From: Halapricum desulfuricans
GTDB lineage: Archaea; Halobacteriota; Halobacteria; Halobacteriales; Haloarculaceae
Assembly (NCBI RefSeq): GCF_017094465.1
Contig: NZ_CP064792.1
Span: forward strand, 1-64,000
Length of the DNA: 64,000 bases
Reading direction: 5' to 3'
Position 1 is the first letter of the stretch. Every line of letters starts with the position of its first letter. The notes below the pieces were generated by a model, which saw only the letters and a list, made by a program, of their open reading frames with translations, searched no databases and was not told the DNA's origin. This document shows, piece by piece, positions 1 through 64,000 of the stretch. The translations under genes were made by a program, and so were the position numbers.

Positions 1-31
1 CTATTTACGTTCATCTATTGTTTACTATTGT

Positions 32-787
32 ATGACAGCCGACGGCGATCCACCGGTCAAGGCGGTACAGACTAGCCACCGCGTGCTGGAGGCTATCATC
101 GATTCGGGGGGAATGACGCTTGCGGACCTGGTCGAGCGGCTGGAACACTCGCGGAGCTCGATCCACAACCACCTCTCGACGCTGACGCAGCTCGGGTACG
201 TGGTCAAGGACGGACAGACGTACCGGGCCAGTCTCCGATTTCTGGAGATCGGGACGACGACGCGCACTCGCTTTACCCTTTACAATGTCGGCCGCGCACA
301 CACGGAGAACCTGTCGAATGCGACTGGTCTGAGCGCGAGCTTGCTCGTCTTCGAACGGGGACGACTCACGTGTCTCTACACAGCTCCGGCGATGGGCGTC
401 GATGACCCAGCCGTTGATTCCGGCGACGTGCTTCCCCTGCACTGCACTGCGCCCGGGAAAGCGATCCTGGCAGCGTATCCGCCCGAGGAAGTTTCGGCGC
501 TCCTCTCAGAATCCGAACGGACTCCGTGTACGGAGAATACGCAGACAACTGCGGAGCTCTTGGAGACGCTGGAAGACGTTCGGACCCAGGGATGGGCAGT
601 CGACCGGGAGGAGTGGCAGACAGGTATGAGGTGTATCGCGACCGCTGTCACAGATACGAACGGACGCTTGCACGGCGCGCTCTGTGTCACTGGGCCGACT
701 GACGCCCTGTCAGGCAAGCGGTTCGAACAAGACATTCCAGGCCTGCTCATCAGTTCAGCCCACGAGATACAGTCGGAACTAGAGTAA
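32..787 (+). CDS. IclR-family transcriptional regulator
   Basis: A 251-residue DNA-binding regulator. Residues about 10-65 form the winged helix-turn-helix, with the segment SRSSIHNHLSTL as recognition helix. The remainder is the IclR effector domain, containing LHCTAPGKAILA and a C-terminal GALCVTGPTD segment. IclR proteins bind small metabolites and act as homodimers on palindromic operators. The start ATG comes 31 bases into the window, so its promoter is largely cut off. The 10-mer TACTATTGTA runs into the start codon and recurs at 907-916 downstream of the gene, which may reflect autoregulation and control of the next gene. Its ligand is unknown; the downstream neighbour is a hydroxyacid dehydrogenase. 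Confidence 0.93.
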   Translation: MTADGDPPVKAVQTSHRVLEAIIDSGGMTLADLVERLEHSRSSIHNHLSTLTQLGYVVKDGQTYRASLRFLEIGTTTRTRFTLYNVGRAHTENLSNATGLSASLLVFERGRLTCLYTAPAMGVDDPAVDSGDVLPLHCTAPGKAILAAYPPEEVSALLSESERTPCTENTQTTAELLETLEDVRTQGWAVDREEWQTGMRCIATAVTDTNGRLHGALCVTGPTDALSGKRFEQDIPGLLISSAHEIQSELE

Positions 788-1161
788 CCACGGCTCGTTG
801 TGACCACTACAACCGGGTAACTGTGTCCACTCTTACTGAATAACCGGCGTTTAGGAATGTCTCTCTTCTATCGTCTCAGTGCATACGACACCTATCTTTA
901 CATACGTACTATTGTAACACAAGTCACTTTCATGAAGTCGGAGTGATGTCTACAACAGATCGGGGCAGGCTATCACCTGGGCCAGTGGTTCGGTATTAGT
1001 GAACAGGAACAATATTCGAATGAAGCGGTCTAGTGCTGTCGGATGGCCCTGACCCAAACCATTATTATATTACGGATACATTTATTCTCTGGACTGCGCG
1101 AAATCGAACGTCGGATCCACGAGGACGTTGTCCTCAGCGACTCGGCGTCAGACCAATAACA
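788..1161. other. Intergenic region with operator-like repeat
   Basis: This 374-base gap separates the IclR gene from the hydroxyacid dehydrogenase. It holds an inverted repeat TTACA-N10-TGTAA at 898-917 that overlaps the 10-mer shared with the IclR start region. It also has AT-rich, TATA-like sequence around 1055-1085 that could serve the downstream gene. I see no convincing coding sequence. Confidence 0.5.
898..917. promoter_or_regulatory. Candidate IclR operator (TTACA-N10-TGTAA)
   Basis: A 20-base inverted repeat with 5-base arms. Its right half includes TACTATTGTA, also found at 23-32 across the start of the adjacent IclR gene. It lies upstream of the dehydrogenase, so it may be the site through which the IclR protein controls it. 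Assignment is inferred from position and the shared 10-mer only. Confidence 0.35.
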
Positions 1162-2238
1162 ATGAAGACACTTGTAACAGCGAATTTCTCGGACGACGGT
1201 ATCGAGCGGCTCGAATCACTAGGCCTCGACGTCCAGTTCGATCCCATTGAGGAGCGTGACGGTCGGATGCCGGTCGAAGCGCTGAAGGAGCGGCTGCAGG
1301 GCGTGAAGATATTCGTTTCTGGCTTCGAAGGCGTGCCGGCGGAGTTGATGGACGCAGCCACCGATCTTGATCTAATCGCCTGCCCCCGCGGGGGGCCGGA
1401 AGCGAGCGTCGATATTGGGGCAGCCACCGAACGTGGGATTCCGGTTCTGTATGCTCCCGGCAGGAACGCAGAGACTGTCGCCGATCATACACTGGGATTG
1501 CTGCTAAGCATCACCCGAAATATTTCGCTTGCCCACCACCGGCTCCACGAGGGGACCTACACTGGGAGCCCCTCGGCGGATGCGGCCGAAGGAGGGGAGC
1601 GAGAGGACGTCACTTGGGGGATCGGTAAGGACTCGCCATACGTCACATTGCGCGGCCCCGAATTGGGCTCACGAACGCTTGGAATCATCGGGTTCGGTCG
1701 GATTGGTCGGCGGGTCGCAAAGCGTGCCAAGGATGGGTTCAATATGGACGTCATCGCGTACGATCCCTTCGTTGATCACGTCGAGATGGAGCCGTTTGGT
1801 GCTAAGAAGCTGACCGATCTGCAGAAGCTATGCCGACGGAGCGACGTTGTGAGCCTGCACGCGGGGGTAAATCCGACATCTCGCGACTTGGTCGGTCCCG
1901 CTGAATTCGAGGCGATGCCAGACCACGCTGTCTTCGTCAACACGGCCCGCGCGGCGATTATCCAGGAGGGGTCACTCGTCGAAGCTCTCCAGAACGACGA
2001 GATCTGGGGTGCGGCGATGGATGTCTATCATCAGGAGCCGATTGCCGAGGATGACCCGCTACTTGAGATGGACAACGTAGTTACGACACCACATATCGCG
2101 TCCGCGTCTAGGGATGTGATCGACCGTCACTCTACACTAATTGCCGAGGATATTGAGGCTCTCCTATCGGGAGACGACCCGATGCACGTAAAAAACCCTG
2201 AGGCCCTGAAAGAGTTCAACCTGACGCTCGGAGAGTGA
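1162..2238 (+). CDS. D-2-hydroxyacid dehydrogenase, NAD-binding
   Basis: A 358-residue cytoplasmic oxidoreductase that should interconvert a 2-hydroxyacid and a 2-ketoacid with NAD(P)H. The Rossmann motif GFGRIG sits near residue 177. The catalytic set is visible: Arg in VNTARA, Glu in DVYHQEP and His in TTPHIA. A GTG-initiated reading frame opens at 1033, but the extra N-terminus looks like translated leader. The ATG at 1162 gives the usual family start with a short beta strand (MKTLVTANF), so I chose that. The gene follows an IclR regulator that may control it. The substrate cannot be read from sequence; phosphoglycerate dehydrogenase and glyoxylate or other reductases share this fold. Confidence 0.9.
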   Translation: MKTLVTANFSDDGIERLESLGLDVQFDPIEERDGRMPVEALKERLQGVKIFVSGFEGVPAELMDAATDLDLIACPRGGPEASVDIGAATERGIPVLYAPGRNAETVADHTLGLLLSITRNISLAHHRLHEGTYTGSPSADAAEGGEREDVTWGIGKDSPYVTLRGPELGSRTLGIIGFGRIGRRVAKRAKDGFNMDVIAYDPFVDHVEMEPFGAKKLTDLQKLCRRSDVVSLHAGVNPTSRDLVGPAEFEAMPDHAVFVNTARAAIIQEGSLVEALQNDEIWGAAMDVYHQEPIAEDDPLLEMDNVVTTPHIASASRDVIDRHSTLIAEDIEALLSGDDPMHVKNPEALKEFNLTLGE

Positions 2239-2383
2239 CTTTCTCCTCACCCTGCTCGCTCACGGTTGACGCCGTTCGCTTCTTAAGGGTGAGTTTTCCT
2301 GCTTCTATAAAAGAAATAGCGCGAGTCCCACGCGAGAGGAATTCAAATCCGTTGCCTCAGCAGTGCCAGAGTAAACACGGATG

Positions 2384-2405
2384 CCCCGCGCCACCGTGCG
2401 CGGGG
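2384..2405. repeat. GC-rich hairpin, possible IS200/IS605 end remnant
   Basis: A perfect 8-base stem (CCCCGCGC/GCGCGGGG) with loop CACCGT lies between two convergent genes. The following TACTTCACGACGCG resembles the sequence after the tnpB-tail hairpin at 63858. It could be a leftover element end, a bidirectional terminator, or both. Confidence 0.4.
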
Positions 2406-2435
2406 TACTTCACGACGCGCATACTGCCGACCGTA

Positions 2436-3056
2436 TTACTCTTCGGCGGCATCCTCAAGCATTTCAAAGATACTGTACTGCTCACCGGTATCAGTATAGA
2501 CCAACTGTAGATCGACGAGTACGTCGATATCCCCTTCGGGGACGATTCCCTCACGTTGGAGGCTCTGCAGTGCATCTTCGGTGACGGCCGCCGTCCTATC
2601 CTGGAGCTTCTGAATGCGTTCGCGGGCGGTATCCAGTTGCTCCTCTGGTGTGGCCTCCGGTTGGCTGACGTTTCGATACTCCCGCAGGTAGGTGTGTATC
2701 GACTGATGGGTGACGAAGTCGCTCGTGACGGCCTCAATGTCGACACCGTTCCGGTCGAGTCGTCGTTCGACGCGCGTTCTGATCCCTGCGCTCATGTCCT
2801 CGTCGGTCAACTGCTGGTAGAGTGTCTCGACGTCGGTGTCGATCGGGCTAAGGTCGCTGCCCTCGATGGCCGCTTCTAGTACCTGTTCGTTGAAGTAATC
2901 GGCAAGATCCCGGAGACTCATCCGCTGTTCGTCTTTTCCAAGCCACCGACGCTCCAGCTCTGCGCCAAGTCCGTCGAGACCGTATTTTTCGATGACACGG
3001 GCGACCTTGACCCGCGGTCGTCCTCCATCGGCTCGGCCAATTGATGGCTGCTCCAT
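2436..3056 (-). CDS. rdfA: Rod-determining factor RdfA-like protein
   Basis: A 206-residue acidic protein resembling RdfA, a haloarchaeal factor needed for rod-shaped cells. The N-terminus (segments GRPRVKVARVIEKY and LERRWLG) fits an RdfA-type DNA-binding region, and the rest is predicted helical with a short coiled coil near residues 140-165. It is transcribed in the same direction as, and downstream of, the SMC-like gene, which is the usual pairing in haloarchaea. A TATA-like element (3075-3083) lies about 24-27 bases before the ATG, so it probably has its own leaderless promoter. Haloarchaea often carry several paralogues, so this copy need not be the shape-determining one. Confidence 0.78.
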   Translation of the reverse strand: MEQPSIGRADGGRPRVKVARVIEKYGLDGLGAELERRWLGKDEQRMSLRDLADYFNEQVLEAAIEGSDLSPIDTDVETLYQQLTDEDMSAGIRTRVERRLDRNGVDIEAVTSDFVTHQSIHTYLREYRNVSQPEATPEEQLDTARERIQKLQDRTAAVTEDALQSLQREGIVPEGDIDVLVDLQLVYTDTGEQYSIFEMLEDAAEE

Positions 3057-3417
3057 ACTTCTTACTCATCCGTCGGTATAATCATACTGTCGACTGGCCC
3101 GTCTCGACTAGTCGCTAACGAGTCTTACTGCAGACATATAAGATAAATATATATTAATGGGATATTATATTATTGCCGAGTCCGAGACGATGTGCTGTCT
3201 GACTCTCACCTTGAATATCTACTTATAAGGCGTGAGAATGACGTTTTTATACTTTATACCCATCTCATTGTCTTCTCCGAAAATAATATGATCACATCCT
3301 ATAAATCGCGCTTGAGAATCCTCTCAATACAAAGTCCTCCAGATCAGATAAATATGCTTGTCTCTGCCTATTAATATTGAATATATTAGAATTATATTGT
3401 AATGTAAGAATTCTATC
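3057..3417. other. AT-rich spacer between rdfA and SMC-like gene
   Basis: A 361-base spacer clearly richer in A+T than its surroundings, especially 3130-3175 and 3340-3415. A 60-codon reading frame at 3192-3374 (+) has a basic, non-haloarchaeal composition and I do not regard it as a gene. The spacer carries the rdfA promoter at its left edge. The same composition break may reflect transfer of the module. Confidence 0.5.
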
Positions 3418-5355
3418 TCATAGTGATCTGATCCGGGCGTAGTTGTCGTCGAGTGCCTGCGCATCTTCGGGCAGGAGCGCGACGAGTAGATAGTCAGGGA
3501 AGTCGCTGAAGTGATCGACGAGGTCAGCGATCCGTTCGGAGTCGATCGCTTCTAACGAGTCAAGCAGCACAAAAGGTACTTTCTCGTGGACATCGTGGAC
3601 GAGATATCCAGCGAGAGCAAATACCAGGCCGGTCACTTCCCGCTCAGATTCGCTGAGGTGATCTATTGTGTCTTCATAGGTCACACCAGAGGCTGTCGAA
3701 CGGACGACGTGTAGCTCGAAGAATGTCTTGATTGCCTTCCGGCGGCCATCCCGAACCTCGCGCTGGACACGTTCAAGCCAAATCCGCTCGAGGTTATCGT
3801 AATTCAGTGTGTCGAGGACACCCTCCATATGGTCGTTGAACGCCTCGATGGCGTCCTCCTCGAGAGTCTCAACGCGGGTCCGAAGGTCCGTCAATTCCTG
3901 AGATATTCGCTCGCGTTCGGCTTCGAGTTCCGACTGGTCGTCCAGACGTGACTCGATGCCTTCGATCTCGTCATTGACGTCTTCAAGGTCAGTCTCCAAG
4001 CGTCCGAGTTCGTATTCGAGTTCGTTCGCCTCTTGATGGAGGTCAAGAATCTCCTCAAACTGCTCCGATTCGAGAGCCTCAACATCACTCTCTAGGTCCT
4101 GGATTGTCGTTTCCACCTCTGAGCGGCGTGCTTTGAGTTGTTCGATACGCTCCTCTCGCTGTTGCAGTTCGTCTTCGGTCTCCGAGAGTCGCCGCTGGTA
4201 CTCGTGGCGGCGCGCACGTTGTCCTTCCAGTCCCTCCTTGTCGGCTTTCAGCTCGTCAAGCTCGTCGGTCATTTCCCGTTTGGTGTCGAGCTTTTCTTGT
4301 CGGAGGGTCCGGAGGTCTTCTATCGTTCCCTCGATCTGATCGCGAGGCACCTCGGAACCACATGTCCAGCAGACGACGTCGTCGCTCAGGAGGTCGTCGG
4401 TCGTGTGACCATCATCATCAGTCATCGCCTCATAGACGTCGGTCCGTTCGCCTTCGAGCATCTCCTCGTTGAACCGAACAGTGCTCTGCAGCGAGTTGAT
4501 CTCGCTATCCAGCCGTCGGCGTCGCTCACGTAGTCTCTCGATCTCTTCGTCGAGGTGGTCGATTGTTTTGTCAGGTGTCTCTGGGAGCGCGTCGAGTTCC
4601 TCGCGAAGAGTCGCCCGATCCTGCTTGAGCGACTCGATACTTTCCCGTTCGGTCTCTAACTCGTAGCGGATATCTTCGAGATCGTTACGCGCCTCACGAA
4701 GTGCTTCGAGTTTCTCTTCGAGTTGCTTTTGTTCGCGACGTTGTGTCTGCACATCGGCGTCCGCAGCGTCGATCTCGGCCTCCTTCTCGGAGAGTGCCGC
4801 CTGCGTCTCCTCAATTTCCGCTTCGAGACGCGTCTGTTCGGACTCCAGTTCGGGGAGTCTCTGCTTGCGCTGTTCAATCGCCTCGATCTCTTCATCGATC
4901 TCGTCTTTCTCCGATTCAAGGCGGGTAATTTTCGATTTAATTTCTTCAGTATCGACTGGCCGCATAATGAGATCGCGCAGGTTCGCCCCGGTCGCGACTG
5001 CGCGCCGGGCTTCGTTCGATTCCAGGAGAAAAGCAAACAGATCAGCGAGTTCCGGATCGTCGAGATACGGCCCCCCCTCGAATCGGACGTTCTCGTTTTG
5101 ACGAATCAGCCGTCGACGGTACGTCGAGTCACCTATCGTCAGTTCCACTTCTGCTTCGTCGGCGTCGCCTTTCAACGCGACATTGCGACTGCCGATTGCA
5201 GCCATAATTGCCTGCAGGAATGACGTCCGATTGGTCGCGTTCCGACCAGCTAGGACGTTTACTCCAGGGTGTAAGTCGACCGTTGTGTCGTCGATTCCTC
5301 CGATATTTCGGGCAGAGATAGTTGCCCCTTCCTCAACATTTTTTGAATCAGACAT
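3418..5355 (-). CDS. Archaea-specific SMC-related ATPase (Sph-type)
   Basis: A 645-residue SMC/Rad50-like protein. An N-terminal ATPase lobe carries a deviant Walker A (AGRNATNRTS, with Arg where the catalytic Lys is expected). Two long coiled coils (about 135-310 and 345-520) flank a Rad50-like CxxC hook (CWTCG, about residue 328). The C-terminal lobe has a signature-like HLSESE and a Walker B-like FVLLDSLEAID. Such proteins are found in haloarchaea next to rdfA, as here. A TATA-like element near 5373-5384 fits a leaderless start. The role is likely chromosome or cell-shape related, but the altered Walker A leaves hydrolysis uncertain. Confidence 0.85.
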   Translation of the reverse strand: MSDSKNVEEGATISARNIGGIDDTTVDLHPGVNVLAGRNATNRTSFLQAIMAAIGSRNVALKGDADEAEVELTIGDSTYRRRLIRQNENVRFEGGPYLDDPELADLFAFLLESNEARRAVATGANLRDLIMRPVDTEEIKSKITRLESEKDEIDEEIEAIEQRKQRLPELESEQTRLEAEIEETQAALSEKEAEIDAADADVQTQRREQKQLEEKLEALREARNDLEDIRYELETERESIESLKQDRATLREELDALPETPDKTIDHLDEEIERLRERRRRLDSEINSLQSTVRFNEEMLEGERTDVYEAMTDDDGHTTDDLLSDDVVCWTCGSEVPRDQIEGTIEDLRTLRQEKLDTKREMTDELDELKADKEGLEGQRARRHEYQRRLSETEDELQQREERIEQLKARRSEVETTIQDLESDVEALESEQFEEILDLHQEANELEYELGRLETDLEDVNDEIEGIESRLDDQSELEAERERISQELTDLRTRVETLEEDAIEAFNDHMEGVLDTLNYDNLERIWLERVQREVRDGRRKAIKTFFELHVVRSTASGVTYEDTIDHLSESEREVTGLVFALAGYLVHDVHEKVPFVLLDSLEAIDSERIADLVDHFSDFPDYLLVALLPEDAQALDDNYARIRSL

Positions 5356-5554
5356 ATACAGTTGTCGTGCCTACTATACTATTAATATTTCGTCTTATTC
5401 TGAAGTTTTGCACCGTGTGACCGAGATATTTCGACCGGCGCCACCATCCATTACAAACATACTGATGTAATTTCATTCGACAGGATGAGGACAGCTCGAC
5501 ACCTCAGTCACAGTTCGAGCACTCTCACTCGGTCCACTAACCCTCTGCCGCTCC

Positions 5555-5571
5555 GTTCACAAAATATGAAT
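5555..5571. promoter_or_regulatory. 17-bp palindromic operator, copy 1
   Basis: GTTCACAAAATATGAAT differs at only the last base from the site at 18370-18386 upstream of the second IclR gene. It lies 40 bases beyond the 3' end of galE and about 200 bases upstream of the SMC-like gene, an unusual place for an operator. It may mark an unseen transcript or a looping site. Confidence 0.55.
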
Positions 5572-5611
5572 ACTCGGCGTGGCTGCCCGCGTCGATCCAC
5601 CGGATGCCAGC

Positions 5612-6559
5612 CTAACTCAGGTGGGGTTCGTTCTCGGGATCGTCAAGCAGATCGCGCACGCCCTGGCGGATAGTTTCGTCGCTAGAGAGGGTAGGTTCCC
5701 AGCCCAGCGCGGCCAGTTTCTCGACCGAGAGGCGCATTTTCGGTACGTCGCCTTCCCAGCCGCGGTCCCCACCTGTGTACTCGTAGTCGGGATCGATGCC
5801 TAACTCGTCGCTGACGATCTCGGCGATCCGGGTGACTGACGTTGTCGTTCGCGTCCCCAGATTGTAGGTATTCATTGGCTCGTCGGCGTGCTCGACTACG
5901 TGGCACATCGCGTCGATGCAGTCATCGATGTACATATAGGATTTCTCCTGTCGACCGTCACCGAGAATCGTCAGGGTCTCAGAATCTTCCTGCAGTTTGT
6001 AGACGAAATCCGGGACGACACCCGCGCCATAACGGGCCCCGACGATGTTGGCAAACCGGAAGTTCCAGACCGTGAAACCGCGCGTGTGCGCATATACTGA
6101 GAGCAAGCCCTCTTCAGCGAGTTTCGCCGCGCCGTACTCGCTGATCGGCTCCAAGGGCGCATAGTCCTCGGGCGTCGGCCGCGGCGCCTCGCCGTAGACC
6201 GTCGACGAAGAGGTAAACAGGAAGTTCTCGACGCCGACCTCTTCCATACGCTCCAGCAGGTTGTACGTCATCGCCTCGTTGGACTCGAACTGTTCGCGCG
6301 GCCGCTCGGCGTTGACGTACTTGTCGGCCGCCAGGTGAAACACCGCGTCTAGATCGCCCGTCACGACCTCCGCAACGACATCGGGATCGGTCAGGTCGCC
6401 CTCGAGGAACTCGGCTTGCTCGGGAACGGACTCGCGGATCCCGTTCGAGAGATCGTCGACGACCAGCACGTCGTTGTCCGCGACCAGGCGTTCGGCCAGC
6501 GGTGCACCGATCAATCCGGCACCGCCCGTGATCAGAATGCGGCTATCGGTGAGGTCCAT
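5612..6559 (-). CDS. galE: UDP-glucose 4-epimerase / NAD-dependent sugar epimerase
   Basis: A 315-residue extended short-chain dehydrogenase. The NAD-binding GGAGLIG lies at residues 11-17, SSSTVYG supplies the catalytic Ser/Thr region, and YGAAK is the Tyr-x-x-x-Lys pair. It should interconvert UDP-galactose and UDP-glucose, closing the Leloir cycle with the divergent galT and the following galK. The start is supported by a TATA-like element at 6584-6593, about 29 bases upstream. A 17-base operator lies in the shared galE-galT upstream region. Related haloarchaeal epimerases act on other nucleotide sugars, but the gal neighbours favour GalE. Confidence 0.87.
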   Translation of the reverse strand: MDLTDSRILITGGAGLIGAPLAERLVADNDVLVVDDLSNGIRESVPEQAEFLEGDLTDPDVVAEVVTGDLDAVFHLAADKYVNAERPREQFESNEAMTYNLLERMEEVGVENFLFTSSSTVYGEAPRPTPEDYAPLEPISEYGAAKLAEEGLLSVYAHTRGFTVWNFRFANIVGARYGAGVVPDFVYKLQEDSETLTILGDGRQEKSYMYIDDCIDAMCHVVEHADEPMNTYNLGTRTTTSVTRIAEIVSDELGIDPDYEYTGGDRGWEGDVPKMRLSVEKLAALGWEPTLSSDETIRQGVRDLLDDPENEPHLS

Positions 6560-6583
6560 ACGGGTACCACGTCGTAAATGAGC

Positions 6584-6593
6584 ATTAAATAAC
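6584..6593 (-). promoter_or_regulatory. TATA box of galE
   Basis: Read on the minus strand this is GTTATTTAAT, centred about 29 bases before the galE ATG. That spacing is typical of a haloarchaeal leaderless transcript. Confidence 0.5.
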
Positions 6594-6669
6594 TGTCGGT
6601 AACTATCGTATAGCGGTTAATAATCACCACTTTACATCGGTACCTGCCGTTCGTCGTGGCAAACCAGAT

Positions 6670-6686
6670 GTTCGTATTTTATGAAT
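6670..6686. promoter_or_regulatory. 17-bp palindromic operator, copy 2 (galE-galT)
   Basis: GTTCGTATTTTATGAAT matches the reverse-orientation form of the operator found before the second IclR gene (GTTCATACTTTGTGAAC) at 13 of 17 positions, including most of both arms. It sits in the galE-galT divergent spacer, where a regulator could act on both promoters. Confidence 0.6.
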
Positions 6687-6806
6687 GTCTGTGCCGTGCT
6701 TTCTATAGTTCGATGACACGCACTCTCGAAAAGGCGGCAGCCGAAGTTAGTCTCGTATCCCATGGATTTTTCACTCATGAAATCGAAGGTGCCGAGATGA
6801 TAGATC

Positions 6807-6920
6807 ATGCGCAAGCGCAAGCAGGTCAACCACAACGACAAGTACGTCGTGCTCTTCGAGTTCGACGAATCGGACGAGTTGACGCCAGTCGACGAGAAGG
6901 CGGAGGGAGACGATGACTGA
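6807..6920 (+). CDS. Small acidic ORF overlapping galT start
   Basis: A 37-codon frame starting MRKRKQVNHNDKYVVLFEF and ending in an acidic Asp/Glu tail; its stop overlaps the first 8 bases of galT. Acidic composition and the tight overlap fit a real haloarchaeal small protein translated with galT. I do not recognise a family. The basic N-terminus followed by a beta-strand-like YVVLFEF is the only structure I can describe. It may instead be chance coding in a leader. Confidence 0.4.
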   Translation: MRKRKQVNHNDKYVVLFEFDESDELTPVDEKAEGDDD

Positions 6921-7899
6921 GCGCAGGTGGGATCCGACGCTCCAGGAGTGGGTCATCACGGCGACACATCGCCAGGAGCGGACGTTCAAGCCGCCCGAGG
7001 ATTACTGTCCGTTTTGTCCCACTGAGGAGGGCGCAGAGTACCCGACGGCGATCCCCGAGCCGGACTACGACATGGCCGTCGTCGAGAATGGTTTCCCGTC
7101 GCTACAGCCCGATCCGCCCGAACCCGCCGTCGAAGGGTCCGACCTCCTACCTGCCGAGCCTGCCAACGGCCAGTGTGAGGTCGTCCTATTCACCCCCGAG
7201 CACGACGGCACGATGTCCCAGGAGCCGGTCTCGCGGTTCGTCAAGCTCGTCAAGCTCTGGCGGGATCGCTACGAAACCCTCGGCGAGAAGGCCGACCACG
7301 AGTACGTCTACATCTTCGAGAACCGCGGCGAAGACGTCGGCGTCACGCTGCACCATCCACACGGCCAGATCTACGCCTATCCGTTCGTCCCGCCGAAGAT
7401 TCGCACGGAGCTCCAATCGAGTCGGGACCACCTCGAGGAACACGGACGCTGCCTGTTCTGTGACCTGCTCGATGCCGAACGCGAGGACGACCGGCGGATC
7501 GTCGCCGAGAACGACGCCTTCACTGCAGTCGTCCCGTACTTCGCGCGATGGGCGTACGAGGTGCACATCTACGCGAACGACCACCTCCCCTCGCTAAAGC
7601 ACTTCGATGAGAAACACGAGCGGGCACTCGGATCGCTGCTCAAGGACATCCAGCTCGCATACGACGGCCTGTTCGACGGGGAAATGCCGTACGTGATGGC
7701 TATGCACCAGCAACCGACAAACGGGACCGGTGAAGGCTACGCCCACTTCCACATGGAGCTTTACCCGCCCAAACGTACTGCAGACAAGCTCAAGCACCTC
7801 GCCGGGAGCGAACTCGGCGCCGGAACCTACATCAACAACAAGCTCGCCGAAGAGTCGGCCGCTGAACTCCGCGAGAGCCTCGACGCTGCGCGGGAGTGA
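6913..7899 (+). CDS. galT: Galactose-1-phosphate uridylyltransferase
   Basis: A 328-residue HIT-superfamily enzyme transferring UMP between UDP-glucose and galactose-1-phosphate. The active-site His-Pro-His motif is in LHHPHGQIYAYPF (about residue 143). Two CxxC motifs (CPFC near residue 34, CLFC near 179) suggest metal sites, and the second domain ends with HFHMELYPP. It is the middle step of the Leloir pathway, with galK 91 bases downstream and galE divergent. The candidate operator at 6670 lies about 230 bases upstream of its ATG. Confidence 0.96.
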   Translation: MTERRWDPTLQEWVITATHRQERTFKPPEDYCPFCPTEEGAEYPTAIPEPDYDMAVVENGFPSLQPDPPEPAVEGSDLLPAEPANGQCEVVLFTPEHDGTMSQEPVSRFVKLVKLWRDRYETLGEKADHEYVYIFENRGEDVGVTLHHPHGQIYAYPFVPPKIRTELQSSRDHLEEHGRCLFCDLLDAEREDDRRIVAENDAFTAVVPYFARWAYEVHIYANDHLPSLKHFDEKHERALGSLLKDIQLAYDGLFDGEMPYVMAMHQQPTNGTGEGYAHFHMELYPPKRTADKLKHLAGSELGAGTYINNKLAEESAAELRESLDAARE

Positions 7900-7990
7900 C
7901 AGAAACGGCAGTCGGCGATCTCTTCGTCGTCGCTGGCACCCGGTTGTTTTACAACCGTGGGCTTCGATTATTCGGGTGGACGATCGTACA

Positions 7991-9070
7991 ATGAGCGACG
8001 AATACAGCTATCGCGTGCGTTCGCCGGGTCGCGTGAACCTGATCGGGGAACACACCGATTACACGGGCGGCTACGTCCTCCCGATGGCGACAGACCTCCA
8101 CACGCAACTGGAGGCGGCGCCGGACGACGACGTGACCGTATACTCGGCGGCGCTCGAGGAGCAACGGACGTTTTCGACGACTGATCGCGAGCGAGACGAC
8201 GACTGGACCGACTACGTCAAGGGCTGCTACGCAGTCCTCGAAGCGGAAGGGCACCGACCCGGCGGCTTCCGGGGCGAGTTGTCCGGCGATCTGCCGCTGG
8301 GATCCGGTCTGAGTTCCTCGGCGAGTCTCGAACTCGCGGTCATGGCCTTTCTGAACGAGGCGTACGACCTCGGACTGTCCCGCGAGCGACTGGCCGAACT
8401 GAGCCAGCGCGTCGAGAACGACTTCGTCGGCGTCTCCTGTGGCATCATGGACCAGTTCGCCGTCGCGCTGGGCGAGGCAAATCACGCCCTGCATCTCGAC
8501 ACTGGCACCATGGAGTACGAGACGGTCCCGTTCCCGGAGGACGTCCAGGTCGTCGTCTTTCACACGGGCGTCGAGCGCGAGCTCGTCGACTCGGCGTACA
8601 ACCAGCGCCGCGAAACCGTCGAGGCGGCGATGAAAACGCTGGGCGTCGATTCCTCGGTCGAACTCGAAGCCGACGACCTCGACGGGCTCACGCCACGCCA
8701 GCGCCAGCGACTGGGCTATGTCGTCCGGGAGAACGACCGTGTCGACCGAGCTGTCGAAGTCCTCGAAAGCGGTGACGTCGGAGCGTTTGGGAACCTTCTA
8801 GTGAAGGCACATCACGACATCGCCGAGAACTACGAGGCCAGCTGTCCGGAGCTGGATTATGTCGTTGAGGCCGCTGTCAAGCAGGGAGCCTACGGCGCAC
8901 GGCTGACCGGCGCCGGCTGGGGCGGCGCAGCGATCGCCCTCGTTGACGCCTCCGAAGCAGAAACCTTCGCGAAGTCGCTGCAGGAGGAGTACGAGTATCG
9001 GTTCCCCGAGCACGATCCGGCCGTCCACCTGATCGCGCCCTCTGACGGTGTCTCCGTCTCCAGAATGTGA
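7991..9070 (+). CDS. galK: Galactokinase
   Basis: A 359-residue GHMP-family kinase phosphorylating galactose at C1 with ATP. The galactose signature GRVNLIGEHTDYTGG lies near residue 11, the ATP-binding LPLGSGLSSSASLE near 100, and the C-terminal GHMP motif ARLTGAGWGG near 305. The frame stays open upstream to 7730 in a non-galT frame, but homology begins at MSDEYSYRVRSPGRVN, so the ATG at 7991 is used. It follows galT with a 91-base gap and ends 29 bases before the convergent beta-galactosidase gene. The transported or hydrolysed galactose of this locus is its expected substrate. Confidence 0.96.
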   Translation: MSDEYSYRVRSPGRVNLIGEHTDYTGGYVLPMATDLHTQLEAAPDDDVTVYSAALEEQRTFSTTDRERDDDWTDYVKGCYAVLEAEGHRPGGFRGELSGDLPLGSGLSSSASLELAVMAFLNEAYDLGLSRERLAELSQRVENDFVGVSCGIMDQFAVALGEANHALHLDTGTMEYETVPFPEDVQVVVFHTGVERELVDSAYNQRRETVEAAMKTLGVDSSVELEADDLDGLTPRQRQRLGYVVRENDRVDRAVEVLESGDVGAFGNLLVKAHHDIAENYEASCPELDYVVEAAVKQGAYGARLTGAGWGGAAIALVDASEAETFAKSLQEEYEYRFPEHDPAVHLIAPSDGVSVSRM

Positions 9071-9099
9071 CGCTGTTCTCTCGTGTCACGGTCCGCTGT

Positions 9100-11094
9100 T
9101 CACTCGCGTGTCACAGTCACGTCTCCGAGCGTGCCTTCGAAGACGCTGACATCGTAGGCTCCGACGCGCTCGTCGCCGATGAGCCAGGTAGCGGCGTTCG
9201 GGACATCGACCGACAGCGGTGCGTCCGTGAAGTTCGTCACCCAGACGTGCCCGTCCCGCTCGGCGACTCGAACGCCGTCGGGAAGTGGTGCGTGGGTCGT
9301 GACCCCAGCCCGCTCGAGGAGGTCATCAACGAGCGCGTCGGTCAGTCCGCGCTCGGGCCAGACGCCGCAGTACGTGGCGCGTCCCTGGCCGCGCGTGGCG
9401 TCGACGATAGCTGGCTGTCCGTCGCCCAGACCGCTGCGATGTTGCCCACGGACCGTTGCGTCGTCGGGGTCGAGCCACTCGGCCCACGTCCGGTAGTCGT
9501 ACTCGTCGCCGTCGTAGACGACCTGCGTCGGTACCTGCACCGGGAGGCTCTCGTGCTGGGTGACGCTCGCGCCGATCAGATCGGCGAGCGGCCCCGGTTG
9601 TAGGGCGTCAGGCAACTTATTGTACGGGCCCTTTTCGCCGCTTCGGGCGCCAACCAGAAGTTGTCCACCGTCCTCGACGTACGCTTCCAGCCGGGTCGCT
9701 AGCGCGTCTTCAAGGAGATACAGCGTCGGCGCGACGACAGCCGCGTACCCATCGAGATCGCGATCCGGAGGAACGATGTCCACCTGCACGCCGCGGCGGC
9801 GCAACGCTCGGTAATAGGTTCCCACGTGCGTCCAGTAGTCGAACTCCGGCGCGTGGGGCTGAATATTTGTGGCCCAGAGACTCTCGTAACTGTGGAGCAA
9901 CGCAACTGGGGCGTCCACGGCTCCGAGATCAAACAGTTCCTGGGCGGCGTCGCTCGCTTCCGCATAACCGCGGTCGGGCGACCCGTCTTGTTTTCGCAGG
10001 CCCGCGTGGTACTGCTCTTGGCCCTGTCGACAGCGTCGCCACCGGAAGTAGAGCACGGCGTCGCCGCCGTGGGCGACCGCGTGGTGTGCCCACAGACGCA
10101 TCGCGCCCTCGGCGGGCTGGGGGGCGTGCGGCGGCCAGTTGACGTCGCCCGGTTGCTGTTCCATCACCCAGAACGGCTGCTCCAGTGCACCGCGGTAGAG
10201 GTCGTGGTTCAGCCCGACCTGATCCGGATCGCCCGCCCGTAACTCCTCCACGGTCGCCTCGGCTTCGCGGCGGTCTTGGACGAACCCCGTCGGATAGGAG
10301 TCCCACGAGACGAGGTCCAGATCGTCGGCTACGTCGTAGGCGTCAAGCGTCGAGAAATGCCCCATGAAGTTGTGTGTCACCAGCCAGTCGCCGTTGATCT
10401 CCCGGAGGATCTCTGTCTGCAGGCGGTTGTACTCGACGACGCTGTCGCTGGCGAACCGGTAGTACGCGAGCAGCCTCGAGGGATGGTGTTCGGCCGGCGT
10501 CGGCCCCGGCGGTTCGACCGCCTCGAAGTCGGGGTACTGCTGGCTCCAGAAAGTCGTCCCCCAAGCCTCGTTGAGCGCGTCGACGTCGCCGTGACGGTCA
10601 GCGAGCCATTCACTGAACGCATCCGAGCAGTCCTCACAGTAACACCGGACGGTCTCGTGACAGCCGTACTCGTTGTCGGTCTGCCAGCCCGCGACGTGTG
10701 GGTTGTCCGCGTAGCGCTGTGCCATCCGGGTGACGATCCGTTCAGTCTCCTCGCAGTAGGCCGGAGAGTTGAAACAGTAGTGGCGACGGCTACCGAACTC
10801 TCGGACGGTTCCGTCGGGGTCCTCCTGCAGGATCTCGGGACGCTCGTCGACGAGCCACTTCGGCGGCGTCGCGGTCGGGGTACAGAGGATGACCTCCATC
10901 CCGTGATCGCCGATCAACTCGATCGCCTCGTCGAGCCACTCGAAGTCGAACTGGCCGCGCTCGGGTTCGATCCGTCCCCAGGAGAACTCGGCCATGCGGA
11001 CGTACTCCAGTCCGGCTGCCGCCATCTGCTCGATATCCCGCTCCCAGCGCTGGCGCGGCCAGTGTTCAGGGAAATAACAGACTCCGACTGTCAT
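9100..11094 (-). CDS. bgaH: Beta-galactosidase, GH42 (BgaH-type)
   Basis: A 664-residue cytoplasmic glycoside hydrolase very similar to haloarchaeal BgaH. The N-terminal barrel contains the acid/base region WQTDNEYGCHE (about residue 141) and the nucleophile region FWVMEQQPGD (about residue 310). Metal-type cysteines CYCEDC lie near 155, followed by a trimerisation domain and a small beta domain. The frame begins at 11115, but the family start MTVGVCYFPEHW corresponds to the ATG at 11094. It is the last gene of the minus-strand transporter cluster, 68 bases after the permease, so it is probably co-transcribed and hydrolyses imported beta-galactosides. Confidence 0.95.
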   Translation of the reverse strand: MTVGVCYFPEHWPRQRWERDIEQMAAAGLEYVRMAEFSWGRIEPERGQFDFEWLDEAIELIGDHGMEVILCTPTATPPKWLVDERPEILQEDPDGTVREFGSRRHYCFNSPAYCEETERIVTRMAQRYADNPHVAGWQTDNEYGCHETVRCYCEDCSDAFSEWLADRHGDVDALNEAWGTTFWSQQYPDFEAVEPPGPTPAEHHPSRLLAYYRFASDSVVEYNRLQTEILREINGDWLVTHNFMGHFSTLDAYDVADDLDLVSWDSYPTGFVQDRREAEATVEELRAGDPDQVGLNHDLYRGALEQPFWVMEQQPGDVNWPPHAPQPAEGAMRLWAHHAVAHGGDAVLYFRWRRCRQGQEQYHAGLRKQDGSPDRGYAEASDAAQELFDLGAVDAPVALLHSYESLWATNIQPHAPEFDYWTHVGTYYRALRRRGVQVDIVPPDRDLDGYAAVVAPTLYLLEDALATRLEAYVEDGGQLLVGARSGEKGPYNKLPDALQPGPLADLIGASVTQHESLPVQVPTQVVYDGDEYDYRTWAEWLDPDDATVRGQHRSGLGDGQPAIVDATRGQGRATYCGVWPERGLTDALVDDLLERAGVTTHAPLPDGVRVAERDGHVWVTNFTDAPLSVDVPNAATWLIGDERVGAYDVSVFEGTLGDVTVTRE

Positions 11095-11162
11095 ATACCG
11101 GTTGACTCGGGCCAACCGCTAAAGCGTTTTGCCGGCGCGAAAGAAAGACGAAAGGGGTGCAG

Positions 11163-12059
11163 TCAGTTACCCTTCATACCACCGCTGGCGAGTCCCTCAA
11201 CGACCCATTTCTGGGCGACTGCGAACAGCAATATCACCGGCGCCATCGTGATAACCGCAGCGGCAATCAGTAGATTCCACGCGACGGTATTCTGGGCCTG
11301 AAACAGCTGCAGGCCGAACGGTAGCGTTCGGGTCCCTGCCGTCTGTGAGAGAATGGACACCAGCAAGAAGTCGTTCCACGATAGAATGAACGTGTAGAAG
11401 CCAGCGACGGCGATTCCGGGCATCGCAAGCGGGAGGATGATCCGCCGTATGATGCTCAGGTGCGAACAGCCGTCCATTTTCGCGGCCTCGTCGAGTGATT
11501 CGGGAATATCGTCGATATACCCCTTGAGAAGCCACGTACCGAGCGGAATTCCAATGACCGAATGAGCGATGACGATACCGAGCAGCGAATCGACGAGATC
11601 CAGTGAGAACATCAAGATGTAGAACGGAATCAAGATGAGTACGATCGGGAGCATCTGCGTCGAGAGGAACGCGTACAGGAGTCCGTTCCGTCCCGGATAG
11701 TCGAACCGGCTCATCGAGTATCCGGCCAGGATTCCCACAGTCAACACCAGCAACGTCGTCGACGTGGCGACAATCATCGAGTTCATGAAGTACGTCCGGA
11801 AATCACCTCGTGAGAGGACCGTCTCGTAGTTTGCGAGAGTGAGATCACCGAGCGACGGGATCAGCTCCGAGGAGAACAGGAAGTCCTGGCTAGTGAACGA
11901 AACCAGAGCCATGTAGATGACCGGCAGCAGCAGGAACGCAAAATACAACCCTAGCACGAGATACACACCGAGCGCACGGCGCGGAGACATGTCTTCGCCT
12001 AACCATGCGTCGATTCGCTGAACGAGGTTGCGGTCTTCAGAGTCCGTGCGGGTTGCCAT
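11163..12059 (-). CDS. Sugar ABC transporter permease (MalG-type)
   Basis: A 298-residue inner-membrane protein with six predicted membrane helices. The cytoplasmic EAA loop (DEAAKMDGCSHLSIIRRIILPLAMPG, about residues 188-213, given here by its two ends DEAAKMDG and LPLAMPG) contacts the ATPase. It pairs with the upstream permease, from which it is separated by a single base. Together with the binding protein and ATPase it forms a complete CUT1-type importer. The neighbouring alpha- and beta-galactosidases suggest galacto-oligosaccharides such as melibiose or raffinose as cargo. Confidence 0.94.
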   Translation of the reverse strand: MATRTDSEDRNLVQRIDAWLGEDMSPRRALGVYLVLGLYFAFLLLPVIYMALVSFTSQDFLFSSELIPSLGDLTLANYETVLSRGDFRTYFMNSMIVATSTTLLVLTVGILAGYSMSRFDYPGRNGLLYAFLSTQMLPIVLILIPFYILMFSLDLVDSLLGIVIAHSVIGIPLGTWLLKGYIDDIPESLDEAAKMDGCSHLSIIRRIILPLAMPGIAVAGFYTFILSWNDFLLVSILSQTAGTRTLPFGLQLFQAQNTVAWNLLIAAAVITMAPVILLFAVAQKWVVEGLASGGMKGN

Positions 12060-12060
12060 G

Positions 12061-12975
12061 TTACTCGACCTCCTCCAGTTTGACGTAGACGATAGTAAAT
12101 GTGAGCATCAGGATCAGCATCACGACACCGATACTGGCACCGTACCCGAGCGCGTACTGCTGGAACGCCTGCTTGTAGACGTACGTGGCAAGCACTTCAG
12201 TATTCCCCAGCGGTCCACCGCCGGTTGCGAGGTAGACGATATCGAAGTTCTTGAACGTGAACGTGACGTGCAATACGATCATGATCATCGATACGTAGGA
12301 TATCTGGGGCAGCGTGATGTACCGGAAGCGCTCGAGCGGGCCGGCACCGTCCAGCCGTGCAGCCTCGTACTGTTCTTTCGGGATGGAGTTCATCGCAGCT
12401 AGCAGTGAAATCGCGTAGAACGGGACGTTCCGCCAGACGTGCATGACCACGATCAGCGGGAACGCCACGCCTGGTTCGCCGAACCAGTAGGTCGTCTCCA
12501 TCCCCAGACTATCGAGGACGATGTTGACCGGGCCGAATCCGTTCTGGACCATAAATCGGAAGATGATGACCATCACGATGATCGGCATCACCCAGGTCAC
12601 CATCGAGAGACTCCTGAAGACCCCGGCACCGGGAACTTTCTCTTTCAGTGCCAGAGCCAATCCGAGTCCCAGGAGGTACTGGAACGAGACGGCCAGCGCG
12701 GTCAACAGGACCGTATGCCACAGCGCGGCTTTGAATATCGGATCGGTCGCGAGTGCACGGAAGTGCTGCAGGCCGATGAACTCCATCTCGTTGGGACTCA
12801 GTAACGACACCTCGAAAAACGCCAGATAGAGCCCACGGAGCGTGGGATAGCCGATGACGACAGCGAGGAGTAGCGCCGCCGGAAACACGAACGCGTAGCC
12901 GATCCACGTGTCCGTGAGAAACGACGAGAACTCCTCCCTGTATCGGCTGAATTGCGACTCTGTCTGCGTTGCCAT
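12061..12975 (-). CDS. Sugar ABC transporter permease (MalF-type)
   Basis: A 304-residue membrane protein with six predicted helices; the first follows a 25-residue cytoplasmic N-terminus. The EAA motif QYEAARLDGAG is near residue 205, followed by the conserved LPQI. It is the partner of the MalG-type permease next to it and follows the solute-binding protein by 9 bases, so the three are almost certainly one transcript. Confidence 0.94.
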   Translation of the reverse strand: MATQTESQFSRYREEFSSFLTDTWIGYAFVFPAALLLAVVIGYPTLRGLYLAFFEVSLLSPNEMEFIGLQHFRALATDPIFKAALWHTVLLTALAVSFQYLLGLGLALALKEKVPGAGVFRSLSMVTWVMPIIVMVIIFRFMVQNGFGPVNIVLDSLGMETTYWFGEPGVAFPLIVVMHVWRNVPFYAISLLAAMNSIPKEQYEAARLDGAGPLERFRYITLPQISYVSMIMIVLHVTFTFKNFDIVYLATGGGPLGNTEVLATYVYKQAFQQYALGYGASIGVVMLILMLTFTIVYVKLEEVE

Positions 12976-12984
12976 GGAAGTAAG

Positions 12985-14325
12985 TTAGATTTCGCTCTCT
13001 TTGCCTTTCAGTGCTTCGTGGAACTGTTCGCCGGCGTCGTAGGGATCAGTCTCCCCGTAGGCGACCTCCTGCATGTACGTGTAGAACTCCTCGCGGACCG
13101 GGCCCCAGGTCGCTTTCGCCAGCGCACGACCGGTCGTGAAGATGTCGGTCATCGGCTGCCAGTTCTCGTTTTCGATGGTCGACTCGACGTCCTCGTGGAC
13201 GGGTGTCATCGCTTTGCCCGACGCTTCAGGGTCCTCGGCCATGCCTTCGTCAAGTGTTTCGGGATGGGTATACGCCTGAACAGCCGTCTTGGCTTTCTCG
13301 ATTTGATTCGAGTGTGTGTTGGCCATGACCGGCTTGACCTCGAGGAACGTCCCCTTCGAGGCCCCATCCGCGCGCGGCGGGTGGGCGATCTGGGTCTTGT
13401 TGTTGAGGATGTCCTTGGCCGTATCGCTGCTTTGAATGTTTTCTCCTGTCGTCCAGTTACGCATCCACGTACCGCTTTCGATGAAGGCGTAGTTACCGTT
13501 AATGTAGCCAGGATCGTTCGTCTGCCAGCCCGTACCGAGATCGTCCGGATCGCCGACCGGGTTGTCGGCCGCGTAGATCTGGTAGTACCAGTTGTCGAAG
13601 ACCTGCCCCAGCGCGTCGGCCTCGATGTTGAGCTGCCAGCTGTCTCCATCCGGGACGTACAGTCGGTCGGTATGCTGGTAGATGTGGGTCATCCACTCCT
13701 GGAAAGCCCGGACGCTCCCGTCTTTCGTGCAGTTGTGAAAGCCGGTCAAGTCGTCGTACTCGTCGTTGATCATCCTGCCTATTTCGTGGAACGCCTCGGC
13801 CGACTCCGGGACGTCTTGACCGAGTTCGTCGAGGATGTCCTGGCGGACGAAGAACGCTCTCGCGTTGCCCTCGTAGGGGAGCGCGTAGAGCGTGTCCTGG
13901 TATGTCATCGCCTCGATGGTGCTGTCGACGTACCCATCAAAGTAATCCAGCGATTCGGCGAAGTCGTCAAGCGGTTCTAGGTGTCCCGCTGCGATGTACT
14001 CCGAAAGGTGGCTCAGCGTCCCCTCGATCGCGTCTGGCTCGCCTGTGCTCGCGCCCGTGAGGAACTTTTGCCGGAGGTCCTCGTACGCATACCGGCTGAT
14101 CTTGATCTCCTCACCAGCCAGCTCCTCGTACATCGACTCGAACTTGTTCCGCCAGACCGGTTCTGCGCCTTCGGTGTTCGGGAACCCGTACTCCCACATG
14201 AGGGCCTGCCCGCCGTTGCCGTTACCGCCGAGTGCATTACAGCCTGCGAGACCGGCTGCCGCTCCGACGCCGAGTCCTTTCAGCATCGACCGTCGACTCA
14301 AGCCACTGGAACCTGACTCGTTCAT
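12985..14325 (-). CDS. Sugar ABC transporter substrate-binding lipoprotein
   Basis: A 446-residue extracellular binding protein. The N-terminus has a twin-arginine motif (SRRSMLKGLG) and a lipobox (LAGC, Cys at about residue 29), so it is exported folded and lipid-anchored outside the membrane. The body matches the MalE/UgpB-type family 1 solute-binding fold, rich in Asp, Glu, Trp and Tyr. Upstream, GGTATAAATAAT (minus strand, around 14358-14370) is a good TATA box about 38 bases from the ATG. It leads a gene string with the two permeases and probably bgaH. Confidence 0.93.
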   Translation of the reverse strand: MNESGSSGLSRRSMLKGLGVGAAAGLAGCNALGGNGNGGQALMWEYGFPNTEGAEPVWRNKFESMYEELAGEEIKISRYAYEDLRQKFLTGASTGEPDAIEGTLSHLSEYIAAGHLEPLDDFAESLDYFDGYVDSTIEAMTYQDTLYALPYEGNARAFFVRQDILDELGQDVPESAEAFHEIGRMINDEYDDLTGFHNCTKDGSVRAFQEWMTHIYQHTDRLYVPDGDSWQLNIEADALGQVFDNWYYQIYAADNPVGDPDDLGTGWQTNDPGYINGNYAFIESGTWMRNWTTGENIQSSDTAKDILNNKTQIAHPPRADGASKGTFLEVKPVMANTHSNQIEKAKTAVQAYTHPETLDEGMAEDPEASGKAMTPVHEDVESTIENENWQPMTDIFTTGRALAKATWGPVREEFYTYMQEVAYGETDPYDAGEQFHEALKGKESEI

Positions 14326-14415
14326 GATTTAATGCCCATTGAGCGCTTGTAGCGGATATTATTTATACCTTTCCCAGAAGATCTCTGAGAGTATGGAAAC
14401 AAAGATCGCAAGTCC

Positions 14416-15597
14416 TCACTCCGTACCGGCTTCCACACCGTCGGGATTCTGGAGGCCAGGTAGCGATTCGACGGCTTCGTCGGTCGGGCGGGTGCGGTTC
14501 CGGAGCGCCTCGCCCGTCTGCCCGTCGAACAGGTGAATGCGGTCCTGCGGGAACTGGATTGTCAGTGTCCGTCCTGCCTCGATGACCATATCACCCTCGA
14601 GTGTCGCCGTGTACTGCCGCTCGCCGATGTCGAGGTAGACGTAGGTCACTTCTCCGAGCGGCTCGGTGACCTTGACCGTCGTCGTCACGGCATTAGGCTC
14701 GTCGGCTGTGGCCAGCTCGATGTCCTCCGGTCGGATACCGAGAGTGAACCGTTCACCGTGTCCCTCGATGTCCGCGTAGACGTCCTCGGTGAGATCGTAC
14801 CTGAATCCCTCGTGGATGAGTGTGGGATCGTCACCTGTGGTGTCCAACTCGACATCGAAGAAGTTCATGCTCGGCGAACCGATGAAGCCGGCGACGAACT
14901 CGTTTTCGGGCTCGTGGTAGCATTCCAGTGGCGTCCCGATCTGCTGGAGTTCGCCGTCGTTGAGCACGGCGATCCGATCGCTCATTGTCATCGCCTCGGT
15001 CTGGTCGTGTGTCACGTACAGCGTCGTTACTCCGAGGTCCTGCTGCAGCTCCTGAAGCTCGGTCCGCATCTGGGTGCGCAACTTCGCGTCGAGGTTCGAG
15101 AGCGGCTCGTCCATCAGGAACACCTCGGGTTCGCGGACGATCGCCCGTCCAAGCGCAACCCGCTGCTGTTGACCGCCCGAGAGTTCGTCCGGTTTCTTTT
15201 TGAGCAAGTCAGCGATCCCCAGCATCTCTGCCGCCTCGTCGACCCGTGACTCAATCTCGTCTTCCGGGAGATCAGTCGCCATCTTCAGACCGAACTCCAT
15301 GTTCTCTCGGGAAGTCATGTGCGGGTACAGCGCGTAACTCTGGAACACCATCGCCATATCCCGCTCTTTGGGCTTCTGATCCGTTACGGTTGTTCCATTG
15401 AGGACGATATCGCCCTCCGTTGGCGACTCCAGCCCCGCAACACACCGGAGCGTCGTCGACTTCCCACATCCCGACGGGCCGACGAGAACGATCAACTCCC
15501 CGTCCTTGATCTCGATGTCGAGGTCGTCAACAGCGACGATATCACCGCCGTCGTCGCGGAATACTTTGGTGAGGTCTTCGATCTCGAGTTCTCCCAT
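14416..15597 (-). CDS. Sugar ABC transporter ATP-binding protein (MsmK/UgpC-type)
   Basis: A 393-residue ATPase of the MalK/MsmK group. Walker A GPSGCGKST (near residue 39), Q-loop, signature LSGGQQQRVALGRA, Walker B VFLMDEP and the switch THDQ are all present, followed by a C-terminal OB-type (TOBE) domain. The frame opens at 15618, but the MGELEIEDL start at 15597 matches the family. It is separated from the binding-protein gene by 90 bases that carry that gene's TATA box, and it is divergent from the GH27 gene across a 107-base promoter region. Confidence 0.95.
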   Translation of the reverse strand: MGELEIEDLTKVFRDDGGDIVAVDDLDIEIKDGELIVLVGPSGCGKSTTLRCVAGLESPTEGDIVLNGTTVTDQKPKERDMAMVFQSYALYPHMTSRENMEFGLKMATDLPEDEIESRVDEAAEMLGIADLLKKKPDELSGGQQQRVALGRAIVREPEVFLMDEPLSNLDAKLRTQMRTELQELQQDLGVTTLYVTHDQTEAMTMSDRIAVLNDGELQQIGTPLECYHEPENEFVAGFIGSPSMNFFDVELDTTGDDPTLIHEGFRYDLTEDVYADIEGHGERFTLGIRPEDIELATADEPNAVTTTVKVTEPLGEVTYVYLDIGERQYTATLEGDMVIEAGRTLTIQFPQDRIHLFDGQTGEALRNRTRPTDEAVESLPGLQNPDGVEAGTE

Positions 15598-15647
15598 GCA
15601 TGGCCCCTCTCGATACACTCACTTATGTCTTTATTATTCTGTATTTA

Positions 15648-15668
15648 CACTACTTGGCGAAGATAGTG
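15648..15668. promoter_or_regulatory. Candidate operator CACTA-N11-TAGTG
   Basis: An inverted repeat with 5-base arms in the divergent promoter between the ABC ATPase and the GH27 alpha-galactosidase, ending 4 bases before the GH27 TATA element. Its position would let one regulator block or activate both genes. It does not match the GTTCA/TGAAC operator. Confidence 0.35.
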
Positions 15669-15672
15669 AGAA

Positions 15673-15683
15673 GATATTTATAC
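15673..15683 (+). promoter_or_regulatory. TATA box of GH27 gene
   Basis: GATATTTATAC is centred about 26 bases before the ATG at 15705, typical of a leaderless haloarchaeal promoter, and it decides the start choice for the alpha-galactosidase. Confidence 0.65.
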
Positions 15684-15704
15684 TTGTGTCATGCAGGTAG
15701 TCGC

Positions 15705-16886
15705 ATGTTCGCGACGGACGACACGAACATAGCCGCGACACCACCGATGGGCTGGAACTCCTGGAACGCGTTTAGCTGTGACGTGACCGAGGAGGACATC
15801 CGCACTGCGGCGGACCAGCTCGTCGAGACCGGGCTCCGGGACGCCGGCTACGAGTATCTCGTGGTCGACGACTGCTGGATGGCCGACGAGGTAGACGACG
15901 AGGGTCGACTCCAGCCCCACCCGGACGATTTCCCGAGCGGTATCGAATCGCTGACCGAATACGTCCACGAGAGAGGGCTCAAGTTCGGGATCTATTCGTC
16001 GGCAGGCACGCGAACCTGCCAGGGGCTCCCGGCGAGTCTCGGACGCGAACGGCTGCATGCCCGGCAGTTCGCCGACTGGGGCGTCGACTACCTGAAGTAC
16101 GACAACTGCGGCGATCACGAGAGCAACGATGCGATCGCGCGCTACAGCGCGATGGGGAACGCGCTCGCAGACGTCGACCGCGACATCGTCTACAGCATCT
16201 GCGAGTGGGGACAAAACGAGCCGTGGCGCTGGGGTCGCAACGCCGGCGGCCATCTCTGGCGAGCGACCCACGACATCGTCGCGAAGTGGACGACCGACGA
16301 GCAGGAATTCGGACTCGGGATCGTCGACATCATCGATCAGATGGACGAGCGCGGGATGGCTCCCTGCCACGGTCCCGGCGGATGGAACGACCCTGACATG
16401 CTCCAGATAGGGAACGGACCGGACTCCGGCCAGTCACAGCTCGAAGATGTCGACGTCGACCGTGCGCTGACGCCCGCCGAGGAGCGAACGCACTTCAGTT
16501 TCTGGTGTCTGTTCGGCGCGCCGCTGATGGCCGGCAACGACCTCACGGCGATGGACGACTGGACCCGCGAACTACTGACTAATGAAGACGCCATTGCGAT
16601 CAATCAGGACCCGCTGGGGATCCAGGGAACCCGCGACGGCGTCCTCGGGGAGACGGAAGTCTGGAGCAAACGACTGGCCGGTGAGGAGTGTGCAGTGATT
16701 CTGTTCAACCGCGGCGACTCGACCACGGATATCCAGACGACTGTCGAGACGATCGACATGCCGGTCGATGCAGCGACCTACACCGTGCGAGACGTCTGGA
16801 ACGACGAAATCCGGGAAACTGACGGTCGATTGCACGCGACGGTCGATTCTCACGATGTCGCGATGTTCCGAGTTATCCCCGAATAA
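15705..16886 (+). CDS. Alpha-galactosidase, GH27
   Basis: A 393-residue retaining alpha-galactosidase. Family hallmarks are MGWNSWNAF near residue 15, VVDDCWM near 57, the nucleophile Asp in YLKYDNCG near 130, and the acid/base Asp in RATHDI near 185. No signal peptide is visible, so it acts in the cytoplasm on imported alpha-galactosides. The ATG at 15705 is supported by the TATA box 26 bases upstream, although the frame is open from 15600. GH27 is best known from eukaryotes and bacteria. Here it sits beside an unrelated GH4 enzyme of the same expected activity. Confidence 0.94.
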   Translation: MFATDDTNIAATPPMGWNSWNAFSCDVTEEDIRTAADQLVETGLRDAGYEYLVVDDCWMADEVDDEGRLQPHPDDFPSGIESLTEYVHERGLKFGIYSSAGTRTCQGLPASLGRERLHARQFADWGVDYLKYDNCGDHESNDAIARYSAMGNALADVDRDIVYSICEWGQNEPWRWGRNAGGHLWRATHDIVAKWTTDEQEFGLGIVDIIDQMDERGMAPCHGPGGWNDPDMLQIGNGPDSGQSQLEDVDVDRALTPAEERTHFSFWCLFGAPLMAGNDLTAMDDWTRELLTNEDAIAINQDPLGIQGTRDGVLGETEVWSKRLAGEECAVILFNRGDSTTDIQTTVETIDMPVDAATYTVRDVWNDEIRETDGRLHATVDSHDVAMFRVIPE

Positions 16887-16927
16887 CTGCCTCCCTTACA
16901 CTCCGAGAATTTCGAAAATTGGATAAG

Positions 16928-16936
16928 TTTTATTAT
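16928..16936 (+). promoter_or_regulatory. TATA box of GH4 gene
   Basis: TTTTATTAT is centred 27 bases before the ATG at 16959, so the GH4 gene can be transcribed on its own as a leaderless message although it follows GH27 by only 72 bases. Confidence 0.6.
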
Positions 16937-16958
16937 CATTCGATATTGAGTGCTTTGC

Positions 16959-18311
16959 ATGCCGACAATCACGTTTATCGGTGCCGGCAGTATGGTGTTC
17001 GCCACGAACCTGATCGGGGATATTCTCTCCTACGAGGAGCTATCCAACAGCGAAATCAGGCTGATGGACGTCGACGGGCACCGACTCGAACAGACTCACG
17101 CGGTCGCGGACGCGATGATCGAAAACGAGGAGCTCGACGCTACCGTCGAGGCGACAACCGATCGGCGAGCGGCGCTCGACGGGGCAGATTACGTCCTCAA
17201 CATGATCAACGTCGGCGGGACGGAGCCGTTCGAGAACGAGATCCGCATCCCCGAAAAGTACGGAATCGAGCAGGCCATCGGCGACACGACGGGACCGGGC
17301 GGCGTGTTTCGTGGCTTACGGACGATCCCGACGATGCTCGATATCGCCCGCGACATGGAAGACGTCTGTCCCGACGCCTTGCTTTTGAACTACACGAACC
17401 CGATGGCGATCGTCTGCAAGGCCGTCGACGAGGCGACCGACATCGAAGTCGTCGGACTCTGTCACTCTGTCCCACATACGGCCGAAGCGATCGCTGAGTA
17501 CGTCGGCGTGCCCGAAGACGAACTCGACTACTGGGTCGCGGGCATCAACCACATGGCGTTTTTCCTCGAAGCGAAACACGACGGCGAGTCTGTTTATCCG
17601 GACCTCCGAGAAGCCTACCACGACGAGGAGACCTATCGCAAGGACACAGTCCGCTTCGAGATGCTGCGTCATTTCGGCCTCTTCCCGACCGAGTCAAGCC
17701 ATCACATGAGCGAGTACGTCCCGTACTTCCGCACCGACGAGGACACTATCGAGGAGATGACCGGAACCGACTACGCCGAGCGGATGCCGACAGCGACGTA
17801 TCTTGAGGGCTGGACGGAGCGGTCTGAGGATCGTGATAGTCCTGAACTCGACGTTAACCTCGAAGAAGTCGGTGTCGAACGGTCCGAAGAGTATGCGGCA
17901 CGGCTCATTCACTCGCTTGAGACCGACACGCCGCGGCGGTTCAACCTCAATGTTCCCAACCACGAGAACTCGATCACGAACTTGCCGAGCGACGCATGTG
18001 TCGAGGTTCCCGTGTTCGCTGATGGGACGGGGATCCACCCGTGCTCAGTCGGCGAGCTACCACCTGAGATCGCAGCGCTCAATCAGCAGCACACGGCCGT
18101 CTACGAACTCGCCGTCGAGGGTACGCTGGAGGGTGACCGTTCGAAGATCCACAAAGCCGTCAAGCTTGATCCTCTTTCGTCGGCGGCCTGCACGCTTGAG
18201 GAACTCCACGAGATGACTGAAGAGTTGATCGATGCAAACGAGGCATATCTCCCGCCGCTTGAGTTCCCTGAAGACGAACAGGTCGCGATGCCCACAGCAG
18301 CTGACGACTGA
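16959..18311 (+). CDS. Alpha-galactosidase / alpha-glucosidase, GH4 (MelA-type)
   Basis: A 450-residue GH4 enzyme, which cleaves by NAD- and Mn-dependent oxidation-elimination rather than classical hydrolysis. The N-terminal Rossmann motif FIGAGS is at residues 5-10. NYTNPMAI is the substrate region, GLCHS near residue 172 supplies the metal-binding Cys, and GINHMAF near 197 the metal-binding His. The ATG at 16959 has a TATA box 27 bases upstream; a GTG three codons earlier is less likely. The GLCHSVPHT form resembles MelA alpha-galactosidases rather than 6-phospho-glycosidases, which fits the absence of a phosphotransferase system. Confidence 0.93.
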   Translation: MPTITFIGAGSMVFATNLIGDILSYEELSNSEIRLMDVDGHRLEQTHAVADAMIENEELDATVEATTDRRAALDGADYVLNMINVGGTEPFENEIRIPEKYGIEQAIGDTTGPGGVFRGLRTIPTMLDIARDMEDVCPDALLLNYTNPMAIVCKAVDEATDIEVVGLCHSVPHTAEAIAEYVGVPEDELDYWVAGINHMAFFLEAKHDGESVYPDLREAYHDEETYRKDTVRFEMLRHFGLFPTESSHHMSEYVPYFRTDEDTIEEMTGTDYAERMPTATYLEGWTERSEDRDSPELDVNLEEVGVERSEEYAARLIHSLETDTPRRFNLNVPNHENSITNLPSDACVEVPVFADGTGIHPCSVGELPPEIAALNQQHTAVYELAVEGTLEGDRSKIHKAVKLDPLSSAACTLEELHEMTEELIDANEAYLPPLEFPEDEQVAMPTAADD

Positions 18312-18369
18312 TCGTGGCGAGTGAGACGTTCCGTCCCGGTTGTGCTGCTAGCAGGCGACAAGAACTCAC

Positions 18370-18386
18370 GTTCACAAAATATGAAC
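18370..18386. promoter_or_regulatory. 17-bp palindromic operator, copy 3
   Basis: GTTCACAAAATATGAAC has perfect 5-base arms. It lies 115 bases upstream of the IclR start and is almost the exact reverse complement of the site at 18464, so the two face each other 77 bases apart. This arrangement fits autoregulation with cooperative or looping binding. Confidence 0.7.
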
Positions 18387-18463
18387 GTATGCCGCCCACA
18401 TTGGTGTTTGTCGCCTTGAGAAGAGGGTGTCCCTTGGAGACGGTATCAGTTGCCCGCCAGTTC

Positions 18464-18480
18464 GTTCATACTTTGTGAAC
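18464..18480. promoter_or_regulatory. 17-bp palindromic operator, copy 4
   Basis: GTTCATACTTTGTGAAC ends 4 bases before the first possible ATG of the IclR gene. One base differs from the reverse complement of the 18370 copy. Binding here would block transcription of the regulator, the usual autoregulation pattern. Confidence 0.7.
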
Positions 18481-18484
18481 AATT

Positions 18485-19297
18485 ATGTGCTCGGAACCGC
18501 ACAGGGATGGTATGGACACCCCGAACATCCCGGAGGCGTCGACCTTCGACCGGCAGACTGCGAAGACGACCGTGACGACATTCCGGATTGTTGAGGCACT
18601 CAAACGACAGCCGTGGACCCGTGTGAGTGACCTCGCCGACGAGCTCGACTTGGCGAAAGGGACTGTTCACAAGCACCTTTCGACGCTACAGAAAGTGAAC
18701 TACGTCGTCCAGGAAGGCGAGCAGTATCGGCTAAGCCTCCGATTTATGGGGCTCGGAACGACTGCCCGATCGAATCTGGAAATTTATCAGGTTGCATATC
18801 GCCCGGTTGAGAAACTTGCCGAAGCGACGGGGGAAGTCGCGAGTATAATGATAGCCGAAAACGGATATGGCGTATACGTCCTCAGAGTGAGTGCCGAGGG
18901 GCGTCCCGACATCGATATCCGGGAGGGTGATAGTGTCCCGCTAACGGCAACTGCTGGCGGCAAGGCCATCCTCGCAAACATGTCTACAGAGGAACGTGAC
19001 CACATTATCGATCGCAATGGGTTGCCCGAATTGACAGAGAACACAATCACCGATACGGCAGAACTCCGCGATGAACTCCGGCGCGTTCGAAACAGACGCC
19101 GGGCGATTGACCGGGGTGAATACCACCCTGATCAGCGGTGTGTCGCTGCACCGATCACGAATCTAGAGGGTAATCCATTGGGTGCTGTCATTGTGTCAGG
19201 TCCATCAGACCGAATGAACGAGAAGGTCAATACCGCCGACTTCACAAGTCTCGTCGGAAGCACCGCTGATTCGATCCAGAGTCATCTGTACCACTAG
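18485..19297 (+). CDS. IclR-family regulator, probable galactoside regulator
   Basis: A 270-residue IclR protein. The winged helix-turn-helix spans about 22-85, with recognition segment LAKGTVHKHLSTL. The effector domain contains PLTATAGGKAIL and ends with GAVIVSGPSD. It differs clearly from the regulator at the left edge. Two copies of a 17-base palindrome precede it, and matching copies lie near galE-galT, so it probably represses itself and the galactose genes. An ATG at 18512 (MDTPNIPE) is an alternative start that leaves more room after the operator at 18464. The ligand may be a galactoside or a pathway sugar. Confidence 0.92.
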   Translation: MCSEPHRDGMDTPNIPEASTFDRQTAKTTVTTFRIVEALKRQPWTRVSDLADELDLAKGTVHKHLSTLQKVNYVVQEGEQYRLSLRFMGLGTTARSNLEIYQVAYRPVEKLAEATGEVASIMIAENGYGVYVLRVSAEGRPDIDIREGDSVPLTATAGGKAILANMSTEERDHIIDRNGLPELTENTITDTAELRDELRRVRNRRRAIDRGEYHPDQRCVAAPITNLEGNPLGAVIVSGPSDRMNEKVNTADFTSLVGSTADSIQSHLYH

Positions 19298-19327
19298 GGG
19301 ATCACATACAAGTCGGTGTGCGTCTAT

Positions 19328-20674
19328 ATGGCCGGTATGGACACCGACGGAACGCCGCCGAACGTCGTGGTGGTCCTGACGGACCAGCAGCGGTGGGATA
19401 CGCTTGGGGCTTACGAGAATCCGATGGGGCTGACGCCGACGCTTGATGACCTCGCACGTGAGGGCACTCTCGTTGAGCAGGCAATCTCCCCACAACCACT
19501 GTGTGGCCCCTTCCGAGCGGCCCTACAGACGGGCAAGTACGCCACGGAAACAGGTGTCTGGCAGAGTGCAATTCCCCTCGAAGAAGGCGAACAAACGCTT
19601 GCCCACCGATTTTCGGCTGCCGGGTACGATGTCGGATACGTCGGGAATTGGCACCTCGCAAGCACGTTTGACGATCCCGTACCGCCGGCCCAGCGTGGCG
19701 GGTACGAGGACTTCTGGATTGCGGCCGATGTCCCTGAATTCACCACTCAGCCATATCAGGGCCGTCTGTTTGACGCCGACGGGGATCCGGTAACATTCGA
19801 CGATTATCGCGTTGATGCGTTCACCGACTTCGCCATCGAAGGGATCGAAACGCTGAGCGAGCCGTTCTTTCTCGTGATCGGGTACGTCGAACCGCACGAC
19901 CAGAACGATCGGTGGACGTTCGTCGCCCCGGACGAATACGCTGACCGCCACGCGAAGCGTCCGTATGTTCCCGACGACCTTGTGGATCGTCCCGGCGAGT
20001 GGCATCAGGAACTTCCAGATTATTATGGCATCGTTGAGCGGATCGACGAACAGGTTGCGGAGTTATTAGATGCGCTCTCCGATCACGACATTCGAGATCG
20101 GACGTTGTTGGCATACACATCGGACCACGGCTGTCACTTTAGAACACGGCCCGGCGAACACAAGCGGACTCCGCACGAATCCGGAGTTCGGGTCCCGTTC
20201 ATTCTCGCGGGACCGGGATTCGACAACGGTCGCAATATCCAGAGCGTCCGCAGCATGCTTGATCTCCCTCCGACAGTGCTCGACGCTGCCGGAATAGACA
20301 TTCCTGACTCGATGCGCGGCGAGAGCCTCCTCCCAGTCGTGCGCGGCGACGTCCCTGACGATGACGGCGAGGCATTTATCCAGGTCAGCGAGTCCCAGGT
20401 CGGTCGTGCGCTTCGGACCGACCGCTGGAAGTACGCCGTTGCGGCACCTACAATGACCGGATGGCGTGGCGGAAACGCTGATCAGTCGAGTGAGATCTAC
20501 GTTGAACGATATCTGTACGACCTTTGGACGGATCCGGGCGAGACGATCAACCTCGCTGGTCGGCCAGAGTATCGGGATGTCGCCAATGATCTCCGCGAAC
20601 GGCTGCTCGACTACATTGCGGATGTCGAAGGAGAGAAACCTTCGATCAAGCAATTCGATCGCGGCTTCCCGTGA
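19328..20674 (+). CDS. Sulfatase (type I, Cys-type formylglycine motif)
   Basis: A 448-residue alkaline-phosphatase-superfamily sulfatase. The N-terminal metal-binding segment is NVVVVLTDQQRWD; the active site PLCGPFRAALQTG has Cys where formylglycine is made; the later TSDHG segment and the HKRTPHESGVRVP segment complete the site. It needs a formylglycine-generating enzyme, not seen in this window. No signal peptide is visible. The start is the ATG at 19328 or 19337. It is 30 bases downstream of the IclR gene and in the same direction. The substrate is unknown; sulfated galactans or glycans would suit the neighbourhood. Confidence 0.9.
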   Translation: MAGMDTDGTPPNVVVVLTDQQRWDTLGAYENPMGLTPTLDDLAREGTLVEQAISPQPLCGPFRAALQTGKYATETGVWQSAIPLEEGEQTLAHRFSAAGYDVGYVGNWHLASTFDDPVPPAQRGGYEDFWIAADVPEFTTQPYQGRLFDADGDPVTFDDYRVDAFTDFAIEGIETLSEPFFLVIGYVEPHDQNDRWTFVAPDEYADRHAKRPYVPDDLVDRPGEWHQELPDYYGIVERIDEQVAELLDALSDHDIRDRTLLAYTSDHGCHFRTRPGEHKRTPHESGVRVPFILAGPGFDNGRNIQSVRSMLDLPPTVLDAAGIDIPDSMRGESLLPVVRGDVPDDDGEAFIQVSESQVGRALRTDRWKYAVAAPTMTGWRGGNADQSSEIYVERYLYDLWTDPGETINLAGRPEYRDVANDLRERLLDYIADVEGEKPSIKQFDRGFP

Positions 20675-20746
20675 TTGTGACACTTTTCGAAGTATTGTTA
20701 TCGCTGTTTCATCGACCGTAATCGACTTGTCCCAGGGGGAGCATAT

Positions 20747-21628
20747 ATGATAATAATGTGCGCTGTATCTGTAACTCAAACTGACAATCCTCGATGGGGA
20801 CGCTGTGTGCAATTGGCGAACGGTACTGTGCGGGCTGAAATCAGCACAGAAATAGGCCCGCGGATACTCCACTTTGGCTTTGAAGACGGAACTAACGAAT
20901 TCCGAACGTACCCTGAAGAACGCGATGAGTTTCCGCAATATGGTGGTCATCGCCTCTGGCACGCTCCCGAGGCGCATTCTCGTACGCACGTGCCTGATGA
21001 CTTGCCCGTCGAGTACGCGATTCAGGATGGGGTAGTGCGCGCAACCCGAGAGATGGATCCTGGATCGCCCCTACGTCGCGAGCTTGAGGTTCAGATGTCG
21101 CCGTCGCAACCGTCGATGACCGTCACGCACCGCATTCACAATGAAGGCCACTGGCCGATCAAATTCGCTCCGTGGGGGCTTACCGTGCTCAAGGCTGGCG
21201 GTACTGCAGTGTTGCCATTCTGCCGGCAAGCACCGGAGGACTCCTTACAGCCTGATCGGTCCATCCAATTCTGGCCGTACACTCATCCTGACGACGACCG
21301 CCTCCACTTTGATCAAGAGGCTATTACAGTCCAGCAGAACAACGACATTGATCGACCACTGAAGATTGGCGCTACTGTGAGTGATGAGTGGGTAGCATAC
21401 GTTCGGGACAATCGCGCGTTCCGAAAGGAGATCACGATTGACCTGGACGGGTTGTATCCTGATGGAGGGAGTGCCGTTGAGGTCTATACACAACCTGGTT
21501 TTCTCGAACTCGAAACACTCGGCACGCTCGAAACTATCGACCCAGACACGTGCGCGGTCCATACCGAAGTGTGGACGCTTCTGGATAACGTTTCCAGTAT
21601 TGACGCCCTCGTTGACGGTGCTACCTGA
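20747..21628 (+). CDS. Galactose-mutarotase-like / DUF4380-type protein
   Basis: A 293-residue predicted all-beta protein of the aldose-epimerase-like superfamily. Visible landmarks are ISTEIGPRILHFGF near residue 30, GGHRLWHAPE near 65, and a WTLLDN segment at the end. These fit the DUF4380 group, which binds sugars but lacks a firmly assigned reaction. A purine-rich GGGGGAG lies 7 bases before the ATG, an unusually good ribosome site. It lies 72 bases after the sulfatase and probably belongs to the sugar locus. It could act as a mutarotase. Confidence 0.68.
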   Translation: MIIMCAVSVTQTDNPRWGRCVQLANGTVRAEISTEIGPRILHFGFEDGTNEFRTYPEERDEFPQYGGHRLWHAPEAHSRTHVPDDLPVEYAIQDGVVRATREMDPGSPLRRELEVQMSPSQPSMTVTHRIHNEGHWPIKFAPWGLTVLKAGGTAVLPFCRQAPEDSLQPDRSIQFWPYTHPDDDRLHFDQEAITVQQNNDIDRPLKIGATVSDEWVAYVRDNRAFRKEITIDLDGLYPDGGSAVEVYTQPGFLELETLGTLETIDPDTCAVHTEVWTLLDNVSSIDALVDGAT

Positions 21629-22033
21629 TATCTCTCCCGGGCCAAGTTGATTTACGAATGTATGCTTGTAATGGCCACCTCTGCGTTTGCAGGTTGCATT
21701 TAATAACAGATAGTTTATGAGATTACAAACATTTGGTTGTAATACTATGCTTCCCATACTGTCGTTGTCTCGGTTCTGTATAACAGAATCAATCATTAAA
21801 GATCTAATCACTGCTGTTCTACTTAAAAGAATCACTGCCTTGTTGAACGCAAGACAGCGACGGGGTAGGGGCGATTGTTTGTAGTCTCACGCCATCAGAG
21901 GCAGGTATGTGGAGTCAGAAGATGCAGTAGCCGTCACTCACGGTGGTTGTCGAAGGGTCAAAACTATGGTATCTTGCTTCGTTGTTTCGGTGACGACGGC
22001 GATGCCTCTCCCGGATACGTCCGGAGAAGGGGG
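21629..22033. other. Intergenic region at edge of mobile zone
   Basis: About 400 bases between the mutarotase-like gene and the IS5-type transposase remnant. The first part is AT-rich; I see no coding sequence with haloarchaeal composition and no clear element end. The region marks the border between the intact sugar locus and the insertion-scarred part. Confidence 0.4.
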
Positions 22034-22063
22034 GCAGGCGGCGAGCCCTAACTCGCCGCCTGC
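22034..22063. terminator. Perfect 12-bp hairpin at transposase 3' end
   Basis: Arms of 12 bases (GCAGGCGGCGAG and its complement) flank a six-base CCCTAA loop. The hairpin covers the last codons of the minus-strand transposase and its stop. It may act as a terminator or be part of the element's terminal structure. Confidence 0.45.
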
Positions 22064-22835
22064 GTTAGGTTATGGACTATGCACTTCCGAGTCAGCTCCC
22101 GGAACTGGCCGTGCCAGCTCCGGGAGCGGAGCTTCTCGCCGTCGTCTTCCTTCAACTGCGAGAAGCCCGTCTCACTCATCCAGCGTTGGTTGTAATCCTC
22201 GTTCATTCGGGCGTTGTGAGCCTTTTGCAACGGTGTCTGCTCTCTGTGCTTGATCAACGGTCGCGTTGAGTTGGAGCGACACTCCTCACGGAGTTCGCCC
22301 CACGAGTAGTTCGCGTCAGCAGACAATACACGCAGGTCTTCCGCGTTCCGGCGGAAGACCTGCATCCCGATGTGGCCGTCCCATGCCTTCTGTGTCGTGA
22401 AATGAACGTCTTTGATCGCTAGGGAGTTCACGTCGATCAAGATCGTTGTCTTCATCGACTGGAACGAGTAATTTGCACGGTCACGGTAGTGATAGCTGGT
22501 CTGATCACGCTGGAAGCCACTTGCATCGATTGCGGCTTCACCACTCCAGCCCGCCTGCTCCGCGCTTCGGCGGAACAGGCGGCGGAGTTCACGCATCCGA
22601 TACTCGTCTTCCCACCGGCAAAACGAACTGTAGTGTGGTGCCTCGTCAAGATCAAATACGGCGAGAATGCCGGGCATCTCGTTGAGGTAGTCTTCAGTTT
22701 CACGAAGACTCTTCTTCAACTCAACGCGGAACAAAATCAACGCGATCTGTGTCCACTTGGCGTACCCGTCCGCGCCGTCCGGCGCGGCGGTACGTCAGGG
22801 TCGTCTACGTGTTGTTTGGCAAGACTTCGATACAT
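22048..22835 (-). pseudogene. IS5-family transposase, frameshifted
   Basis: The main frame (22740-22048) encodes a DDE transposase with AIDASGF, LSADANYSW and ETGFSQLKE carrying the three acidic residues. The expected N-terminus (MYRSLAKQHVDDPD) is in another frame that begins at 22835. The two join at a GC-rich run near 22790, where one base appears to be missing. The gene is therefore probably dead. The element has cut away the 5' end of the neighbouring inositol-monophosphatase gene; I could not define its terminal repeats. Confidence 0.78.
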
Positions 22836-23496
22836 CACCGCTACCGTCTGAGCGATCTCATATCGCCAGATGGCGTCCAATTTCCGGTTAGCTTGACGGA
22901 ATCTTCCTGTGAGAGCGTCTGAAACTCCGGTCAGCCAGCGGCAAAACAAGGCAAAAACAGATGTAGTTACCGCCGCGGATCGAACTGCTCAGCGGGCAGT
23001 AGCTGACAGGATTAAAGAAACGTTTCCGAACGACACAATTTATGGCGAGGAAGGCACAACGGCAACAGCAATCTCTGAGACTGGTCGAACATGGGTGATT
23101 GATCCAATCGATGGCACCAATAACCATGTACGTGGGAATCGTCGCTGGACAACCAGTGTCGCCTGCCTTGTCAACGGCCAAGTAGTTACGGCGGTGAATA
23201 TCCTCCCTATGATGGGCGACACCTATGTCGCAACAACAGACGGAGTCTATCGGAACGGAGAACAGGTGTCCGTCAGCGATCGAGTTGATATGGACTGTTT
23301 CAGAGTTGTACCGACGTTCTGGTGGGGATTTGAGCGTCGGATTGAGTTCACAGCTGTGACAAAATCTATTATTCAACTCTTTTCTGATATGCATCGGATC
23401 GGATCAACACAGGCTGCTTTGTCTTTACTTTCCGCTGGTAGCTTCGAGGGTGTTATTACGAATGTTATGACGAACCCTTGGGATACTATTGCTGGT

Positions 23497-24191
23497 GGTA
23501 GTGTTCAGATAAGTATGAATAATGAGGCGGTGTGTTTTCTGAGTGCTCTATGCCCGAAAACACACGCCTCAGCGGAAGTATCGACCAGATCAACTTAGTT
23601 TGTTGAACGCGAAGCGACACCGCGACTGCTGATGAAGCTCGGTATTCAGCTGCATCTTGCTGGACTATCGCTTTCGAATACAGTTTCGATTTTTGAGGTA
23701 TTCGGTGTCGAGCGAGCACGATCGACCGTTCATAATTGGGTTCACAAAGCCGATCTACAGCCAGAGTCTGGTCAATTACCGGATCACGTTGCGGTTGATG
23801 AGACCGTGATCCGACTCAACGACGAGAACTACTGGCTGTATGCTGCTGTCGATCCCGAAACCAACGAATTACTGCATACAAAGCTTGAACCGACGACAAA
23901 CAATGTTATCGCTCACTCATTTTTCGCCGAACTCCGCGAGAAACACGACGTCGATGACGCCGTGTTTCTCATTGATGGGTCGCTCTCGCTGAAAGACGCC
24001 TGCCAACGACACGGCCTCGATTTCAGATACGAACGCCATGGAAATCGCAATAGTGTCGAACGTGTCTTTCGTGAGGTAAAACGCCGTACCTCTTCGTTCT
24101 CAAAATGTTTCAGCAACGCCCAAGCAGAGACAGCCGACGATTGGTTTCGATCGTTCGCCTTCGCATGGAATCAGCTAATCTGAACACTACC
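23497..24191 (+). mobile_element. IS6-family element, copy 1 (defective)
   Basis: A 695-base element bounded by inverted ends GGTAGTGTTCAG and CTGAACACTACC. The flanking 8 bases TTGCTGGT (23489-23496 and 24192-24199) are a perfect target duplication, the size made by IS6 elements. It carries one transposase gene, broken by a 2-base deletion. Confidence 0.93.
23550..24183 (+). pseudogene. IS6-family transposase, 2-base deletion
   Basis: Begins MPENTRLSGSIDQINL like the intact copy at 59644, but two bases (GC in the intact copy) are missing after residue 17, giving an immediate TGA. The rest is intact in a different frame from 23632, with the DDE segments DHVAVDETVI and FLIDGSLSLKDA. It cannot make full-length transposase unless restarted internally. 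Confidence 0.88.
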
Positions 24192-24550
24192 TTGCTGGTG
24201 CAGCTATGGTTGAATGGGCCGGTGGTACAGTTACCGACCTAGAAGGGGATCCCTGGTCATATGATACCAGGGGACTTGTTGCATCGAATGGACGAGAGCA
24301 TAAAAAATACTCGAAGCAGCACAAGCGGGGGACTTGGTCGCAAATCTGTAGTGATATCAGTGTCGTCGTCCTCTTTGAGCATTGATGTATGGAGATACCA
24401 GTTGCCGTCACGTTGATTGGAGTCGCCGTTTACTTCCTCCGCACGCTGACCGTGACAAATTCAGCAGATGTTGGATTCATCCTCAGTAAAAGCGCGAAGC
24501 TCTCTCCTCGAACTTCTATAACCTCACTAGCGATACGCAAACTTGTCCGC

Positions 24551-24982
24551 CTACTGCTGTTTCCACAGCGTCTCGACACGTTCTTCCAAGTAATCTATGA
24601 CGAGACGGCACACGTCTCGGTGGTCCATTGGCCACTGATCGTCTTGGGCGTCGGTTCGACTGGCGTCCGGTGGTGGGTGAAAATGATCTCGTGAATTGTG
24701 TACGTTTGGATGCCGATCCCACCGACACTTCCACGTCCCGCCTTGTCGTTTTTCCTGGTAGTGAATGTTGAAATCGTCGTTACGGTACCAGCGGATCTCA
24801 AAGTGAGCCGAGACCTCGTTTGGATAGTACTCGTCAGATAACTCGACTCGCAAGTGTGATTTTCTCTCTTTGACAAGTTCCGTAGTCTCGGCCAGACGAC
24901 TCCCGGTAAACCGAGCACGTATCTGTTGTAGCACTGCCCGATCGATCGGTGCGGGACTTGCGCCGTCGTCTACTGGCACCAT
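24551..24982 (-). CDS. Toxin-like haloarchaeal protein (possible TumE-type)
   Basis: A 143-residue protein with a compact basic and aromatic core: EIRWYRNDDFNIHYQE (about residues 63-78), CRWDRHPN near 88 and HFHPPPDA near 101, then a helical C-terminus. Conserved His, Trp and Arg residues suggest an enzyme, perhaps a nuclease. I only loosely recall similar haloarchaeal proteins paired with winged-helix partners in toxin-antitoxin-like modules. The start at 24982 is chosen because the upstream partner stops at 24985, leaving a 2-base gap. The family assignment is tentative. Confidence 0.6.
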   Translation of the reverse strand: MVPVDDGASPAPIDRAVLQQIRARFTGSRLAETTELVKERKSHLRVELSDEYYPNEVSAHFEIRWYRNDDFNIHYQEKRQGGTWKCRWDRHPNVHNSRDHFHPPPDASRTDAQDDQWPMDHRDVCRLVIDYLEERVETLWKQQ

Positions 24983-24984
24983 CG

Positions 24985-25503
24985 TCAGCTGTGTGATGGT
25001 GCTGTAGAGCTGGATACCTTCCTTCGGGCGCGCTCGTGAAGACGCCGATCCTCTACAGCTGTCGCCCATTCACTGAGATCCACGTACACATCATCAATTT
25101 CGGCCGCATCGAATTCTAGTACGTCGACGTCAGCAGGTGAGTTCGCATTGTATTCGTCACGGTACGTTTCAATCCGGTCCGTGAGCTCTGACACGCGGGT
25201 CTGCAACTCGTCGACGGTATGTTCTTGAGCAAGTTCGTTTACCCGTCGCCATTCGAAGTAGTCGTCGTTGCGCTCGTACCTGACCGGGCGTCCCTCGTGG
25301 CGGGTGACGATTCCCAGATCAGCGTAAAAGGACAGATGAGATCGCGCTGCATCCTCTGAGCAGTCTGCTTGATCTGCAATCTCCCCAGCCGTCGTTGGCT
25401 CCCGAGTATGAAGTACCGTCCCATAGACCCGCTGTTTCGTATCCTCGTCTTCGAACGGTCGATCGAATGGAGGTGGTCCGTCGCGACCGGAGCTCTTAGC
25501 CAT
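24985..25503 (-). CDS. Winged-helix regulator, antitoxin-like
   Basis: A 172-residue protein. Residues about 25-80 form an ArsR/TrmB-like winged helix (TTAGEIADQADCSEDAARSHL then GIVTRHEGRPVRYERND, given as two short segments). A helical coiled region (90-125) follows and then an acidic tail. It is directly upstream of the toxin-like gene, so it is the likely antitoxin or repressor of the pair. GTATATATTT at 25525-25534 is centred about 27 bases before the ATG, giving a leaderless start. Confidence 0.75.
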   Translation of the reverse strand: MAKSSGRDGPPPFDRPFEDEDTKQRVYGTVLHTREPTTAGEIADQADCSEDAARSHLSFYADLGIVTRHEGRPVRYERNDDYFEWRRVNELAQEHTVDELQTRVSELTDRIETYRDEYNANSPADVDVLEFDAAEIDDVYVDLSEWATAVEDRRLHERARRKVSSSTAPSHS

Positions 25504-25524
25504 ACCTCATCTAACGGACTTCAA

Positions 25525-25534
25525 GTATATATTT
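25525..25534 (-). promoter_or_regulatory. TATA box of the HTH/toxin-like pair
   Basis: AT-rich GTATATATTT centred 27 bases upstream of the HTH start. A second similar stretch (GATATATATTG) lies about 23 bases further away and may be part of an operator. Confidence 0.55.
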
Positions 25535-25747
25535 CCTTCTACAACCGATATATATTGTTCTCTGTTTCTGACTGTCTTCTGGTAGCGAGGGGACTTCGGT
25601 GTGGACTCAAATGTGGATGGACTCCCCACTGTCACGTCGACGAGTCGTTCATTGGAAATACCGACTGGTCAGCTGCAAGCGTCTCAAGTACGAGAAACGG
25701 CGCGGGAAGATGCTACGGACCAGAACTGGGTTGGCCCACCGAACGAA

Positions 25748-26131
25748 TCACGACCAGCCGTATCCCCACTCTTCGAGCTTCTCTAGGACTAATTCGGGAT
25801 GCTCTTGGGCGACTGCCATCGCAGCTTCTGTCACGTCTGTCTTGTACACATCTTCGCCGAACTCAGATTCCATTTGATCGACGAGATCATCGATACCGTC
25901 TTCGATATGCTCGCGAAGAAATACTGGCCGTTGCTTACGTCCGTCTTTGACACCATCTCGTGAGTGGATATACGGAAGTGACTGCCGCTGCGTCGTCCTC
26001 TGTGATGATGTTACCGACTCACTCGTTGCTGACGTACTGAGCTCGGATCGCTCGCTTTCCGGCTGTTCCGGTTCATTGTCGGCCTCTTCCTCGTCATCAG
26101 CAAAGGGATCGTCAGTTGAACCTTTCTTCAT
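25748..26131 (-). CDS. ParA partner protein (plasmid-partition accessory)
   Basis: A 127-residue protein with a disordered acidic N-terminus (about 1-60) and a folded C-terminal part: RPVFLREHIEDGIDDL resembles a ribbon-helix-helix start, followed by two helices. Its ATG overlaps the ParA stop by 4 bases (ATGA), so the pair is translated together. Position and size fit the DNA-binding partner of a haloarchaeal ParA. I do not recognise a named family. Confidence 0.65.
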   Translation of the reverse strand: MKKGSTDDPFADDEEEADNEPEQPESERSELSTSATSESVTSSQRTTQRQSLPYIHSRDGVKDGRKQRPVFLREHIEDGIDDLVDQMESEFGEDVYKTDVTEAAMAVAQEHPELVLEKLEEWGYGWS

Positions 26132-26967
26132 GCTTCCACCGCCTTTGTCTGCCGGATGTGAGCTGCGAGCTTGTCGATCTTCTCGATCGTGTCGAGTTCG
26201 TGGTCACGCTCTCGCTTACGGTGCTCCTCGATATAGCGATATGCGGTACATTGCTCGGCCCAGCAGCCTTCGAGCATCGATGATCGTTCTCGCAATTTGA
26301 TTGGCACGTCCCAGCCATCGTTTTGCAGTTGCTCAAGGAAACGCTCTTGGTCGTTCATTCCCTTGTAGCGGTTCGGAACGACTGCAAGGACACCGACTTC
26401 GATGCCGAGTTGTTCTTCGAGGCCGCCCACGAGCTGATCAAGCCCTTGGACTGATTCGTAGCCTTTCCCAGAGGGTTCGAATGGAATGACTAGATGCCGT
26501 GTCGCGTGAATTGCGTTGTGGAGTTTGATATCTGCGCTCGCTGGGGGATCAACGATTAATGTATCATACTGCTCGTGGACGCCAGCTTCTCGCAGCACAC
26601 GGAGCAACTGCTTGTTGGGATTCCAGGACTCCCCAAAGTCAGCGGCTTCTTCCTCACGGCGCCGGAGGTGTTTTGAGGCGTATTCGAGAATATTGTGGGC
26701 TGGGATAATGTCGATGCCCTCGCTCGACTTGATTAGGTCTTCGAAGTCACCTCGGGGGCGTTCGATCATATGCCGGAGGAGGCTATCCGCTGTTTCGTCG
26801 TCGCGATCTCCGTTGACGTTCAGTAGATACGATAGCGACGCTTCCTGCGTATCGAGATCGATCATAAGGACGTCTTTGCCGGCACGAACGTCTGCCTTCG
26901 CGAGGTTTGCGGCCAGCGTTGTCTTGCCAACGCCGCCTGCTTCTGAATATACTGTGTAGGCCAGCAT
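26128..26967 (-). CDS. ParA-family partition ATPase
   Basis: A 279-residue ATPase of the MinD/ParA class. The deviant Walker A EAGGVGKTTLAANLA is at residues 9-23, the A' motif is in MIDLDTQEASLSYLL, and LIVDPPA (about residue 140) is Walker B. It would use nucleoid-bound filaments or gradients to segregate a replicon. A TATA box at 26991-26997 is 27 bases upstream. Its presence in a region full of insertion sequences suggests plasmid origin, although no replication initiator is seen nearby. Confidence 0.9.
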   Translation of the reverse strand: MLAYTVYSEAGGVGKTTLAANLAKADVRAGKDVLMIDLDTQEASLSYLLNVNGDRDDETADSLLRHMIERPRGDFEDLIKSSEGIDIIPAHNILEYASKHLRRREEEAADFGESWNPNKQLLRVLREAGVHEQYDTLIVDPPASADIKLHNAIHATRHLVIPFEPSGKGYESVQGLDQLVGGLEEQLGIEVGVLAVVPNRYKGMNDQERFLEQLQNDGWDVPIKLRERSSMLEGCWAEQCTAYRYIEEHRKRERDHELDTIEKIDKLAAHIRQTKAVEA

Positions 26968-26990
26968 ATTTACCCATTTGATCTACTCAG

Positions 26991-26997
26991 TTATAAA
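26991..26997 (-). promoter_or_regulatory. TATA box of parA
   Basis: TTTATAA on the minus strand, centred 27 bases before the parA ATG; the transcript would be leaderless. The spacer beyond it (27000-27110) is a natural place for a partition site, but I see no clear iteron array. Confidence 0.6.
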
Positions 26998-27121
26998 GGC
27001 CAGTCAGACGGTGTACCTATTCGACATAGCTATACTACTTAGTTAAGCTTGTTAGATAAGCCATCTGGCTGAGCCACCTCGAGGGGGTAGCTGGATGTAT
27101 TAGGTAGCCTAATCAGCGGCT

Positions 27122-27206
27122 TCGAGGCGGAGCCTCCGGCCTCAATGAGACGGGCTTCCCACGCTTAGTCGGAAGCACAAGCGAGTAGGCCGGAGAGGAA
27201 GCCGAC
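27122..27206. ncRNA. Structured 85-nt element without tnpB (element B)
   Basis: Shares length and conserved segments (CGAGGCGGAG, CTCAA, GGGCTTCC, GGAAGCACAAGCGAGTAG, AAGCCGAC) with the 85-nt element at 47601 upstream of tnpB. Its 9-base stem CTCCGGCCT/AGGCCGGAG differs from the other copy at three positions, each with the complementary change. An inner hairpin GCTTCC/GGAAGC is also kept. It is probably an IS200/IS605 end that has lost its gene. Whether it is transcribed is unknown. Confidence 0.55.
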
Positions 27207-27307
27207 ATCACGACCAACCAACCCCCGAGACAGTGGCCTTCTGCCTCAAATCACTGTCCCAGGTTATTGGTTGTCCATATGATCTTCACCAGCGCCTGTG
27301 ACGAGTG

Positions 27308-27942
27308 GGCGGTGTTCAGATAAGGATGAATAGTGAGGCGGTGTGTTTTCTGAGTGCTCTATGCCCGAAAACACACGCTTCAGCGGAAGTATCGACCAGA
27401 TCAACTTAGAGTTTGTTGAACGCGAAGCGACACCGCGACTGCTGATGAAGCTCGGTATTCAGCTGCATCTGGCTGGATTATCACTTTTGGGTTCACAAAG
27501 CCAATCTACAGCCAGGGTCTGGTCAATCATCAGATCACGTTGCGGCTGATGAGAGCGTGATCCGACTCAATGACGAGCGGTACTGGCTGTATGCTGCTGT
27601 CGATCCCGAAACCAACGAATTACTGCATACAAAGCTTGAGCCGACGACAAACAAGGTGATCGCTCACTCTTTCTTCACTGAACTCCGCGAAAAACACGAT
27701 GACGACGACGCCATGCTTCTCATCGATGGGTCGCTCTCGCTGAAAGACGCCTGCTCACGACACGGCCTCGATTTCAGATACGAACGCCACGGAAATCGGA
27801 ATAGTGTCGAACGTATCTTTCGTGAGGTGAAACGACGTACCTCTTCGTTTTCAAACTGTTTCAGCAACGCCCGAGCAGAGACAGCCGACGACTGGCTTCG
27901 ATCGTTCGCCTTCGCATGGAATCAGCTAATCTGAACACTACC
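27308..27942 (+). mobile_element. IS6-family element, copy 2 (internally deleted)
   Basis: A 635-base copy with left end GGCGGTGTTCAG and right end CTGAACACTACC. The 8 bases GACGAGTG occur on both sides (27300-27307 and 27943-27950), a perfect target duplication. About 60 bases of the transposase gene are missing compared with the intact 698-base copy. Confidence 0.92.
27361..27934 (+). pseudogene. IS6-family transposase, internal deletion
   Basis: Starts MPENTRFSGSIDQINL and follows the intact sequence to about residue 43. It then loses the segment containing the HTH and shifts frame near 27488. The catalytic part resumes in another frame at about 27557 (MIRLNDERYWLYAAVD). Non-functional. 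Confidence 0.9.
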
Positions 27943-28066
27943 GACGAGTGTGTACTAACTCATAAACCGCCGAAACGTGACCACTCGAAACCGGTTCACT
28001 ACCCAACCCAAAAATGACAACTATCTATAAATAATTATTAATAATGTGATATAGTATACACAAACT

Positions 28067-29503
28067 ATGGGTCATTCTAATACCCCTCGAAAAAGTCGAA
28101 TCAGCCGACGAGCCTTACTCAAACAGCTGGGCGGCGCTTCGGTGGCACTGGGCATCACAACAGGGATGGGTAGTAGTAGCGTCGCCGCGAAACAGTACCA
28201 CGAGGTTCCGGTACCCGATGTCGAGGGCCCCATAACTGGCGGTGTTAGGACCGGGAAACCGATGACAGCGACTGTCGCTGATATCGACAAGTACAGCTAC
28301 ACCGAGGAAGAGTACTTCATCTCGGGAACGGCGCAACAACTAGTCAACGATTCGGACGAAACCGCGTCCTACACGACACGTGTGTTAGTGTATCGTCCGT
28401 CCGGCCCAAGCCAGTTCAACGGGACGCTTGCGATAAACTGGGCGAACGTCACGGAGGGCAACGACGTCCCGTTCTCCTTTGCCAATAAGTTCGACTACGC
28501 GATGCGAGAGGGGTATGTCCTAGTCATTGCCTCCGTGCAGAAAGTCGGAGCCGACGCATTGCGAGAGTGGGATCCAGAACGCTACGCTGCGATCTCACAT
28601 CCTGGCGATGCATACTCCTACGACATCTTTTCACAGCTTATTCAGGCGTTTCGCGCTCGTCCGCGACCGGACCCGGATCCGATCGCCAAGCTTAATGTCA
28701 GAAACGTTATCGCCATGGGCATCTCTCAGTCCGCGATGTACTTGCACACTTATATAAATGAGGTGCAGGAAGCCCACGACATCGTTGACGGCTTCATTCC
28801 AGAATCCATTCCTTTGAAATGGTTCGCACCAGGGTCCCAACGAAGAGTTCGAGACGACCTGGTACCAGTCTTGTGGGTGAATACCGAGACAGAGGTACGG
28901 AACTTCGGCTACCCAGGGACAACCAATCCGCGCGAGGACGGCGGTCTGTTCAAGCTTTGGGAGGTTGCCGGAGCGACCCACACGAACAACTACTCCATGG
29001 TCTACCGCGACAAGGTCAACGCGCGCGACCAGGGCGCAGACGTGGAGTGGAACCCGGAAGCGATGCGCCACTACGGCGAACAGGGCGGGTCCGACTGTCC
29101 ATCTAACCTCTTTCCCCATCAGTACGTCCACCGTGCAGCGTTACACCAGATGAACCGATGGCTTACGAGGAACAAGGAGGCGGCAAGCGCCCCACGCCTT
29201 GAACGCGCGGACAATGAACCGAAGAAAGATAAATTTGGAAATGCGGTCGGTGGCCTTCGCTTACCGGTCGTCGACGTCCCAGTCGCACTATACGAATCGA
29301 ACGACTGCATGGTGATGCGCGGTCGAACCGAGCAGTTCGACGGCGAGACGCTGCACGAGCTATATCCGACTCATGACGAGTACGTGAGGAAGATGCAGTC
29401 CGCAGTCGACGCAGCGGTTGAGGGCGGCTGGCTCGTCGAGAACGACGGTAAGTACCTGATGGAGGCCGCTCGGGCGTCGTCGATTCCGGAGCCGAGCGCC
29501 TGA
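28067..29503 (+). CDS. Exported alpha/beta-hydrolase domain protein
   Basis: A 478-residue protein with a twin-arginine signal (SRRALLKQLGG, then a hydrophobic stretch to about residue 42), so it is exported folded. The body matches the large alpha/beta-hydrolase domain family often annotated abhydrolase_10. The nucleophile elbow is probably GISQSAMYL (Ser near residue 226), and the catalytic His likely lies in GATHTNNY near 305. The substrate is unknown; secreted esterase activity is plausible. The upstream 100 bases are AT-rich and immediately follow IS6 copy 2, so the insertion may have altered its promoter. Confidence 0.78.
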   Translation: MGHSNTPRKSRISRRALLKQLGGASVALGITTGMGSSSVAAKQYHEVPVPDVEGPITGGVRTGKPMTATVADIDKYSYTEEEYFISGTAQQLVNDSDETASYTTRVLVYRPSGPSQFNGTLAINWANVTEGNDVPFSFANKFDYAMREGYVLVIASVQKVGADALREWDPERYAAISHPGDAYSYDIFSQLIQAFRARPRPDPDPIAKLNVRNVIAMGISQSAMYLHTYINEVQEAHDIVDGFIPESIPLKWFAPGSQRRVRDDLVPVLWVNTETEVRNFGYPGTTNPREDGGLFKLWEVAGATHTNNYSMVYRDKVNARDQGADVEWNPEAMRHYGEQGGSDCPSNLFPHQYVHRAALHQMNRWLTRNKEAASAPRLERADNEPKKDKFGNAVGGLRLPVVDVPVALYESNDCMVMRGRTEQFDGETLHELYPTHDEYVRKMQSAVDAAVEGGWLVENDGKYLMEAARASSIPEPSA

Positions 29504-29876
29504 CCCCCGCAACCGAAGCTGGCCGTTTGAAAACGGATAGGACCGATCCGAGCGTCTGGCCGCCGTAGAGTGGTCCCTCTCCGATCATTCGCCTTCGCAT
29601 GGAATCAGCTAATCTGAACACTACCCTCCCAAACGCAGGGAGAGCCATTGCCCGAGCTCGAGACCGACGCCCACGGCGAGGCTGACGGACTCGTCGACGC
29701 GCTTACTCGATGCTGCCGACCGATTGGGATTCGACGCCCCAATCAAATCTCCGATGCTGCCGAACACCTGATTGAGACGATTCCCGACCAGACGACAGTA
29801 TAATCCTCAGATTGGAGTGGTACTTGATACTTACTTGATATGACTATTTTTATGAGATAATGGCTGACCCCTCAAT
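29504..29876. other. Non-coding stretch with gene remnants
   Basis: Holds the IS6 right-end fragment at 29582-29625. From about 29650 to 29803 (+) is a short open stretch reading PELETDAHGEADGLVDAL and ending IPDQTTV before a TAA; its acidic composition suggests the tail of a truncated gene I cannot identify. An AT-rich promoter-like segment follows at 29815-29870. Confidence 0.4.
29582..29625 (+). mobile_element. IS6 right-end fragment
   Basis: Forty-four bases identical or nearly identical to the last bases of the IS6 copies, from the region coding SFAFAWNQLI through the end CTGAACACTACC. No matching left end is nearby and the flanks show no duplication, so this is a leftover of deletion or recombination. 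Confidence 0.85.
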
Positions 29877-30705
29877 GTGATAGACAACCAGCACCAGATG
29901 TATGATTTCTCGGATCCGCGGGGGGTACCTGCTCCCGACGATCCTCACGCAGATCCGAAAGCCGACGACACACTCCCCAATGAAGGGTATTCTGATCGAA
30001 ACGAAGAGCGTAAACGCCACACCTGCAATCAGTGTGACTGGGAGATTCCACCGACTGACGACTACTGCCGTGACTGCGCTCGCAAGGCGTTTGCCCCCCG
30101 GTCGAGCCACTGCCCGATGTGGCTCTCGCTCACCAGCATCCGGTGCGACGGTCTCCCGCGAGTGGACATTTGACCGGGTCGTCGCTGCTGTCGTTACCGA
30201 CGAACACAGGTACACGGCCAGCATCGCCGGTCAGGTCACGCCGAAAAAACGCTCGGAATTCGAGTGGTCGACATCAACGGGCACGCAGCTGACACTGATC
30301 AGTGACTTTGGTGGAAATGTACCCTCACCGACCGATCACGGCTACGAGGCGTTGCCCGATATCGTCCGGGCCCGTTCTGACCCTGGCCAGCAGTTGTTGG
30401 CTGATCTTGCCGCCGATATGCAGGATCGCGATGACGAATCGCCACAGCTGTACACTGAATTCGGCAAGCCCATCGACGACCGGGAAACGACTTTGGACCT
30501 CGAAGAGCGCTTTGGCAAGGCATACTGGATTATCACCGGTGTCATTTGGCAGCAGGACTACGCTTTCCCTGATCTCGAGGACAAGGTCACTGCGATCAAA
30601 GCCTGCAAGCACTGTGGGTCCACCAAACACGTCTATACCGGCCAGGATTGACCGGACGATGTGTCCGCTTGCGTCTGGATGTGCACTCAGTGTGGCGTCA
30701 CTTAA
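29877..30705 (+). pseudogene. Zinc-ribbon protein, frameshift plus internal stop
   Basis: Begins at GTG 29877 (or ATG 29898) with CNQC...CRDC zinc-ribbon cysteines. The frame is lost at the CCCCCC run near 30095; a one-base shift continues it as EWTFDRVV...CKHCGSTKHV. An in-frame TGA at 30649 is followed in the same frame by MCTQCGVT and a TAA, which restores the second Cys pair of the C-terminal ribbon. The simplest reading is a decayed gene of about 275 codons with two lesions. Function is unknown; such haloarchaeal proteins are usually nucleic-acid binders. Confidence 0.68.
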
Positions 30706-30939
30706 GACAGCTATCTATTCGAATGGTCTGCACTTGAGCAGGTGAGAGCCTGTGACGACCTTTATGTGCGTCTTACTCCGAAGGTGAAGACAGCACAGAC
30801 GGCCTCTACCACTTGGCTTTGTGAACCAGGAGATCATGATCTGAACGCCCCCATTCATTTTACCGGCAAATAATACCCCTTTCAATTTGGGGTGTGAATA
30901 ATTACCACAAGGGGCTGAAGCCGTGACTTGGGGTGTGTT

Positions 30940-32424
30940 ATGACCGACAAACCCAATCCGATCGCCAAGGCGCATCGCAAGTACTCTAGTGACCGACGAA
31001 CATTTTTGGCAGGTCTTGGGGCCGCTGCTGGTGGTGCTGTCCTTAGTGGACCGACCGTCTCTGCGAAAAAAGGGACACCAGCGCGGAACGTCGTGCTCGT
31101 CATCCCTGACGGACAATCGCAGTCGCAGGTAACCGCTGCCCGCTATCTGAAAGCGTACCAAGACGACCCCGAGGCGTTCCCGGTGAATGCCACTCCGGAC
31201 GAAACACAGCTGAACGTCGATCGGTTCGATACGATGGGCACGATGACGACGATGCCCGACGATGTCGGAGAAACAGAGTGGGGGGGCGAATACGAGGGTG
31301 ATTTCACGGGTGATGAACTGGATAATGGATTCCAGAATATCACTGACTCTGCTGCCGCCGGAACGGCTATGTCTACCGGGACAAAGACGTATAACGGAGC
31401 TGTCGGTGGTGTCCTTGATTACGATAAAGGATTCGTTCCAGTAAAGACGGTGCTAGAGAAGGCCCGCGAAGCCGGGTATGCGACGGGACTCGTCACGACG
31501 ACGCGACTTACCCATGCCACTCCCGCGACCTTCGCTACGCACTGGCCCGACCGGGATCACGAGACAGAGATTGCCCGACAATATATCGAAGGTCCACTGT
31601 GGGCGGAACCAGACGAGGAAAAGGTGTGGGTCGACGTCCTACTCGGCGGCGGTGGCCGGGAGTTCAGCGACGACTTGATCGACAAAGCCGAGGACAAATA
31701 CGAGTACGTCACAACGCAATCCGATCTCGAAGATGTGACGGAAGGGCCCGTCCTCGGTCTATTCTCGGAGAGTCACATCCCGTATACACTGGATCGAGGG
31801 GAGGAAACCCCGAGTCTATCCTACATGGTGGAGAAAGCGATCGAACTCCTCCGGAAGAAGGGTCCTGGCAAGAGCCAAGGCTTCTTCCTGATGGTCGAGG
31901 CCGGACGTGTCGACCACAAAGCCCACGCCAACGATCCCAGCCTCCCGCACGAGGAACTCGAAGCCGACGAAGCGACCGGAGTCGCCCTTGACTACGCTAA
32001 CAGCAAGGGTACTCAACCGACGCTGGTTATCAACGCGGGCGACCACGAAACGGGTGGCCTCCAGATGGGGCGCGACGCTTACAACGTCAACATGGAGTTC
32101 ATCAACGAGATGGAGATCAGTCTCGAAACGCTCTGGCCCATGGTTGAGGACGCAGACAACGTTGAAGAAGTAGTCACTAATAACACTCCCATCGAGTCGC
32201 TCACTTCCGAGGAAATTAGCCGAATTGAAGACACGAAGTGGTATCCGAACACCCAAGGGTTCCCGTCGGTTGTCAGTGAGCATGCGAACATCGGCTGGGG
32301 GTCCTGCTCACACAGCGGTCGTGAACTCCCGATCTGGGCCTCCGGCCCGAATGCCGAGTATCTCGCCGGCGCGAACGATAACACGGACATCTACAAAGCG
32401 ATGGCTCAGGCGTTGAAGCTCTAG
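30940..32424 (+). CDS. Alkaline phosphatase (PhoA-type), exported
   Basis: A 494-residue exported phosphatase. A twin-arginine signal (SDRRTFLAGLG) ends near residue 40. The metal-binding start VVLVIPDGQS, the nucleophile Ser in DSAAAGTAMSTG (about residue 131), the MVEAGRVDHKAHAND metal site and AGDHETGG follow the alkaline-phosphatase order. The length fits the family. The ATG at 30940 is preferred over a TTG four codons earlier because it precedes the Tat region cleanly. It releases phosphate from organic esters outside the cell; the convergent glycerophosphodiesterase has a related scavenging role. Confidence 0.92.
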   Translation: MTDKPNPIAKAHRKYSSDRRTFLAGLGAAAGGAVLSGPTVSAKKGTPARNVVLVIPDGQSQSQVTAARYLKAYQDDPEAFPVNATPDETQLNVDRFDTMGTMTTMPDDVGETEWGGEYEGDFTGDELDNGFQNITDSAAAGTAMSTGTKTYNGAVGGVLDYDKGFVPVKTVLEKAREAGYATGLVTTTRLTHATPATFATHWPDRDHETEIARQYIEGPLWAEPDEEKVWVDVLLGGGGREFSDDLIDKAEDKYEYVTTQSDLEDVTEGPVLGLFSESHIPYTLDRGEETPSLSYMVEKAIELLRKKGPGKSQGFFLMVEAGRVDHKAHANDPSLPHEELEADEATGVALDYANSKGTQPTLVINAGDHETGGLQMGRDAYNVNMEFINEMEISLETLWPMVEDADNVEEVVTNNTPIESLTSEEISRIEDTKWYPNTQGFPSVVSEHANIGWGSCSHSGRELPIWASGPNAEYLAGANDNTDIYKAMAQALKL

Positions 32425-32718
32425 AACCGATAGATAGTGGACTTTAGGACAGTCTCAGCAGGTGCCGGTTGCCTTTCCAAGCATACCGGTCCTCGCAGTT
32501 TTCCTAGTTAGTTAAGTCCCTGGTTAATATGATCGCTGACTTTTTCGATCACCGAGTGAAAGATACAGAGACTGTGGGGGATCTTATCACCTACGAATAG
32601 TTGGATTATTTCGATTGAGTCAATCTGATTTTTGGATAGAGAACGTTCTCACCGGATTATTCGATCAACTATAAGAAAAGAGGTTAGTTAATGTATATTC
32701 TGCAACAATACTAGTGCG
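32425..32718. other. Convergent intergenic region
   Basis: About 290 AT-rich bases between the convergent alkaline phosphatase and glycerophosphodiesterase genes. I see no gene; short imperfect hairpins could terminate both transcripts. Confidence 0.4.
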
Positions 32719-33723
32719 TTACTCGACACTCCAATTAAATACATTGGGATAATCCGCGATGATCCCGTCGACTCCAGCGTCAACGAGTTGCTCAGCCTGA
32801 TACCAGGTACCCACAGTCCACGTATTCACGTTCCGCCCTGCATCGTGCGCTTTCTCCACTAGATCAATATCGGCGAATTCCGGCTCCTCGATGTAGTACG
32901 CGTCGTTGAAGAACGGCGCCCCTTTGACCATATTATACGGTGGATGAATTGCCTCACAATCGTATTTCTCGGTGATTTTGAGACCGACTTCGATCGAATC
33001 CCAGAACAGGAATGCGATCGGAATGGAGGGATCGTATTCCCGCGTCGTCGCCAGGGCGGCCTCTAGGAACGACGACACAAGGATGTGGTTCTCGAACTGG
33101 GACGCGATGTCAAGCACACGTTGAGTGAACGGCCGCCAGACGTCTTTTCGAGCTTCAAGTTCTTCTCCCTCTAGGTTTTCGGCGAATCGAATCCCGGTGT
33201 CGCCGGGATTCTTCAACTCGATGTTGATGCCTACGTGCGCCGGGACCGCCTGCAATACTTCCTGCAACGTCGGGACTGTCTCCCCACTATCGAGAACTTC
33301 AGCGTTCTGGACGTCTGCGCAGGGAGTCTCCCACACGAGCGTATTCTCGTGGTCGGTAAGACCGCGCTCACCTCCATCACGTGAGGCCAAACGATCGTCG
33401 TGGAAGACGACCACCTCGAAGTCCTCTCCCTCGTATGGTCGGCCCCCACAGGGAACTACATCGATTTCGATCATGTCAGCGCCGCGTTTGGCCGCGTCGT
33501 TGCTTTTGCCTCCTTTAGCGGCTTTTGCCACTGCGCCGACGGTGTTTTCGGGATGTACGCCTGCAAAGCCCCGATGGGCTATGAGGTTGGGTGACGAATC
33601 ATCTGACGATGAGCCACCGTTTCGAGCGCGACCAGCTGCTGTCCCTGTTATAAGCGATCCAAGTGCCGCGCCGGTCGTGCCCTTCAGTACGGTTCGACGA
33701 TTGATACTGGATAACCTAGGCAT
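32719..33723 (-). CDS. Glycerophosphodiester phosphodiesterase, exported
   Basis: A 334-residue GDPD-family enzyme. The twin-arginine signal INRRTVLKGTTG is followed by a hydrophobic stretch. Catalytic landmarks are AHRGFAGVHPENT (about residue 50), MIEIDV, and VFHDDRLASRDGG (general acid/base His). INIELKNPG and the late WTV segment complete the TIM-barrel pattern. It would cleave glycerophosphodiesters to glycerol-3-phosphate and an alcohol outside the cell. Confidence 0.92.
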   Translation of the reverse strand: MPRLSSINRRTVLKGTTGAALGSLITGTAAGRARNGGSSSDDSSPNLIAHRGFAGVHPENTVGAVAKAAKGGKSNDAAKRGADMIEIDVVPCGGRPYEGEDFEVVVFHDDRLASRDGGERGLTDHENTLVWETPCADVQNAEVLDSGETVPTLQEVLQAVPAHVGINIELKNPGDTGIRFAENLEGEELEARKDVWRPFTQRVLDIASQFENHILVSSFLEAALATTREYDPSIPIAFLFWDSIEVGLKITEKYDCEAIHPPYNMVKGAPFFNDAYYIEEPEFADIDLVEKAHDAGRNVNTWTVGTWYQAEQLVDAGVDGIIADYPNVFNWSVE

Positions 33724-33906
33724 CGCATGAGGTCAATTCATAACGGTTTTCAATATATTCATTCCCCGAGGATTGGGGTGGTTTTTATTATTTTTAACGA
33801 TAACGCACGTACAGTAGGCAAATCAAAAACAGGACATGGTCTCCAAGTCCTTGTTGTAACCCTTGCTGGCTCTCGGTTCTCGACGCGCTATTCTCGGAAA
33901 TGATTC

Positions 33907-34218
33907 ATGCTCAGTCAACACGTCGTCTTGCTCTGTCTGGGGGTCAAGAAGACGATCACGTACCGCGACCTTGTTGACGAACTCATCGAGATGCCCCGCA
34001 TCCGTGACGTCCTCGACCTTGATTCGATCCCCGGACCCTCAACGCTCTATAAGGCGTTTGACCGTCTGGAGAACGCCGTTTGGCGGGTGTTACTAAACGT
34101 CTCACTTAGGGATTTGCCGGTCAACGGTGTCACCGGCATCGATACGTCCGTGTTTGAACGAGCCCATATCTCAGTTCACTACACGAATCGGACGAATCTT
34201 GCGATATGTCGTAGAGAC
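33907..34218 (+). pseudogene. ISH-type transposase N-terminal fragment
   Basis: About 104 codons (LSQHVVLLCLGVKKTITYRD, then GVTGIDTSVFERAH) of a haloarchaeal IS4/IS5-type transposase; the second segment holds the first catalytic Asp. Upstream codons (residues before LSQH) appear in another frame, and the gene is cut off at 34218 by IS6 copy 3. The rest of the element is absent beyond the IS6 copy. Confidence 0.72.
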
Positions 34219-34916
34219 GGTCGTGTTCAGATTAGCTGATTCCATGCGAAGGCGAACGATCGAAGCCAGTCGTCAGCTGTCTCTGCTTGGGCGTTGCTGA
34301 AACAGTTTGAAAACGAAGATGTGCGTCATTTTACCTCACGAAAGACACGTTCGACACTATTCCGATTTCCGTGGCGTTCGTATCTGAAATCGAGGCCGTG
34401 TCGTGAGCAGGCGTCTTTCAGTGAGAGCGACCCATCGATGAGAAACACAGCGTCGTCAACGTTGTGTTTCTCGCGAAGTTCGGTGAAGAAAGAGTGAGCG
34501 ATCACCTTGTTTGTCGTCGGTTCAAGCTTTGTATGGAGTAATTCGTTAGTTTCGGGATCGACCGCAGCGTACAGCCAGTACCGCTCGTCATTGAGTCGGA
34601 TCACGGTCTCATCGACCGCAACGTGATCCGGAGATCGACCCGACTCTGGCTGTAAATCAGCCTTGTGAACCCAATTATGGACGGTCGATCGTGCCCGCTC
34701 GACACCAAGTACCGCAAGAATCGAAACGGTATTCGAAAGCGATAGTCCAGCAAGATGCAGCTGAATACCGAGCTTCATCAGCAGCCGCGGTGTCGCTTCT
34801 CGTTCAACAAACGCTAAGTTGATCTGGTCGATACTACCGCTGAGGCGTGTGTTTTCGGGCATGAACCACTCAGAAAACACACCGCCTCACTCTTCAATCC
34901 TTATCTGAACACCGCC
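34219..34916 (-). mobile_element. IS6-family element, copy 3 (defective, no target duplication)
   Basis: A 698-base copy in reverse orientation with ends GGTCGTGTTCAG and CTGAACACCGCC. The flanking octamers GTAGAGAC and ATACCCTT do not match, unlike copies 1, 2 and 4. This suggests that one flank was lost through recombination or an adjacent deletion, consistent with the truncated transposase next to it. Confidence 0.9.
34227..34862 (-). pseudogene. IS6-family transposase, nonsense mutation
   Basis: Full-length in sequence (211 codons from MPENTRLSGSIDQ) but codon 179 is TGA where the intact copy reads CGA (RVFREVK then stop, versus RVFREVKRRTSSF). The last 33 residues, including the end of the catalytic domain, are lost. 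Confidence 0.88.
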
Positions 34917-35005
34917 ATACCCTTTGATCAGATGATGATAAATATTAGGAAACATAGGACACGATAGTGACTGCTGATACGACGCAGGCTCGTGGTTGAC
35001 ATCCC

Positions 35006-35025
35006 CCTCCACGTGAACGCGGAGG
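35006..35025. repeat. Hairpin, tnpB-type end remnant
   Basis: CCTCCACG-TGAA-CGCGGAGG folds into an 8-base stem with one mismatch, followed by AATCCCGAGTGG. This resembles right-end hairpins after haloarchaeal tnpB genes. No gene is attached; it lies 59 bases beyond the 3' end of the subtilase gene. Confidence 0.4.
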
Positions 35026-35083
35026 AATCCCGAGTGGTGGGAGTGTTAGGTTCGCAATCCCGAAAACGTGTCTCCGTTCCCCC

Positions 35084-36430
35084 CTACAGCGCGTCGAGAA
35101 TATTCAGGTAACCGCTGCCGTAGAACGCCTTGTCGTAGTCCTCGGGGACGTCGGCGGCTCGCTTGAGCGCTGACTCGACTTGGCTGGCGTTGTAGTTCGG
35201 GTTCGCACTCTTGACTAGCGCCGCGGCGCCAGCGACGTTCGGCGCGGCCATCGAGGTGCCAGCCTTCCAGCCGTAGCCAGGCACCTGGGTATCGGGCTCG
35301 CCATCGCCGTCGGTGTCCTCATAGGTAAACACCGTATTGAATACGAGGTCGTTGAACCACGGAACGCCGGTTCCAATGGCGTCGGAGTCAGCATCACCGC
35401 CCGGCGCAGCGAGTGTGACGGCGTTGGTGCCGTAGTTCGTGTAGAACGCCGGGCTCTCAGGCGAGGCGGCGAGATCCGTCACCTCGCCGTCGCCATCGGC
35501 GTCCCAGCCGTAGCCGAGTGGGCCGGTCGCAGATACCGACAGCGCCTGTGCCCCCTCGTTCGGCAGGCTGATGAAGTTCTTGTCGTGCTGGAGGTCGGCG
35601 CTGTCGTTGCCAGCCGCGATGACCAGCAGGGTCCCCTCCTTGTTCGCGTAGGTCATCGCGCTGTTGAGCACCTTCCCATAAAATTCCCCATTGGCCTGCC
35701 GCGGAATCGGATACGCTCCCAGCGAGAGATTCGCCACGTCCACGCCGATGTTCGCGCTGTAGACGACCGCCGCGAGGATGTCGGCGAACGACGCGCTCGG
35801 CCCGGAGAACACGCGGCAGTCCACTAGGTCGGTCTGTGGTGCCGTGCCGTTGACACCGATGCCGCCCCCGTTGTCTGCGGCGACAATGCCGGCAACATGG
35901 GTGCCGTGATCGTCGCCGCCGACGGGATTGTGGTCGCCGCCATCGTCGGTGAAGTTCCGCGAGAGATCGAGGTTCAGCGGTCCGGCAAGGTCTGGATGGG
36001 TCTCCAGTACGCCAGAATCGATGACAGCGACGCGTGTGCCCTCACCCTCTGTCGTCTCGTGGGCTTCTGAGACGTTTAGGGCAGCCTTGTCCCACTGCAG
36101 GAAGTCGCCGGGTTGACCCTCATAGTCCGCGGTGTCGAAGGACGGCATCTCCACGTTCACCGACGGCTCGCTCAGTTCGAGCTCGACGTCCGGCGCGAAT
36201 TCTCGCACCCCCCTCGACGACTGCAGCGCTCCCTCGGTTCCGGAAACGACTGCTATGTCGGTCCCCGGCATCTCGTGGACCATCTCAACGCTCTTCGGCA
36301 ACCCGCGGCCCTTTGTTTGGACGATGTACCGATCAGTCGAAGCTGCCGCTGTAACGGTAGTCCCGAGCGCGATGCCTCCGAGCAATGCTCCGCTTACCTT
36401 GAGAACGTCTCGTCTGGTACCGTGTACCAT
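35084..36430 (-). CDS. Subtilisin-like serine protease (S8, halolysin-type)
   Basis: A 448-residue exported protease. The twin-arginine signal GTRRDVLKVSG is followed by an I9-like propeptide region (about 30-105). The catalytic triad is Asp in VAVIDSG (about 138), His in HGTHVAGI (about 176) and Ser in GTSMAAPNVAG (about 394). Acidic DxDGDGE loops near residues 310 and 372 look like Ca-binding sites. No C-terminal PKD extension is present. It would degrade extracellular protein. Confidence 0.93.
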   Translation of the reverse strand: MVHGTRRDVLKVSGALLGGIALGTTVTAAASTDRYIVQTKGRGLPKSVEMVHEMPGTDIAVVSGTEGALQSSRGVREFAPDVELELSEPSVNVEMPSFDTADYEGQPGDFLQWDKAALNVSEAHETTEGEGTRVAVIDSGVLETHPDLAGPLNLDLSRNFTDDGGDHNPVGGDDHGTHVAGIVAADNGGGIGVNGTAPQTDLVDCRVFSGPSASFADILAAVVYSANIGVDVANLSLGAYPIPRQANGEFYGKVLNSAMTYANKEGTLLVIAAGNDSADLQHDKNFISLPNEGAQALSVSATGPLGYGWDADGDGEVTDLAASPESPAFYTNYGTNAVTLAAPGGDADSDAIGTGVPWFNDLVFNTVFTYEDTDGDGEPDTQVPGYGWKAGTSMAAPNVAGAAALVKSANPNYNASQVESALKRAADVPEDYDKAFYGSGYLNILDAL

Positions 36431-36686
36431 AGCGTCATTTGAGGATCATATGGCCATAAGAGTTATTCATAGGCCCCAATCTTTCCGGTAGACCGGGCTT
36501 CAGATCGAGGTCTGCATCACCTGTTATCTGACACAGGCTGAGTAGGCCGATAGCGCCCGTGCGAGATGGAGGGCGCGTATCTTAGATAGCGATTGACGCA
36601 GAGTTGGGAACAAATCGATCAAGACAGCGTCAGTAGCCGTTGCCAATGAGATTCGACTGACCCGTCTTTTTCACAATGCGCTCGTT

Positions 36687-36981
36687 ATGTACTCTATGGA
36701 CTGGGAGCGTCGAGATCTTCTTCAGTTGGTTGGAGCGACCGGAGTAGGCGTACTGGCCGGGTGTTCTAGTGACAAGAACAAAACCAGAGACCGGCATCCA
36801 ATCGAAGACGCAACGTCCGTCACAGATCAGCAAATTCGCTGCCGATGACGGTGAGAGCCTTGACTTCTTCGGCAGGTCCGTGGCAGTGTCGAGTGACGGG
36901 ACCACTGCTCTCATTGGGGCTTACCACGACGATGATCCCAACGGCGAAGATGCGGGATCGGCATACGTATTCAAACTGTAG
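36687..36981 (+). pseudogene. FG-GAP repeat lipoprotein fragment, frameshifted
   Basis: One frame starts MYSMDWERRDLLQLVGAT and reaches a lipobox LAGC, then stops after about 50 codons. A second frame carries KFAADDGESLDFFGRSVAVS and ALIGAYHDDD, an FG-GAP beta-propeller blade, ending at a TAG at 36979. The two parts belong together as the remains of an exported lipoprotein whose remaining blades have been lost. Confidence 0.65.
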
Positions 36982-37082
36982 GTGACACCAGTCAAACTGG
37001 AGATCTCATACTTTGTCGAGGGAGTCATAGAACGATTCACAAGGAGTTTCTCGGAGCACTAACTCGATGAATCAGCTGTTAG

Positions 37083-37304
37083 AACGTATGTGACGTGGCG
37101 GGGGCGTGGAATATGTTGCAGTCTGAAATGGGGCCGATGGCCAGGCCCGCTGCCCTGTCTGCTGAGCGCGACAGGGACGCACCCACGGATGGGGCGTACT
37201 GGCAGTGGAACGAACACGACTGGATACCCGCGGATTTTGGGGAACAGTCGCGGTCGCTCGACCAACCCAGCCTCAGCAAACCCGCAAGTTCACAGCCGGG
37301 GTAA
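37083..37304 (+). pseudogene. tnpB C-terminal fragment
   Basis: Encodes AWNMLQSEMGPMARPAAL and later WIPADFG, ending PSLSKPASSQPG before a TAA. This is the usual C-terminal tail of one haloarchaeal tnpB subgroup. It is followed 30 bases later by the hairpin typical of that element's right end. The nuclease core is gone. Confidence 0.6.
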
Positions 37305-37334
37305 TCGATCTGGTTGGATTACCCACGGAGGAAT

Positions 37335-37355
37335 CCCACGACTTCAGTCGTGTGG
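37335..37355 (+). repeat. Right-end hairpin of IS200/IS605-type element
   Basis: CACGAC-TTCA-GTCGTG forms a perfect 6-base stem inside GGAATCCCACGACTTCAG and GTCGTGTGGAGGAGGTCAA. It follows the tnpB tail directly and matches the right-end structure seen in many haloarchaeal elements. Confidence 0.6.
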
Positions 37356-37413
37356 AGGAGGTCAAACACGCACTGTGTATCACGCGAGGCTCGTTCACCC
37401 ACAACAGCAACCG

Positions 37414-37884
37414 TCAGTTGACGTCGACAACTTCGATATCGAATTGGAGCGTTTCACCAGCGAGCCCTGGATTGAAATCAACGCGGACTACGTCGTCTTC
37501 GACAGCGGTTATTTCGGCGAGCTCGCCCTCTTGGGTTTCAATGTACGCACCTTCCTCTGGGGTTTTACCGCCGAGCATCTCACTGAGTTCAGCGCGATCG
37601 TATTCTCGGACACGCTCCTCACTCCATTCACCGTAGGCTTCTTCGGGAGGGATTTCGACAGTGAAGTCGTCGCTCTGTTCCATCCCACTCAGTGCGTCTT
37701 CGAGTCCTTCGATAACCTGCCCTGATCCGACTTCGAACGTTAGCGGAGTGTATTCACGGTCGGGTTGCGTCTCGGCCAAGCCCGCTTCTTCAGCGACTTC
37801 CTCACGTGATGTGTCGAAGACAGATCCGTCGTCCAATCGTCCAGTATACTCAATCGTCACAGAATCGCCAGTTGCAATCGTCAT
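37414..37884 (-). CDS. FKBP-type peptidyl-prolyl isomerase (SlyD-like)
   Basis: A 156-residue cytoplasmic isomerase and chaperone. The FKBP domain is split by an inserted-flap region, as in SlyD: DSVTIEYTGRLDDGSVFDTS near the N-terminus, FEVGSGQVIEGLEDAL around residue 48, and the IF domain from about 80 to 130. It lacks the His-rich metal tail of bacterial SlyD. It helps fold proline-containing proteins. It is an ordinary housekeeping gene that lies among mobile remnants. Confidence 0.93.
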   Translation of the reverse strand: MTIATGDSVTIEYTGRLDDGSVFDTSREEVAEEAGLAETQPDREYTPLTFEVGSGQVIEGLEDALSGMEQSDDFTVEIPPEEAYGEWSEERVREYDRAELSEMLGGKTPEEGAYIETQEGELAEITAVEDDVVRVDFNPGLAGETLQFDIEVVDVN

Positions 37885-38687
37885 ATGTAGCCAAGAGCAG
37901 TCCTACAGATAAGTCGTTCCATCAGAACACCATATGGAACGCTCACGGGAGATCAAACGGGGCTGAGGACGTCATTCTGGCACGCTCATATAATCCAACT
38001 GAACAGTTCCCGTTTACTATGAGCGCGAACCGAGTACTTCGTACCGTGGTTTGCTTCAACAGGAATCCCATTCAGTGAAAGTCATCGCCAGAGATTTATA
38101 TATGACTGCCCCCACAACTATTTGCCCCAGTTGGGGCAACCGAAGCCACAGATTGGGTGGTTTCATACCCACCTTTCCCCCACCCCCATATCACCCCCCC
38201 AATCATTTGATATCGGTGCAAACAAAGGTTCCCGTGGAATTTCTCTATCAATTGGCTAATCAGGAACGTCAATAGTTCTATGGCTCTCGAGATGTGGCTG
38301 ATCTGAGAAGGGGTCAGATAATGTAGAGCTGTTCACAAAGGGTGTTAGAACAGTTGTCATACCTGAGTTGCGGATCGGCAGAGATAGCCCCTGTATCCAT
38401 CATTCGATGGTCTACAGTATTATCGAGAGACGGAATAGAATCTCCACAAGAAAGAGAGAAAACTCTTCTCAATAGTGATCTGTATTGATCTATCTAGACC
38501 AGGGGAGTCTGGCGGTTAGTAAGAGTGTGTTTTCATCGAGGGATTTCTATCGCTCTTGGGAACCCCTTGGTTTCACCTTGACCTGCGACGACAGCTGTTG
38601 ATGGAATACTATACTCGCGCTCTGTCTCTTTCACCGGAGCTACAAATAGTATACTAATTGATGAATAGCTGTTTCTGAGCTGCCGGA
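37885..38687. other. Gene-poor AT-richer region
   Basis: About 800 bases without a credible gene. The base composition is lower in GC than nearby genes. I looked for tRNA, hairpins and tnpB tails and found nothing I can support, apart from pyrimidine-rich tracts near 38165-38205. Confidence 0.4.
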
Positions 38688-38842
38688 ATTCGGACGCCTC
38701 ACGCCTGGAAGGGGATTCGTTGGACAGTCGGACAAGCGCCTCCAGCGCCCATCGCTGCGATTCCTCCCGAAATCACGGCCGAAAGCCTCTGAATCCGCCG
38801 TTTCGTGTTCTACTGTTGGAATGTGTTTGCTTTCGTTCGATG
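38688..38842 (+). repeat. Direct repeat, copy 1 (duplicate of VWA gene upstream region)
   Basis: About 90 percent identical by eye to 40773-40928, including the internal run ACAGTCGGACAAGCGCCTCC and the last segment ending in ATG. Here the ATG is not followed by the VWA coding sequence. It may be a duplicated promoter region whose gene has been lost, or a mobile regulatory segment. Confidence 0.8.
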
Positions 38843-38924
38843 TGCAACCGGGCGAGTGGCGTCCACGGGAGTTCGCGTCCATCCACACTGGTCCCAACAG
38901 CGAAAATCAATCGCCGATTGATAC

Positions 38925-39298
38925 GGGTTCTCGCAGAGGGACGAGCCAAGCTCAGTGATCTTATTCACGATACCCCACGCTGGACGCCAAGACTACCATC
39001 AGTGCGCTTCTCCTGCCTCTGCTTTGCATCCTCGTAGCTCCCCTCGTGAACAGCCGCTCGTGCGAGAACAGGAAACACGCTAGAACGGCACTTCGGACTG
39101 AGTTTCTTGCGAGTGGTGTCATCACGTGAACGCCTTGCATTTGAGTTTTCGTCCGTGGATCAGTATTTGTTCTGCCGTATCGAGGTGAGCCATCCACAGT
39201 CCCTAGACGTCTTCGTATCGATTGGTGTCTTCGTAGCCGTCCTCGTCGAACTGGACAGCGACCCATCCTGTCGAGCACCGATGGACACCGATGTACAT
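38925..39298 (-). pseudogene. DUF429-family protein, decayed
   Basis: Starts MYIGVHRCSTGWVAVQFDEDG like intact DUF429 proteins, hits an in-frame TAG after codon 31, then reads GLWMAHLDTAEQILI. After further shifts it continues with VFPVLARAAVHEGSYEDAKQ, GSLGVQ and WGIVNKITEL. At least three lesions and loss of the C-terminal half make it clearly dead. The family has an RNase H-like fold with unknown role. Confidence 0.72.
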
Positions 39299-39394
39299 GA
39301 TATTCTCCCTCAGGTCTAGATATTGAACGTTCACGACGATTGGTGCATCCGAGTGCCCCAAGCGTTATTACCTAATACACGAATTATGAATTGT

Positions 39395-39979
39395 ATGTCG
39401 AAGGCTGCTGGAGATCCCGAGCGCGCCGTCAATGGCCTGCTATCAGTGGCACAGCTGCTGGAGGAACTGCGGCTGGCGCGACTCTACACGTTCGTTCTCC
39501 GAGAAGGAGAAGTCACCATCGACGACATCGTCGAGGAATTGGAGCTGCCGCGGACGACAGCGTACTCGGATGCCGGCACGCTCGTCGAACTCGGGGTGTT
39601 GACCCGGGATGAAGAACAAAAGACGCACACGTATTCGGCAGTCCCGATTACGCTCACCGCGAATCTCGACGGAGACGAGTACACGATCACGCCGACGCTC
39701 ATCGAAGCGTTCGGCCGGTCGGCTCGGGACCAAGATCTCAATCTCTTGATCGAAAGATATGGACTCGGAAAGCTCGCAGCAGCGATCACGTATGCCGTCC
39801 CATACGCGGAAGGTGAGATGTCAGAACGGGTTGCGGCCCGAGAGCTTGATCTCCAGCACGCGTTCGCAATTGCCGTGCTACAGGCGTTGCGAGACGTCGT
39901 CATTGATATGAAGACGGTCGATCCATATTTCGAGGAGATCCGGAACGCCCGTGAGCAGCCGCCAACAACAGAGGACTGA
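39395..39979 (+). CDS. HTH regulator, antitoxin-like partner of PIN protein
   Basis: A 194-residue protein with an N-terminal winged helix (about 25-85: TIDDIVEELELPRTTAYSD, then LVELGVLTRDE) like TrmB/ArsR regulators, and a helical C-terminal part that may be the toxin-binding or dimerisation region. It precedes the PIN gene by 11 bases in the same direction. An upstream ATG at 39386 is an alternative start. It is most likely the repressor/antitoxin of the pair. Confidence 0.72.
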   Translation: MSKAAGDPERAVNGLLSVAQLLEELRLARLYTFVLREGEVTIDDIVEELELPRTTAYSDAGTLVELGVLTRDEEQKTHTYSAVPITLTANLDGDEYTITPTLIEAFGRSARDQDLNLLIERYGLGKLAAAITYAVPYAEGEMSERVAARELDLQHAFAIAVLQALRDVVIDMKTVDPYFEEIRNAREQPPTTED

Positions 39980-39990
39980 GGACGGAAACG

Positions 39991-40518
39991 ATGAGTAAGC
40001 CGTTCGATCCATTTCAAGAGTCGGTAGCGTGGGTGGCAGATACGGGCCTGTTCATTGCGTGTGGCCGCCAGCAGAACAACAAGTATACTGCACTCGAACG
40101 CTTCGCCGAACGGAACGACCTTACCTTCCTCATTCCGCAGCGGGTCTACGACGAACTTGGTGGTGCCCCGAATCGGAGCACACCGAGTCAGACACCGATC
40201 AACAGCGCCATCGACGCGGGCTGGGTCACGGTCGCTGACGAACCGGATTACAGGAACAGCACGGTGTCACGGGTTATGGACGACGTCCTGTCGTTCATCG
40301 CCCGTTCGTCGAATCGGGACGAAGACCAGATTGAGAAAGCCGACACTGCACTCGCTGCGGTCGCGGCCGAACGACTCGAAGAGAACACCAATTACGTCTC
40401 TATCGTGACGACGGACCTCGATGCCGGAGAAGGTGCCGTGGCTGCGCTTGAGGCGAACGGGTTCGAGAACCGCGTTCAGTTCAAAAATGGCTTCGAGTTA
40501 ATCGACGAGATTACGTGA
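39991..40518 (+). CDS. PIN-domain protein, toxin-like
   Basis: A 175-residue PIN-fold nuclease candidate. Acidic residues in conserved places are Asp in WVADTGLFIACG (about 17), Glu in RVYDELGG (about 55), Asp in EKADTALAAVA (about 113) and Asp in TTDLDAGEGAV (about 140). VapC-like toxins cut RNA with such an acidic cluster. The upstream HTH gene suggests a toxin-antitoxin module, but related PIN proteins also work in RNA processing. Confidence 0.75.
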   Translation: MSKPFDPFQESVAWVADTGLFIACGRQQNNKYTALERFAERNDLTFLIPQRVYDELGGAPNRSTPSQTPINSAIDAGWVTVADEPDYRNSTVSRVMDDVLSFIARSSNRDEDQIEKADTALAAVAAERLEENTNYVSIVTTDLDAGEGAVAALEANGFENRVQFKNGFELIDEIT

Positions 40519-40772
40519 CCTCGTTGAGCAATTCCGGATGGGTTCGTCTACAGGTCATCCACGTATTCTCCCCGCTGTTCCATCTTTTCCCTCACGGTGC
40601 GCCGGTCGTAGCCGTGATTCCTTTGTCATTGCACTAGCGGATGAAGTGATCCAGACGTGAGCGATGGGAGTGAACGGTGGCTTGTGTGACGCTATTTCGC
40701 GGTCCGCAAGTTCGAGACTCTTTGGTCGTTCCCACGCGAACCACTGTTGGAAGCCCTATTTGCGGCCCTCAA
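40519..40772. other. Spacer before VWA gene repeat
   Basis: About 250 bases downstream of the PIN gene with no credible coding sequence. It joins directly to the 156-base repeat that leads into the VWA gene. Confidence 0.4.
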
Positions 40773-40928
40773 ATTCGGATGTCTCACGCCTGGAAAAGCG
40801 ATTCGTTCGACAGTCGGACAAGCGCCTCCAGCGCCCATCGCTGCGATTCGTGCCGAAATCACGGCTCACAGAGTCTGAATCCGCCGTTTCGTGTTCTACT
40901 GTTGGAATGTATTTGCTTTCGTTCGATG
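40773..40928 (+). repeat. Direct repeat, copy 2 (VWA gene upstream region)
   Basis: Second copy of the 38688-38842 segment. It ends exactly at the ATG of the VWA gene, so it holds that gene's promoter or leader. No clear TATA box is seen at -27. Conservation between the copies runs to the start codon and stops there. Confidence 0.8.
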
Positions 40929-42905
40929 GGCGACGAGACAACGCAGACGTTACTGATTCCAGCCGCTGCGGACTGCGACATCCACGGCCTCCAGACCGGA
41001 CGCCGCTATGAGATCGCCGAGGCACGGTACTGCGTGCCGACAGCTGCTGCGGACCCGAGTGACGAACGGTGCCCGAACTGCGGCGCGCAACTGCGCCACG
41101 CCGTCGCAATAGACGCTGCACCGGCACCACTTCGACAGGCTGCCACGGAGTTGAAAATCGACGAGCCGTTTTTCATCGCGACCGAGCAGACGCGGCTCGT
41201 CCCGACTGACTGGGAGAAGGTTGACGACTGGCAGCCGATGGACCGAGACGACCGAACTCGACATACGGCGCCGGACTATGTCTGCGACAACTGTGAGGAG
41301 GTCTTCGACGACCGCGACCTGCATCTCCCGACCGACGCGGAGAGCGCCCCTGTTATGCAGAGTGTCAATCAGTCGCCGATGGCGTCGTCGTCGGACACGA
41401 TGGGGCTTGCGACTGGCGGTGCGAAGGACGCGACGAACTTCCGAGAGAATATCGAGCAGGGATTCACGCCCCAGCCTGGCGCGATCAGCACAGAAGGGTT
41501 GTTCTACGACTACTATTTCGAGACGGGCGGCCGCCGCGCCGAGACGGACGCGCTGTTCGCGCCGCGGTACGCTGCCGGCGTCTCGAAACATCCCGTCACC
41601 GCCGAGACCGAACACGTCCTCAGCGTCGGGCTAGACTCGACGCTGTCGACTGATGACTTCGAGCGGCCGCGCCTCGATCTGGTGGCAGTGGTGGACGTCT
41701 CGGGGTCTATGGATTCGCCGTTCGATGAGTACTACTACGACGAACATGGTCGCCAGCGCGAGGTTGAGACGACAAGCGAGCGGAAGATCGACGCCGCCAC
41801 CCGCGCGCTGTGTGCGCTTACAGAGCAGTTAGACGACGAGGACCGACTCGGCGTCGTCCTGTACAACAACCGCGCCCATGTTGCCAAGCCGTTGCGAGAC
41901 GTCGGCTCGACAGATATGCACGCGATTCGGGAACATATCCGTGAGGTGTCTGCTGGCGGCGGGACGAATATGGAGGACGGCTTCATGGCGGCGTGGGATC
42001 TCCTCCAGGACGCACCGGCCGAACCCGACACCGAGCGCCGCGTCGTGTTCATGACCGATATGATGCCGAATATGGGCAGCACCGGTGAGACGCGGCTCCG
42101 TGAGCTGTTCGCGGACGCTGCTGCTGATGGGATCCACACGACGTTTCTCGGGATCGGGCTCGACGAGAACGCCGATCTTGCTGACGCCGTCTCAGACGTC
42201 CGTGGTGCGAACCACTACTTTGTCCACTCCGTCGAGGAGTTCGAGCAACGCCTTGGCGAGGAGTTCGCGTATATGGTGTCACCGCTGGTGTTCGATCTCC
42301 AGCTGGAACTCGACGCGGAGGGCTGTGAGGTCGCCGATGTCCATGGCGCCCCCGGCAACGACAGCACTGACCAGCTGATTCACGTGACGACGCTGTTCCC
42401 CTCGCCCAAGGTCGACGGCGAGACCCGCGGCGGGGTCGTCCTGGTCGAACTCGACGTGACCGATACGGACCGCGCGGTCGATCTGGTCGCATCGTGGGTT
42501 GAGCGCGACGGCAGTCATCACTCCGAGCGCGTCGCCGTCGAACTCCCACGGAATGGGCGCACGTTCGATCACAGTGGCATCCGGAAAGCCACCGCGCTCG
42601 CCCGGTACGCGAGTCTGCTTCAAGCGTGGGCCGAGGACGTCCACTCGCGCACGAACGTGTCGTCAGGTGTTGATGACTGGATCGACTCCGGGAGGCCAGA
42701 TGAACAGGAACGCGAGTCGGTACCGCTGACAGTCCCAGAAGAGTACGGCCGCCGGTTCAAGACGCTACGGGCGTACCTGGTTGCGGAAGCCAACGCACTC
42801 GGTGACGACACGCTGAGCCAGGAGGTTGAGGTGCTTGAGACGCTGTGCGCCGAGGCTGGCATCGAGATACAGCCGACGGTTGAGCAGGCAGGTGATTGGG
42901 ACTGA
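40926..42905 (+). CDS. Zinc-ribbon von Willebrand A domain protein
   Basis: A 659-residue protein. The N-terminus has two possible zinc sites (CPNC near residue 49 and CDNC near 119). After a linker, a vWA domain has a full metal-ion-dependent adhesion site: DVSGSM near 258, GGGTNMEDG near 345 and MTDMMPNMG near 377. A beta-rich C-terminal part follows. vWA proteins often act as metal-dependent adaptors in stress or quality-control complexes. No signal peptide is seen, so it is cytoplasmic. Its stop overlaps the next start (TGATG), tying it to the HAD/HEAT protein. The start ATG at 40926 is preferred over an upstream open stretch, which is leader sequence shared with the other repeat. Confidence 0.85.
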   Translation: MGDETTQTLLIPAAADCDIHGLQTGRRYEIAEARYCVPTAAADPSDERCPNCGAQLRHAVAIDAAPAPLRQAATELKIDEPFFIATEQTRLVPTDWEKVDDWQPMDRDDRTRHTAPDYVCDNCEEVFDDRDLHLPTDAESAPVMQSVNQSPMASSSDTMGLATGGAKDATNFRENIEQGFTPQPGAISTEGLFYDYYFETGGRRAETDALFAPRYAAGVSKHPVTAETEHVLSVGLDSTLSTDDFERPRLDLVAVVDVSGSMDSPFDEYYYDEHGRQREVETTSERKIDAATRALCALTEQLDDEDRLGVVLYNNRAHVAKPLRDVGSTDMHAIREHIREVSAGGGTNMEDGFMAAWDLLQDAPAEPDTERRVVFMTDMMPNMGSTGETRLRELFADAAADGIHTTFLGIGLDENADLADAVSDVRGANHYFVHSVEEFEQRLGEEFAYMVSPLVFDLQLELDAEGCEVADVHGAPGNDSTDQLIHVTTLFPSPKVDGETRGGVVLVELDVTDTDRAVDLVASWVERDGSHHSERVAVELPRNGRTFDHSGIRKATALARYASLLQAWAEDVHSRTNVSSGVDDWIDSGRPDEQERESVPLTVPEEYGRRFKTLRAYLVAEANALGDDTLSQEVEVLETLCAEAGIEIQPTVEQAGDWD

Positions 42906-44695
42906 TGCTGGTGTTCGCGTTCGATCGTGACTGGACCGTCGATGTCAACCCTCATCCGCAGTATGAGGCAGTCCCCCTAGAGTGGGTCCGCTACCTCGCA
43001 CACAAAACCGACCACGCAGTCTACGCGATCGGGAATCAAGACCTCGCTGAAGAAGCGGCGATTCCCGGCGTCGTTGACATTGTCGGTCGCCACCCTGCCG
43101 ACTGGGACGACTGGCTTGGCGACAAACAGCCGGACGGTCGGTATGAGTCGTTCCCGACGCGGCGGGAACGGTTGACGTTGATCGAAGCGTTGCACCCGGC
43201 GGCCGATCGCTATATCGTCGTTGACGACCTCGATTTGAGCGACGTCGAGGGCTGGCAGCACTACCACGCCTGGGAGTTTGTCCCGGCAGTCCGTGATGGG
43301 CACCTCGACCTCGCGCCCCCGTTGACGGATGATCAAGTGAGTGATGACGATCTGGCCACTGATGGCGGGCTGCCCACGGTAGCGGGGATCAAGCCCGCGG
43401 ACGCCGACCACCTCGCGTCGTTCCTCGATGGGTACGACGACACGCCCGGATTCGAAATTACCTACGAACAGGACGGCGACGATGTGACGCGACTGTGCTG
43501 GGACGTTACTGTAGTCGAGGACACAGCAGAGAGTGAGGCACCGATCGTTCGCTGCTCGTCACTCATCCCCAAGGGGGAGTCGTTCACTGTGCCCATCGGT
43601 GCAATCGATGTCGTCCACGTTGTCAAACTATCACCGGAAGCGGTCACCGCACAAGCCGAGACACAACCCGACGCAGCAGCGGCGCTCCGCCGGCTTGCGG
43701 ATGCAGCGCCGAACCAGCTGCAGCTTTCCCCCGTCTTGACACTACTGGATCAGAAAGCGTTGCCACCGCAACAGCAGCGAGACGCCCTCCACGCGCTGGC
43801 CGCCCTCACAACGGTTCGACCAGATGCGTGTTCGCCAGCGATTCCCATCTTGCGCTCCCTGCTTCAGGAAGATGACCCCGTCGCTCCTCACGACGCCTTG
43901 ACGACACTGCACGCAATCGCAGAAGCCAGCCCTGAAGACATCGCCCCGGCGCTCGATGATATCGAACCGTATCTCGACTCAGAGCGTACGCCGGTTCAGC
44001 GCGAGGCAGCTGGCTGTCTTGCCGGGATTGCCACGGAGTACCCGGCCGACTGCATTGATGCGGTACCGAAGCTCGTCGATTTCCTCGAGGAGGATGACGA
44101 GAGGCGACGGTACGCTGTCCGTGCTCTTGCAAAGGTGGCTGCTGAATCCCCCGAGACGACTGCATCAACTGCCGGTCATCTCGCTGAGATCGCTCTTGAG
44201 GAATCAGCATCGAATGAGGTTCGACAACTCGCAACGGCAGCCCTTGGCCGCACTCTTAGGGCGCCTGCCGCATTTACGACTGAGATCTTCGAGGACGTCG
44301 TCGAGTTGTACGATACTGATAACTACAAACTCAGGAATAACGCTATCGCATTGACGTACGAGGTGGCAGACCTACACACCGATATCGTAGAGGAGTACAT
44401 CGATGACATCGCAGCGTTGCTTACTGACGACGATTCTCAGACTCGTATCAACGCGAGTGGGACACTCGCACGTGTGGCTGAAGACTTCCCAGCGTCGGTC
44501 AGTCACTTGACCCCGATGTTCGTCGAATTGCTTTCGGACGACAACGAGCAGGTCCGAGAGAACGCCTGCTGGGCGCTGGGCCGTCTCGAGGCCTCGGAGG
44601 CGAAAGCGACACTCGAAGAGCGTCTCCAGGAGGAGCCAAGTGAAGCCGTTCGGAACCGGATTGCGTGGGCACTTTCAGAGATCGACCCAGTATGA
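42905..44695 (+). CDS. HAD-like / HEAT-repeat protein
   Basis: A 596-residue protein. The first 150 residues resemble a HAD phosphatase: MLVFAFDRDWTVDVNPHP places Asp8 and Asp10-like acids at the catalytic loop, and YIVVDDLDLS resembles a later acidic motif. From about residue 240 to the end there are 7-9 HEAT-type helical repeats (for example QREAAGCLAGIATEYP, RRRYAVRALAKVAAES, QVRENACWALGRLEAS). Such repeats bind proteins or nucleic acids. It overlaps the VWA stop by one base and precedes the ADP-ribosylglycohydrolase by 76. The joining of a possible phosphatase with a HEAT scaffold is unusual. Confidence 0.75.
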   Translation: MLVFAFDRDWTVDVNPHPQYEAVPLEWVRYLAHKTDHAVYAIGNQDLAEEAAIPGVVDIVGRHPADWDDWLGDKQPDGRYESFPTRRERLTLIEALHPAADRYIVVDDLDLSDVEGWQHYHAWEFVPAVRDGHLDLAPPLTDDQVSDDDLATDGGLPTVAGIKPADADHLASFLDGYDDTPGFEITYEQDGDDVTRLCWDVTVVEDTAESEAPIVRCSSLIPKGESFTVPIGAIDVVHVVKLSPEAVTAQAETQPDAAAALRRLADAAPNQLQLSPVLTLLDQKALPPQQQRDALHALAALTTVRPDACSPAIPILRSLLQEDDPVAPHDALTTLHAIAEASPEDIAPALDDIEPYLDSERTPVQREAAGCLAGIATEYPADCIDAVPKLVDFLEEDDERRRYAVRALAKVAAESPETTASTAGHLAEIALEESASNEVRQLATAALGRTLRAPAAFTTEIFEDVVELYDTDNYKLRNNAIALTYEVADLHTDIVEEYIDDIAALLTDDDSQTRINASGTLARVAEDFPASVSHLTPMFVELLSDDNEQVRENACWALGRLEASEAKATLEERLQEEPSEAVRNRIAWALSEIDPV

Positions 44696-44771
44696 ATACG
44701 CTTACCAGGATTCCAGCACACATAGTAGCACAGCTCGTCATGTGTCGAAAGCGATCACAGGAGCTCCAATT

Positions 44772-45710
44772 ATGATCCCCACCTCGCAAGCGGAAGGCTG
44801 TCTCCTCGGGCTAGCCTGTGGCGACGCCCTTGGCCGGCCAGTCGAATTCAAATCCGCCGTCACGATCGATACACAGTATGGCACCGTTGACTCGATGCTC
44901 GGCGACGGCAGTCACGGGCAACCGCCCGGCACAATTACCGACGATACCGAACTCGCGCTTCGGATCGCTCGCAGTCTCGTCGACTCTGGCGGCTTTGACG
45001 GCGCTGACGTCGCAGAGCGGTTCGTGAGCTGGTACGAGACCGGCCCCTTCGATATTGGCTTGATGACTCGCGACGCCCTCGCTCGTCTCCAGCAGGGTGA
45101 ACCGTGGGAACACGCCGGCCAAGACGTCTGGGAGTCACGACCGGAGGGCAGTAACGCCGGCAACGGGAGTGTGATGCGGTGTGCACCGTACGCGCTGGCC
45201 TTCACCGACGACCCGCAGCATCTCGGGCGCGTGAGCGAACAATCCTCAGCGATCACCCACGCGGATCCCCGCTGCAAGCGTGGCTGTGCCATCCTGAATC
45301 TCACTATCGCGGGTCTGCTTCACGGCGAGGACGAGCCGTTGCGACGCGCTCTTGAGACGACCTATCCCGGCCAGTCGGACGCACCGGAGCTCATCAACGC
45401 TGTCGAGGGACTGCCGGACAGCGTCTCGGCAAGCGAGCTCAACAACGGTGGATACGTCGTCGATGCGCTCCAGGCGGGGCTTTACTATGCACTTGACGCA
45501 GACAGTGCAGAAGACGCGATCGTCCGGGCGGTCAACGCTGGTGGCGACGCCGATACAGTCGGTGCGATCACCGGGGCTGTCGCCGGCGCTCGCTTTGGCG
45601 CGGAGTCACTTCCCGACGCGTGGCTGGCCGCGATCGAGGAAACCGACGACCTCCGCGACCTCGCGGGCGAATTGCTCGAACTGGAGCGTACTGGGAGTGA
45701 TGCCAAGTGA
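44772..45710 (+). CDS. ADP-ribosylglycohydrolase family protein
   Basis: A 312-residue DraG/ARH-like enzyme expected to remove ADP-ribose from a protein, RNA or DNA target using two Mg ions. Metal and substrate motifs are GDALGRP near residue 17, TDDTELAL near 56, GSNAGNGSVMR near 125 and GGDADTVGAITG near 260. An open stretch upstream starts at 44640 inside the previous gene; MIPTSQAEGCLLG at 44772 is the family start. It overlaps the next gene by four bases (GTGA). No ADP-ribosyltransferase is visible in the cluster. Confidence 0.93.
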   Translation: MIPTSQAEGCLLGLACGDALGRPVEFKSAVTIDTQYGTVDSMLGDGSHGQPPGTITDDTELALRIARSLVDSGGFDGADVAERFVSWYETGPFDIGLMTRDALARLQQGEPWEHAGQDVWESRPEGSNAGNGSVMRCAPYALAFTDDPQHLGRVSEQSSAITHADPRCKRGCAILNLTIAGLLHGEDEPLRRALETTYPGQSDAPELINAVEGLPDSVSASELNNGGYVVDALQAGLYYALDADSAEDAIVRAVNAGGDADTVGAITGAVAGARFGAESLPDAWLAAIEETDDLRDLAGELLELERTGSDAK

Positions 45711-46363
45711 GTGACCGCCCGACTCGTATCGGCCTCCTTTCAGATATCCACGGCAACGCCATCGCACTAGAAGCCGTCCTTGAAGAGATAGACGACGTGG
45801 ATGCACTCGTCTGTGCCGGTGACATCGTCGGATATGGCCCATCGCCGGGGCAGTGCATCGAGATGGTTCGCGAGCGATCGATTCCAACGGTGGAGGGCAA
45901 CCACGACCGGGCCGTTGTCAACGACCAGCCCTACGAATCAGGCGACCAGTACGCCAGCCGCACGCTGTCGGAGGAGCGGCGGTCGTGGCTAGCGGCGCTC
46001 CCGCGAGAGCGCCTGCTGTTCGATGGGCGACTGAAGGTCGTCCACGATCACCCCGAAGAGCGGAATCGGTACACACGACCCGCCGCGTTTGAACCGACGC
46101 TCCTCGACGACGAAGCCGTGCTTGTCCTCGGGCATACACACGTCCAGCATGCCGAAGTGTTTGCTGACGGGATCGTCGTCAATCCCGGTAGTGTCGGCCA
46201 GCCACGTGACAGGGACCCAGATGCTGCCTATGCGGTCGTCAATCTCGATGCGATGACTGTTGATCTGCATCGAGTTTCCTATGATATCGAGGAGGTACGG
46301 CGGCGGATCGAGAACACCAGCATCGACAGCTACAACGCTGAGCGACTGGCGAGGGGACGATAG
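45707..46363 (+). CDS. Calcineurin-like metallophosphoesterase
   Basis: A 218-residue phosphoesterase of the YfcE/MJ0936 type. The metal ladder is complete: SDIHGN (about residue 13), GDIVGYGP (about 37), GNHDRAV (about 65) and GHTHVQ (about 137). It starts with GTG inside the stop of the ADP-ribosylglycohydrolase gene, so the two are translationally coupled. Likely substrates are phosphodiesters or phosphoesters of nucleotides; processing of released ADP-ribose or a cyclic product is an attractive guess only. Confidence 0.92.
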   Translation: MSDRPTRIGLLSDIHGNAIALEAVLEEIDDVDALVCAGDIVGYGPSPGQCIEMVRERSIPTVEGNHDRAVVNDQPYESGDQYASRTLSEERRSWLAALPRERLLFDGRLKVVHDHPEERNRYTRPAAFEPTLLDDEAVLVLGHTHVQHAEVFADGIVVNPGSVGQPRDRDPDAAYAVVNLDAMTVDLHRVSYDIEEVRRRIENTSIDSYNAERLARGR

Positions 46364-46394
46364 CTCGACCATCCATCAAGAGACACAACTACCA

Positions 46395-47516
46395 ATGTAC
46401 GAGCTCACGTACGAATTCGAGGGCAGTGGGGGAAACATCCAGTATCAAACGAGACAGCAAGCCGAAACCGACGCCACCACAGCCGGCATCGACGTTGAAA
46501 TCGTCTCGACAGGACTGTCGCTCAACGACCAAACGATCAACGGTATCGCCATTGTCGCTATTTCAGCAGACGTCGATCCCGACACAGCGTTCGAGTCTGC
46601 AACTAGCGTGCGTCGTACTGACGAACTGATCGGTCTAGCGACAGCCCACGAACTTGCAGAGCGAACTGAACTCCCAGATACGGCCATCGCCACCCGGTTC
46701 GAGTTGTCAAAAGCACCCCTGATTGTGGGGAAAGCCACGCATGGTCCTAACCAGATTGACGCAGTGTTCCGCAACGATAACGGGGACGTGATCAGCAACT
46801 ACGAGCTCGCCTCTCGGTATCAGCATGACACCCAGGATGTCCATTTTCATCCCCTCGGTGTCCTCGTCGAACGCGAGTTGTATCGGCCCGTCACTGCCTC
46901 TCAACCCAGCGCTGAGAGTGATGGCGTGGGGGAGCCGATACCAATAGCGACGTATCGCGGGTCGACCTCGAAACCGTGGCAATTTGGGCTGACTCGATAC
47001 AACGGACAACTGCTCCTAACCCAAGCTCGTGCCGGCCCCTCAAAGTTCGATCCGGTGCTCAAGCGATTCCCGATCGAGACGCAACCGCTTGGCAACCAGC
47101 CACTCGTGTTTAGCCACACTGTCAGCCGGCGACTCTGGTCCGAAGATCCGGTGAACCCCCATGTGCAGTCCCAGCGGAGCGAGGGGCTTCGGACACAATT
47201 CCTCTACAACGATGCGGACGGGTGGCACCTCATACAGCCAAAAGGGCTCGACACGGCCGACGACGCAGATAGTGATTCATTCGAATCGACACAACTCGAC
47301 GGCGTCTCTGTTCGGTCAGCGTTGCTGCGCTCGGAGACCGACGGCGAGATGAAGACCACGGTCGAACACGAGTACCGCATCACACCAACGGCGCTTGAGG
47401 TCTGTGAGCGACTATACGCGCTTTCGTATTACGAAGCCAACGAAGAGTCGCTCGACAATCTCCAGTGGGATATCGCCGAGGCCACTGCATATGACATCGT
47501 TGAGGCGGAGCGGTAG
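46395..47516 (+). CDS. Unrecognised cluster protein
   Basis: A 373-residue cytoplasmic protein, 31 bases after the phosphoesterase. I recognise no family. The N-terminal 90 residues alternate strands and helices (MYELTYEFEGSGGNIQYQT, then GLATAHELAERTEL). The middle looks beta-rich with repeated Tyr/Trp segments (KPWQFGLTRYNGQLLLTQ; FSHTVSRRLWSEDP), and the C-terminus is helical and acidic. There is no signal peptide, membrane helix or clear catalytic motif. Its place at the end of the VWA-HEAT-DraG-phosphoesterase set suggests it belongs to the same function. Confidence 0.7.
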   Translation: MYELTYEFEGSGGNIQYQTRQQAETDATTAGIDVEIVSTGLSLNDQTINGIAIVAISADVDPDTAFESATSVRRTDELIGLATAHELAERTELPDTAIATRFELSKAPLIVGKATHGPNQIDAVFRNDNGDVISNYELASRYQHDTQDVHFHPLGVLVERELYRPVTASQPSAESDGVGEPIPIATYRGSTSKPWQFGLTRYNGQLLLTQARAGPSKFDPVLKRFPIETQPLGNQPLVFSHTVSRRLWSEDPVNPHVQSQRSEGLRTQFLYNDADGWHLIQPKGLDTADDADSDSFESTQLDGVSVRSALLRSETDGEMKTTVEHEYRITPTALEVCERLYALSYYEANEESLDNLQWDIAEATAYDIVEAER

Positions 47517-47600
47517 TATGGAGGACCACCGAGTCGGTCATATAGGATTGCCATGCGGTGGCTAAGTTACTGGAAACATCGGCTGTTCAATTCACCTAAT

Positions 47601-47685
47601 TCGAGGCGGAGGCCCCACCCTCAAGGAGCGCCGGGCTTCCGGCCCCGGCGGAAGCACAAGCGAGTAGGGTGGGGGGGAAAGCCGA
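47601..47685 (+). ncRNA. Structured 85-nt element upstream of tnpB (element A)
   Basis: A 9-base stem CCCCACCCT/AGGGTGGGG (47613-47621 with 47666-47674) encloses a hairpin GCTTCCG/CGGAAGC. It is homologous in length and fold to 27122-27206, with three compensatory changes in the outer stem. It lies about 80 bases before tnpB and may be the element's left end or a folded leader RNA. Confidence 0.55.
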
Positions 47686-47763
47686 CACGGTACTGACTGG
47701 CGACAGATCGTTGCCTTCTAACTCTCAATTATTAAGTGACTACAAGCATAAATGTGAAACATC

Positions 47764-48969
47764 GTGGAGTCCCGTCGAACTGCCGTCATCAAACTCGACA
47801 CACCCGAAGGCGCGAATGAATATCTGCGGGAGACTGTCGAGCAATTCAACTACTGTGCCAACACCGCAAGCGAATGGTGCTGGCACGGCGACGACGGCTA
47901 CCACGTTACATCGAAAGCAAAGGCCGAAGATGCGCTGTACGGCCAGCTACGCGAAGATACGGAGTTGACCGCGAATCTCGTCCAGAAAGGGATACGCCAA
48001 GCCGTCGAAGCCATCAAGAGCGGCGTCGAACGGCTCAAAAACGGCCAAGATACGTCTCGTCCGACGTTCACGGCGGATACCGCCGTCTACGACAAGCGAA
48101 GTGCCACGTTCCACCGCGACCACGTTTCGCTATCGACTGTGGACGGACGAATCGAGTGCGACTACATTCTCCCCAAGGACGACGACACACCGCCGACAAA
48201 GTACGTCGCCAACGAGAACTACGAGTTTCGGCGGGCGACACTCCATCGACGTGACGGCGACTGGTATCTCCATGCGTCGATGCTCAAAGAGGACGATACC
48301 GACACCACCACCGGGCACAGGACAGTCCTCGGTGTGGACCTCGGTGTGAACCAACTCGCGGTCGCTTCGACCGGGCGATTCTGGTCGGCAGACGAGTTCA
48401 ACCACTGGAAGCGAGAGTACGAAAAACGGCGTGGCGACCTTCAGCAGTGTGGGACACGGGCGGCACACGACGCGATAACAGGCGTCGAGCGCAAGGAGGA
48501 CGGACGCTTCGAGATATTCCTGCATCGTGTCGCCAACGAAATCGTAGCCGAAGCCGTCGAACACGACTGTTCGCACATCGTGTTCGAGGACCTGACCGAC
48601 ATTCGTGAGAACGTGCCACAGGCGTCGTGGCATCATCTGTGGGCGTTCCGCCGCCTCTACGAGTACGTCGAATACAAGGCTGAAGAACACGGTGTCGAAG
48701 CCGTTCAGGTAGACCCACGGAACACGTCGAAGCGGTGTTCGACTTGTGGGTTTACCCACGACGACAACCGCAACGGCGAGGACTTCGAGTGTCAGGACTG
48801 CGGCTACCAGAACCATGCCGACTACAACGCGGCGAAAAACATCGGCCTTCAGTATCTCCGGCGTCGGCAAAACGCAGACGTTGGAGGCGCACCCGTAGAC
48901 GTGCGCTTGAATCGCGGGACGTTGAACGTGAGTGGAGAGTACGACCTTCCCGCCCCATCTGAGGCGTAG
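47764..48969 (+). CDS. tnpB: TnpB RNA-guided nuclease (IS200/IS605 type)
   Basis: A 401-residue TnpB. The RuvC-like catalytic acids are Asp in VLGVDLGVNQLAV (about residue 190), Glu in IVFEDLTDIRE (about 277) and Asp in NHADYNAAKNIG (about 344); the zinc ribbon CSTCG...CQDCG lies between the last two. It starts at GTG 47764. No tnpA is present, so it is a tnpB-only element, with structured sequence on both sides. TnpB uses an RNA derived from the element's right end to guide DNA cutting, which favours keeping the element. Confidence 0.93.
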   Translation: MESRRTAVIKLDTPEGANEYLRETVEQFNYCANTASEWCWHGDDGYHVTSKAKAEDALYGQLREDTELTANLVQKGIRQAVEAIKSGVERLKNGQDTSRPTFTADTAVYDKRSATFHRDHVSLSTVDGRIECDYILPKDDDTPPTKYVANENYEFRRATLHRRDGDWYLHASMLKEDDTDTTTGHRTVLGVDLGVNQLAVASTGRFWSADEFNHWKREYEKRRGDLQQCGTRAAHDAITGVERKEDGRFEIFLHRVANEIVAEAVEHDCSHIVFEDLTDIRENVPQASWHHLWAFRRLYEYVEYKAEEHGVEAVQVDPRNTSKRCSTCGFTHDDNRNGEDFECQDCGYQNHADYNAAKNIGLQYLRRRQNADVGGAPVDVRLNRGTLNVSGEYDLPAPSEA

Positions 48970-49050
48970 AACGGGAGTCCACGCGAAAGCCCTACCCTCA
49001 ACGAGCGAGCGGGGCGGTTGCCCCCGAGCGAAGTAGGGTAGGGTAGTTTA
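48970..49050 (+). ncRNA. Predicted TnpB guide-RNA region / right end
   Basis: Directly after the tnpB stop, CCCTACCCT (48990-48998) pairs with AGGGTAGGG (49035-49043) and encloses a GGGGC/GCCCC hairpin. The omega RNA of TnpB systems maps to this part of the element, and overlapping 3' transcripts are known in haloarchaea. The exact end, and hence the guide, cannot be fixed from one copy. Confidence 0.55.
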
Positions 49051-49180
49051 CTACGCGACACGGCGAGCCCGCCGACTCGGCGTTCTCGGCGACTATTGAC
49101 GCGTCAACTGCCTCGGAGTCAATGACGGACCACAGGCAGTAATCGATAGCGGTTTTGGCTTGTCAGGTGTACTGTTGGTG

Positions 49181-49963
49181 ATGACATTCGCAGGCGCCGT
49201 CGTCGATCTCGACGGCACAGTTTATCACGATGGAGAACCCATCGACGGGGCCCTCAATGGGATCGATCGACTCCAATCACTCCCGGACGGCGTGTTATAC
49301 GTCTCAAACAATCCTGGACACAGTTCACAGCAGTTTGTTGATCGCCTCACAGCGATTGGTATCGAAACCCAACGCGATCGTATTCTGTCCTCGGGCATTG
49401 TGACGACTGAGTATCTTGCCAGCGCTCACTCTGATGCGAACGTATTCGTCGTTGGCAGCGCCGGCCTCCGTGAACAGTTGCAGGCGGCAGGGATCCGATG
49501 CTGTGACGATCCGACAGTAGCTGATGTCTTTCTCGCGTCGTGGACGCCCGAGTTTGCCTACGACGATTTGGTGAGTGCCCTCAGGGCCTTCGAACAGGAG
49601 ATTCCCTTCTATGGGACAGATCCCGACCGCACGTTCCCGGACGGCGACGGCCGACCCGTGCCCGGGTCGGGCTCTATTATCCGTGCAATCGCCGAGACAA
49701 CCGGACGCGAACCCGACCAGATATTCGGGAAACCTTCCGATCGGATGATCGACGCGATCACGAACCGTCTTGCCCATCCCACTGACGAGTATCTCTTGAT
49801 CGGCGATCGCATCGACACGGATATCACCCTCGGTGAGCGCGCTGAGATGACGACCGTCCTCGTCGAAACAGGCAGTAACAAAGACACGACTCCGAACGCA
49901 ACTGTCGAACCCGATTTCACCGTCGATTCGCTGGGTGACATCGGGTCGATTCTCGATAAGTAG
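49181..49963 (+). CDS. HAD-IIA family phosphatase (NagD-like)
   Basis: A 260-residue phosphatase. Motif I is VVDLDGTVYHDG (residues 8-19), motif II YVSNNPGHSS near residue 47, a type IIA cap spans about 80-180, and motif III/IV is FGKPSDRM with LLIGDRIDTDI near 207. The family dephosphorylates small phosphates such as nucleotide monophosphates or phosphoglycolate. The start ATG at 49181 is chosen over an upstream GTG-type start at 49160. It lies just beyond the tnpB element, so it may once have been joined to the VWA cluster. Confidence 0.9.
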   Translation: MTFAGAVVDLDGTVYHDGEPIDGALNGIDRLQSLPDGVLYVSNNPGHSSQQFVDRLTAIGIETQRDRILSSGIVTTEYLASAHSDANVFVVGSAGLREQLQAAGIRCCDDPTVADVFLASWTPEFAYDDLVSALRAFEQEIPFYGTDPDRTFPDGDGRPVPGSGSIIRAIAETTGREPDQIFGKPSDRMIDAITNRLAHPTDEYLLIGDRIDTDITLGERAEMTTVLVETGSNKDTTPNATVEPDFTVDSLGDIGSILDK

Positions 49964-50182
49964 TGGGCGTGCTACTAGTAACCGTGGTATCTCGGACGGT
50001 CGGTCGATTGTCCACGCGACTTCCCCAGACGACGCCCAGAGAGGAAACTCCGAGCGCTTGAGTACCGATATCCCCGTTGCCGAAGTGCTACAACTAGTGC
50101 TGATTGTTCGTATACGAAATGCCGGAGAAAACCTGCGGCTAGTCGTGGGTGCGTAAATAGCGTCAGCACCTTCTATCAAAGT

Positions 50183-50479
50183 ATGATGGTCGAACCGATC
50201 GAAAATGACGACGCCCGGCGACGCGCTGTCGTCGAACTCCACGAACATCTGGCGGCAACAGCCGAACTCCCGATCGAACGCACCGCGAACCGATGGATCG
50301 GCGAAGCAGAAGCAGTCGCGGCCGATCTTGTCGAAGCTCCGAACGATGCAGACCTGATCCGCAAGCGTGCAACCCATATCGTCTCACTCCTTGACGAGGT
50401 TGGAGACATCAACGACCCGGTCGCGAACAAACACATTGTCGCCGCCGCCCGCCTCGCTGACCGACTCTGCAGCGAGTGA
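50183..50479 (+). CDS. Small helical haloarchaeal protein
   Basis: A 98-residue acidic, almost wholly helical protein (RAVVELHEHLAATAEL; RWIGEAEAVAADLVEA; AARLADRLCSE). It has haloarchaeal composition and a complete start and stop. I do not recognise the family, and no motif suggests an activity. It is 219 bases from the HAD gene with no overlap. Confidence 0.65.
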   Translation: MMVEPIENDDARRRAVVELHEHLAATAELPIERTANRWIGEAEAVAADLVEAPNDADLIRKRATHIVSLLDEVGDINDPVANKHIVAAARLADRLCSE

Positions 50480-50681
50480 ATACTTGAGCGATAAGGGGCT
50501 CGAATTCTTCGGCTTGATCACCGTCTGTACTCGCCGCTCTCAGCTGATCGGCCACCTCTGGAGTCTCTTCCATCTGCCCTGAAGCACTTGATTCGGTAGT
50601 ATTCATATATCCTGCGTGTGGGCCACACACTGTCGGTGCGGACTACACCTGAGCAAGTCAAGAAACGCCAGGAGCAACGAT

Positions 50682-51092
50682 ATGGATTTATCTCCTGGAC
50701 ATCTAGGACAACTGATGGCACAACGCTCTTTCTGGGTTCGTGCGCTGTGGTTCGTGTTCGTCGGCTGGTGGGCAACGCCGATTGTCGTGAACACTGCGTG
50801 GCTACTCAACGTTACAGTTATCCTGCTCCCGATCGGGATCAAATTGATCAACCTCGTGCCGACGGTGCTCACTCTCGCTGAGCCGCGGTCGCTATCAACG
50901 CCTGAGTCGGCTCGGGGGCAACACTCGCTCGCCGTCCGGGCGATCTATTTCGTCCTCGTCGGATGGTGGTTGAGCCTGCTGTGGGCGAACGTGGCGTCGT
51001 TCCTCGCAATCACGATTGTGGGGATCCCGATCGCAATCTGGATGCTCAACCGCCTGCCATACGTCACGTCACTGTACCGGTTTCACGGGTGA
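50682..51092 (+). CDS. YccF-domain membrane protein
   Basis: A 136-residue membrane protein with two similar halves, each with a motif like RALWFVFVGWW or RAIYFVLVGWW followed by hydrophobic helices (about four in total). This is the YccF domain repeat. The function of the family is unknown. The frame opens upstream at 50616, but MDLSPGHL at 50682 gives the expected short cytoplasmic lead. Confidence 0.85.
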   Translation: MDLSPGHLGQLMAQRSFWVRALWFVFVGWWATPIVVNTAWLLNVTVILLPIGIKLINLVPTVLTLAEPRSLSTPESARGQHSLAVRAIYFVLVGWWLSLLWANVASFLAITIVGIPIAIWMLNRLPYVTSLYRFHG

Positions 51093-51510
51093 CTCGACGC
51101 GATCTCTAAGTGTCAGAAATAGAATAAGAGGGGCAAGCGTTCGGCAGTACGTCTCTGGGTATGTACAGGCGGTACAAGGCGACTGCCCCGGGGCTTGACC
51201 CCGGGGTGCGTTCGCATCTATGTGTATGTCCACAAGTACGTGAGTACGTATATTCTGCCGAACGTTAGTACTCCCAGCGGAGATCCGATATCGAGGTACT
51301 GATAGCGACCATAGACGGAACGCGACCAGACCCAACCTACGTATTAACAATCCAATCCAGCGGTGTAGTGCTGTGGGATTTCCTCGTCTCCGGACGGGGG
51401 AATATGTCCGTCTCGTTCATCGATGTCGAAGTGTCACCAGGTACCGGCTACGTATATTCTACTACCGCCCTATGGCACGGTTTTATTCGTTTCAGACTGC
51501 TGCCGTGTGT
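51093..51510. other. Intergenic region with hairpin and promoter
   Basis: About 420 bases holding the GGGGCTTGACCCC-type hairpin at 51186-51206 and, at the right edge, the TATA-like TTTTATT (51480-51486) about 28 bases before the chosen start of the PLD gene. Otherwise I see no gene. Confidence 0.45.
51186..51206. repeat. GGGGCTTGACCCC hairpin, copy 1
   Basis: CCCCGGGG-CTTGA-CCCCGGGG, an 8-base stem. The 20-odd bases before it (GGCGGTACAAGGCGACTG) are shared with the copies at 63030 and 63614. Compare the tnpB tail at 63686, whose stop lies in the same kind of hairpin. Confidence 0.6.
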
Positions 51511-53781
51511 ATGGACGAACTGACAGCGAATATTTCGTTCGACCGATTCGCAGATATGCCGGAATTCTACGGATCCGGTGCTGCGGAATACCGCCTGGCG
51601 ATGGTGAAAGAGCGGGATGACTTTCTCGATTTGTTCGCAGGCGCTCGTCACGTGGACGCCGTGACGTACGCGGAGACGCCCGACCTGATGGTGAAGATGC
51701 TAACCGAATACGATATCGGCTCACTTGACGTGCTCATCGGGAACGCCGAAGACTACGCCGACCAGGTAAATGAAGTCTCGACAGCGAGGTCGCTCGCCCG
51801 ACTTCGACAGGACGACCGACTCACGATTCGATTGAAGAACCGGAAGACAGTCCACTCGAAGATTTACCGAATCGTGATGCCGGACGACACGGTGAAGCTC
51901 GTCCAAGGATCGGCGAATCTCTCGCGGAATTCCTGGGAGTACCACACGAACCAGATATCCGTCATCACGACCGATGTCGGGACTGAACTCGACGAAGAGT
52001 TCGAGCGGTTCATCGACGAATACCGCGACGGGTACAGCGACCAGACGCTCCTCGAAGGGCTTGTCGAAGCGCTGGAGGAGGCTGATTCACCGGAAGAGCG
52101 AGAGAACCGCATCGAGTACTGGGTTGGTGCCGGTGACCTTGATGTGAGCGACACTGCCGCCCTGAATCAGGATGCTGTTGAGGACCTGAAAGACGCCGCC
52201 GACCAAGTCACCGCCGTTGTTGACGACCCTGAGGAGGCTGACGAGACGGTTGCGTTCGTCGAGGAACCCGAGAACGCCGACCGTAACGTCGTCGAGCCGG
52301 ACGAGCCAACGGACGAAGACGGTTCCGTCGCTCTAGACGAGGACGAGTCACCGGACGTTGGGCTCGTCGAATCGGAACACGAAACGGGGCTGACGGACGG
52401 GCTCGACCGTCCGCGGGTCCGTGCGCCCGACGAGAAGATCCGAATGGGAACCAGCAAGGTAGACAAGGACACTGCCGACGAGTTCGGGGCCGGGCTCCGT
52501 GACCGAGGCGCAACTGTCGAGGATCACAGCATCACCGCGCCGCTGAGCGCGTACAACAACCAGGTCAAGGAATCGACGGCTATCCCGACGATGTCGGTCC
52601 TGCCGGAGGCCGAGCAGGTCGTGATCGGCGAGGACGACGAGATGATTCTCGTCGCCACCGACGAGCCAACCCCCGAAGTCCTGGATCACTGCCTCGAAAC
52701 CATCGAGGACTACATCGAGACCGTCCAGAACCACGGTCACACGCAATCCGAGACCGCAGTGATGGCGCAGATGTACGAGGCGTTCCTCTACGGGTTCTGG
52801 GCCCCGTTCGCCAACCAGTACGCCGAGGCACTGTCGTCACCGTCACGGACGCTGGACAACGTCCTGCAGCACCTCTACATCGAAGGGAAGAGCGACGCAG
52901 GGAAGGACAAACTCACCGAGTATATCCTGCGACTCGTCTCCGACAACACGGTCATCTCCGGGGTGGACGCAGACGACGTCGGCGTCAAGGAAGTCCGCGG
53001 CGTCCGCGAGTGGGACACGTGCTTCCCGTACGCCATCATCGACGCCGAAAAAGAGAAGATCCAGCGCTGGAGCCCGATCCGAAACTACTGGGGTGACTGG
53101 ACCCCAACTAACGTCGATCAGCCGTGCCTTATCTTCACGACCAACGACGCACTCCCAAAATCCGAGTTCCGGAACCGAATGAAAATCCTGAGCATGGACG
53201 TCTCCTTCCCCTCCAACCCGGAAGATCCAGGGTTCCGCAAAGCACAAGAAGACCTGTCGGGCGTGCTGGAACGGCAAAACCCGATCTTCAGTTACGTGGC
53301 CCGCCGCATGCTCACCGAACAACCGTGGACAGACGGGAACGGCACGATCGAAGACGTCCGCCGGATTGTCCGCGAATTCTACAACGAAGCCGGTCGAGAG
53401 CAGCCCGAGTACTTCCCCGCCGATGAGCCAGCCGAGAAGACGTACGACACAGGGCGGTTGAAGTGGCAGCGCGACATTCAGGGCGGCCGTGTCACGTTCG
53501 AATCGGAGCCGAATGCCATCACAGCTGACTTCGACCGCGAAGAATACGAGGTGTACGACTACGAGAAACGTCTCCCCAAACGATTCATGTCCGAGAAATC
53601 CTCCACGAGCGTCTACATCGGCGCACCTGAAGAATTCGCCGAGTGGATCGGATACTCCGTCAATGACCTCCTGAACGGGGCAGCCGAAACCGGCACAGAC
53701 ACCGAGCAGTCAACAACCACGGAAGACGCATCGGATACGGACAACTCCGGCGGATTCCTGTCTCGGCTGTTCGGGGACTAG
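51511..53781 (+). CDS. PLD-like nuclease fused to P-loop ATPase
   Basis: A 756-residue protein. The N-terminal domain has one phospholipase-D active-site half: TVHSKIYRI (HxK, near residue 115) and VQGSANLSRNSW (near 133). An acidic linker (about 220-320) follows. The C-terminal half looks like an AAA+/SF3-type ATPase, with Walker A EGKSDAGKDKL near 458 (Asp after the Lys, where Ser/Thr is usual), IIDAE near 510, CLIFTTND near 548 and RNRM as a possible Arg finger. The start at 51511 (MDELTANISF) is set by TTTTATT about 28 bases upstream; an ATG at 51472 is possible. A nuclease joined to an ATPase suggests DNA defence. Confidence 0.72.
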   Translation: MDELTANISFDRFADMPEFYGSGAAEYRLAMVKERDDFLDLFAGARHVDAVTYAETPDLMVKMLTEYDIGSLDVLIGNAEDYADQVNEVSTARSLARLRQDDRLTIRLKNRKTVHSKIYRIVMPDDTVKLVQGSANLSRNSWEYHTNQISVITTDVGTELDEEFERFIDEYRDGYSDQTLLEGLVEALEEADSPEERENRIEYWVGAGDLDVSDTAALNQDAVEDLKDAADQVTAVVDDPEEADETVAFVEEPENADRNVVEPDEPTDEDGSVALDEDESPDVGLVESEHETGLTDGLDRPRVRAPDEKIRMGTSKVDKDTADEFGAGLRDRGATVEDHSITAPLSAYNNQVKESTAIPTMSVLPEAEQVVIGEDDEMILVATDEPTPEVLDHCLETIEDYIETVQNHGHTQSETAVMAQMYEAFLYGFWAPFANQYAEALSSPSRTLDNVLQHLYIEGKSDAGKDKLTEYILRLVSDNTVISGVDADDVGVKEVRGVREWDTCFPYAIIDAEKEKIQRWSPIRNYWGDWTPTNVDQPCLIFTTNDALPKSEFRNRMKILSMDVSFPSNPEDPGFRKAQEDLSGVLERQNPIFSYVARRMLTEQPWTDGNGTIEDVRRIVREFYNEAGREQPEYFPADEPAEKTYDTGRLKWQRDIQGGRVTFESEPNAITADFDREEYEVYDYEKRLPKRFMSEKSSTSVYIGAPEEFAEWIGYSVNDLLNGAAETGTDTEQSTTTEDASDTDNSGGFLSRLFGD

Positions 53782-53832
53782 TCTCTTGGACCCCTGTCCG
53801 ACTCTCGCGGGAGACTACATAGAACAAAGGAA

Positions 53833-55242
53833 CTACGACCTGTCCGCTGAAAGGGCTTGCACAACGTCACTGACGGTGAACAGACGGAGATCATCTCGTT
53901 GGGCGGCAGCCTCTTCGACTGACGGATTGAAACCGCTTCGAGAGAAGAGCGCGTACTCTACAACACGGTCGCCCCCATCTTGTGGCGACCATCGAAGTTC
54001 ATCGGCGTGATCTTGAAGGTTCGATAGCGCATCATATCCGAGTGGTGCCTGCTGGAACTTGCACTCGCCAACAATCAGCGTCTCGCCAGCTGTAAGGCCG
54101 ACAACGTCGATCTCATGTTCACCGTACCACCATTGCCCAGTGTTCGTAATCGTGTAATCTGGGTACAGCGTTCGAAGTGCAGAACAGCAGAGGTCTTCGA
54201 ACGACCGGCTCACGAAGTCAGCCAGTTCTGGTTCGATCAACGCGTCGTAAGCATCGTCTCCTAACTCGTCGTACTCCTCACCTGTTCCGTAAACAAAGTG
54301 GAACCAGAACCGAAAAAACGGGTCACGAATTCGGTAGCGACTGCGCTTGCTCCGCTCTTTCTGTTCCGTGATTGGGACGTGTTGATCCACGAGTCGCAAT
54401 CGAGACAGTCGGTTGAGGTATTTCGAGAGTTGGTTGTAGTCGATGCCGGTTGTCCCAGCAATTTCGTTCCGACTGACACTCCCACCAGCGATGGCTTCCA
54501 GAATTGAGAAGTACCGAGTCGGCTCGGTGAGTTCCATTCGGAGGACATAATCAGGCTCATTGTGGAGCGTCCCGTGCCGGGAGAGAATCGTCTGCAGAAT
54601 ATTCTCTGCAAGCGTTGCATCCGGCAAAACCTCTTCCAAATAGTACGGAACCCCACCGAACACGCCCCACATAAGCACCTGCTCCTCTGCAGTATATTCA
54701 TCGTCGAAGAACTCCATCGCGGCGTCAAACGGCAGTTGTCTGATATCGAGCTTTACTGATGAACGCCCGTAGAGCGGGCTGTTCCCGAGTAATGCCGCGT
54801 CTTCCATCATACTGATTGACGACCCGACAAGCACAAACGTCGCAGCTGACCCGTCAAGCTCGTGATCGAACATTGCCTGTAGCACGGATGGGAGACTCTC
54901 GTCTTGTGCCACAAGATAAGGGAATTCGTCCAAGACAATGATCGCATCCTGTTCAGCGAGATACCCGAGAATCTCATCCCAATCTTCTCGAATCCGCGTT
55001 ACTCCGGGGTGTGATTCTGCAGCAGCGTCGATGAATTGCTGAAGTTGCAACTCACTCGTTTTCTGCTTTGCCTGGTATACGACAGCGTCATCGTATTCTT
55101 GCAGCGATTCTCGGACGAGCGCTGTTTTTCCAAGGCGGCGACGTCCGAATATCACCGCGAGTTCAGCGTCGTCTGAGTCATAGAGTTCTCGGAGACGGGC
55201 GAGCTCCTCCGTCCGGTCCACGAACTCGGGCATACAACTCAT
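53833..55242 (-). CDS. Archaeal AAA ATPase with DUF234 domain
   Basis: A 469-residue ATPase. It starts FVDRTEELARL, with Walker A FGRRRLGKTALV near residue 33, Walker B IIVLDEFPYL near 99 and sensor VLVGSSISMM near 138. A winged helix (about 270-320) is followed by a DUF234-type C-terminal domain with nuclease-like DVVGL...VGECKF (Asp, Glu and Lys near 405-420). The family is abundant in archaea with unclear function. It is convergent with the PLD-ATPase gene, 51 bases apart. An alternative start is MPEFVD at 55233. Tandem 15-base repeats lie upstream. Confidence 0.88.
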   Translation of the reverse strand: MSCMPEFVDRTEELARLRELYDSDDAELAVIFGRRRLGKTALVRESLQEYDDAVVYQAKQKTSELQLQQFIDAAAESHPGVTRIREDWDEILGYLAEQDAIIVLDEFPYLVAQDESLPSVLQAMFDHELDGSAATFVLVGSSISMMEDAALLGNSPLYGRSSVKLDIRQLPFDAAMEFFDDEYTAEEQVLMWGVFGGVPYYLEEVLPDATLAENILQTILSRHGTLHNEPDYVLRMELTEPTRYFSILEAIAGGSVSRNEIAGTTGIDYNQLSKYLNRLSRLRLVDQHVPITEQKERSKRSRYRIRDPFFRFWFHFVYGTGEEYDELGDDAYDALIEPELADFVSRSFEDLCCSALRTLYPDYTITNTGQWWYGEHEIDVVGLTAGETLIVGECKFQQAPLGYDALSNLQDHADELRWSPQDGGDRVVEYALFSRSGFNPSVEEAAAQRDDLRLFTVSDVVQALSADRS

Positions 55243-55277
55243 ACCGTCGGATAGATAATAGTACTACCGATAATCGT

Positions 55278-55307
55278 ACTCCAAAGTATGATACTCTAAA
55301 GTATGAT
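55278..55307. repeat. Two 15-bp tandem repeats before ATPase gene
   Basis: ACTCCAAAGTATGAT and ACTCTAAAGTATGAT are adjacent and differ at one base; they end 65 bases upstream of the ATPase start. A nearby AGTAC/GTACT inverted pair (55260-55280) adds symmetry. It could be an operator for the ATPase gene. Confidence 0.55.
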
Positions 55308-55500
55308 GATTGAGTGTCCCCTGAACTCTCAGGTCCGTTTCGACTCTCGACTGTGCGACACTCAACCTTGAGACCCCTTCCAAGTGTTTCCAATCGAATT
55401 GATGAAACGGAGGCTCCTCAAAATCTAGAAAAGGAAGTTGGGTTGGTCGAAATTGCTGAAACAGTGGGGGTGTTACGATCGTGGAGATAGAGGTCAACTG

Positions 55501-55522
55501 CCACGGGCGCGGTGGCCCGTGG
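55501..55522. repeat. Hairpin, possible element end
   Basis: CCACGGG and CCCGTGG form a perfect 7-base stem around an 8-base loop. It lies next to the tnpB-tail-like sequence on the minus strand. Confidence 0.4.
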
Positions 55523-55709
55523 CTTGTCAGTGGACTCGCCGCGTCGTACCCGAAGAGCTTTCGGGCGTTCACAGGTCGGCATCCCTGACTTCGGGGGCCG
55601 GTTGACTGCGGCCCGTAGCCGACGACAGCTGTAGGCCGCCGACCACTACCAGACTGTTGGGATGCCATCTGCTAAAAGGTTAGTATAGTACAGCGAGTGT
55701 CGGCTTCAC

Positions 55710-55781
55710 CCCCGCCCACGGTGTTGACGCAAATCGAAGATTTGCGAAAGCCGAAAACCTACGGTTTTCGGAAGGGCGGGG
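55710..55781 (-). ncRNA. Three-way-junction element
   Basis: An outer stem CCCCGCCC/GGGCGGGG (8 bases) encloses two perfect hairpins: CGCAAATC-GAA-GATTTGCG (55728-55746) and CCGAAAACC-TAC-GGTTTTCGG (55751-55771). All three helices are perfect Watson-Crick. This could be a folded RNA or a single-stranded DNA structure at the end of an IS200/IS605-type element; strand is a guess. Confidence 0.45.
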
Positions 55782-55955
55782 AATCCGCCTTGGCTTTCTT
55801 TTGAAATCTATCTGGTCAAGTAGTTCCGGATGTAGTGCTGAACGCCGGACTACATTCGAATAGGGATTTTGATACATAAGCCAACCGTCTGATATGGCTG
55901 CTGCAAACGCGCGTTCCATCTTCCACAGCCCCATTTGCCAACTGCGAGATCGGTA

Positions 55956-57143
55956 TCACCCATCGGGCGCAATACGGTATATCGGCGCATTGTCGGCATC
56001 AACGGCTGCATAAAGGTGACCCGACACTGGCGAAGCTATCACGTCACGGATCCGCTGGTCGCGGTCGGCCAGTAGTGGCTCGACCTCTGTTACTTCGCGA
56101 CCGTCGACGGTAAAGTGCGCGAGATACCGTTTCGCCAGGCCGGCGATGAACAGGTCGCCACGCCAGTCAGGGAACGCGTCCCCGTCGTAGAAGGTGGTGC
56201 CGCTCGGCGGGAATCCGCCGCTCCCGCAGGCCCACCCATAGACAGGCGCGACCACGTCCTCACGCTCCTCGTGCGGGACGCCGACCGGGTCGTCGGTGCC
56301 GTATTTACAGGAGTTGTCGGCGACGGGCCAGCCGTAGTTGCCTCCCTCTTCGAGGATATTGATCTCATCACCGTCGCGCTCTCCAAACTCTGTCTCCCAG
56401 ACTGCGCCGGTTTCAGGATGGACTGCGAGTCCCTGCGGGTTCCGGTTTCCGAAGGTGAATACTGCGCCCGAAGCGCCCGGGTCGTCGACGAACGGATTTG
56501 AATCAGGAATCGACCCGTCGTCGTGGAGTCGTAGCACCGAACCGAGGTCGTTCTCACGCAATTGTGCGACGTGATTCGGACCGAAGTCCTTGAACTGCCG
56601 GTCGCCGACGCTGACGTACAGGTACCCTTCGGTATCGAAGACTGCTCGTGAGCCGTAGTGGCCGTCCGACTCGACGAACGGACGGGCAGTGTAGATGGGC
56701 TCGAAGTCAGCGATCTGCCCCCGGTCGCGCTCCAGCCGTCCGCGACCGACCCGTGTGGTCGAACCGCCCTCATCCGCCACAGAGTAAGTGAGGTAGACGA
56801 GGTGGTTCGAGTCGAAGTCGGGATGCAGCGTCACGTCTAGTAGCCCGCCCTGGCCACCTGCATAGACATCGGGGACCCCTGCCAGTGCGGTTCGGTCGCC
56901 GGTCTTCGGGTCCGTCAGCAGGAGCCGCCCTGCCTGCTCGGTCACCAGCAGACCCGACTCGTCGGGGAGGAAAGCGAGTCCCCAGGGATTCGAGATGCCG
57001 GTTACTGCCTCGGTGACCTCGACACTGGTGGTCGAGTTACCCGATGGGGTGGCCTCGTCGGATATGCCGGTACAGCCTGCGACCGAGCTAGAGAGGGCCA
57101 CTGCTGCGAGCAGCCGGCGGCGAGAAATGTGCTTATCGACCAT
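55956..57143 (-). CDS. Exported PQQ-type sugar dehydrogenase (glucose/sorbosone)
   Basis: A 395-residue lipoprotein. The N-terminus has SRRRLLAAVAL and the lipobox VAGC (Cys about 24). The rest is a six-bladed propeller of the soluble aldose dehydrogenase family: NPWGLAFLPD near residue 52, GGQGGLLDVTLHPDF near 97, FGNRNPQGLAVHPETG near 233, and GGNYGWP near 268. It oxidises aldoses outside the membrane using PQQ, or binds sugars without a cofactor in some members. It may contribute to sugar use but is not next to the galactoside locus. Confidence 0.9.
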   Translation of the reverse strand: MVDKHISRRRLLAAVALSSSVAGCTGISDEATPSGNSTTSVEVTEAVTGISNPWGLAFLPDESGLLVTEQAGRLLLTDPKTGDRTALAGVPDVYAGGQGGLLDVTLHPDFDSNHLVYLTYSVADEGGSTTRVGRGRLERDRGQIADFEPIYTARPFVESDGHYGSRAVFDTEGYLYVSVGDRQFKDFGPNHVAQLRENDLGSVLRLHDDGSIPDSNPFVDDPGASGAVFTFGNRNPQGLAVHPETGAVWETEFGERDGDEINILEEGGNYGWPVADNSCKYGTDDPVGVPHEEREDVVAPVYGWACGSGGFPPSGTTFYDGDAFPDWRGDLFIAGLAKRYLAHFTVDGREVTEVEPLLADRDQRIRDVIASPVSGHLYAAVDADNAPIYRIAPDG

Positions 57144-57261
57144 ACTTCGTCTATCGTACTACGCATATTTGACTTCCACCCCACGCCGAGGCGCGAGGTT
57201 TTCTCGTCGCACTTCCGAAGCCGCATCTCCTGTTACCTGCACTCGTCTAGGATACTATACT

Positions 57262-57306
57262 CAAATAGCCTATTCTCAATTAGCCTAATCTATATTAGTC
57301 TATTCG
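57262..57306. repeat. Three imperfect 15-bp tandem repeats
   Basis: CAAATAGCCTATTCT, CAATTAGCCTAATCT and ATATTAGTCTATTCG follow one another just after the 3' end of the minus-strand NERD-helicase gene. They could bind a protein or be replication slippage in an AT-rich terminator region. Confidence 0.55.
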
Positions 57307-57316
57307 AGGATTTCAT

Positions 57317-59491
57317 TCAGTCAAATTGATCTAATGTCATCACTTCTAACTCGGCTGTATCCGTCTCTAGCTCATTATCCAGTTCCTTCGCATTCGGGAT
57401 TTTGAATGTAATTTCCGGGTCCACTTTCCGAATCTCTCCAAGCACCTCGTCGAACTCGGAAACCAGCGAGGCAGTCTCGATGCCCGATATTGTGCACCAC
57501 GCTCGCGATCGCGTGATCGCAACGAACGCCTGATTCCGACGTCGAACCTCTTCGCCAAGATAGTCTTCGTTAGCAATTTCTTCAGCCCCGATCACATAGA
57601 CGGCCGCTGCTTCATTCCCTTTCGCACGATTAATGCGCGAGACAGTGACTTGTCCAGGTTTCTCGAATACTTTGTTGTCCTCGTTCCAGACACAATTGAT
57701 ATCGATATCTCGTTCCGCCAATTCTTCCCGGAGGGTGTAGTGACCGTGTCCTTTTGCGTTCGGCCCAAGCGGGATCGCCAGAATTTGCTCGGGATCTAAC
57801 CCCTCGTGAGCAATATCCTGGGCAATTTGATCAGCAACCCACTCGATTTCTGCCGTCTTTGAACCGAACCACTCACTTCGGACAAACGGTCCTGCATCGC
57901 GATCCCCCTCAAGTGGATGCGGCGAATGCTTTTCTGGCCGGGACAATGTCGCTTGGCTCCCAGTCTTTCTGAAGTCCCCGTCAAGCTCGTATCCGATGTT
58001 CTCCCAGCCCTCTGCTCGCGTGATTGTCTGGACAGGCCCGCCCTCTCGTTTAAGCCCCATGCCGATCGTATGCGCAGCCAACAACACCTCCTGCGGTGCT
58101 CGATACGATTCCCGCATAATGTGGCTCTTCTGGATCCCGTTCTCATAGGATCCGCTCATATCTACGACCAATTCACCGTCATCAGCAGTCCCGAAGATCC
58201 GTTTCGGACTGGGCGCAGTAAGTGTCCCTAGATCCTGCGCTTCATCGTATGCCCAGATGAGGCGGTTGTGCTCGTCAAGCGCCGCTAAGCACATATTCAT
58301 GAAATTTGTTTCAAAATCTTGCGCCTCGTCGATAAGAATCGCATCCCAGAGATCAGGGATACCACCGGTTTCCAGTACTTCTTTGGCTACACGGTCTTGC
58401 ATATTCGGATTATACCCGAATTTCCTCTTCGCGTCTCCAAACGAGAGCGGCTCAACACCCGGTGTTGCCTGTGCTACGCGCCAATATAACCCGTCTCCTG
58501 TCGTTTCCCCACCCCATCCATGGATGATCTCTATATTGCTTTCGTCTTCATCGAATGGCTCACCGGTGAACTGTCGATAAAATCGAGCGACGAGCGCAGT
58601 GATATGGTTATAGAGACTTTTCGTACTGAATGTCAATGCGACGTCCCAGTCACTGTACGCTGGATCAGCTGCAATCCGCGCGGCCTTCATTGCCACAAGC
58701 ACCGTCTTCCCGGATCCAGCAATACCGCGAATCTGCTGTGGGCCAGGCGGAATCCGCATCCCGATTTTCTGTTGTTGCTGATCTAGTCCTCGAAGCCCTT
58801 TCTCCACAGACTCATAATATTCTGCCTTCGTCGTGGGGTCGGCAGTCGGCTGCTCATGAGCCCCGCTAATCGGCTGTCCACAACTCAACACCTTCGTTGC
58901 TGCTTCAAATTCTTCCTCGCTCAGCGGCTCAAACGTTTTCACTGACTCAAGTCGCTCTCGTAGTGCTACCGGCGTGAGATCATCACTCAGTATTACCCGT
59001 GGCGAAGCAGGCCCCGCGTCTAGATCGCGTCGCTCCCATTCCTTGTAACTAATATTCGGCAGTGCGACCATCACGTTCATCGGAATTTTGACCTGCTGGC
59101 CATCCCGCAGAGCTCGTTCTTGCCGGAAGAACTGCTGCAAATGAAATCCCTGATCACGTGCTTGCTCAACCGGGGCTGCCTGGTCTTGTCGGGTCCCTCG
59201 TAGATGCCACGTCTCACCAGCAATGTAATCTATCTGGTCAACAGTATAGCCCTTACACTCGACGATTATGAGCCCTAGTTCCTCATGCAGCAAAACAAAA
59301 TCCGGTTTCCGGTCGAACCGGTGACCACCCTTATTGAAGATCGGATACTGATGATACAGCACACCGTTCTCGTCTGGGTCAAATGCATCTTTCAGTCGAG
59401 CCCATACCGCTAACTCGGCTTCCCCTCCCGGGTCATCTTCTGAAACAGAGCCAGACGCGAAATATTGCACAACACTACAGGTGACGGACAT
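57317..59491 (-). CDS. NERD nuclease / UvrD-like helicase
   Basis: A 724-residue fusion. The NERD nuclease domain (about 20-140) has PDFVLL (Asp64) and IIVECKGY (Glu78, Lys80), the PD-(D/E)xK pattern. Then come superfamily 1 helicase motifs: IRGIAGSGKTVLVA (about 255), ILIDEAQDF (about 384), and late VTVSRINRAKGNEAAAVYV and QAFVAITRSRAW. Such fusions process or degrade DNA, and several occur in phage-defence systems. No immediate partner is encoded in the same direction within 300 bases. Confidence 0.9.
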   Translation of the reverse strand: MSVTCSVVQYFASGSVSEDDPGGEAELAVWARLKDAFDPDENGVLYHQYPIFNKGGHRFDRKPDFVLLHEELGLIIVECKGYTVDQIDYIAGETWHLRGTRQDQAAPVEQARDQGFHLQQFFRQERALRDGQQVKIPMNVMVALPNISYKEWERRDLDAGPASPRVILSDDLTPVALRERLESVKTFEPLSEEEFEAATKVLSCGQPISGAHEQPTADPTTKAEYYESVEKGLRGLDQQQQKIGMRIPPGPQQIRGIAGSGKTVLVAMKAARIAADPAYSDWDVALTFSTKSLYNHITALVARFYRQFTGEPFDEDESNIEIIHGWGGETTGDGLYWRVAQATPGVEPLSFGDAKRKFGYNPNMQDRVAKEVLETGGIPDLWDAILIDEAQDFETNFMNMCLAALDEHNRLIWAYDEAQDLGTLTAPSPKRIFGTADDGELVVDMSGSYENGIQKSHIMRESYRAPQEVLLAAHTIGMGLKREGGPVQTITRAEGWENIGYELDGDFRKTGSQATLSRPEKHSPHPLEGDRDAGPFVRSEWFGSKTAEIEWVADQIAQDIAHEGLDPEQILAIPLGPNAKGHGHYTLREELAERDIDINCVWNEDNKVFEKPGQVTVSRINRAKGNEAAAVYVIGAEEIANEDYLGEEVRRRNQAFVAITRSRAWCTISGIETASLVSEFDEVLGEIRKVDPEITFKIPNAKELDNELETDTAELEVMTLDQFD

Positions 59492-59589
59492 CCACTAATA
59501 CATTATGAATCTCAGAAGATAATTTCCATATTTTCTAACACCACTTGAAGACGAGATATCTAACGGTCGAAACTAGGACCCGCGCAGCC

Positions 59590-60287
59590 GGCGGTGTTCA
59601 GATAAGGATTGAAGAGTGAGACGGTGTGTTTTCTGAGTGGTCCATGCCCGAAAACACACGCCTCAGCGGTAGTATCGACCAGATCAACTTAGCGTTTGTT
59701 GAACGAGAAGCGACACCGCGGCTGCTGATGAAGCTCGGTATTCAGCTGCATCTTGCTGGACTATCGCTTTCGAATACCGTTTCGATTCTTGCGGTATTTG
59801 GTGTCGAGCGGGCACGATCGACCGTCCATAATTGGGTTCACAAGGCTGATTTACAGCCAGAGTCGGGTCGATCTCCGGATCACGTTGCGGTCGATGAGAC
59901 CGTGATCCGACTCAATGACGAGCGGTACTGGCTGTACGCTGCGGTCGATCCCGAAACTAACGAATTACTCCATACAAAGCTTGAACCGACGACAAACAAG
60001 GTGATCGCTCACTCTTTCTTCACCGAACTTCGCGAGAAACACAACGTTGACGACGCTGTGTTTCTCATCGATGGGTCGCTCTCACTGAAAGACGCCTGCT
60101 CACGACACGGCCTCGATTTCAGATACGAACGCCACGGAAATCGGAATAGTGTCGAACGTGTCTTTCGTGAGGTAAAACGACGCACATCTTCGTTTTCAAA
60201 CTGTTTCAGCAACGCCGAAGCAGAGACAGCTGACGACTGGCTTCGATCGTTCGCCTTCGCATGGAATCAGCTAATCTGAACACGACC
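59590..60287 (+). mobile_element. IS6-family element, copy 4 (intact)
   Basis: A 698-base element with ends GGCGGTGTTCAG and CTGAACACGACC. The octamer GCGCAGCC is found on both sides (59582-59589 and 60288-60295), a perfect target duplication. It carries the only uninterrupted transposase of the four copies. Confidence 0.94.
59644..60279 (+). CDS. IS6-family transposase (intact)
   Basis: A 211-residue DDE transposase. A short HTH region (about 45-75: SNTVSILAVFGVERARSTV) precedes the catalytic core: Asp in DHVAVDETVI (about 90), Asp in VFLIDGSLSLKDA (about 147) and Glu in RNSVERVFREVKRR (about 174). The ATG at 59644 is preferred to a GTG six codons earlier because all four copies share it. 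It could mobilise the defective copies in trans. Confidence 0.93.
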   Translation: MPENTRLSGSIDQINLAFVEREATPRLLMKLGIQLHLAGLSLSNTVSILAVFGVERARSTVHNWVHKADLQPESGRSPDHVAVDETVIRLNDERYWLYAAVDPETNELLHTKLEPTTNKVIAHSFFTELREKHNVDDAVFLIDGSLSLKDACSRHGLDFRYERHGNRNSVERVFREVKRRTSSFSNCFSNAEAETADDWLRSFAFAWNQLI

Positions 60288-60335
60288 GCGCAGCCAGTCC
60301 GGGAATTTATGATAGTACGCATATAAGTTTGGGTG

Positions 60336-61766
60336 ATGCAACGAGCACACGTTGTTGGGTTTCTAGTGCTCAGCGGTCTTTTTGCGCTACTTCTCTTCAG
60401 CTCTCCTCTGACACCACAGACGCAAACGCCGACTCACACCTGCGTAGATCCTCGCGCCGATATTGCGATTCAGAACGGCATCTCAGTGCCGCGTGCCGAC
60501 GCGAACATCAGTGGGAACGCTGACTACGACAGAAACACGCAAACGCTCACTATCACGTATCGGAACCTCTCCTCCGATGCGGATTTTTGGGTCGATCTCT
60601 CAACGACCCACCTCGATAGGGGAATTCGGATCACCAACACCACCGGATTCACCAATTTATCGTCCGATAACGCCTATTCATTCCACTGGACTGGAGCAAC
60701 ACCACGACCACAAATCACTCTGACCGTCAATCATCAACCCGCGCCACGGGAAACAGATCACGAATATGCAGCGACACCGAACTGGGCTTTCTTTCCAATC
60801 CCAAGTCATTCGCTGCCAACGAATCTGAGCTTCACTGGGGCCGGGTTTATTGGTGACCAATTTATGCTCGCAGGACCGAATACTGTCTATTCGGCGACAG
60901 CGGGGTGCCAAGAGATTCGACTCGTCGTCCCTGAAGCTGCGGATTTGTCCGAATCACCGGAGCGTATCACGGCTGCGCTTGTCTCGGCGTCGCGGCAGTT
61001 CGATGCCGGTCCGCGATATAGCCACGTCAACGCGTATGCAGTCACTGACCCGATCCGTCACGGTGGGGCAGCCACAACGCACGAATTCTGGGTGCACGAT
61101 GCAGCTACCTTCGATTTCGACTCCGAGTTCCGCAGCGGTATGATTCCATCGAACACATGGCTCCACGAGTACACTCACACCCGACAACTGTTCGTGACGC
61201 ATTCGACTGTCCGCACGGGGGCGCAGATGGCGTGGTTCGTCGAAGCTAGCGCGACATACTATGCTGCCGAGCTACCTACAAGACAACCGTCCACTGGCCC
61301 TTGTGAGTATACACACTATTTCCGGGAGCTCAGTCGGACACGGATAGGACCTGTCGTTCTCAGTAATTACAGCCGGTGGGGGCCATACGAGCAAGGGCCG
61401 TACCGAAAAGGTGCTGTAGTACTGTCTGCCTTGGATCAACGAATCAGGGCAGATACCGACGGGAAACGAACACTCGACGATGTTATCTACCAGATGAATA
61501 TGCACAACGGGACCGTCACGTACACTGATTTCACGCGGATCGTCGAAAACGTGACGGGCACCTCGTACAACACGTGGCTTGACGCTCACGTCACGACCAG
61601 TGCCTATCCAGAGCCCGGCCTCCGCAGAGATGCTTGCCGCAGGCACTTGCTGATCCAGCAACTATTCGATCCGAACCAGGGTCGCGCAGCTATTCTTATG
61701 GCCCTTCTCTTCATCGCCGTTGTCGGCTACACACTCTATCAGTGGCGACAGCTCCAGCGCGAATAG
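60336..61766 (+). CDS. Membrane-anchored gluzincin-type metalloprotease
   Basis: A 476-residue protein. An N-terminal hydrophobic segment (about 8-26) acts as signal or anchor, and a C-terminal membrane helix lies at about 448-466, leaving the enzyme domain outside. The zinc motif is WLHEYTHTRQ (HExxH, about 272) with a downstream Glu in WFVEASATYY (about 300). N-linked sequons are frequent in the first 150 residues. Such membrane aminopeptidase-like proteins are common in haloarchaea with unknown substrates. The ATG at 60336 follows a GTG one codon earlier. Confidence 0.8.
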   Translation: MQRAHVVGFLVLSGLFALLLFSSPLTPQTQTPTHTCVDPRADIAIQNGISVPRADANISGNADYDRNTQTLTITYRNLSSDADFWVDLSTTHLDRGIRITNTTGFTNLSSDNAYSFHWTGATPRPQITLTVNHQPAPRETDHEYAATPNWAFFPIPSHSLPTNLSFTGAGFIGDQFMLAGPNTVYSATAGCQEIRLVVPEAADLSESPERITAALVSASRQFDAGPRYSHVNAYAVTDPIRHGGAATTHEFWVHDAATFDFDSEFRSGMIPSNTWLHEYTHTRQLFVTHSTVRTGAQMAWFVEASATYYAAELPTRQPSTGPCEYTHYFRELSRTRIGPVVLSNYSRWGPYEQGPYRKGAVVLSALDQRIRADTDGKRTLDDVIYQMNMHNGTVTYTDFTRIVENVTGTSYNTWLDAHVTTSAYPEPGLRRDACRRHLLIQQLFDPNQGRAAILMALLFIAVVGYTLYQWRQLQRE

Positions 61767-61793
61767 CACATAATAATCAATCAGCCGCAGCAG

Positions 61794-62156
61794 TCACCGG
61801 CTTAGCGTCTCCCGACGGCGTTCGAACTCGTCATCTGAGAGGTTACCGCGCGCGTAGCGTTCTCTGAGCGTCGCCAGTGCGTCGGCCTGTGCGCTCGAAC
61901 GGTGCCTGCTGGTGCCCTCGGAGGTCGAACCCGACTGGAGATACCAAATCGCAAGCGCAGCGGCGATCACGATCGCAACGATCACGAGCAGCGATCCAAG
62001 GCCGGACCCGCCGAAGGTCCCGCCCATCGCAGCCGAGGTTCCACCGTAGCCGCCGCCCATTCCCCCAGAGGGATGTGCTGCGGCCGGGACGACCAGTGAG
62101 AGGAGTGCCCCGGCCGACACGATACCCGTGACGACGACCCGACTGACGGTGTTCAT
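61794..62156 (-). CDS. SHOCT-domain membrane protein
   Basis: A 120-residue protein with an N-terminal signal-like helix (about 5-27), a Gly/Met-rich segment (SGGMGGGYGG), a membrane helix (about 55-72) and a C-terminal SHOCT domain (ALATLRERYARGNLSDDEFERR). SHOCT is a short oligomerisation domain. Its ATG overlaps the stop of the upstream secreted protein (ATGA), so the two are co-expressed and may form a cell-surface complex. Confidence 0.85.
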   Translation of the reverse strand: MNTVSRVVVTGIVSAGALLSLVVPAAAHPSGGMGGGYGGTSAAMGGTFGGSGLGSLLVIVAIVIAAALAIWYLQSGSTSEGTSRHRSSAQADALATLRERYARGNLSDDEFERRRETLSR

Positions 62157-62848
62157 CGGCAGCCTCCTGGGCCGCGGTGGTGACCGCCGTTCCGGGTGTC
62201 CGACGCGTCTGTGTCACCCGTCCATGCGTTGTCGTCCTGACTCTCGTTCACCCACGGCCCGTGCGGTCCGTGCGTTTCGTTCGTCCAGTCGCCTGCGTCC
62301 GCCCCGTTAGCCCACTCGGAATGCGTGTCGTTCACCCACTGACCGTGGTGCATCGGGCCGTATGGGTCATATGTCTCGTTGGCCCACTCACCGGAGTACG
62401 TCCTGTTGTGGTACGTGTGGCTCATCCACGACCCGTACGGTCCGTCTGTCCCGTTGGTCCAGTCGCCCGCGTACGTCTCGTTGTAATGGGTGTCGTTTGC
62501 CCACTGACCGTGGTGCATCGGGCCGTGTGGCCCGTACGTGTCGTTCGTCCACTCTCCAGAGTACGTTCCGTTAGCCCACTCGCCCGAATGGGTTTCGTTC
62601 ATCCACGGCCCGTGGTGGTGACCGCGATCCGTACGGTCGTGACCTGAGCGGTCGCCGTCAGTCACAGCTGGGCGATCGTTCACCATCGGCGCGTGGCGGT
62701 CTCCTGGTTGTGGGGAGACATCCCTGGCCGTGTCGTCAGTGGGGTTAACCACACCGAGTCCACCGTGTGCGCTCACGACCGGGAGCAGTAATGCGAGACC
62801 GAGCAGTGCGGCTGCCACAAGCAGCCAGCGTGTCGAGATGTTCGTCAT
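62153..62848 (-). CDS. Secreted sequon-rich repeat protein
   Basis: A 231-residue protein. A signal peptide (about 1-27, ending VVSAHGG) precedes an acidic, His-rich region and then degenerate repeats of the form GEWANGTY, GPMHHGQWANDTH and GDWTNETHGPHGP. I count eleven N-X-S/T sequons between about residues 80 and 205. Trp, His and Tyr recur at fixed spacing. It has no membrane anchor of its own and overlaps the SHOCT membrane protein, which may hold it. Heavy N-glycosylation and metal binding are both plausible. No known family is recognised. Confidence 0.75.
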   Translation of the reverse strand: MTNISTRWLLVAAALLGLALLLPVVSAHGGLGVVNPTDDTARDVSPQPGDRHAPMVNDRPAVTDGDRSGHDRTDRGHHHGPWMNETHSGEWANGTYSGEWTNDTYGPHGPMHHGQWANDTHYNETYAGDWTNGTDGPYGSWMSHTYHNRTYSGEWANETYDPYGPMHHGQWVNDTHSEWANGADAGDWTNETHGPHGPWVNESQDDNAWTGDTDASDTRNGGHHRGPGGCR

Positions 62849-63029
62849 TGGATGATCACTCTACTTCCCCCTTGGAGGGATGGGGAGTTATCTCCGTGGG
62901 CGTGAACGAACGCCTCAAATCGTTTTAGAACGTGTATAAACTGCTTAGACTGTCCTGCAATCACACGACCGTTTCTCCCGGCTGCCAACACCCCCGTCTC
63001 AATGGCTCGACAGGCGGCCAAGGCGACTG

Positions 63030-63050
63030 CTCCGGGGCTTGACCCCGAGG
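63030..63050. repeat. GGGGCTTGACCCC hairpin, copy 2
   Basis: CTCCGGGG-CTTGA-CCCCGAGG with one mismatch and one wobble pair in the outer stem, preceded by GGCGGCCAAGGCGACTG as in copy 1. It ends 5 bases beyond the stop of the small HEAT-like gene. Confidence 0.6.
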
Positions 63051-63055
63051 CAGGT

Positions 63056-63292
63056 TCACGCACGTAACATCGCTTCGGCGCGCTCTCGGATTTCCTGATC
63101 AGCCTCGGTCTCAATGGGCATCCCACATACCTCAGCCACGGCTACGTCTGCATCAGGACGCGGAAACTCATCCATAACTGCAAGCGCACGATGCCTAGTT
63201 TCGAGGTCGTGACTTCCAGTGGCGATCTGGTACAGTGTTTCCCGATCTCGGACGGTCGGATCATCCGTCTCGAAGGAGTCCCAGAGGATCAT
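63056..63292 (-). CDS. Small HEAT-like helical protein
   Basis: A 78-residue acidic protein of paired helices (DRETLYQIATGS, THRALAVMD-like ETRHRALAVMDEFPRP, ADQEIRERAEAMLRA), resembling one or two HEAT-type repeats. Composition and complete ends suggest a real gene, but no function can be given. It has no co-directional neighbour closer than 200 bases. Confidence 0.6.
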   Translation of the reverse strand: MILWDSFETDDPTVRDRETLYQIATGSHDLETRHRALAVMDEFPRPDADVAVAEVCGMPIETEADQEIRERAEAMLRA

Positions 63293-63685
63293 CCCGCTCT
63301 CGAACGGTTGCGTGGTAAATATATAGATTCCGGTTAACGTGATGCTGGAGGGGTGAGCGCTGTGCGTGTCTGATTGTGATTGTTTGAGTAGAACTGTGAT
63401 CGACGCGGCTGGATATCCTCGTTAACCGCCACATTGATGTCGGATTCCTATCTCGACTGAGATCTTATGCCGGAGTCCATTCTCCCCGCGGATGACGGCC
63501 CTGAATCCGACCGGTTCCACTGTGAATATACTGTCTCACACCGCCATTTTCGCAGTTACTGTTCTATCCCTGCATCTCACTGTGCTGCCTTTACAAGCGG
63601 TACGAGGCGAATGCCACGGGGCTTGACCCCGTGGATGAAGCCGTCCCAGGTGACACAAACGATTAAGTCGTATGACGGTCAATAA
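63293..63685. other. Spacer with hairpin copy 3
   Basis: About 390 bases containing the hairpin at 63614-63634. A 72-codon frame at 63467-63685 runs through that hairpin and is Ser/Arg-rich without haloarchaeal acidity, so I do not call it. Nothing else is supported. Confidence 0.4.
63614..63634. repeat. GGGGCTTGACCCC hairpin, copy 3
   Basis: CCACGGGG-CTTGA-CCCCGTGG, a perfect 8-base stem. It is preceded by AGCGGTACGAGGCGAATG, matching the lead of copies 1 and 2. The outer stem differs from the others with compensating bases. Confidence 0.65.
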
Positions 63686-63871
63686 ATAGCTGTGACGGCA
63701 CCTATCACGTCTGGCTTCAAGTCCAAAAACACGGACGGTCGGACGCTCCGCCGTCGCCACCAAGTAGGTCAGGGAGAGGCCGAATCCACGCCTGTGGAGA
63801 CTGCGTTCCCTGTGGATTCCCTCGTGGAATCTGCAAAGCGCGTCGTGGAAACAGGAAGCCTCGGGGCTTGA
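63686..63871 (+). pseudogene. tnpB C-terminal fragment
   Basis: Encodes SGFKSKNTDGRTLRRRHQVG followed by ESTPVETAFPVDS and SAKRVVETGSLGA, the characteristic tail of one haloarchaeal tnpB group; it stops at a TGA inside the hairpin at 63858. The catalytic part is absent. This identifies the GGGGCTTGACCCC hairpin family as tnpB 3' ends. Confidence 0.7.
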
Positions 63872-63880
63872 CCCCGAGGC
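63858..63880. repeat. GGGGCTTGACCCC hairpin, copy 4 (on tnpB tail)
   Basis: GCCTCGGGG-CTTGA-CCCCGAGGC, a perfect 9-base stem overlapping the tnpB fragment's stop codon, followed by ACTTCACGACCGCG. It is the copy that links the family to tnpB. Confidence 0.7.
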
Positions 63881-64000
63881 ACTTCACGACCGCGACACTG
63901 CTGTTTCTCGATGTGGTTCGGACCGACAACCGGGCTGATGTGGAGGCGCTCGCTGCGCTCGTCCGCGCGAACTCGTCGCTGAGTACCCCTGAGATCGCTG
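63881..64000. other. Window-edge sequence, unresolved
   Basis: One plus-strand frame from about 63880 is open to the end of the window (LLFLDVVRTDNRADVEAL, then ALVRANSSLS). It has haloarchaeal composition and could be part of a gene continuing to the right, but no start can be assigned. Confidence 0.3.

Follow-up and report, generated by a model that had tools for sequence, protein, structure and literature searches.

A block of five co-directional genes on the plus strand (40926-47516) poses the question as to whether a zinc-ribbon VWA protein, a HAD-like protein with HEAT repeats (HEAT below), an ADP-ribosylglycohydrolase (ARH), a calcineurin-like metallophosphoesterase (MPE) and a 373-aa protein together make up a system, and if so of what kind. 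The window, by which we mean the whole stretch of 64,000 nucleotides that was analysed, is the opening 64 kb of the second replicon, a plasmid of 180,725 bp, in a 2.88-Mb genome. Features of the block and its surroundings are collected in Table 1.

Table 1 Features of the five-gene block and its flanks in the window
Feature	Position	Strand	Remarks
Second copy of the 163-bp repeat, 90% identical	38687..38848	+	Separated from the copy at 40772 by the HTH-PIN genes
HTH (DUF7437/TrmB-like) and PIN-like gene pair	39323..40518	+	Outside the module; occupies the site of the divergent DUF4143 ATPase of relatives
Dispersed 163-bp repeat copy	40772..40934	+	Provides the VWA upstream region and start ATG
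VWA protein, 659 aa	40926..42905	+	Pfam VWA match E 1.6e-13
HAD-like (by motif) N domain, small Sm/WYL-like barrel at ~181-241 (fold evidence weak) and HEAT repeats, 596 aa	42905..44695	+	HEAT E 1.1e-21
ADP-ribosylglycohydrolase (ARH; DraG/ARH), 312 aa	44772..45710	+	ADP_ribosyl_GH PF03747 E 1.1e-79
Calcineurin-like metallophosphoesterase (MPE), YfcE type, 218 aa	45707..46363	+	Metallophos_2 E 6.1e-24; YfcE above cut-off
373-aa protein, no known family	46395..47516	+	No domain match
TnpB-type IS element gene	47764..48969	+	Directly downstream; outside the module; relatives have CARF-PIN at that place

On re-reading, the arrangement given in the first-pass annotation proved exact: the VWA stop overlaps the HEAT start in TGATG and the ARH stop overlaps the phosphoesterase start in GTGA, with gaps of 76 nt between HEAT and ARH and of 31 nt between the phosphoesterase and the gene for the 373-aa protein. 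The nearest named relative at the locus is the Halapricum desulfuricans plasmid pHSR-Bgl01, whose VWA is 91.6% identical and which aligns to the window in a single 6.6-kb DNA alignment (40916-47538, 87.7% identical) with limits that enclose exactly the five genes. Comparison of the window with three same-genus copies and one Salinibaculum copy gave dN/dS values of 0.08-0.30 for all five genes, and this purifying selection indicates that they are now, or formerly were, selected as proteins. Together with the adjacencies across genera described below, the alignment and the dN/dS values place the five-gene arrangement beyond chance.

The VWA protein carries a Zn ribbon (C49xxC52...C120xxC123) and an intact MIDAS (D257xSxS, T347 and D378), as had been read at the outset, and the complete DraG-type and calcineurin-type sites also reported then are borne out by a conserved TDD and DxDT metal site in ARH and by conserved metal ligands in the phosphoesterase. 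Among solved relatives the ARH matched DraG (2woc, E 6.1e-41) and 6dre (E 9.6e-36), and it fell below the cut-offs of the NCBIfam equivalog models for DraG and for Tri1, an ADP-ribosylarginine hydrolase. It resembles the DraG/ARH3/Tri1 ADP-ribosyl hydrolases over nearly its whole length as well as in the metal-binding motifs and differs from them in that no DraT/Tre transferase linked to the haloarchaeal ARH was found. The scan of window genes and their neighbours recognised no ADP-ribosyltransferase or sirtuin, and DarT was present in none of 15 genomes. A toxin-antitoxin-like arrangement, in which ARH would give immunity to an ADP-ribosylating toxin on the same element, could draw on the solved relative 6dre and on the sub-threshold Tri1 match, but given the missing transferase, for which the 373-aa protein offers no transferase-like fold match either, we hold it to be highly improbable.

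For the second protein the HEAT repeats of the proposed HAD-HEAT fusion stand, and the HAD half is an assignment made from motifs. FDRDWTVD, AIGNQ, R86 and VVDDLDL are conserved within the family alignment, and of the HAD signature (DxDx(T/V), S/T, K/R, DD) motifs I and IV are conserved and the motif II position is N; the N domain gave no match to a HAD profile in Pfam, NCBIfam or PDB and no HAD fold match. The leading Foldseek hits for residues 1-260 were WYL regulators (CapW, DriD, PafBC and BrxR) and Sm-like barrels, each with E >1e-3 and low TM-score; sequence searches lent the WYL-like barrel no support and WYL PF13280 matched none of 39 relatives. This putative WYL-like region is a lead and not a result, and we mention it since bacterial ARG systems contain WYL sensors.

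The 373-aa protein does, as first proposed, lack a known family, with no match in Pfam, NCBIfam, PADLOC or PHROGs. It has a beta-alpha-beta N domain, a variable middle and a conserved all-beta C domain (~180-371), and in an alignment of eight homologues this C-terminal domain of ~190 residues also stands alone. Only the C domain is modelled by AlphaFold2 with fair confidence (all-beta, pLDDT mostly 80-90), and a Foldseek search of PDB and of viral models returned nothing significant. On the strength of these sequence and Foldseek searches we rejected a hidden transferase or known fold, and a relation to the long ARH (~616 aa) in its C-terminal half was likewise set aside at an hhalign probability of 0.3%.

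We searched 391 Halobacteria genomes, first with the 373-aa protein, which occurs in 10 of them, and then with VWA (matched in 67 genomes, about 36 of which have the zinc-ribbon form), PIN (53 genomes) and the HAD domain (55 genomes), and established gene order from maps of 90 loci together with direct-neighbour counts. The recurrent order is VWA, HAD-HEAT, ARH, CARF and PIN with an AAA_14/DUF4143 ATPase divergent from VWA, and UvrD and PD-(D/E)XK proteins often flank or trail the module. The first-pass annotation had made its proposal depend on repeated adjacency in other genomes, which is what the counts reveal: VWA precedes HEAT in 17 loci from 11 genera and HEAT lies beside ARH in 21 loci (10 HEAT>ARH, 11 ARH>HEAT), with VWA next to HEAT-ARH in 10. 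The divergent ATPase-VWA pair recurs in 25 loci from 14 genera, CARF precedes PIN in 42 loci from 29 genera and ARH precedes CARF in 8 loci from 7 genera, and a contiguous VWA-HEAT-ARH-CARF-PIN run is found in five genera (L057, L060, L061, L065, L077). VWA and PIN share 18 genomes where 4.9 are expected (hypergeometric 2e-8) and VWA and HAD share 18 where 3.0 are expected (hypergeometric 1e-12), the significance of these figures and of the VWA-PIN linkage given below being overstated since kinship and horizontal transfer are ignored. Because the loci come from 14 genera and differ in gene order, simple descent is unlikely to be the only cause.

The same maps bear on whether ARH-HEAT, ATPase-VWA and CARF-PIN are separate small modules, two or three in number, that gather in shared hot spots without cooperating. 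ARH-HEAT pairs and CARF-PIN pairs are also found apart from each other, ten of the 11 ARH>HEAT loci and many CARF-PIN loci are without VWA, an MBL-fold protein replaces HEAT in Haloferax/Halobaculum, and known defence genes occur around the loci and in same-contig controls alike. Against such a gathering, VWA and HAD matches lie no more than ~50 nt apart in 18 of 19 loci, the run from VWA to PIN is contiguous in the five genera named above, and VWA and CARF-PIN fall within 15 kb of each other in 15 of the 18 genomes that have both, where chance would account for ~1% each. We judge independent gathering to be unlikely and give it appreciable weight all the same.

The fullest set, in Salinibaculum sp. 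KK48 and in genome G165, has the ATPase divergent from VWA, HEAT, ARH, MPE, the 373-aa protein, CARF, PIN and AddB-like and AddA-like genes, and plasmids of Halorientalis litorea, Halorientalis marina and Haloplanus rubicundus carry the module without MPE and the 373-aa protein. The H. litorea copy (L200) is intact from ATPase to PIN, whereas ARH is found on the far side of the ATPase in H. marina and is truncated in Haloplanus. The calcineurin-like phosphoesterase is found in the window and in loci L014, L016, L055, L074, L158, L195 and L198, and UvrD/PD-(D/E)XK partners were seen in L014, L015 and L195. The five genes of the window are the rearranged middle part of a larger recurrent module and not a natural unit. 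The earlier idea of a five-gene system holds for the repeatedly adjacent VWA, HAD-HEAT and ARH but not for the phosphoesterase and the 373-aa protein, which are optional members, the latter marking some module copies without being core; the ATPase, CARF-PIN and UvrD/PD-(D/E)XK genes lay outside that first view. The module is a concrete genetic unit that Halapricum, Halorientalis, Haloplanus, Salinibaculum and relatives carry on plasmids as well as on chromosomes. A scan of viral contigs for three of its components found none, a result that is silent on targets either way, and the ATPase had a PHROG match but none on checking phage records.

The window copy departs from this order at both ends. 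The 163-bp repeat, of which the genome holds four copies, abuts VWA, whose 5' end is ~37 codons shorter than in orthologues including that of H. desulfuricans, and translation would start from an ATG at the end of the repeat. The open reading frame annotated for VWA is present, and judged by the orthologues, whose first ~37 residues the repeat has replaced here, 40926 is probably not the native start. The DUF4143 ATPase, present in relatives G069 and pHSR-Bgl01, had no match anywhere in the genome of the window. The nearest CARF-PIN lies ~23 kb from the block, on the same replicon (65.5-67.4 kb), beside a degenerate fragment of the 373-aa protein. Because its identity to the H. desulfuricans copy is only ~71%, as against 88% for the five-gene block, we read it as probably the remnant of a second, more distant module, and it is unlikely to be the original partner displaced by insertion. 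The window copy may be impaired, being without the ATPase and part of VWA, or may borrow this distant CARF-PIN. Decayed module copies are common outside the window too, with a split HEAT gene in L055 and L074, a truncated one in L016, and ATPase and AddB reading frames that appear broken in L198.

The CARF protein matches PADLOC CARF_m1 (E 2.7e-57) and, by profile, the PDB ring-nuclease family 3qyf (E 1.1e-7) and the APE2256 family 7pq2 (E 1.3e-3), and the PIN protein matches the PIN half of PADLOC CARF_m1--CARF_PIN (E 3.4e-25). Their alignments show the CARF motif DVTPGRK (DxTxGxK type) to be invariant or nearly so and the PIN acidic residues D124, E164, D228 and D252 to be invariant. The Cas10 palm domain (PF22335) was found in 0 of 52 PIN-carrying genomes and Cas10 Csm1 (TIGR02578) above its cut-off in 0 of the same 52, with control genomes giving matches. 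We therefore rejected a type III CRISPR ancillary operon, and because the palm domain is missing from these carriers the CARF ligand is probably not a type III CRISPR oligoadenylate. SMODS nucleotidyltransferases occur in only 2 of 15 carriers, so that CBASS cyclic oligonucleotides are no more a general ligand source than type III CRISPR is. The pair thus resembles the PADLOC CARF_m1--CARF and CARF_m1--CARF_PIN proteins in its matches, intact CARF motif and PIN acids, and the haloarchaeal case differs in having two separate genes, carriers without Cas10 and a linked ATPase, VWA, HEAT and ARH. Likewise the CARF protein significantly matches the Crn1/APE2256-type CRISPR ring nucleases by profile, its ring-nuclease activity being putative, and differs from them in that type III CRISPR is absent from the 52 carriers searched. 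If this holds true, CARF signalling outside type III CRISPR would become testable and the identity of the ligand could be asked.

We tentatively favour a mobile haloarchaeal conflict module that would reverse invader ADP-ribosylation and be linked to a CARF-PIN switch, a reading we consider quite possible though short of probable. The divergent AAA_14/DUF4143 ATPase and the zinc-ribbon VWA would recognise targets that are damaged or modified, or keep hold of them, ARH would strip invader-placed ADP-ribose off host proteins or nucleic acids, and the HAD-like domain, with the calcineurin-like phosphoesterase where present, may process the freed ADP-ribose or a phosphorylated product. CARF would sense a small nucleotide ligand and so switch on the PIN ribonuclease, and UvrD/PD-(D/E)XK proteins would attack DNA. 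ADP-ribose reversal is the best-supported guess as to the function of the module; the substrate, the sequence in which the steps follow, the ligand of CARF and a role in defence are what we infer. It is rather unlikely that the whole is a CRISPR-independent CARF-PIN immune switch, fired by an ADP-ribose-derived or related nucleotide that ARH, HAD and phosphoesterase release from virus-modified host molecules, with ATPase-VWA as target recognition. A nucleic-acid damage or RNA-repair response, not primarily antiviral, would have CARF sense RNA ends, with HAD, phosphoesterase and ARH repairing modified ends or recycling them. RtcR, an RNA-repair regulator, does use a divergent CARF domain that responds to damaged tRNA (PMC7790460), ADP-ribosylated nucleic acid is a conceivable substrate for phosphatases and ARH, and the UvrD/PD-(D/E)XK partners would fit; however, none of the scanned genes was recognised as a ligase, cyclase or KptA-like transferase, and a PIN ribonuclease and a patchy, often plasmid-borne distribution suit a conflict role better, which leaves repair unlikely.

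Among known systems, Ter-dependent stress clusters share a vWA protein and phosphatases with the module and differ in that no TerD, TerC, TerB-type or kinase gene was recognised in the scan of window genes and their neighbours, in keeping with the first-pass annotation, which had seen no linked transferase, TerD or kinase and no canonical ter cluster. A Ter-type host stress module, in which VWA and HEAT would scaffold the chemistry of metals or nucleoside metabolites, could appeal to a weak TerF-vWA match of VWA (E 7.3e-5, 23.4 bits against a cut-off of 29.4 bits) and to the phosphatases and ADP-ribose enzymes that the same annotation cited in Ter contexts. The conserved partners are instead CARF-PIN, the DUF4143 ATPase and UvrD/PD-(D/E)XK nucleases; such a stress module is very unlikely and Ter membership is largely refuted.

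The closest likeness is to the bacterial ARG-centric systems, predicted in 2022 from bacterial gene neighbourhoods only to reverse viral ADP-ribosylation (PMC9503650, Viruses 2022 14:1977, section 3.8), which by analogy lend precedent to the pathway with vWA and phosphatases proposed at first sight of this locus. These systems combine an ADP-ribosylglycohydrolase, calcineurin, HAD or other phosphatases, vWA or other chaperones, restriction-type nucleases, helicases and Nudix/WYL regulators; a Nudix or WYL transcription factor occurs in a little over 42% of those published and so is not obligatory, and a text search of the paper found haloarchaea not named (PMC9503650). Shared with the haloarchaeal module are an ADP-ribosylglycohydrolase without linked transferase, calcineurin-like and HAD-type phosphatases (HAD by motif only), a vWA protein with intact MIDAS, PD-(D/E)XK and helicase partners and variable optional genes. 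The haloarchaeal module differs in its DUF4143 ATPase in constant divergent position, its HAD-like domain fused to HEAT, the 373-aa protein of no known family and CARF-PIN in place of a Nudix/WYL transcription factor, with no rhodanese phosphatase seen; sequence searches found neither regulator, those for Nudix covering less than whole genomes. The module is real, recurrent and partly described before, an earlier mention in the CARF classification literature being possible, and is best read as an archaeal variant of the predicted ARG-centric kind.

Comparison of the five-gene block with the H. desulfuricans copy on plasmid pHSR-Bgl01 gave a dS of 0.08 for the ADP-ribosylglycohydrolase (ARH) against 0.28-0.66 for the other four genes, and this difference in divergence suggests that the ARH alone recently recombined. 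A long form of the ARH, found at eight of the compared neighbourhood loci (L057, L058, L060, L061, L065, L070, L171 and L019), carries a C-terminal extension of ~310 residues, which is conserved with many invariant His/Arg/Asp and has no assigned family. Variant modules in Haloferax and Halobaculum (L078, L079, L080, L085, L086 and L202) have a ~750-aa MBL-fold protein after the VWA gene in place of HEAT, and their ATPase is distant (~26%).

The start of the VWA gene is occupied by one copy of a dispersed repeat, possibly a small mobile element, whose copies at four genome sites are 85-90% identical and which carries TTCGATG at its end. The two window copies flank an HTH (DUF7437)/PIN-like gene pair that may form a toxin-antitoxin unit; L159 has a relative of this pair, and L069 has distant ones.

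As an 86% identical copy of the 802-aa protein (PLD-like N part) adjoins the ATPase in L015, this protein may travel with or near such modules. The two 401-aa ORFs, one of them a TnpB, were ruled out as a similar pair (29/401 positions alike, no DNA match). An SMC/Rad50-like ATPase and its next gene lie near the second CARF-PIN pair of the replicon.

Coordinates of the features discussed (C1 and C2, replicons)
Feature	Position
ARH	window 44772-45710
~163-bp dispersed repeat	window 38687-38848 and 40772-40934; C1:339790-339952; C1:345157-345266
HTH (DUF7437) + PIN-like pair	window 39323-40518
802-aa protein, PLD-like N part	window 51373-53781
401-aa ORF	window 1033-2238
401-aa ORF (TnpB)	window 47764-48969
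Large SMC/Rad50-like ATPase, then gene with weak phosphoesterase/nuclease match	L023:5211-10093 (C2:69211-74093)

What the first reader, a model, noticed from the sequence alone, without database searches (positions are those of the whole stretch)
46395..47516. Orphan protein closing the VWA-DraG cluster
It is a complete 373-codon acidic gene with strand-rich middle and helical acidic tail and no motif I recognise, sitting 31 bases after a coupled pair. Orphans fixed in a conserved operon often hold the specific activity of a system.
Basis: inference. Interest (0 to 1): 0.55.

Follow-up and report, generated by a model that had tools for sequence, protein, structure and literature searches.

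The report
Exchangeable orphan in haloarchaeal VWA–CARF locus
A salt-loving archaeon carries a protein of no known family, with a conserved rear part and a variable front part, inside a many-part gene cluster that looks like a defence or stress-signalling system; the gene is real, but its job is inferred, not shown.

Summary
In detail: 46395-47516 is an intact 373-codon acidic gene (pI 4.5), 31 bp after a DraG/metallophosphoesterase pair, under purifying selection, without a match in Pfam, NCBIfam, PADLOC or PDB sequences. It does not close the cluster. In relatives the order is ATPase(AAA_14/DUF4143) diverging from VWA - HAD-like(-HEAT) - DraG - phosphoesterase - ORPHAN - CARF_m1 - PIN. Here CARF and PIN lie 18 kb away on the same replicon, behind a remnant of a second orphan, and the ATPase was not found. 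All 6 full-length copies found, this one included, sit in this cluster; only 6 of 24 examined long-form VWA loci have the orphan. Its conserved last ~200 residues also occur alone in three other haloarchaeal genomes. The front varies: two relatives carry ~120 extra residues, and in this copy the stretch from 15 bp before the start codon to about codon 148 has been exchanged by recombination. Two AlphaFold runs on three-sequence alignments gave a fold only for residues ~1-75 (ferredoxin-like). Best reading: a non-enzymatic adaptor or specificity subunit of a VWA-centred conflict system with CARF-PIN and no Cas10 detected; modest confidence. New protein family; new variant of a known kind of system.

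The parts
46395..47516 (+). orphan gene, 373 aa
46395..46622 (+). residues 1-76: small beta-alpha-beta-beta-alpha-beta (ferredoxin-like) domain
   Evidence: AF2 pLDDT 53-91 per 10-residue block over residues 1-80; VIA-align best Z 6.7, rmsd 3.2, 74 aligned, SerB2 5is2; aligned in all 6 copies
46623..46688 (+). residues 77-98: fast-evolving linker; place where two relatives carry about 120 extra residues
46689..46910 (+). residues 99-172: middle segment found only in the full-length copies
46911..47513 (+). residues 173-373: conserved C-terminal module, also found as a stand-alone frame
46380..46838 (+). recombination tract: from 15 bp before the start codon to about codon 148 the gene resembles G003, while its flanks resemble pHSR-Bgl01; it ends about 25 codons before the C-terminal module
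   Evidence: two-breakpoint model gain 107.8 log units, largest of 20 shuffles 11.3; dS switch
45707..46363 (+). calcineurin-like metallophosphoesterase (Metallophos_2, YfcE-like)
44772..45710 (+). ADP-ribosylglycohydrolase (DraG family)
   Evidence: start taken from conservation
42905..44695 (+). protein with a conserved first ~150 aa (called HAD-like from a recalled DxDxT-type motif; no Pfam match to HAD) plus HEAT repeats
   Evidence: HEAT; first unit separable:
40926..42905 (+). VWA domain protein with CxxC pairs upstream of the VWA domain (zinc-ribbon matches all below Pfam cut-off)
   Evidence: start taken from conservation

Best explanation
The gene encodes an optional, modular subunit of a haloarchaeal VWA-centred conflict or stress-signalling system. 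Shown by sequence: the module layout, the genomic slot after the phosphoesterase (or HEAT) gene and, where CARF-PIN are adjacent, just before them; purifying selection; variation and recombinational exchange of the front part. Inferred: the conserved C-terminal module docks onto a common partner of the system, and the front part (ferredoxin-like domain plus middle segment, sometimes with a 120-residue insert) recognises a trigger or target. The VWA protein would scaffold the complex, the ATPase would sense or remodel, the HAD-like, DraG and phosphoesterase proteins would reset modifications or ligands, and the CARF protein would license the PIN nuclease. I expect the orphan itself to be non-enzymatic.
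For: All 6 full-length copies found (5 of 146 family genomes, the window's included, plus one plasmid) lie in this cluster. The orphan lies directly upstream of CARF-PIN in the 4 of 4 copies that have CARF-PIN adjacent (L010, L011, L012, L014). The C-terminal module has the lowest dN/dS (0.05-0.14) and occurs alone in 3 genomes, two of them beside cluster parts (L078: DraG fused to X; L079: PIN remnant and a HEAT gene). The front varies by a 120-residue insert (2 of 6 copies), by absence (stand-alone frames) and by a recombination tract that begins in the gap before the gene and leaves the C-terminal module untouched. The CARF and PIN genes match PADLOC CARF_m1 (2.7e-57) and CARF_m1--CARF_PIN (3.4e-25). 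The published VMAP third component likewise has a conserved C-terminal domain and variable N-terminal part (PMC7159879, passages).
Against: No fold for residues 99-373. Of 41 invariant positions in the C-terminal module 12 are Arg, Lys, His or Glu, which would also suit an enzyme. The cluster lacks the orphan in 18 of 24 loci. The recombination tract is seen in one copy only and ends inside the middle segment, about 25 codons short of the C-terminal module, so it does not follow a module border. The stand-alone modules share no common neighbour across the three genomes, and in L077 the links are weak. The window's own genome has no detectable ATPase gene, so the system may be incomplete there. 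No interaction or phenotype data exist.
Confidence: 0.37

Rival explanations
1. It is an enzyme, for example an ADP-ribosyltransferase whose mark the neighbouring DraG protein removes.
For: A DraG family gene is in 5 of the 6 full-length orphan clusters. The C-terminal module is strand-rich at low confidence and holds invariant R201, R212, K223, H241, R245, E250, R261, H278, E324, E347, E350 and E351 across 9 sequences, so an H-Y-E type site is not excluded.
Against: L012 keeps the orphan without DraG or phosphoesterase, and 8 of 13 DraG-bearing loci lack the orphan. The R-S-E pattern (recalled) fails: the candidate first Arg is Lys in L078, and the second Glu of the ExE-like pair is Gln in L079. 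No ART family matched at E up to 10.
Confidence: 0.2
2. It binds nucleic acid or a nucleotide ligand directly and is the sensor or target selector of the system, without a docking role.
For: Ferredoxin-like N-terminal domain near ACT, PII and ribosomal S6 domains (best Z 6.7); invariant Arg, Lys and His in the C-terminal module; the neighbours CARF and PIN are of nucleotide- and RNA-handling families.
Against: Z under 8 may be only a common arrangement. CARF-PIN pairs occur without orphan or X in 5 of the 13 loci that have them adjacent (L054, L055, L060, L061, L064), so the orphan is not needed for CARF-PIN in general.
Confidence: 0.2
3. It is a passenger gene carried by an unstable region, with no function in the cluster.
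For: Rare (5 of 146); the region is rearranged in this genome, with a remnant copy at C2 65454-65718; a broken copy of the C-terminal module in G683.
Against: Low dN/dS; same cluster in four genera; 29-31 bp spacing after the phosphoesterase in the 5 of 5 copies that follow it.
Confidence: 0.1

Closest known systems
VMAP (MoxR-vWA-VMAP) ternary conflict systems
   Same: ATPase, vWA protein and a third protein of no known family with a conserved C-terminal part and variable N-terminal part; calcineurin-superfamily, HAD and HEAT elements appear among their components (PMC7159879, passages)
   Different: The ATPase here is AAA_14/DUF4143, not MoxR; DraG and ADP-ribosylglycohydrolase are words that do not occur in that paper's held main text; a separate CARF plus PIN pair follows
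CARF proteins linked to vWA-MoxR-VMAP modules near type III CRISPR loci (UAS-55, UAS-64, UAS-66)
   Same: CARF proteins together with vWA ternary modules have been reported (PMC10910872, passages), so a CARF-vWA link as such is not new
   Different: Those lie near type III CRISPR loci and have MoxR and VMAP; here no Cas10 reached the cut-off and no MoxR was seen
CARF_m1 / CARF-PIN effectors
   Same: The two genes that follow the orphan match PADLOC CARF_m1 and CARF_m1--CARF_PIN
   Different: CARF and PIN are separate genes here; the paper that defines the CARF classes is not held
Type III-A CoCoNuTs with TerY-P and CARF proteins
   Same: vWA genes, ATPases and CARF nucleases in one locus (PMC11090510, passages)
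   Different: No McrB-like GTPase, kinase or PP2C among the cluster proteins scanned; that paper states CoCoNuTs are nearly absent in archaea

Membership tests
VMAP ternary system | vWA protein | tested here: met
   VWA_2 2e-13
VMAP ternary system | MoxR-type AAA+ ATPase partner | tested here: not met
   the cluster ATPase of relatives is AAA_14 plus DUF4143, with no MoxR-type family among its matches; only the L010 copy was scanned in Pfam, and a MoxR gene elsewhere in the genomes was not sought
VMAP ternary system | VMAP-C domain in the third protein | tested here: inconclusive
   no Pfam family recurs in the 9 or 6 members scanned; a VMAP-C profile was not compared directly
ADP-ribosyltransferase | R-S-E triad conserved | tested here: not met
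   first Arg and second Glu of the only candidate pattern vary among 9 sequences; motif recalled
ADP-ribosyltransferase | H-Y-E triad | tested here: inconclusive
   invariant H, Y and E residues occur in order but there is no usable fold
ACT or PII-like domain (residues 1-75) | beta-alpha-beta-beta-alpha-beta fold | tested here: met
   predicted model only
ACT or PII-like domain (residues 1-75) | membership beyond the shared fold | tested here: inconclusive
   best Z 6.7, rmsd 3.2, 74 aligned; ribosomal S6 and PII chains score within about 1 of it
CARF-PIN signalling (neighbour genes) | CARF domain and PIN nuclease | tested here: met
   PADLOC 2.7e-57 and 3.4e-25 for the L010 genes; Pfam gives only sub-cut-off hits (CARF_Card1 0.004, PIN_4 0.031)
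CARF-PIN signalling (neighbour genes) | type III CRISPR Cas10 in the genome | tested here: inconclusive
   0 of 9 genomes over cut-off for TIGR02578 and for TIGR02577; TIGR02578 gave sub-threshold hits in 4 of 9; control genomes rang in 7 and 4 of 14, over the cut-off in 3 and 1; other cyclic-nucleotide synthases were not sought

The most novel reading that the evidence does not exclude
The orphan is the exchangeable specificity subunit of an undescribed haloarchaeal immune system in which an ATPase-VWA-HAD core, reset by a DraG and a phosphoesterase, controls a CARF-PIN nuclease without any Cas10; its front part is swapped between lineages by recombination as targets change.
Probability: 0.19. 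Interest if true: 0.78.

Novelty: new variant of a known kind. Interest (0 to 1): 0.5.

Why it matters
The finding ties a protein family without an entry in the libraries searched to a compact, repeatedly rearranged locus that joins a VWA protein, enzymes that could reverse modifications and a CARF-PIN pair, in genomes where no Cas10 was detected. If the reading is right it offers a testable Cas10-independent role for CARF proteins in haloarchaea, and the swapped front part gives a ready assay target.

Tried and rejected
Routes that led nowhere: Pfam, NCBIfam, PADLOC and PHROGs scans of the orphan (the only hits were a PHROG at 0.15 and two Pfam families at 0.14 and 0.16, one member of 9 each); PDB sequence search with both profiles, no match at E up to 10; hhalign of the orphan against seven cluster families and the DraG-fused X region, all probabilities under 2%, so X is not a visible relative although it fills the slot before CARF; AF2 of the C-terminal module with 3 sequences, mean pLDDT 39, whose Ig-like and viral-glycoprotein VIA hits (best Z 5.9) I treat as meaningless. 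Viral and phage collections held no relative by the scans. The phylum draw of 392 genomes with the single sequence rang only in the window's own genome. Weak hits to the front half in G031, G046, G082 and G092 (E 0.003-0.007) and to residues 122-172 in G097 (E 0.002) were not followed.

Considered and rejected: CYTH/triphosphate-tunnel enzyme (ExExK start motif, recalled, not seen); a housekeeping family; missing synthase for the CARF ligand (CARF-PIN occur without orphan or X in 5 of 13 loci). The phosphoesterase-orphan co-occurrence (5 of 6 each among 24 loci, Fisher p 0.0008) is not independent evidence, because several of these loci are close relatives.

Papers: PMC7159879, PMC10910872, PMC12409355, PMC4012209, PMC11078007 and PMC11090510 were seen as passages only; all others as listings. 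The CARF classification paper (10.1093/nar/gkaa635) is not held. 'Undescribed' rests only on the searches in an open-access subset. PMC11078007 mentions haloarchaeal islands with VWA genes; I did not compare them with this cluster.

Changes on checking: the recombination tract ends about 25 codons before the C-terminal module, not at its border, so the confidence of the best explanation went from 0.40 to 0.37, the passenger rival from 0.08 to 0.10 and the novel case from 0.20 to 0.19.

Full report
Observation. The gene at 46395-47516 is intact: 373 codons, pI 4.5, starting 31 bp after the metallophosphoesterase stop; that gene overlaps DraG by 4 bp. The orphan has no match in Pfam, NCBIfam or PADLOC at E up to 1, one PHROG at 0.15, no Pfam family shared by the members of its alignments at E up to 10 (two single-member hits at 0.14 and 0.16), and no PDB sequence match at E up to 10.

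Distribution. Among 146 genomes of the family, 5 carry it: G000 (the window), G003, G014, G096, G142, in 4 of 22 genera. A sixth full-length copy, 83% identical, is on plasmid pHSR-Bgl01 of Halapricum desulfuricans, the only one of 72,556 plasmid records with a match. A draw of 392 genomes from the phylum rang only in the window's genome. A draw of 392 from the order with the six-row profile rang in 9, four of them outside the family. Viral and phage scans gave nothing. The window lies at the start of a 180,725-base second contig of its genome.

Cluster. All six full-length copies lie in a VWA cluster. I examined 24 long-form VWA loci: the window, L010-L014 and L053-L070. They are 23 of the 55 places listed for the VWA query, plus the plasmid. 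Of the other 32 places only two short-form ones were looked at (L071, L072), and they lack the other parts; four long but only about 40% identical places (two in G113, one each in G112 and G101) were not fetched. Counts in the 24: divergent ATPase 21, HAD-like unit 18, adjacent CARF and PIN 13 (plus the window, displaced), DraG 13 (one broken by frameshifts in L067, one 5 kb away in L069, one beyond the ATPase in L061; a partial DraG 8 kb away in L055 not counted), phosphoesterase 6, orphan 6. Three loci have all eight parts (L010, L011, L014). Contig ends cut at least L013, L066 and L070, so these are lower bounds. DraG is fused to a 305-residue region X in four loci (L057, L058, L059, L063); L056 keeps a truncated X; X lies directly before CARF in L056-L059. 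X and orphan never occur together in the 24, but outside them the stand-alone C-terminal module of L078 sits next to a DraG-X gene. L012 keeps the orphan without DraG and phosphoesterase. G001 (L053) has the phosphoesterase but no orphan, CARF or PIN in 20 kb; its synteny with the window stops at the end of the phosphoesterase gene, next to a short repeat.

What the neighbours are. The ATPase carries AAA_14 and DUF4143 and resembles PADLOC's candidate PDC-S01 (5.6e-22); it was not found in the window's own genome. The CARF gene matches CARF_m1 (2.7e-57) and the PIN gene the PIN half of CARF_m1--CARF_PIN (3.4e-25). In the window's genome intact CARF and PIN frames lie at C2 65853-66341 and 66341-67393, 18 kb from the orphan, behind a broken second orphan at 65454-65718. 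That second piece is 71-72% identical in DNA to the plasmid and G003 clusters, against 88% between the plasmid and the window's own cluster, so two different cluster copies may have left parts here, rather than one copy split by an insertion. No Cas10 reached the cut-off in the 9 genomes examined with two families; TIGR02578 gave sub-threshold hits in 4 of 9, all in open frames of 237-315 residues.

Anatomy of the orphan. Residues 1-76 fold with fair to good confidence as beta-alpha-beta-beta-alpha-beta; SerB2 ACT, ribosomal S6 and PII domains are nearest, best Z 6.7, which the tool warns may be only a common arrangement. Residues 77-98 are a fast-evolving linker (dN/dS 0.28-0.85), where L012 and L013 carry about 120 extra residues found in no other of 146 genomes. 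Residues 173-373 are the most constrained part (dN/dS 0.05-0.14). This module also stands alone as an open frame in G644, G632 and G546, and as a broken one in G683. In G632 it sits beside a DraG-X gene, in G546 beside a PIN remnant and a HEAT gene; in G644 the links are weak (an ATPase relative at 25% identity and a partial match to the region upstream of the VWA domain). Across 9 sequences 41 positions are invariant, 12 of them Arg, Lys, His or Glu.

Mosaic gene. In 50-codon windows the window's orphan is close to G003 in codons 1-150 (dS 0.32-0.59) and far from the plasmid copy (0.98-1.98), then switches: codons 151-373 are close to the plasmid copy (0.03-0.57) and far from G003 (0.95-1.92 where computable). 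DraG and phosphoesterase are plasmid-like throughout. A two-breakpoint model on 658 informative sites puts the tract from 46380, 15 bp before the start codon, to about 46838, codon 148 (fit gain 107.8; largest of 20 shuffles 11.3; 25% of sites inside the tract are still plasmid-like). The tract ends within the middle segment, about 25 codons before the C-terminal module begins. The HEAT repeats also diverge more than their surroundings between window and plasmid (codons 301-500, 66-77% DNA identity).

Interpretation. The recurrent slot, the conserved rear module and the variable, exchangeable front fit an adaptor or specificity subunit best. The design recalls the VMAP protein of MoxR-vWA ternary systems (PMC7159879, passages), but the MoxR criterion is not met, so this is a likeness and not membership. 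A link between CARF proteins and vWA ternary modules has been reported near type III CRISPR loci (PMC10910872, passages). The enzyme reading, in particular an ADP-ribosyltransferase opposed by DraG, is weakened by L012 and by the unconserved R-S-E pattern, but not excluded. No step of the mechanism has been tested by experiment.

Noticed in passing
G000:C2 65454-67393 (L009 10454-12393): Broken second orphan followed by intact CARF_m1 and PIN frames, more divergent than the window's own cluster: two cluster copies may have left parts on one replicon.
   Followed up: partly
window 51373-53781: 802-aa protein with a weak N-terminal PLD-like match (below Pfam cut-off), 84-86% identical to genes beside the same kind of cluster in L012 and L060.
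   Followed up: partly
window 42905-44695: The 'HEAT' protein is modular: its first ~150 residues also occur without HEAT repeats (L068 as a 139-aa frame; L013 with another C-terminal region).
   Followed up: partly
L057, L058, L059, L063, L078: DraG fused to a ~305-residue region X with no Pfam or NCBIfam match (tested on the L059 copy); it lies in the orphan's slot before CARF in L057-L059, no CARF was seen in L063, and L078 is a separate context.
   Followed up: partly
window 39323-40518: Winged-helix gene (DUF7437, TrmB-like) followed after 11 bp by a weak PIN-like gene (PIN_12, E 0.005, below cut-off): possible toxin-antitoxin style pair.
   Followed up: no
window 47764-48969: TnpB-like gene (identified by eye, not by a family search) starting about 230 bp after the point where synteny with pHSR-Bgl01 ends (47538).
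   Followed up: no
L014 10325-11119: RefSeq start of the plasmid orphan (HSBGL_RS15675) looks 108 codons too late.
   Followed up: yes
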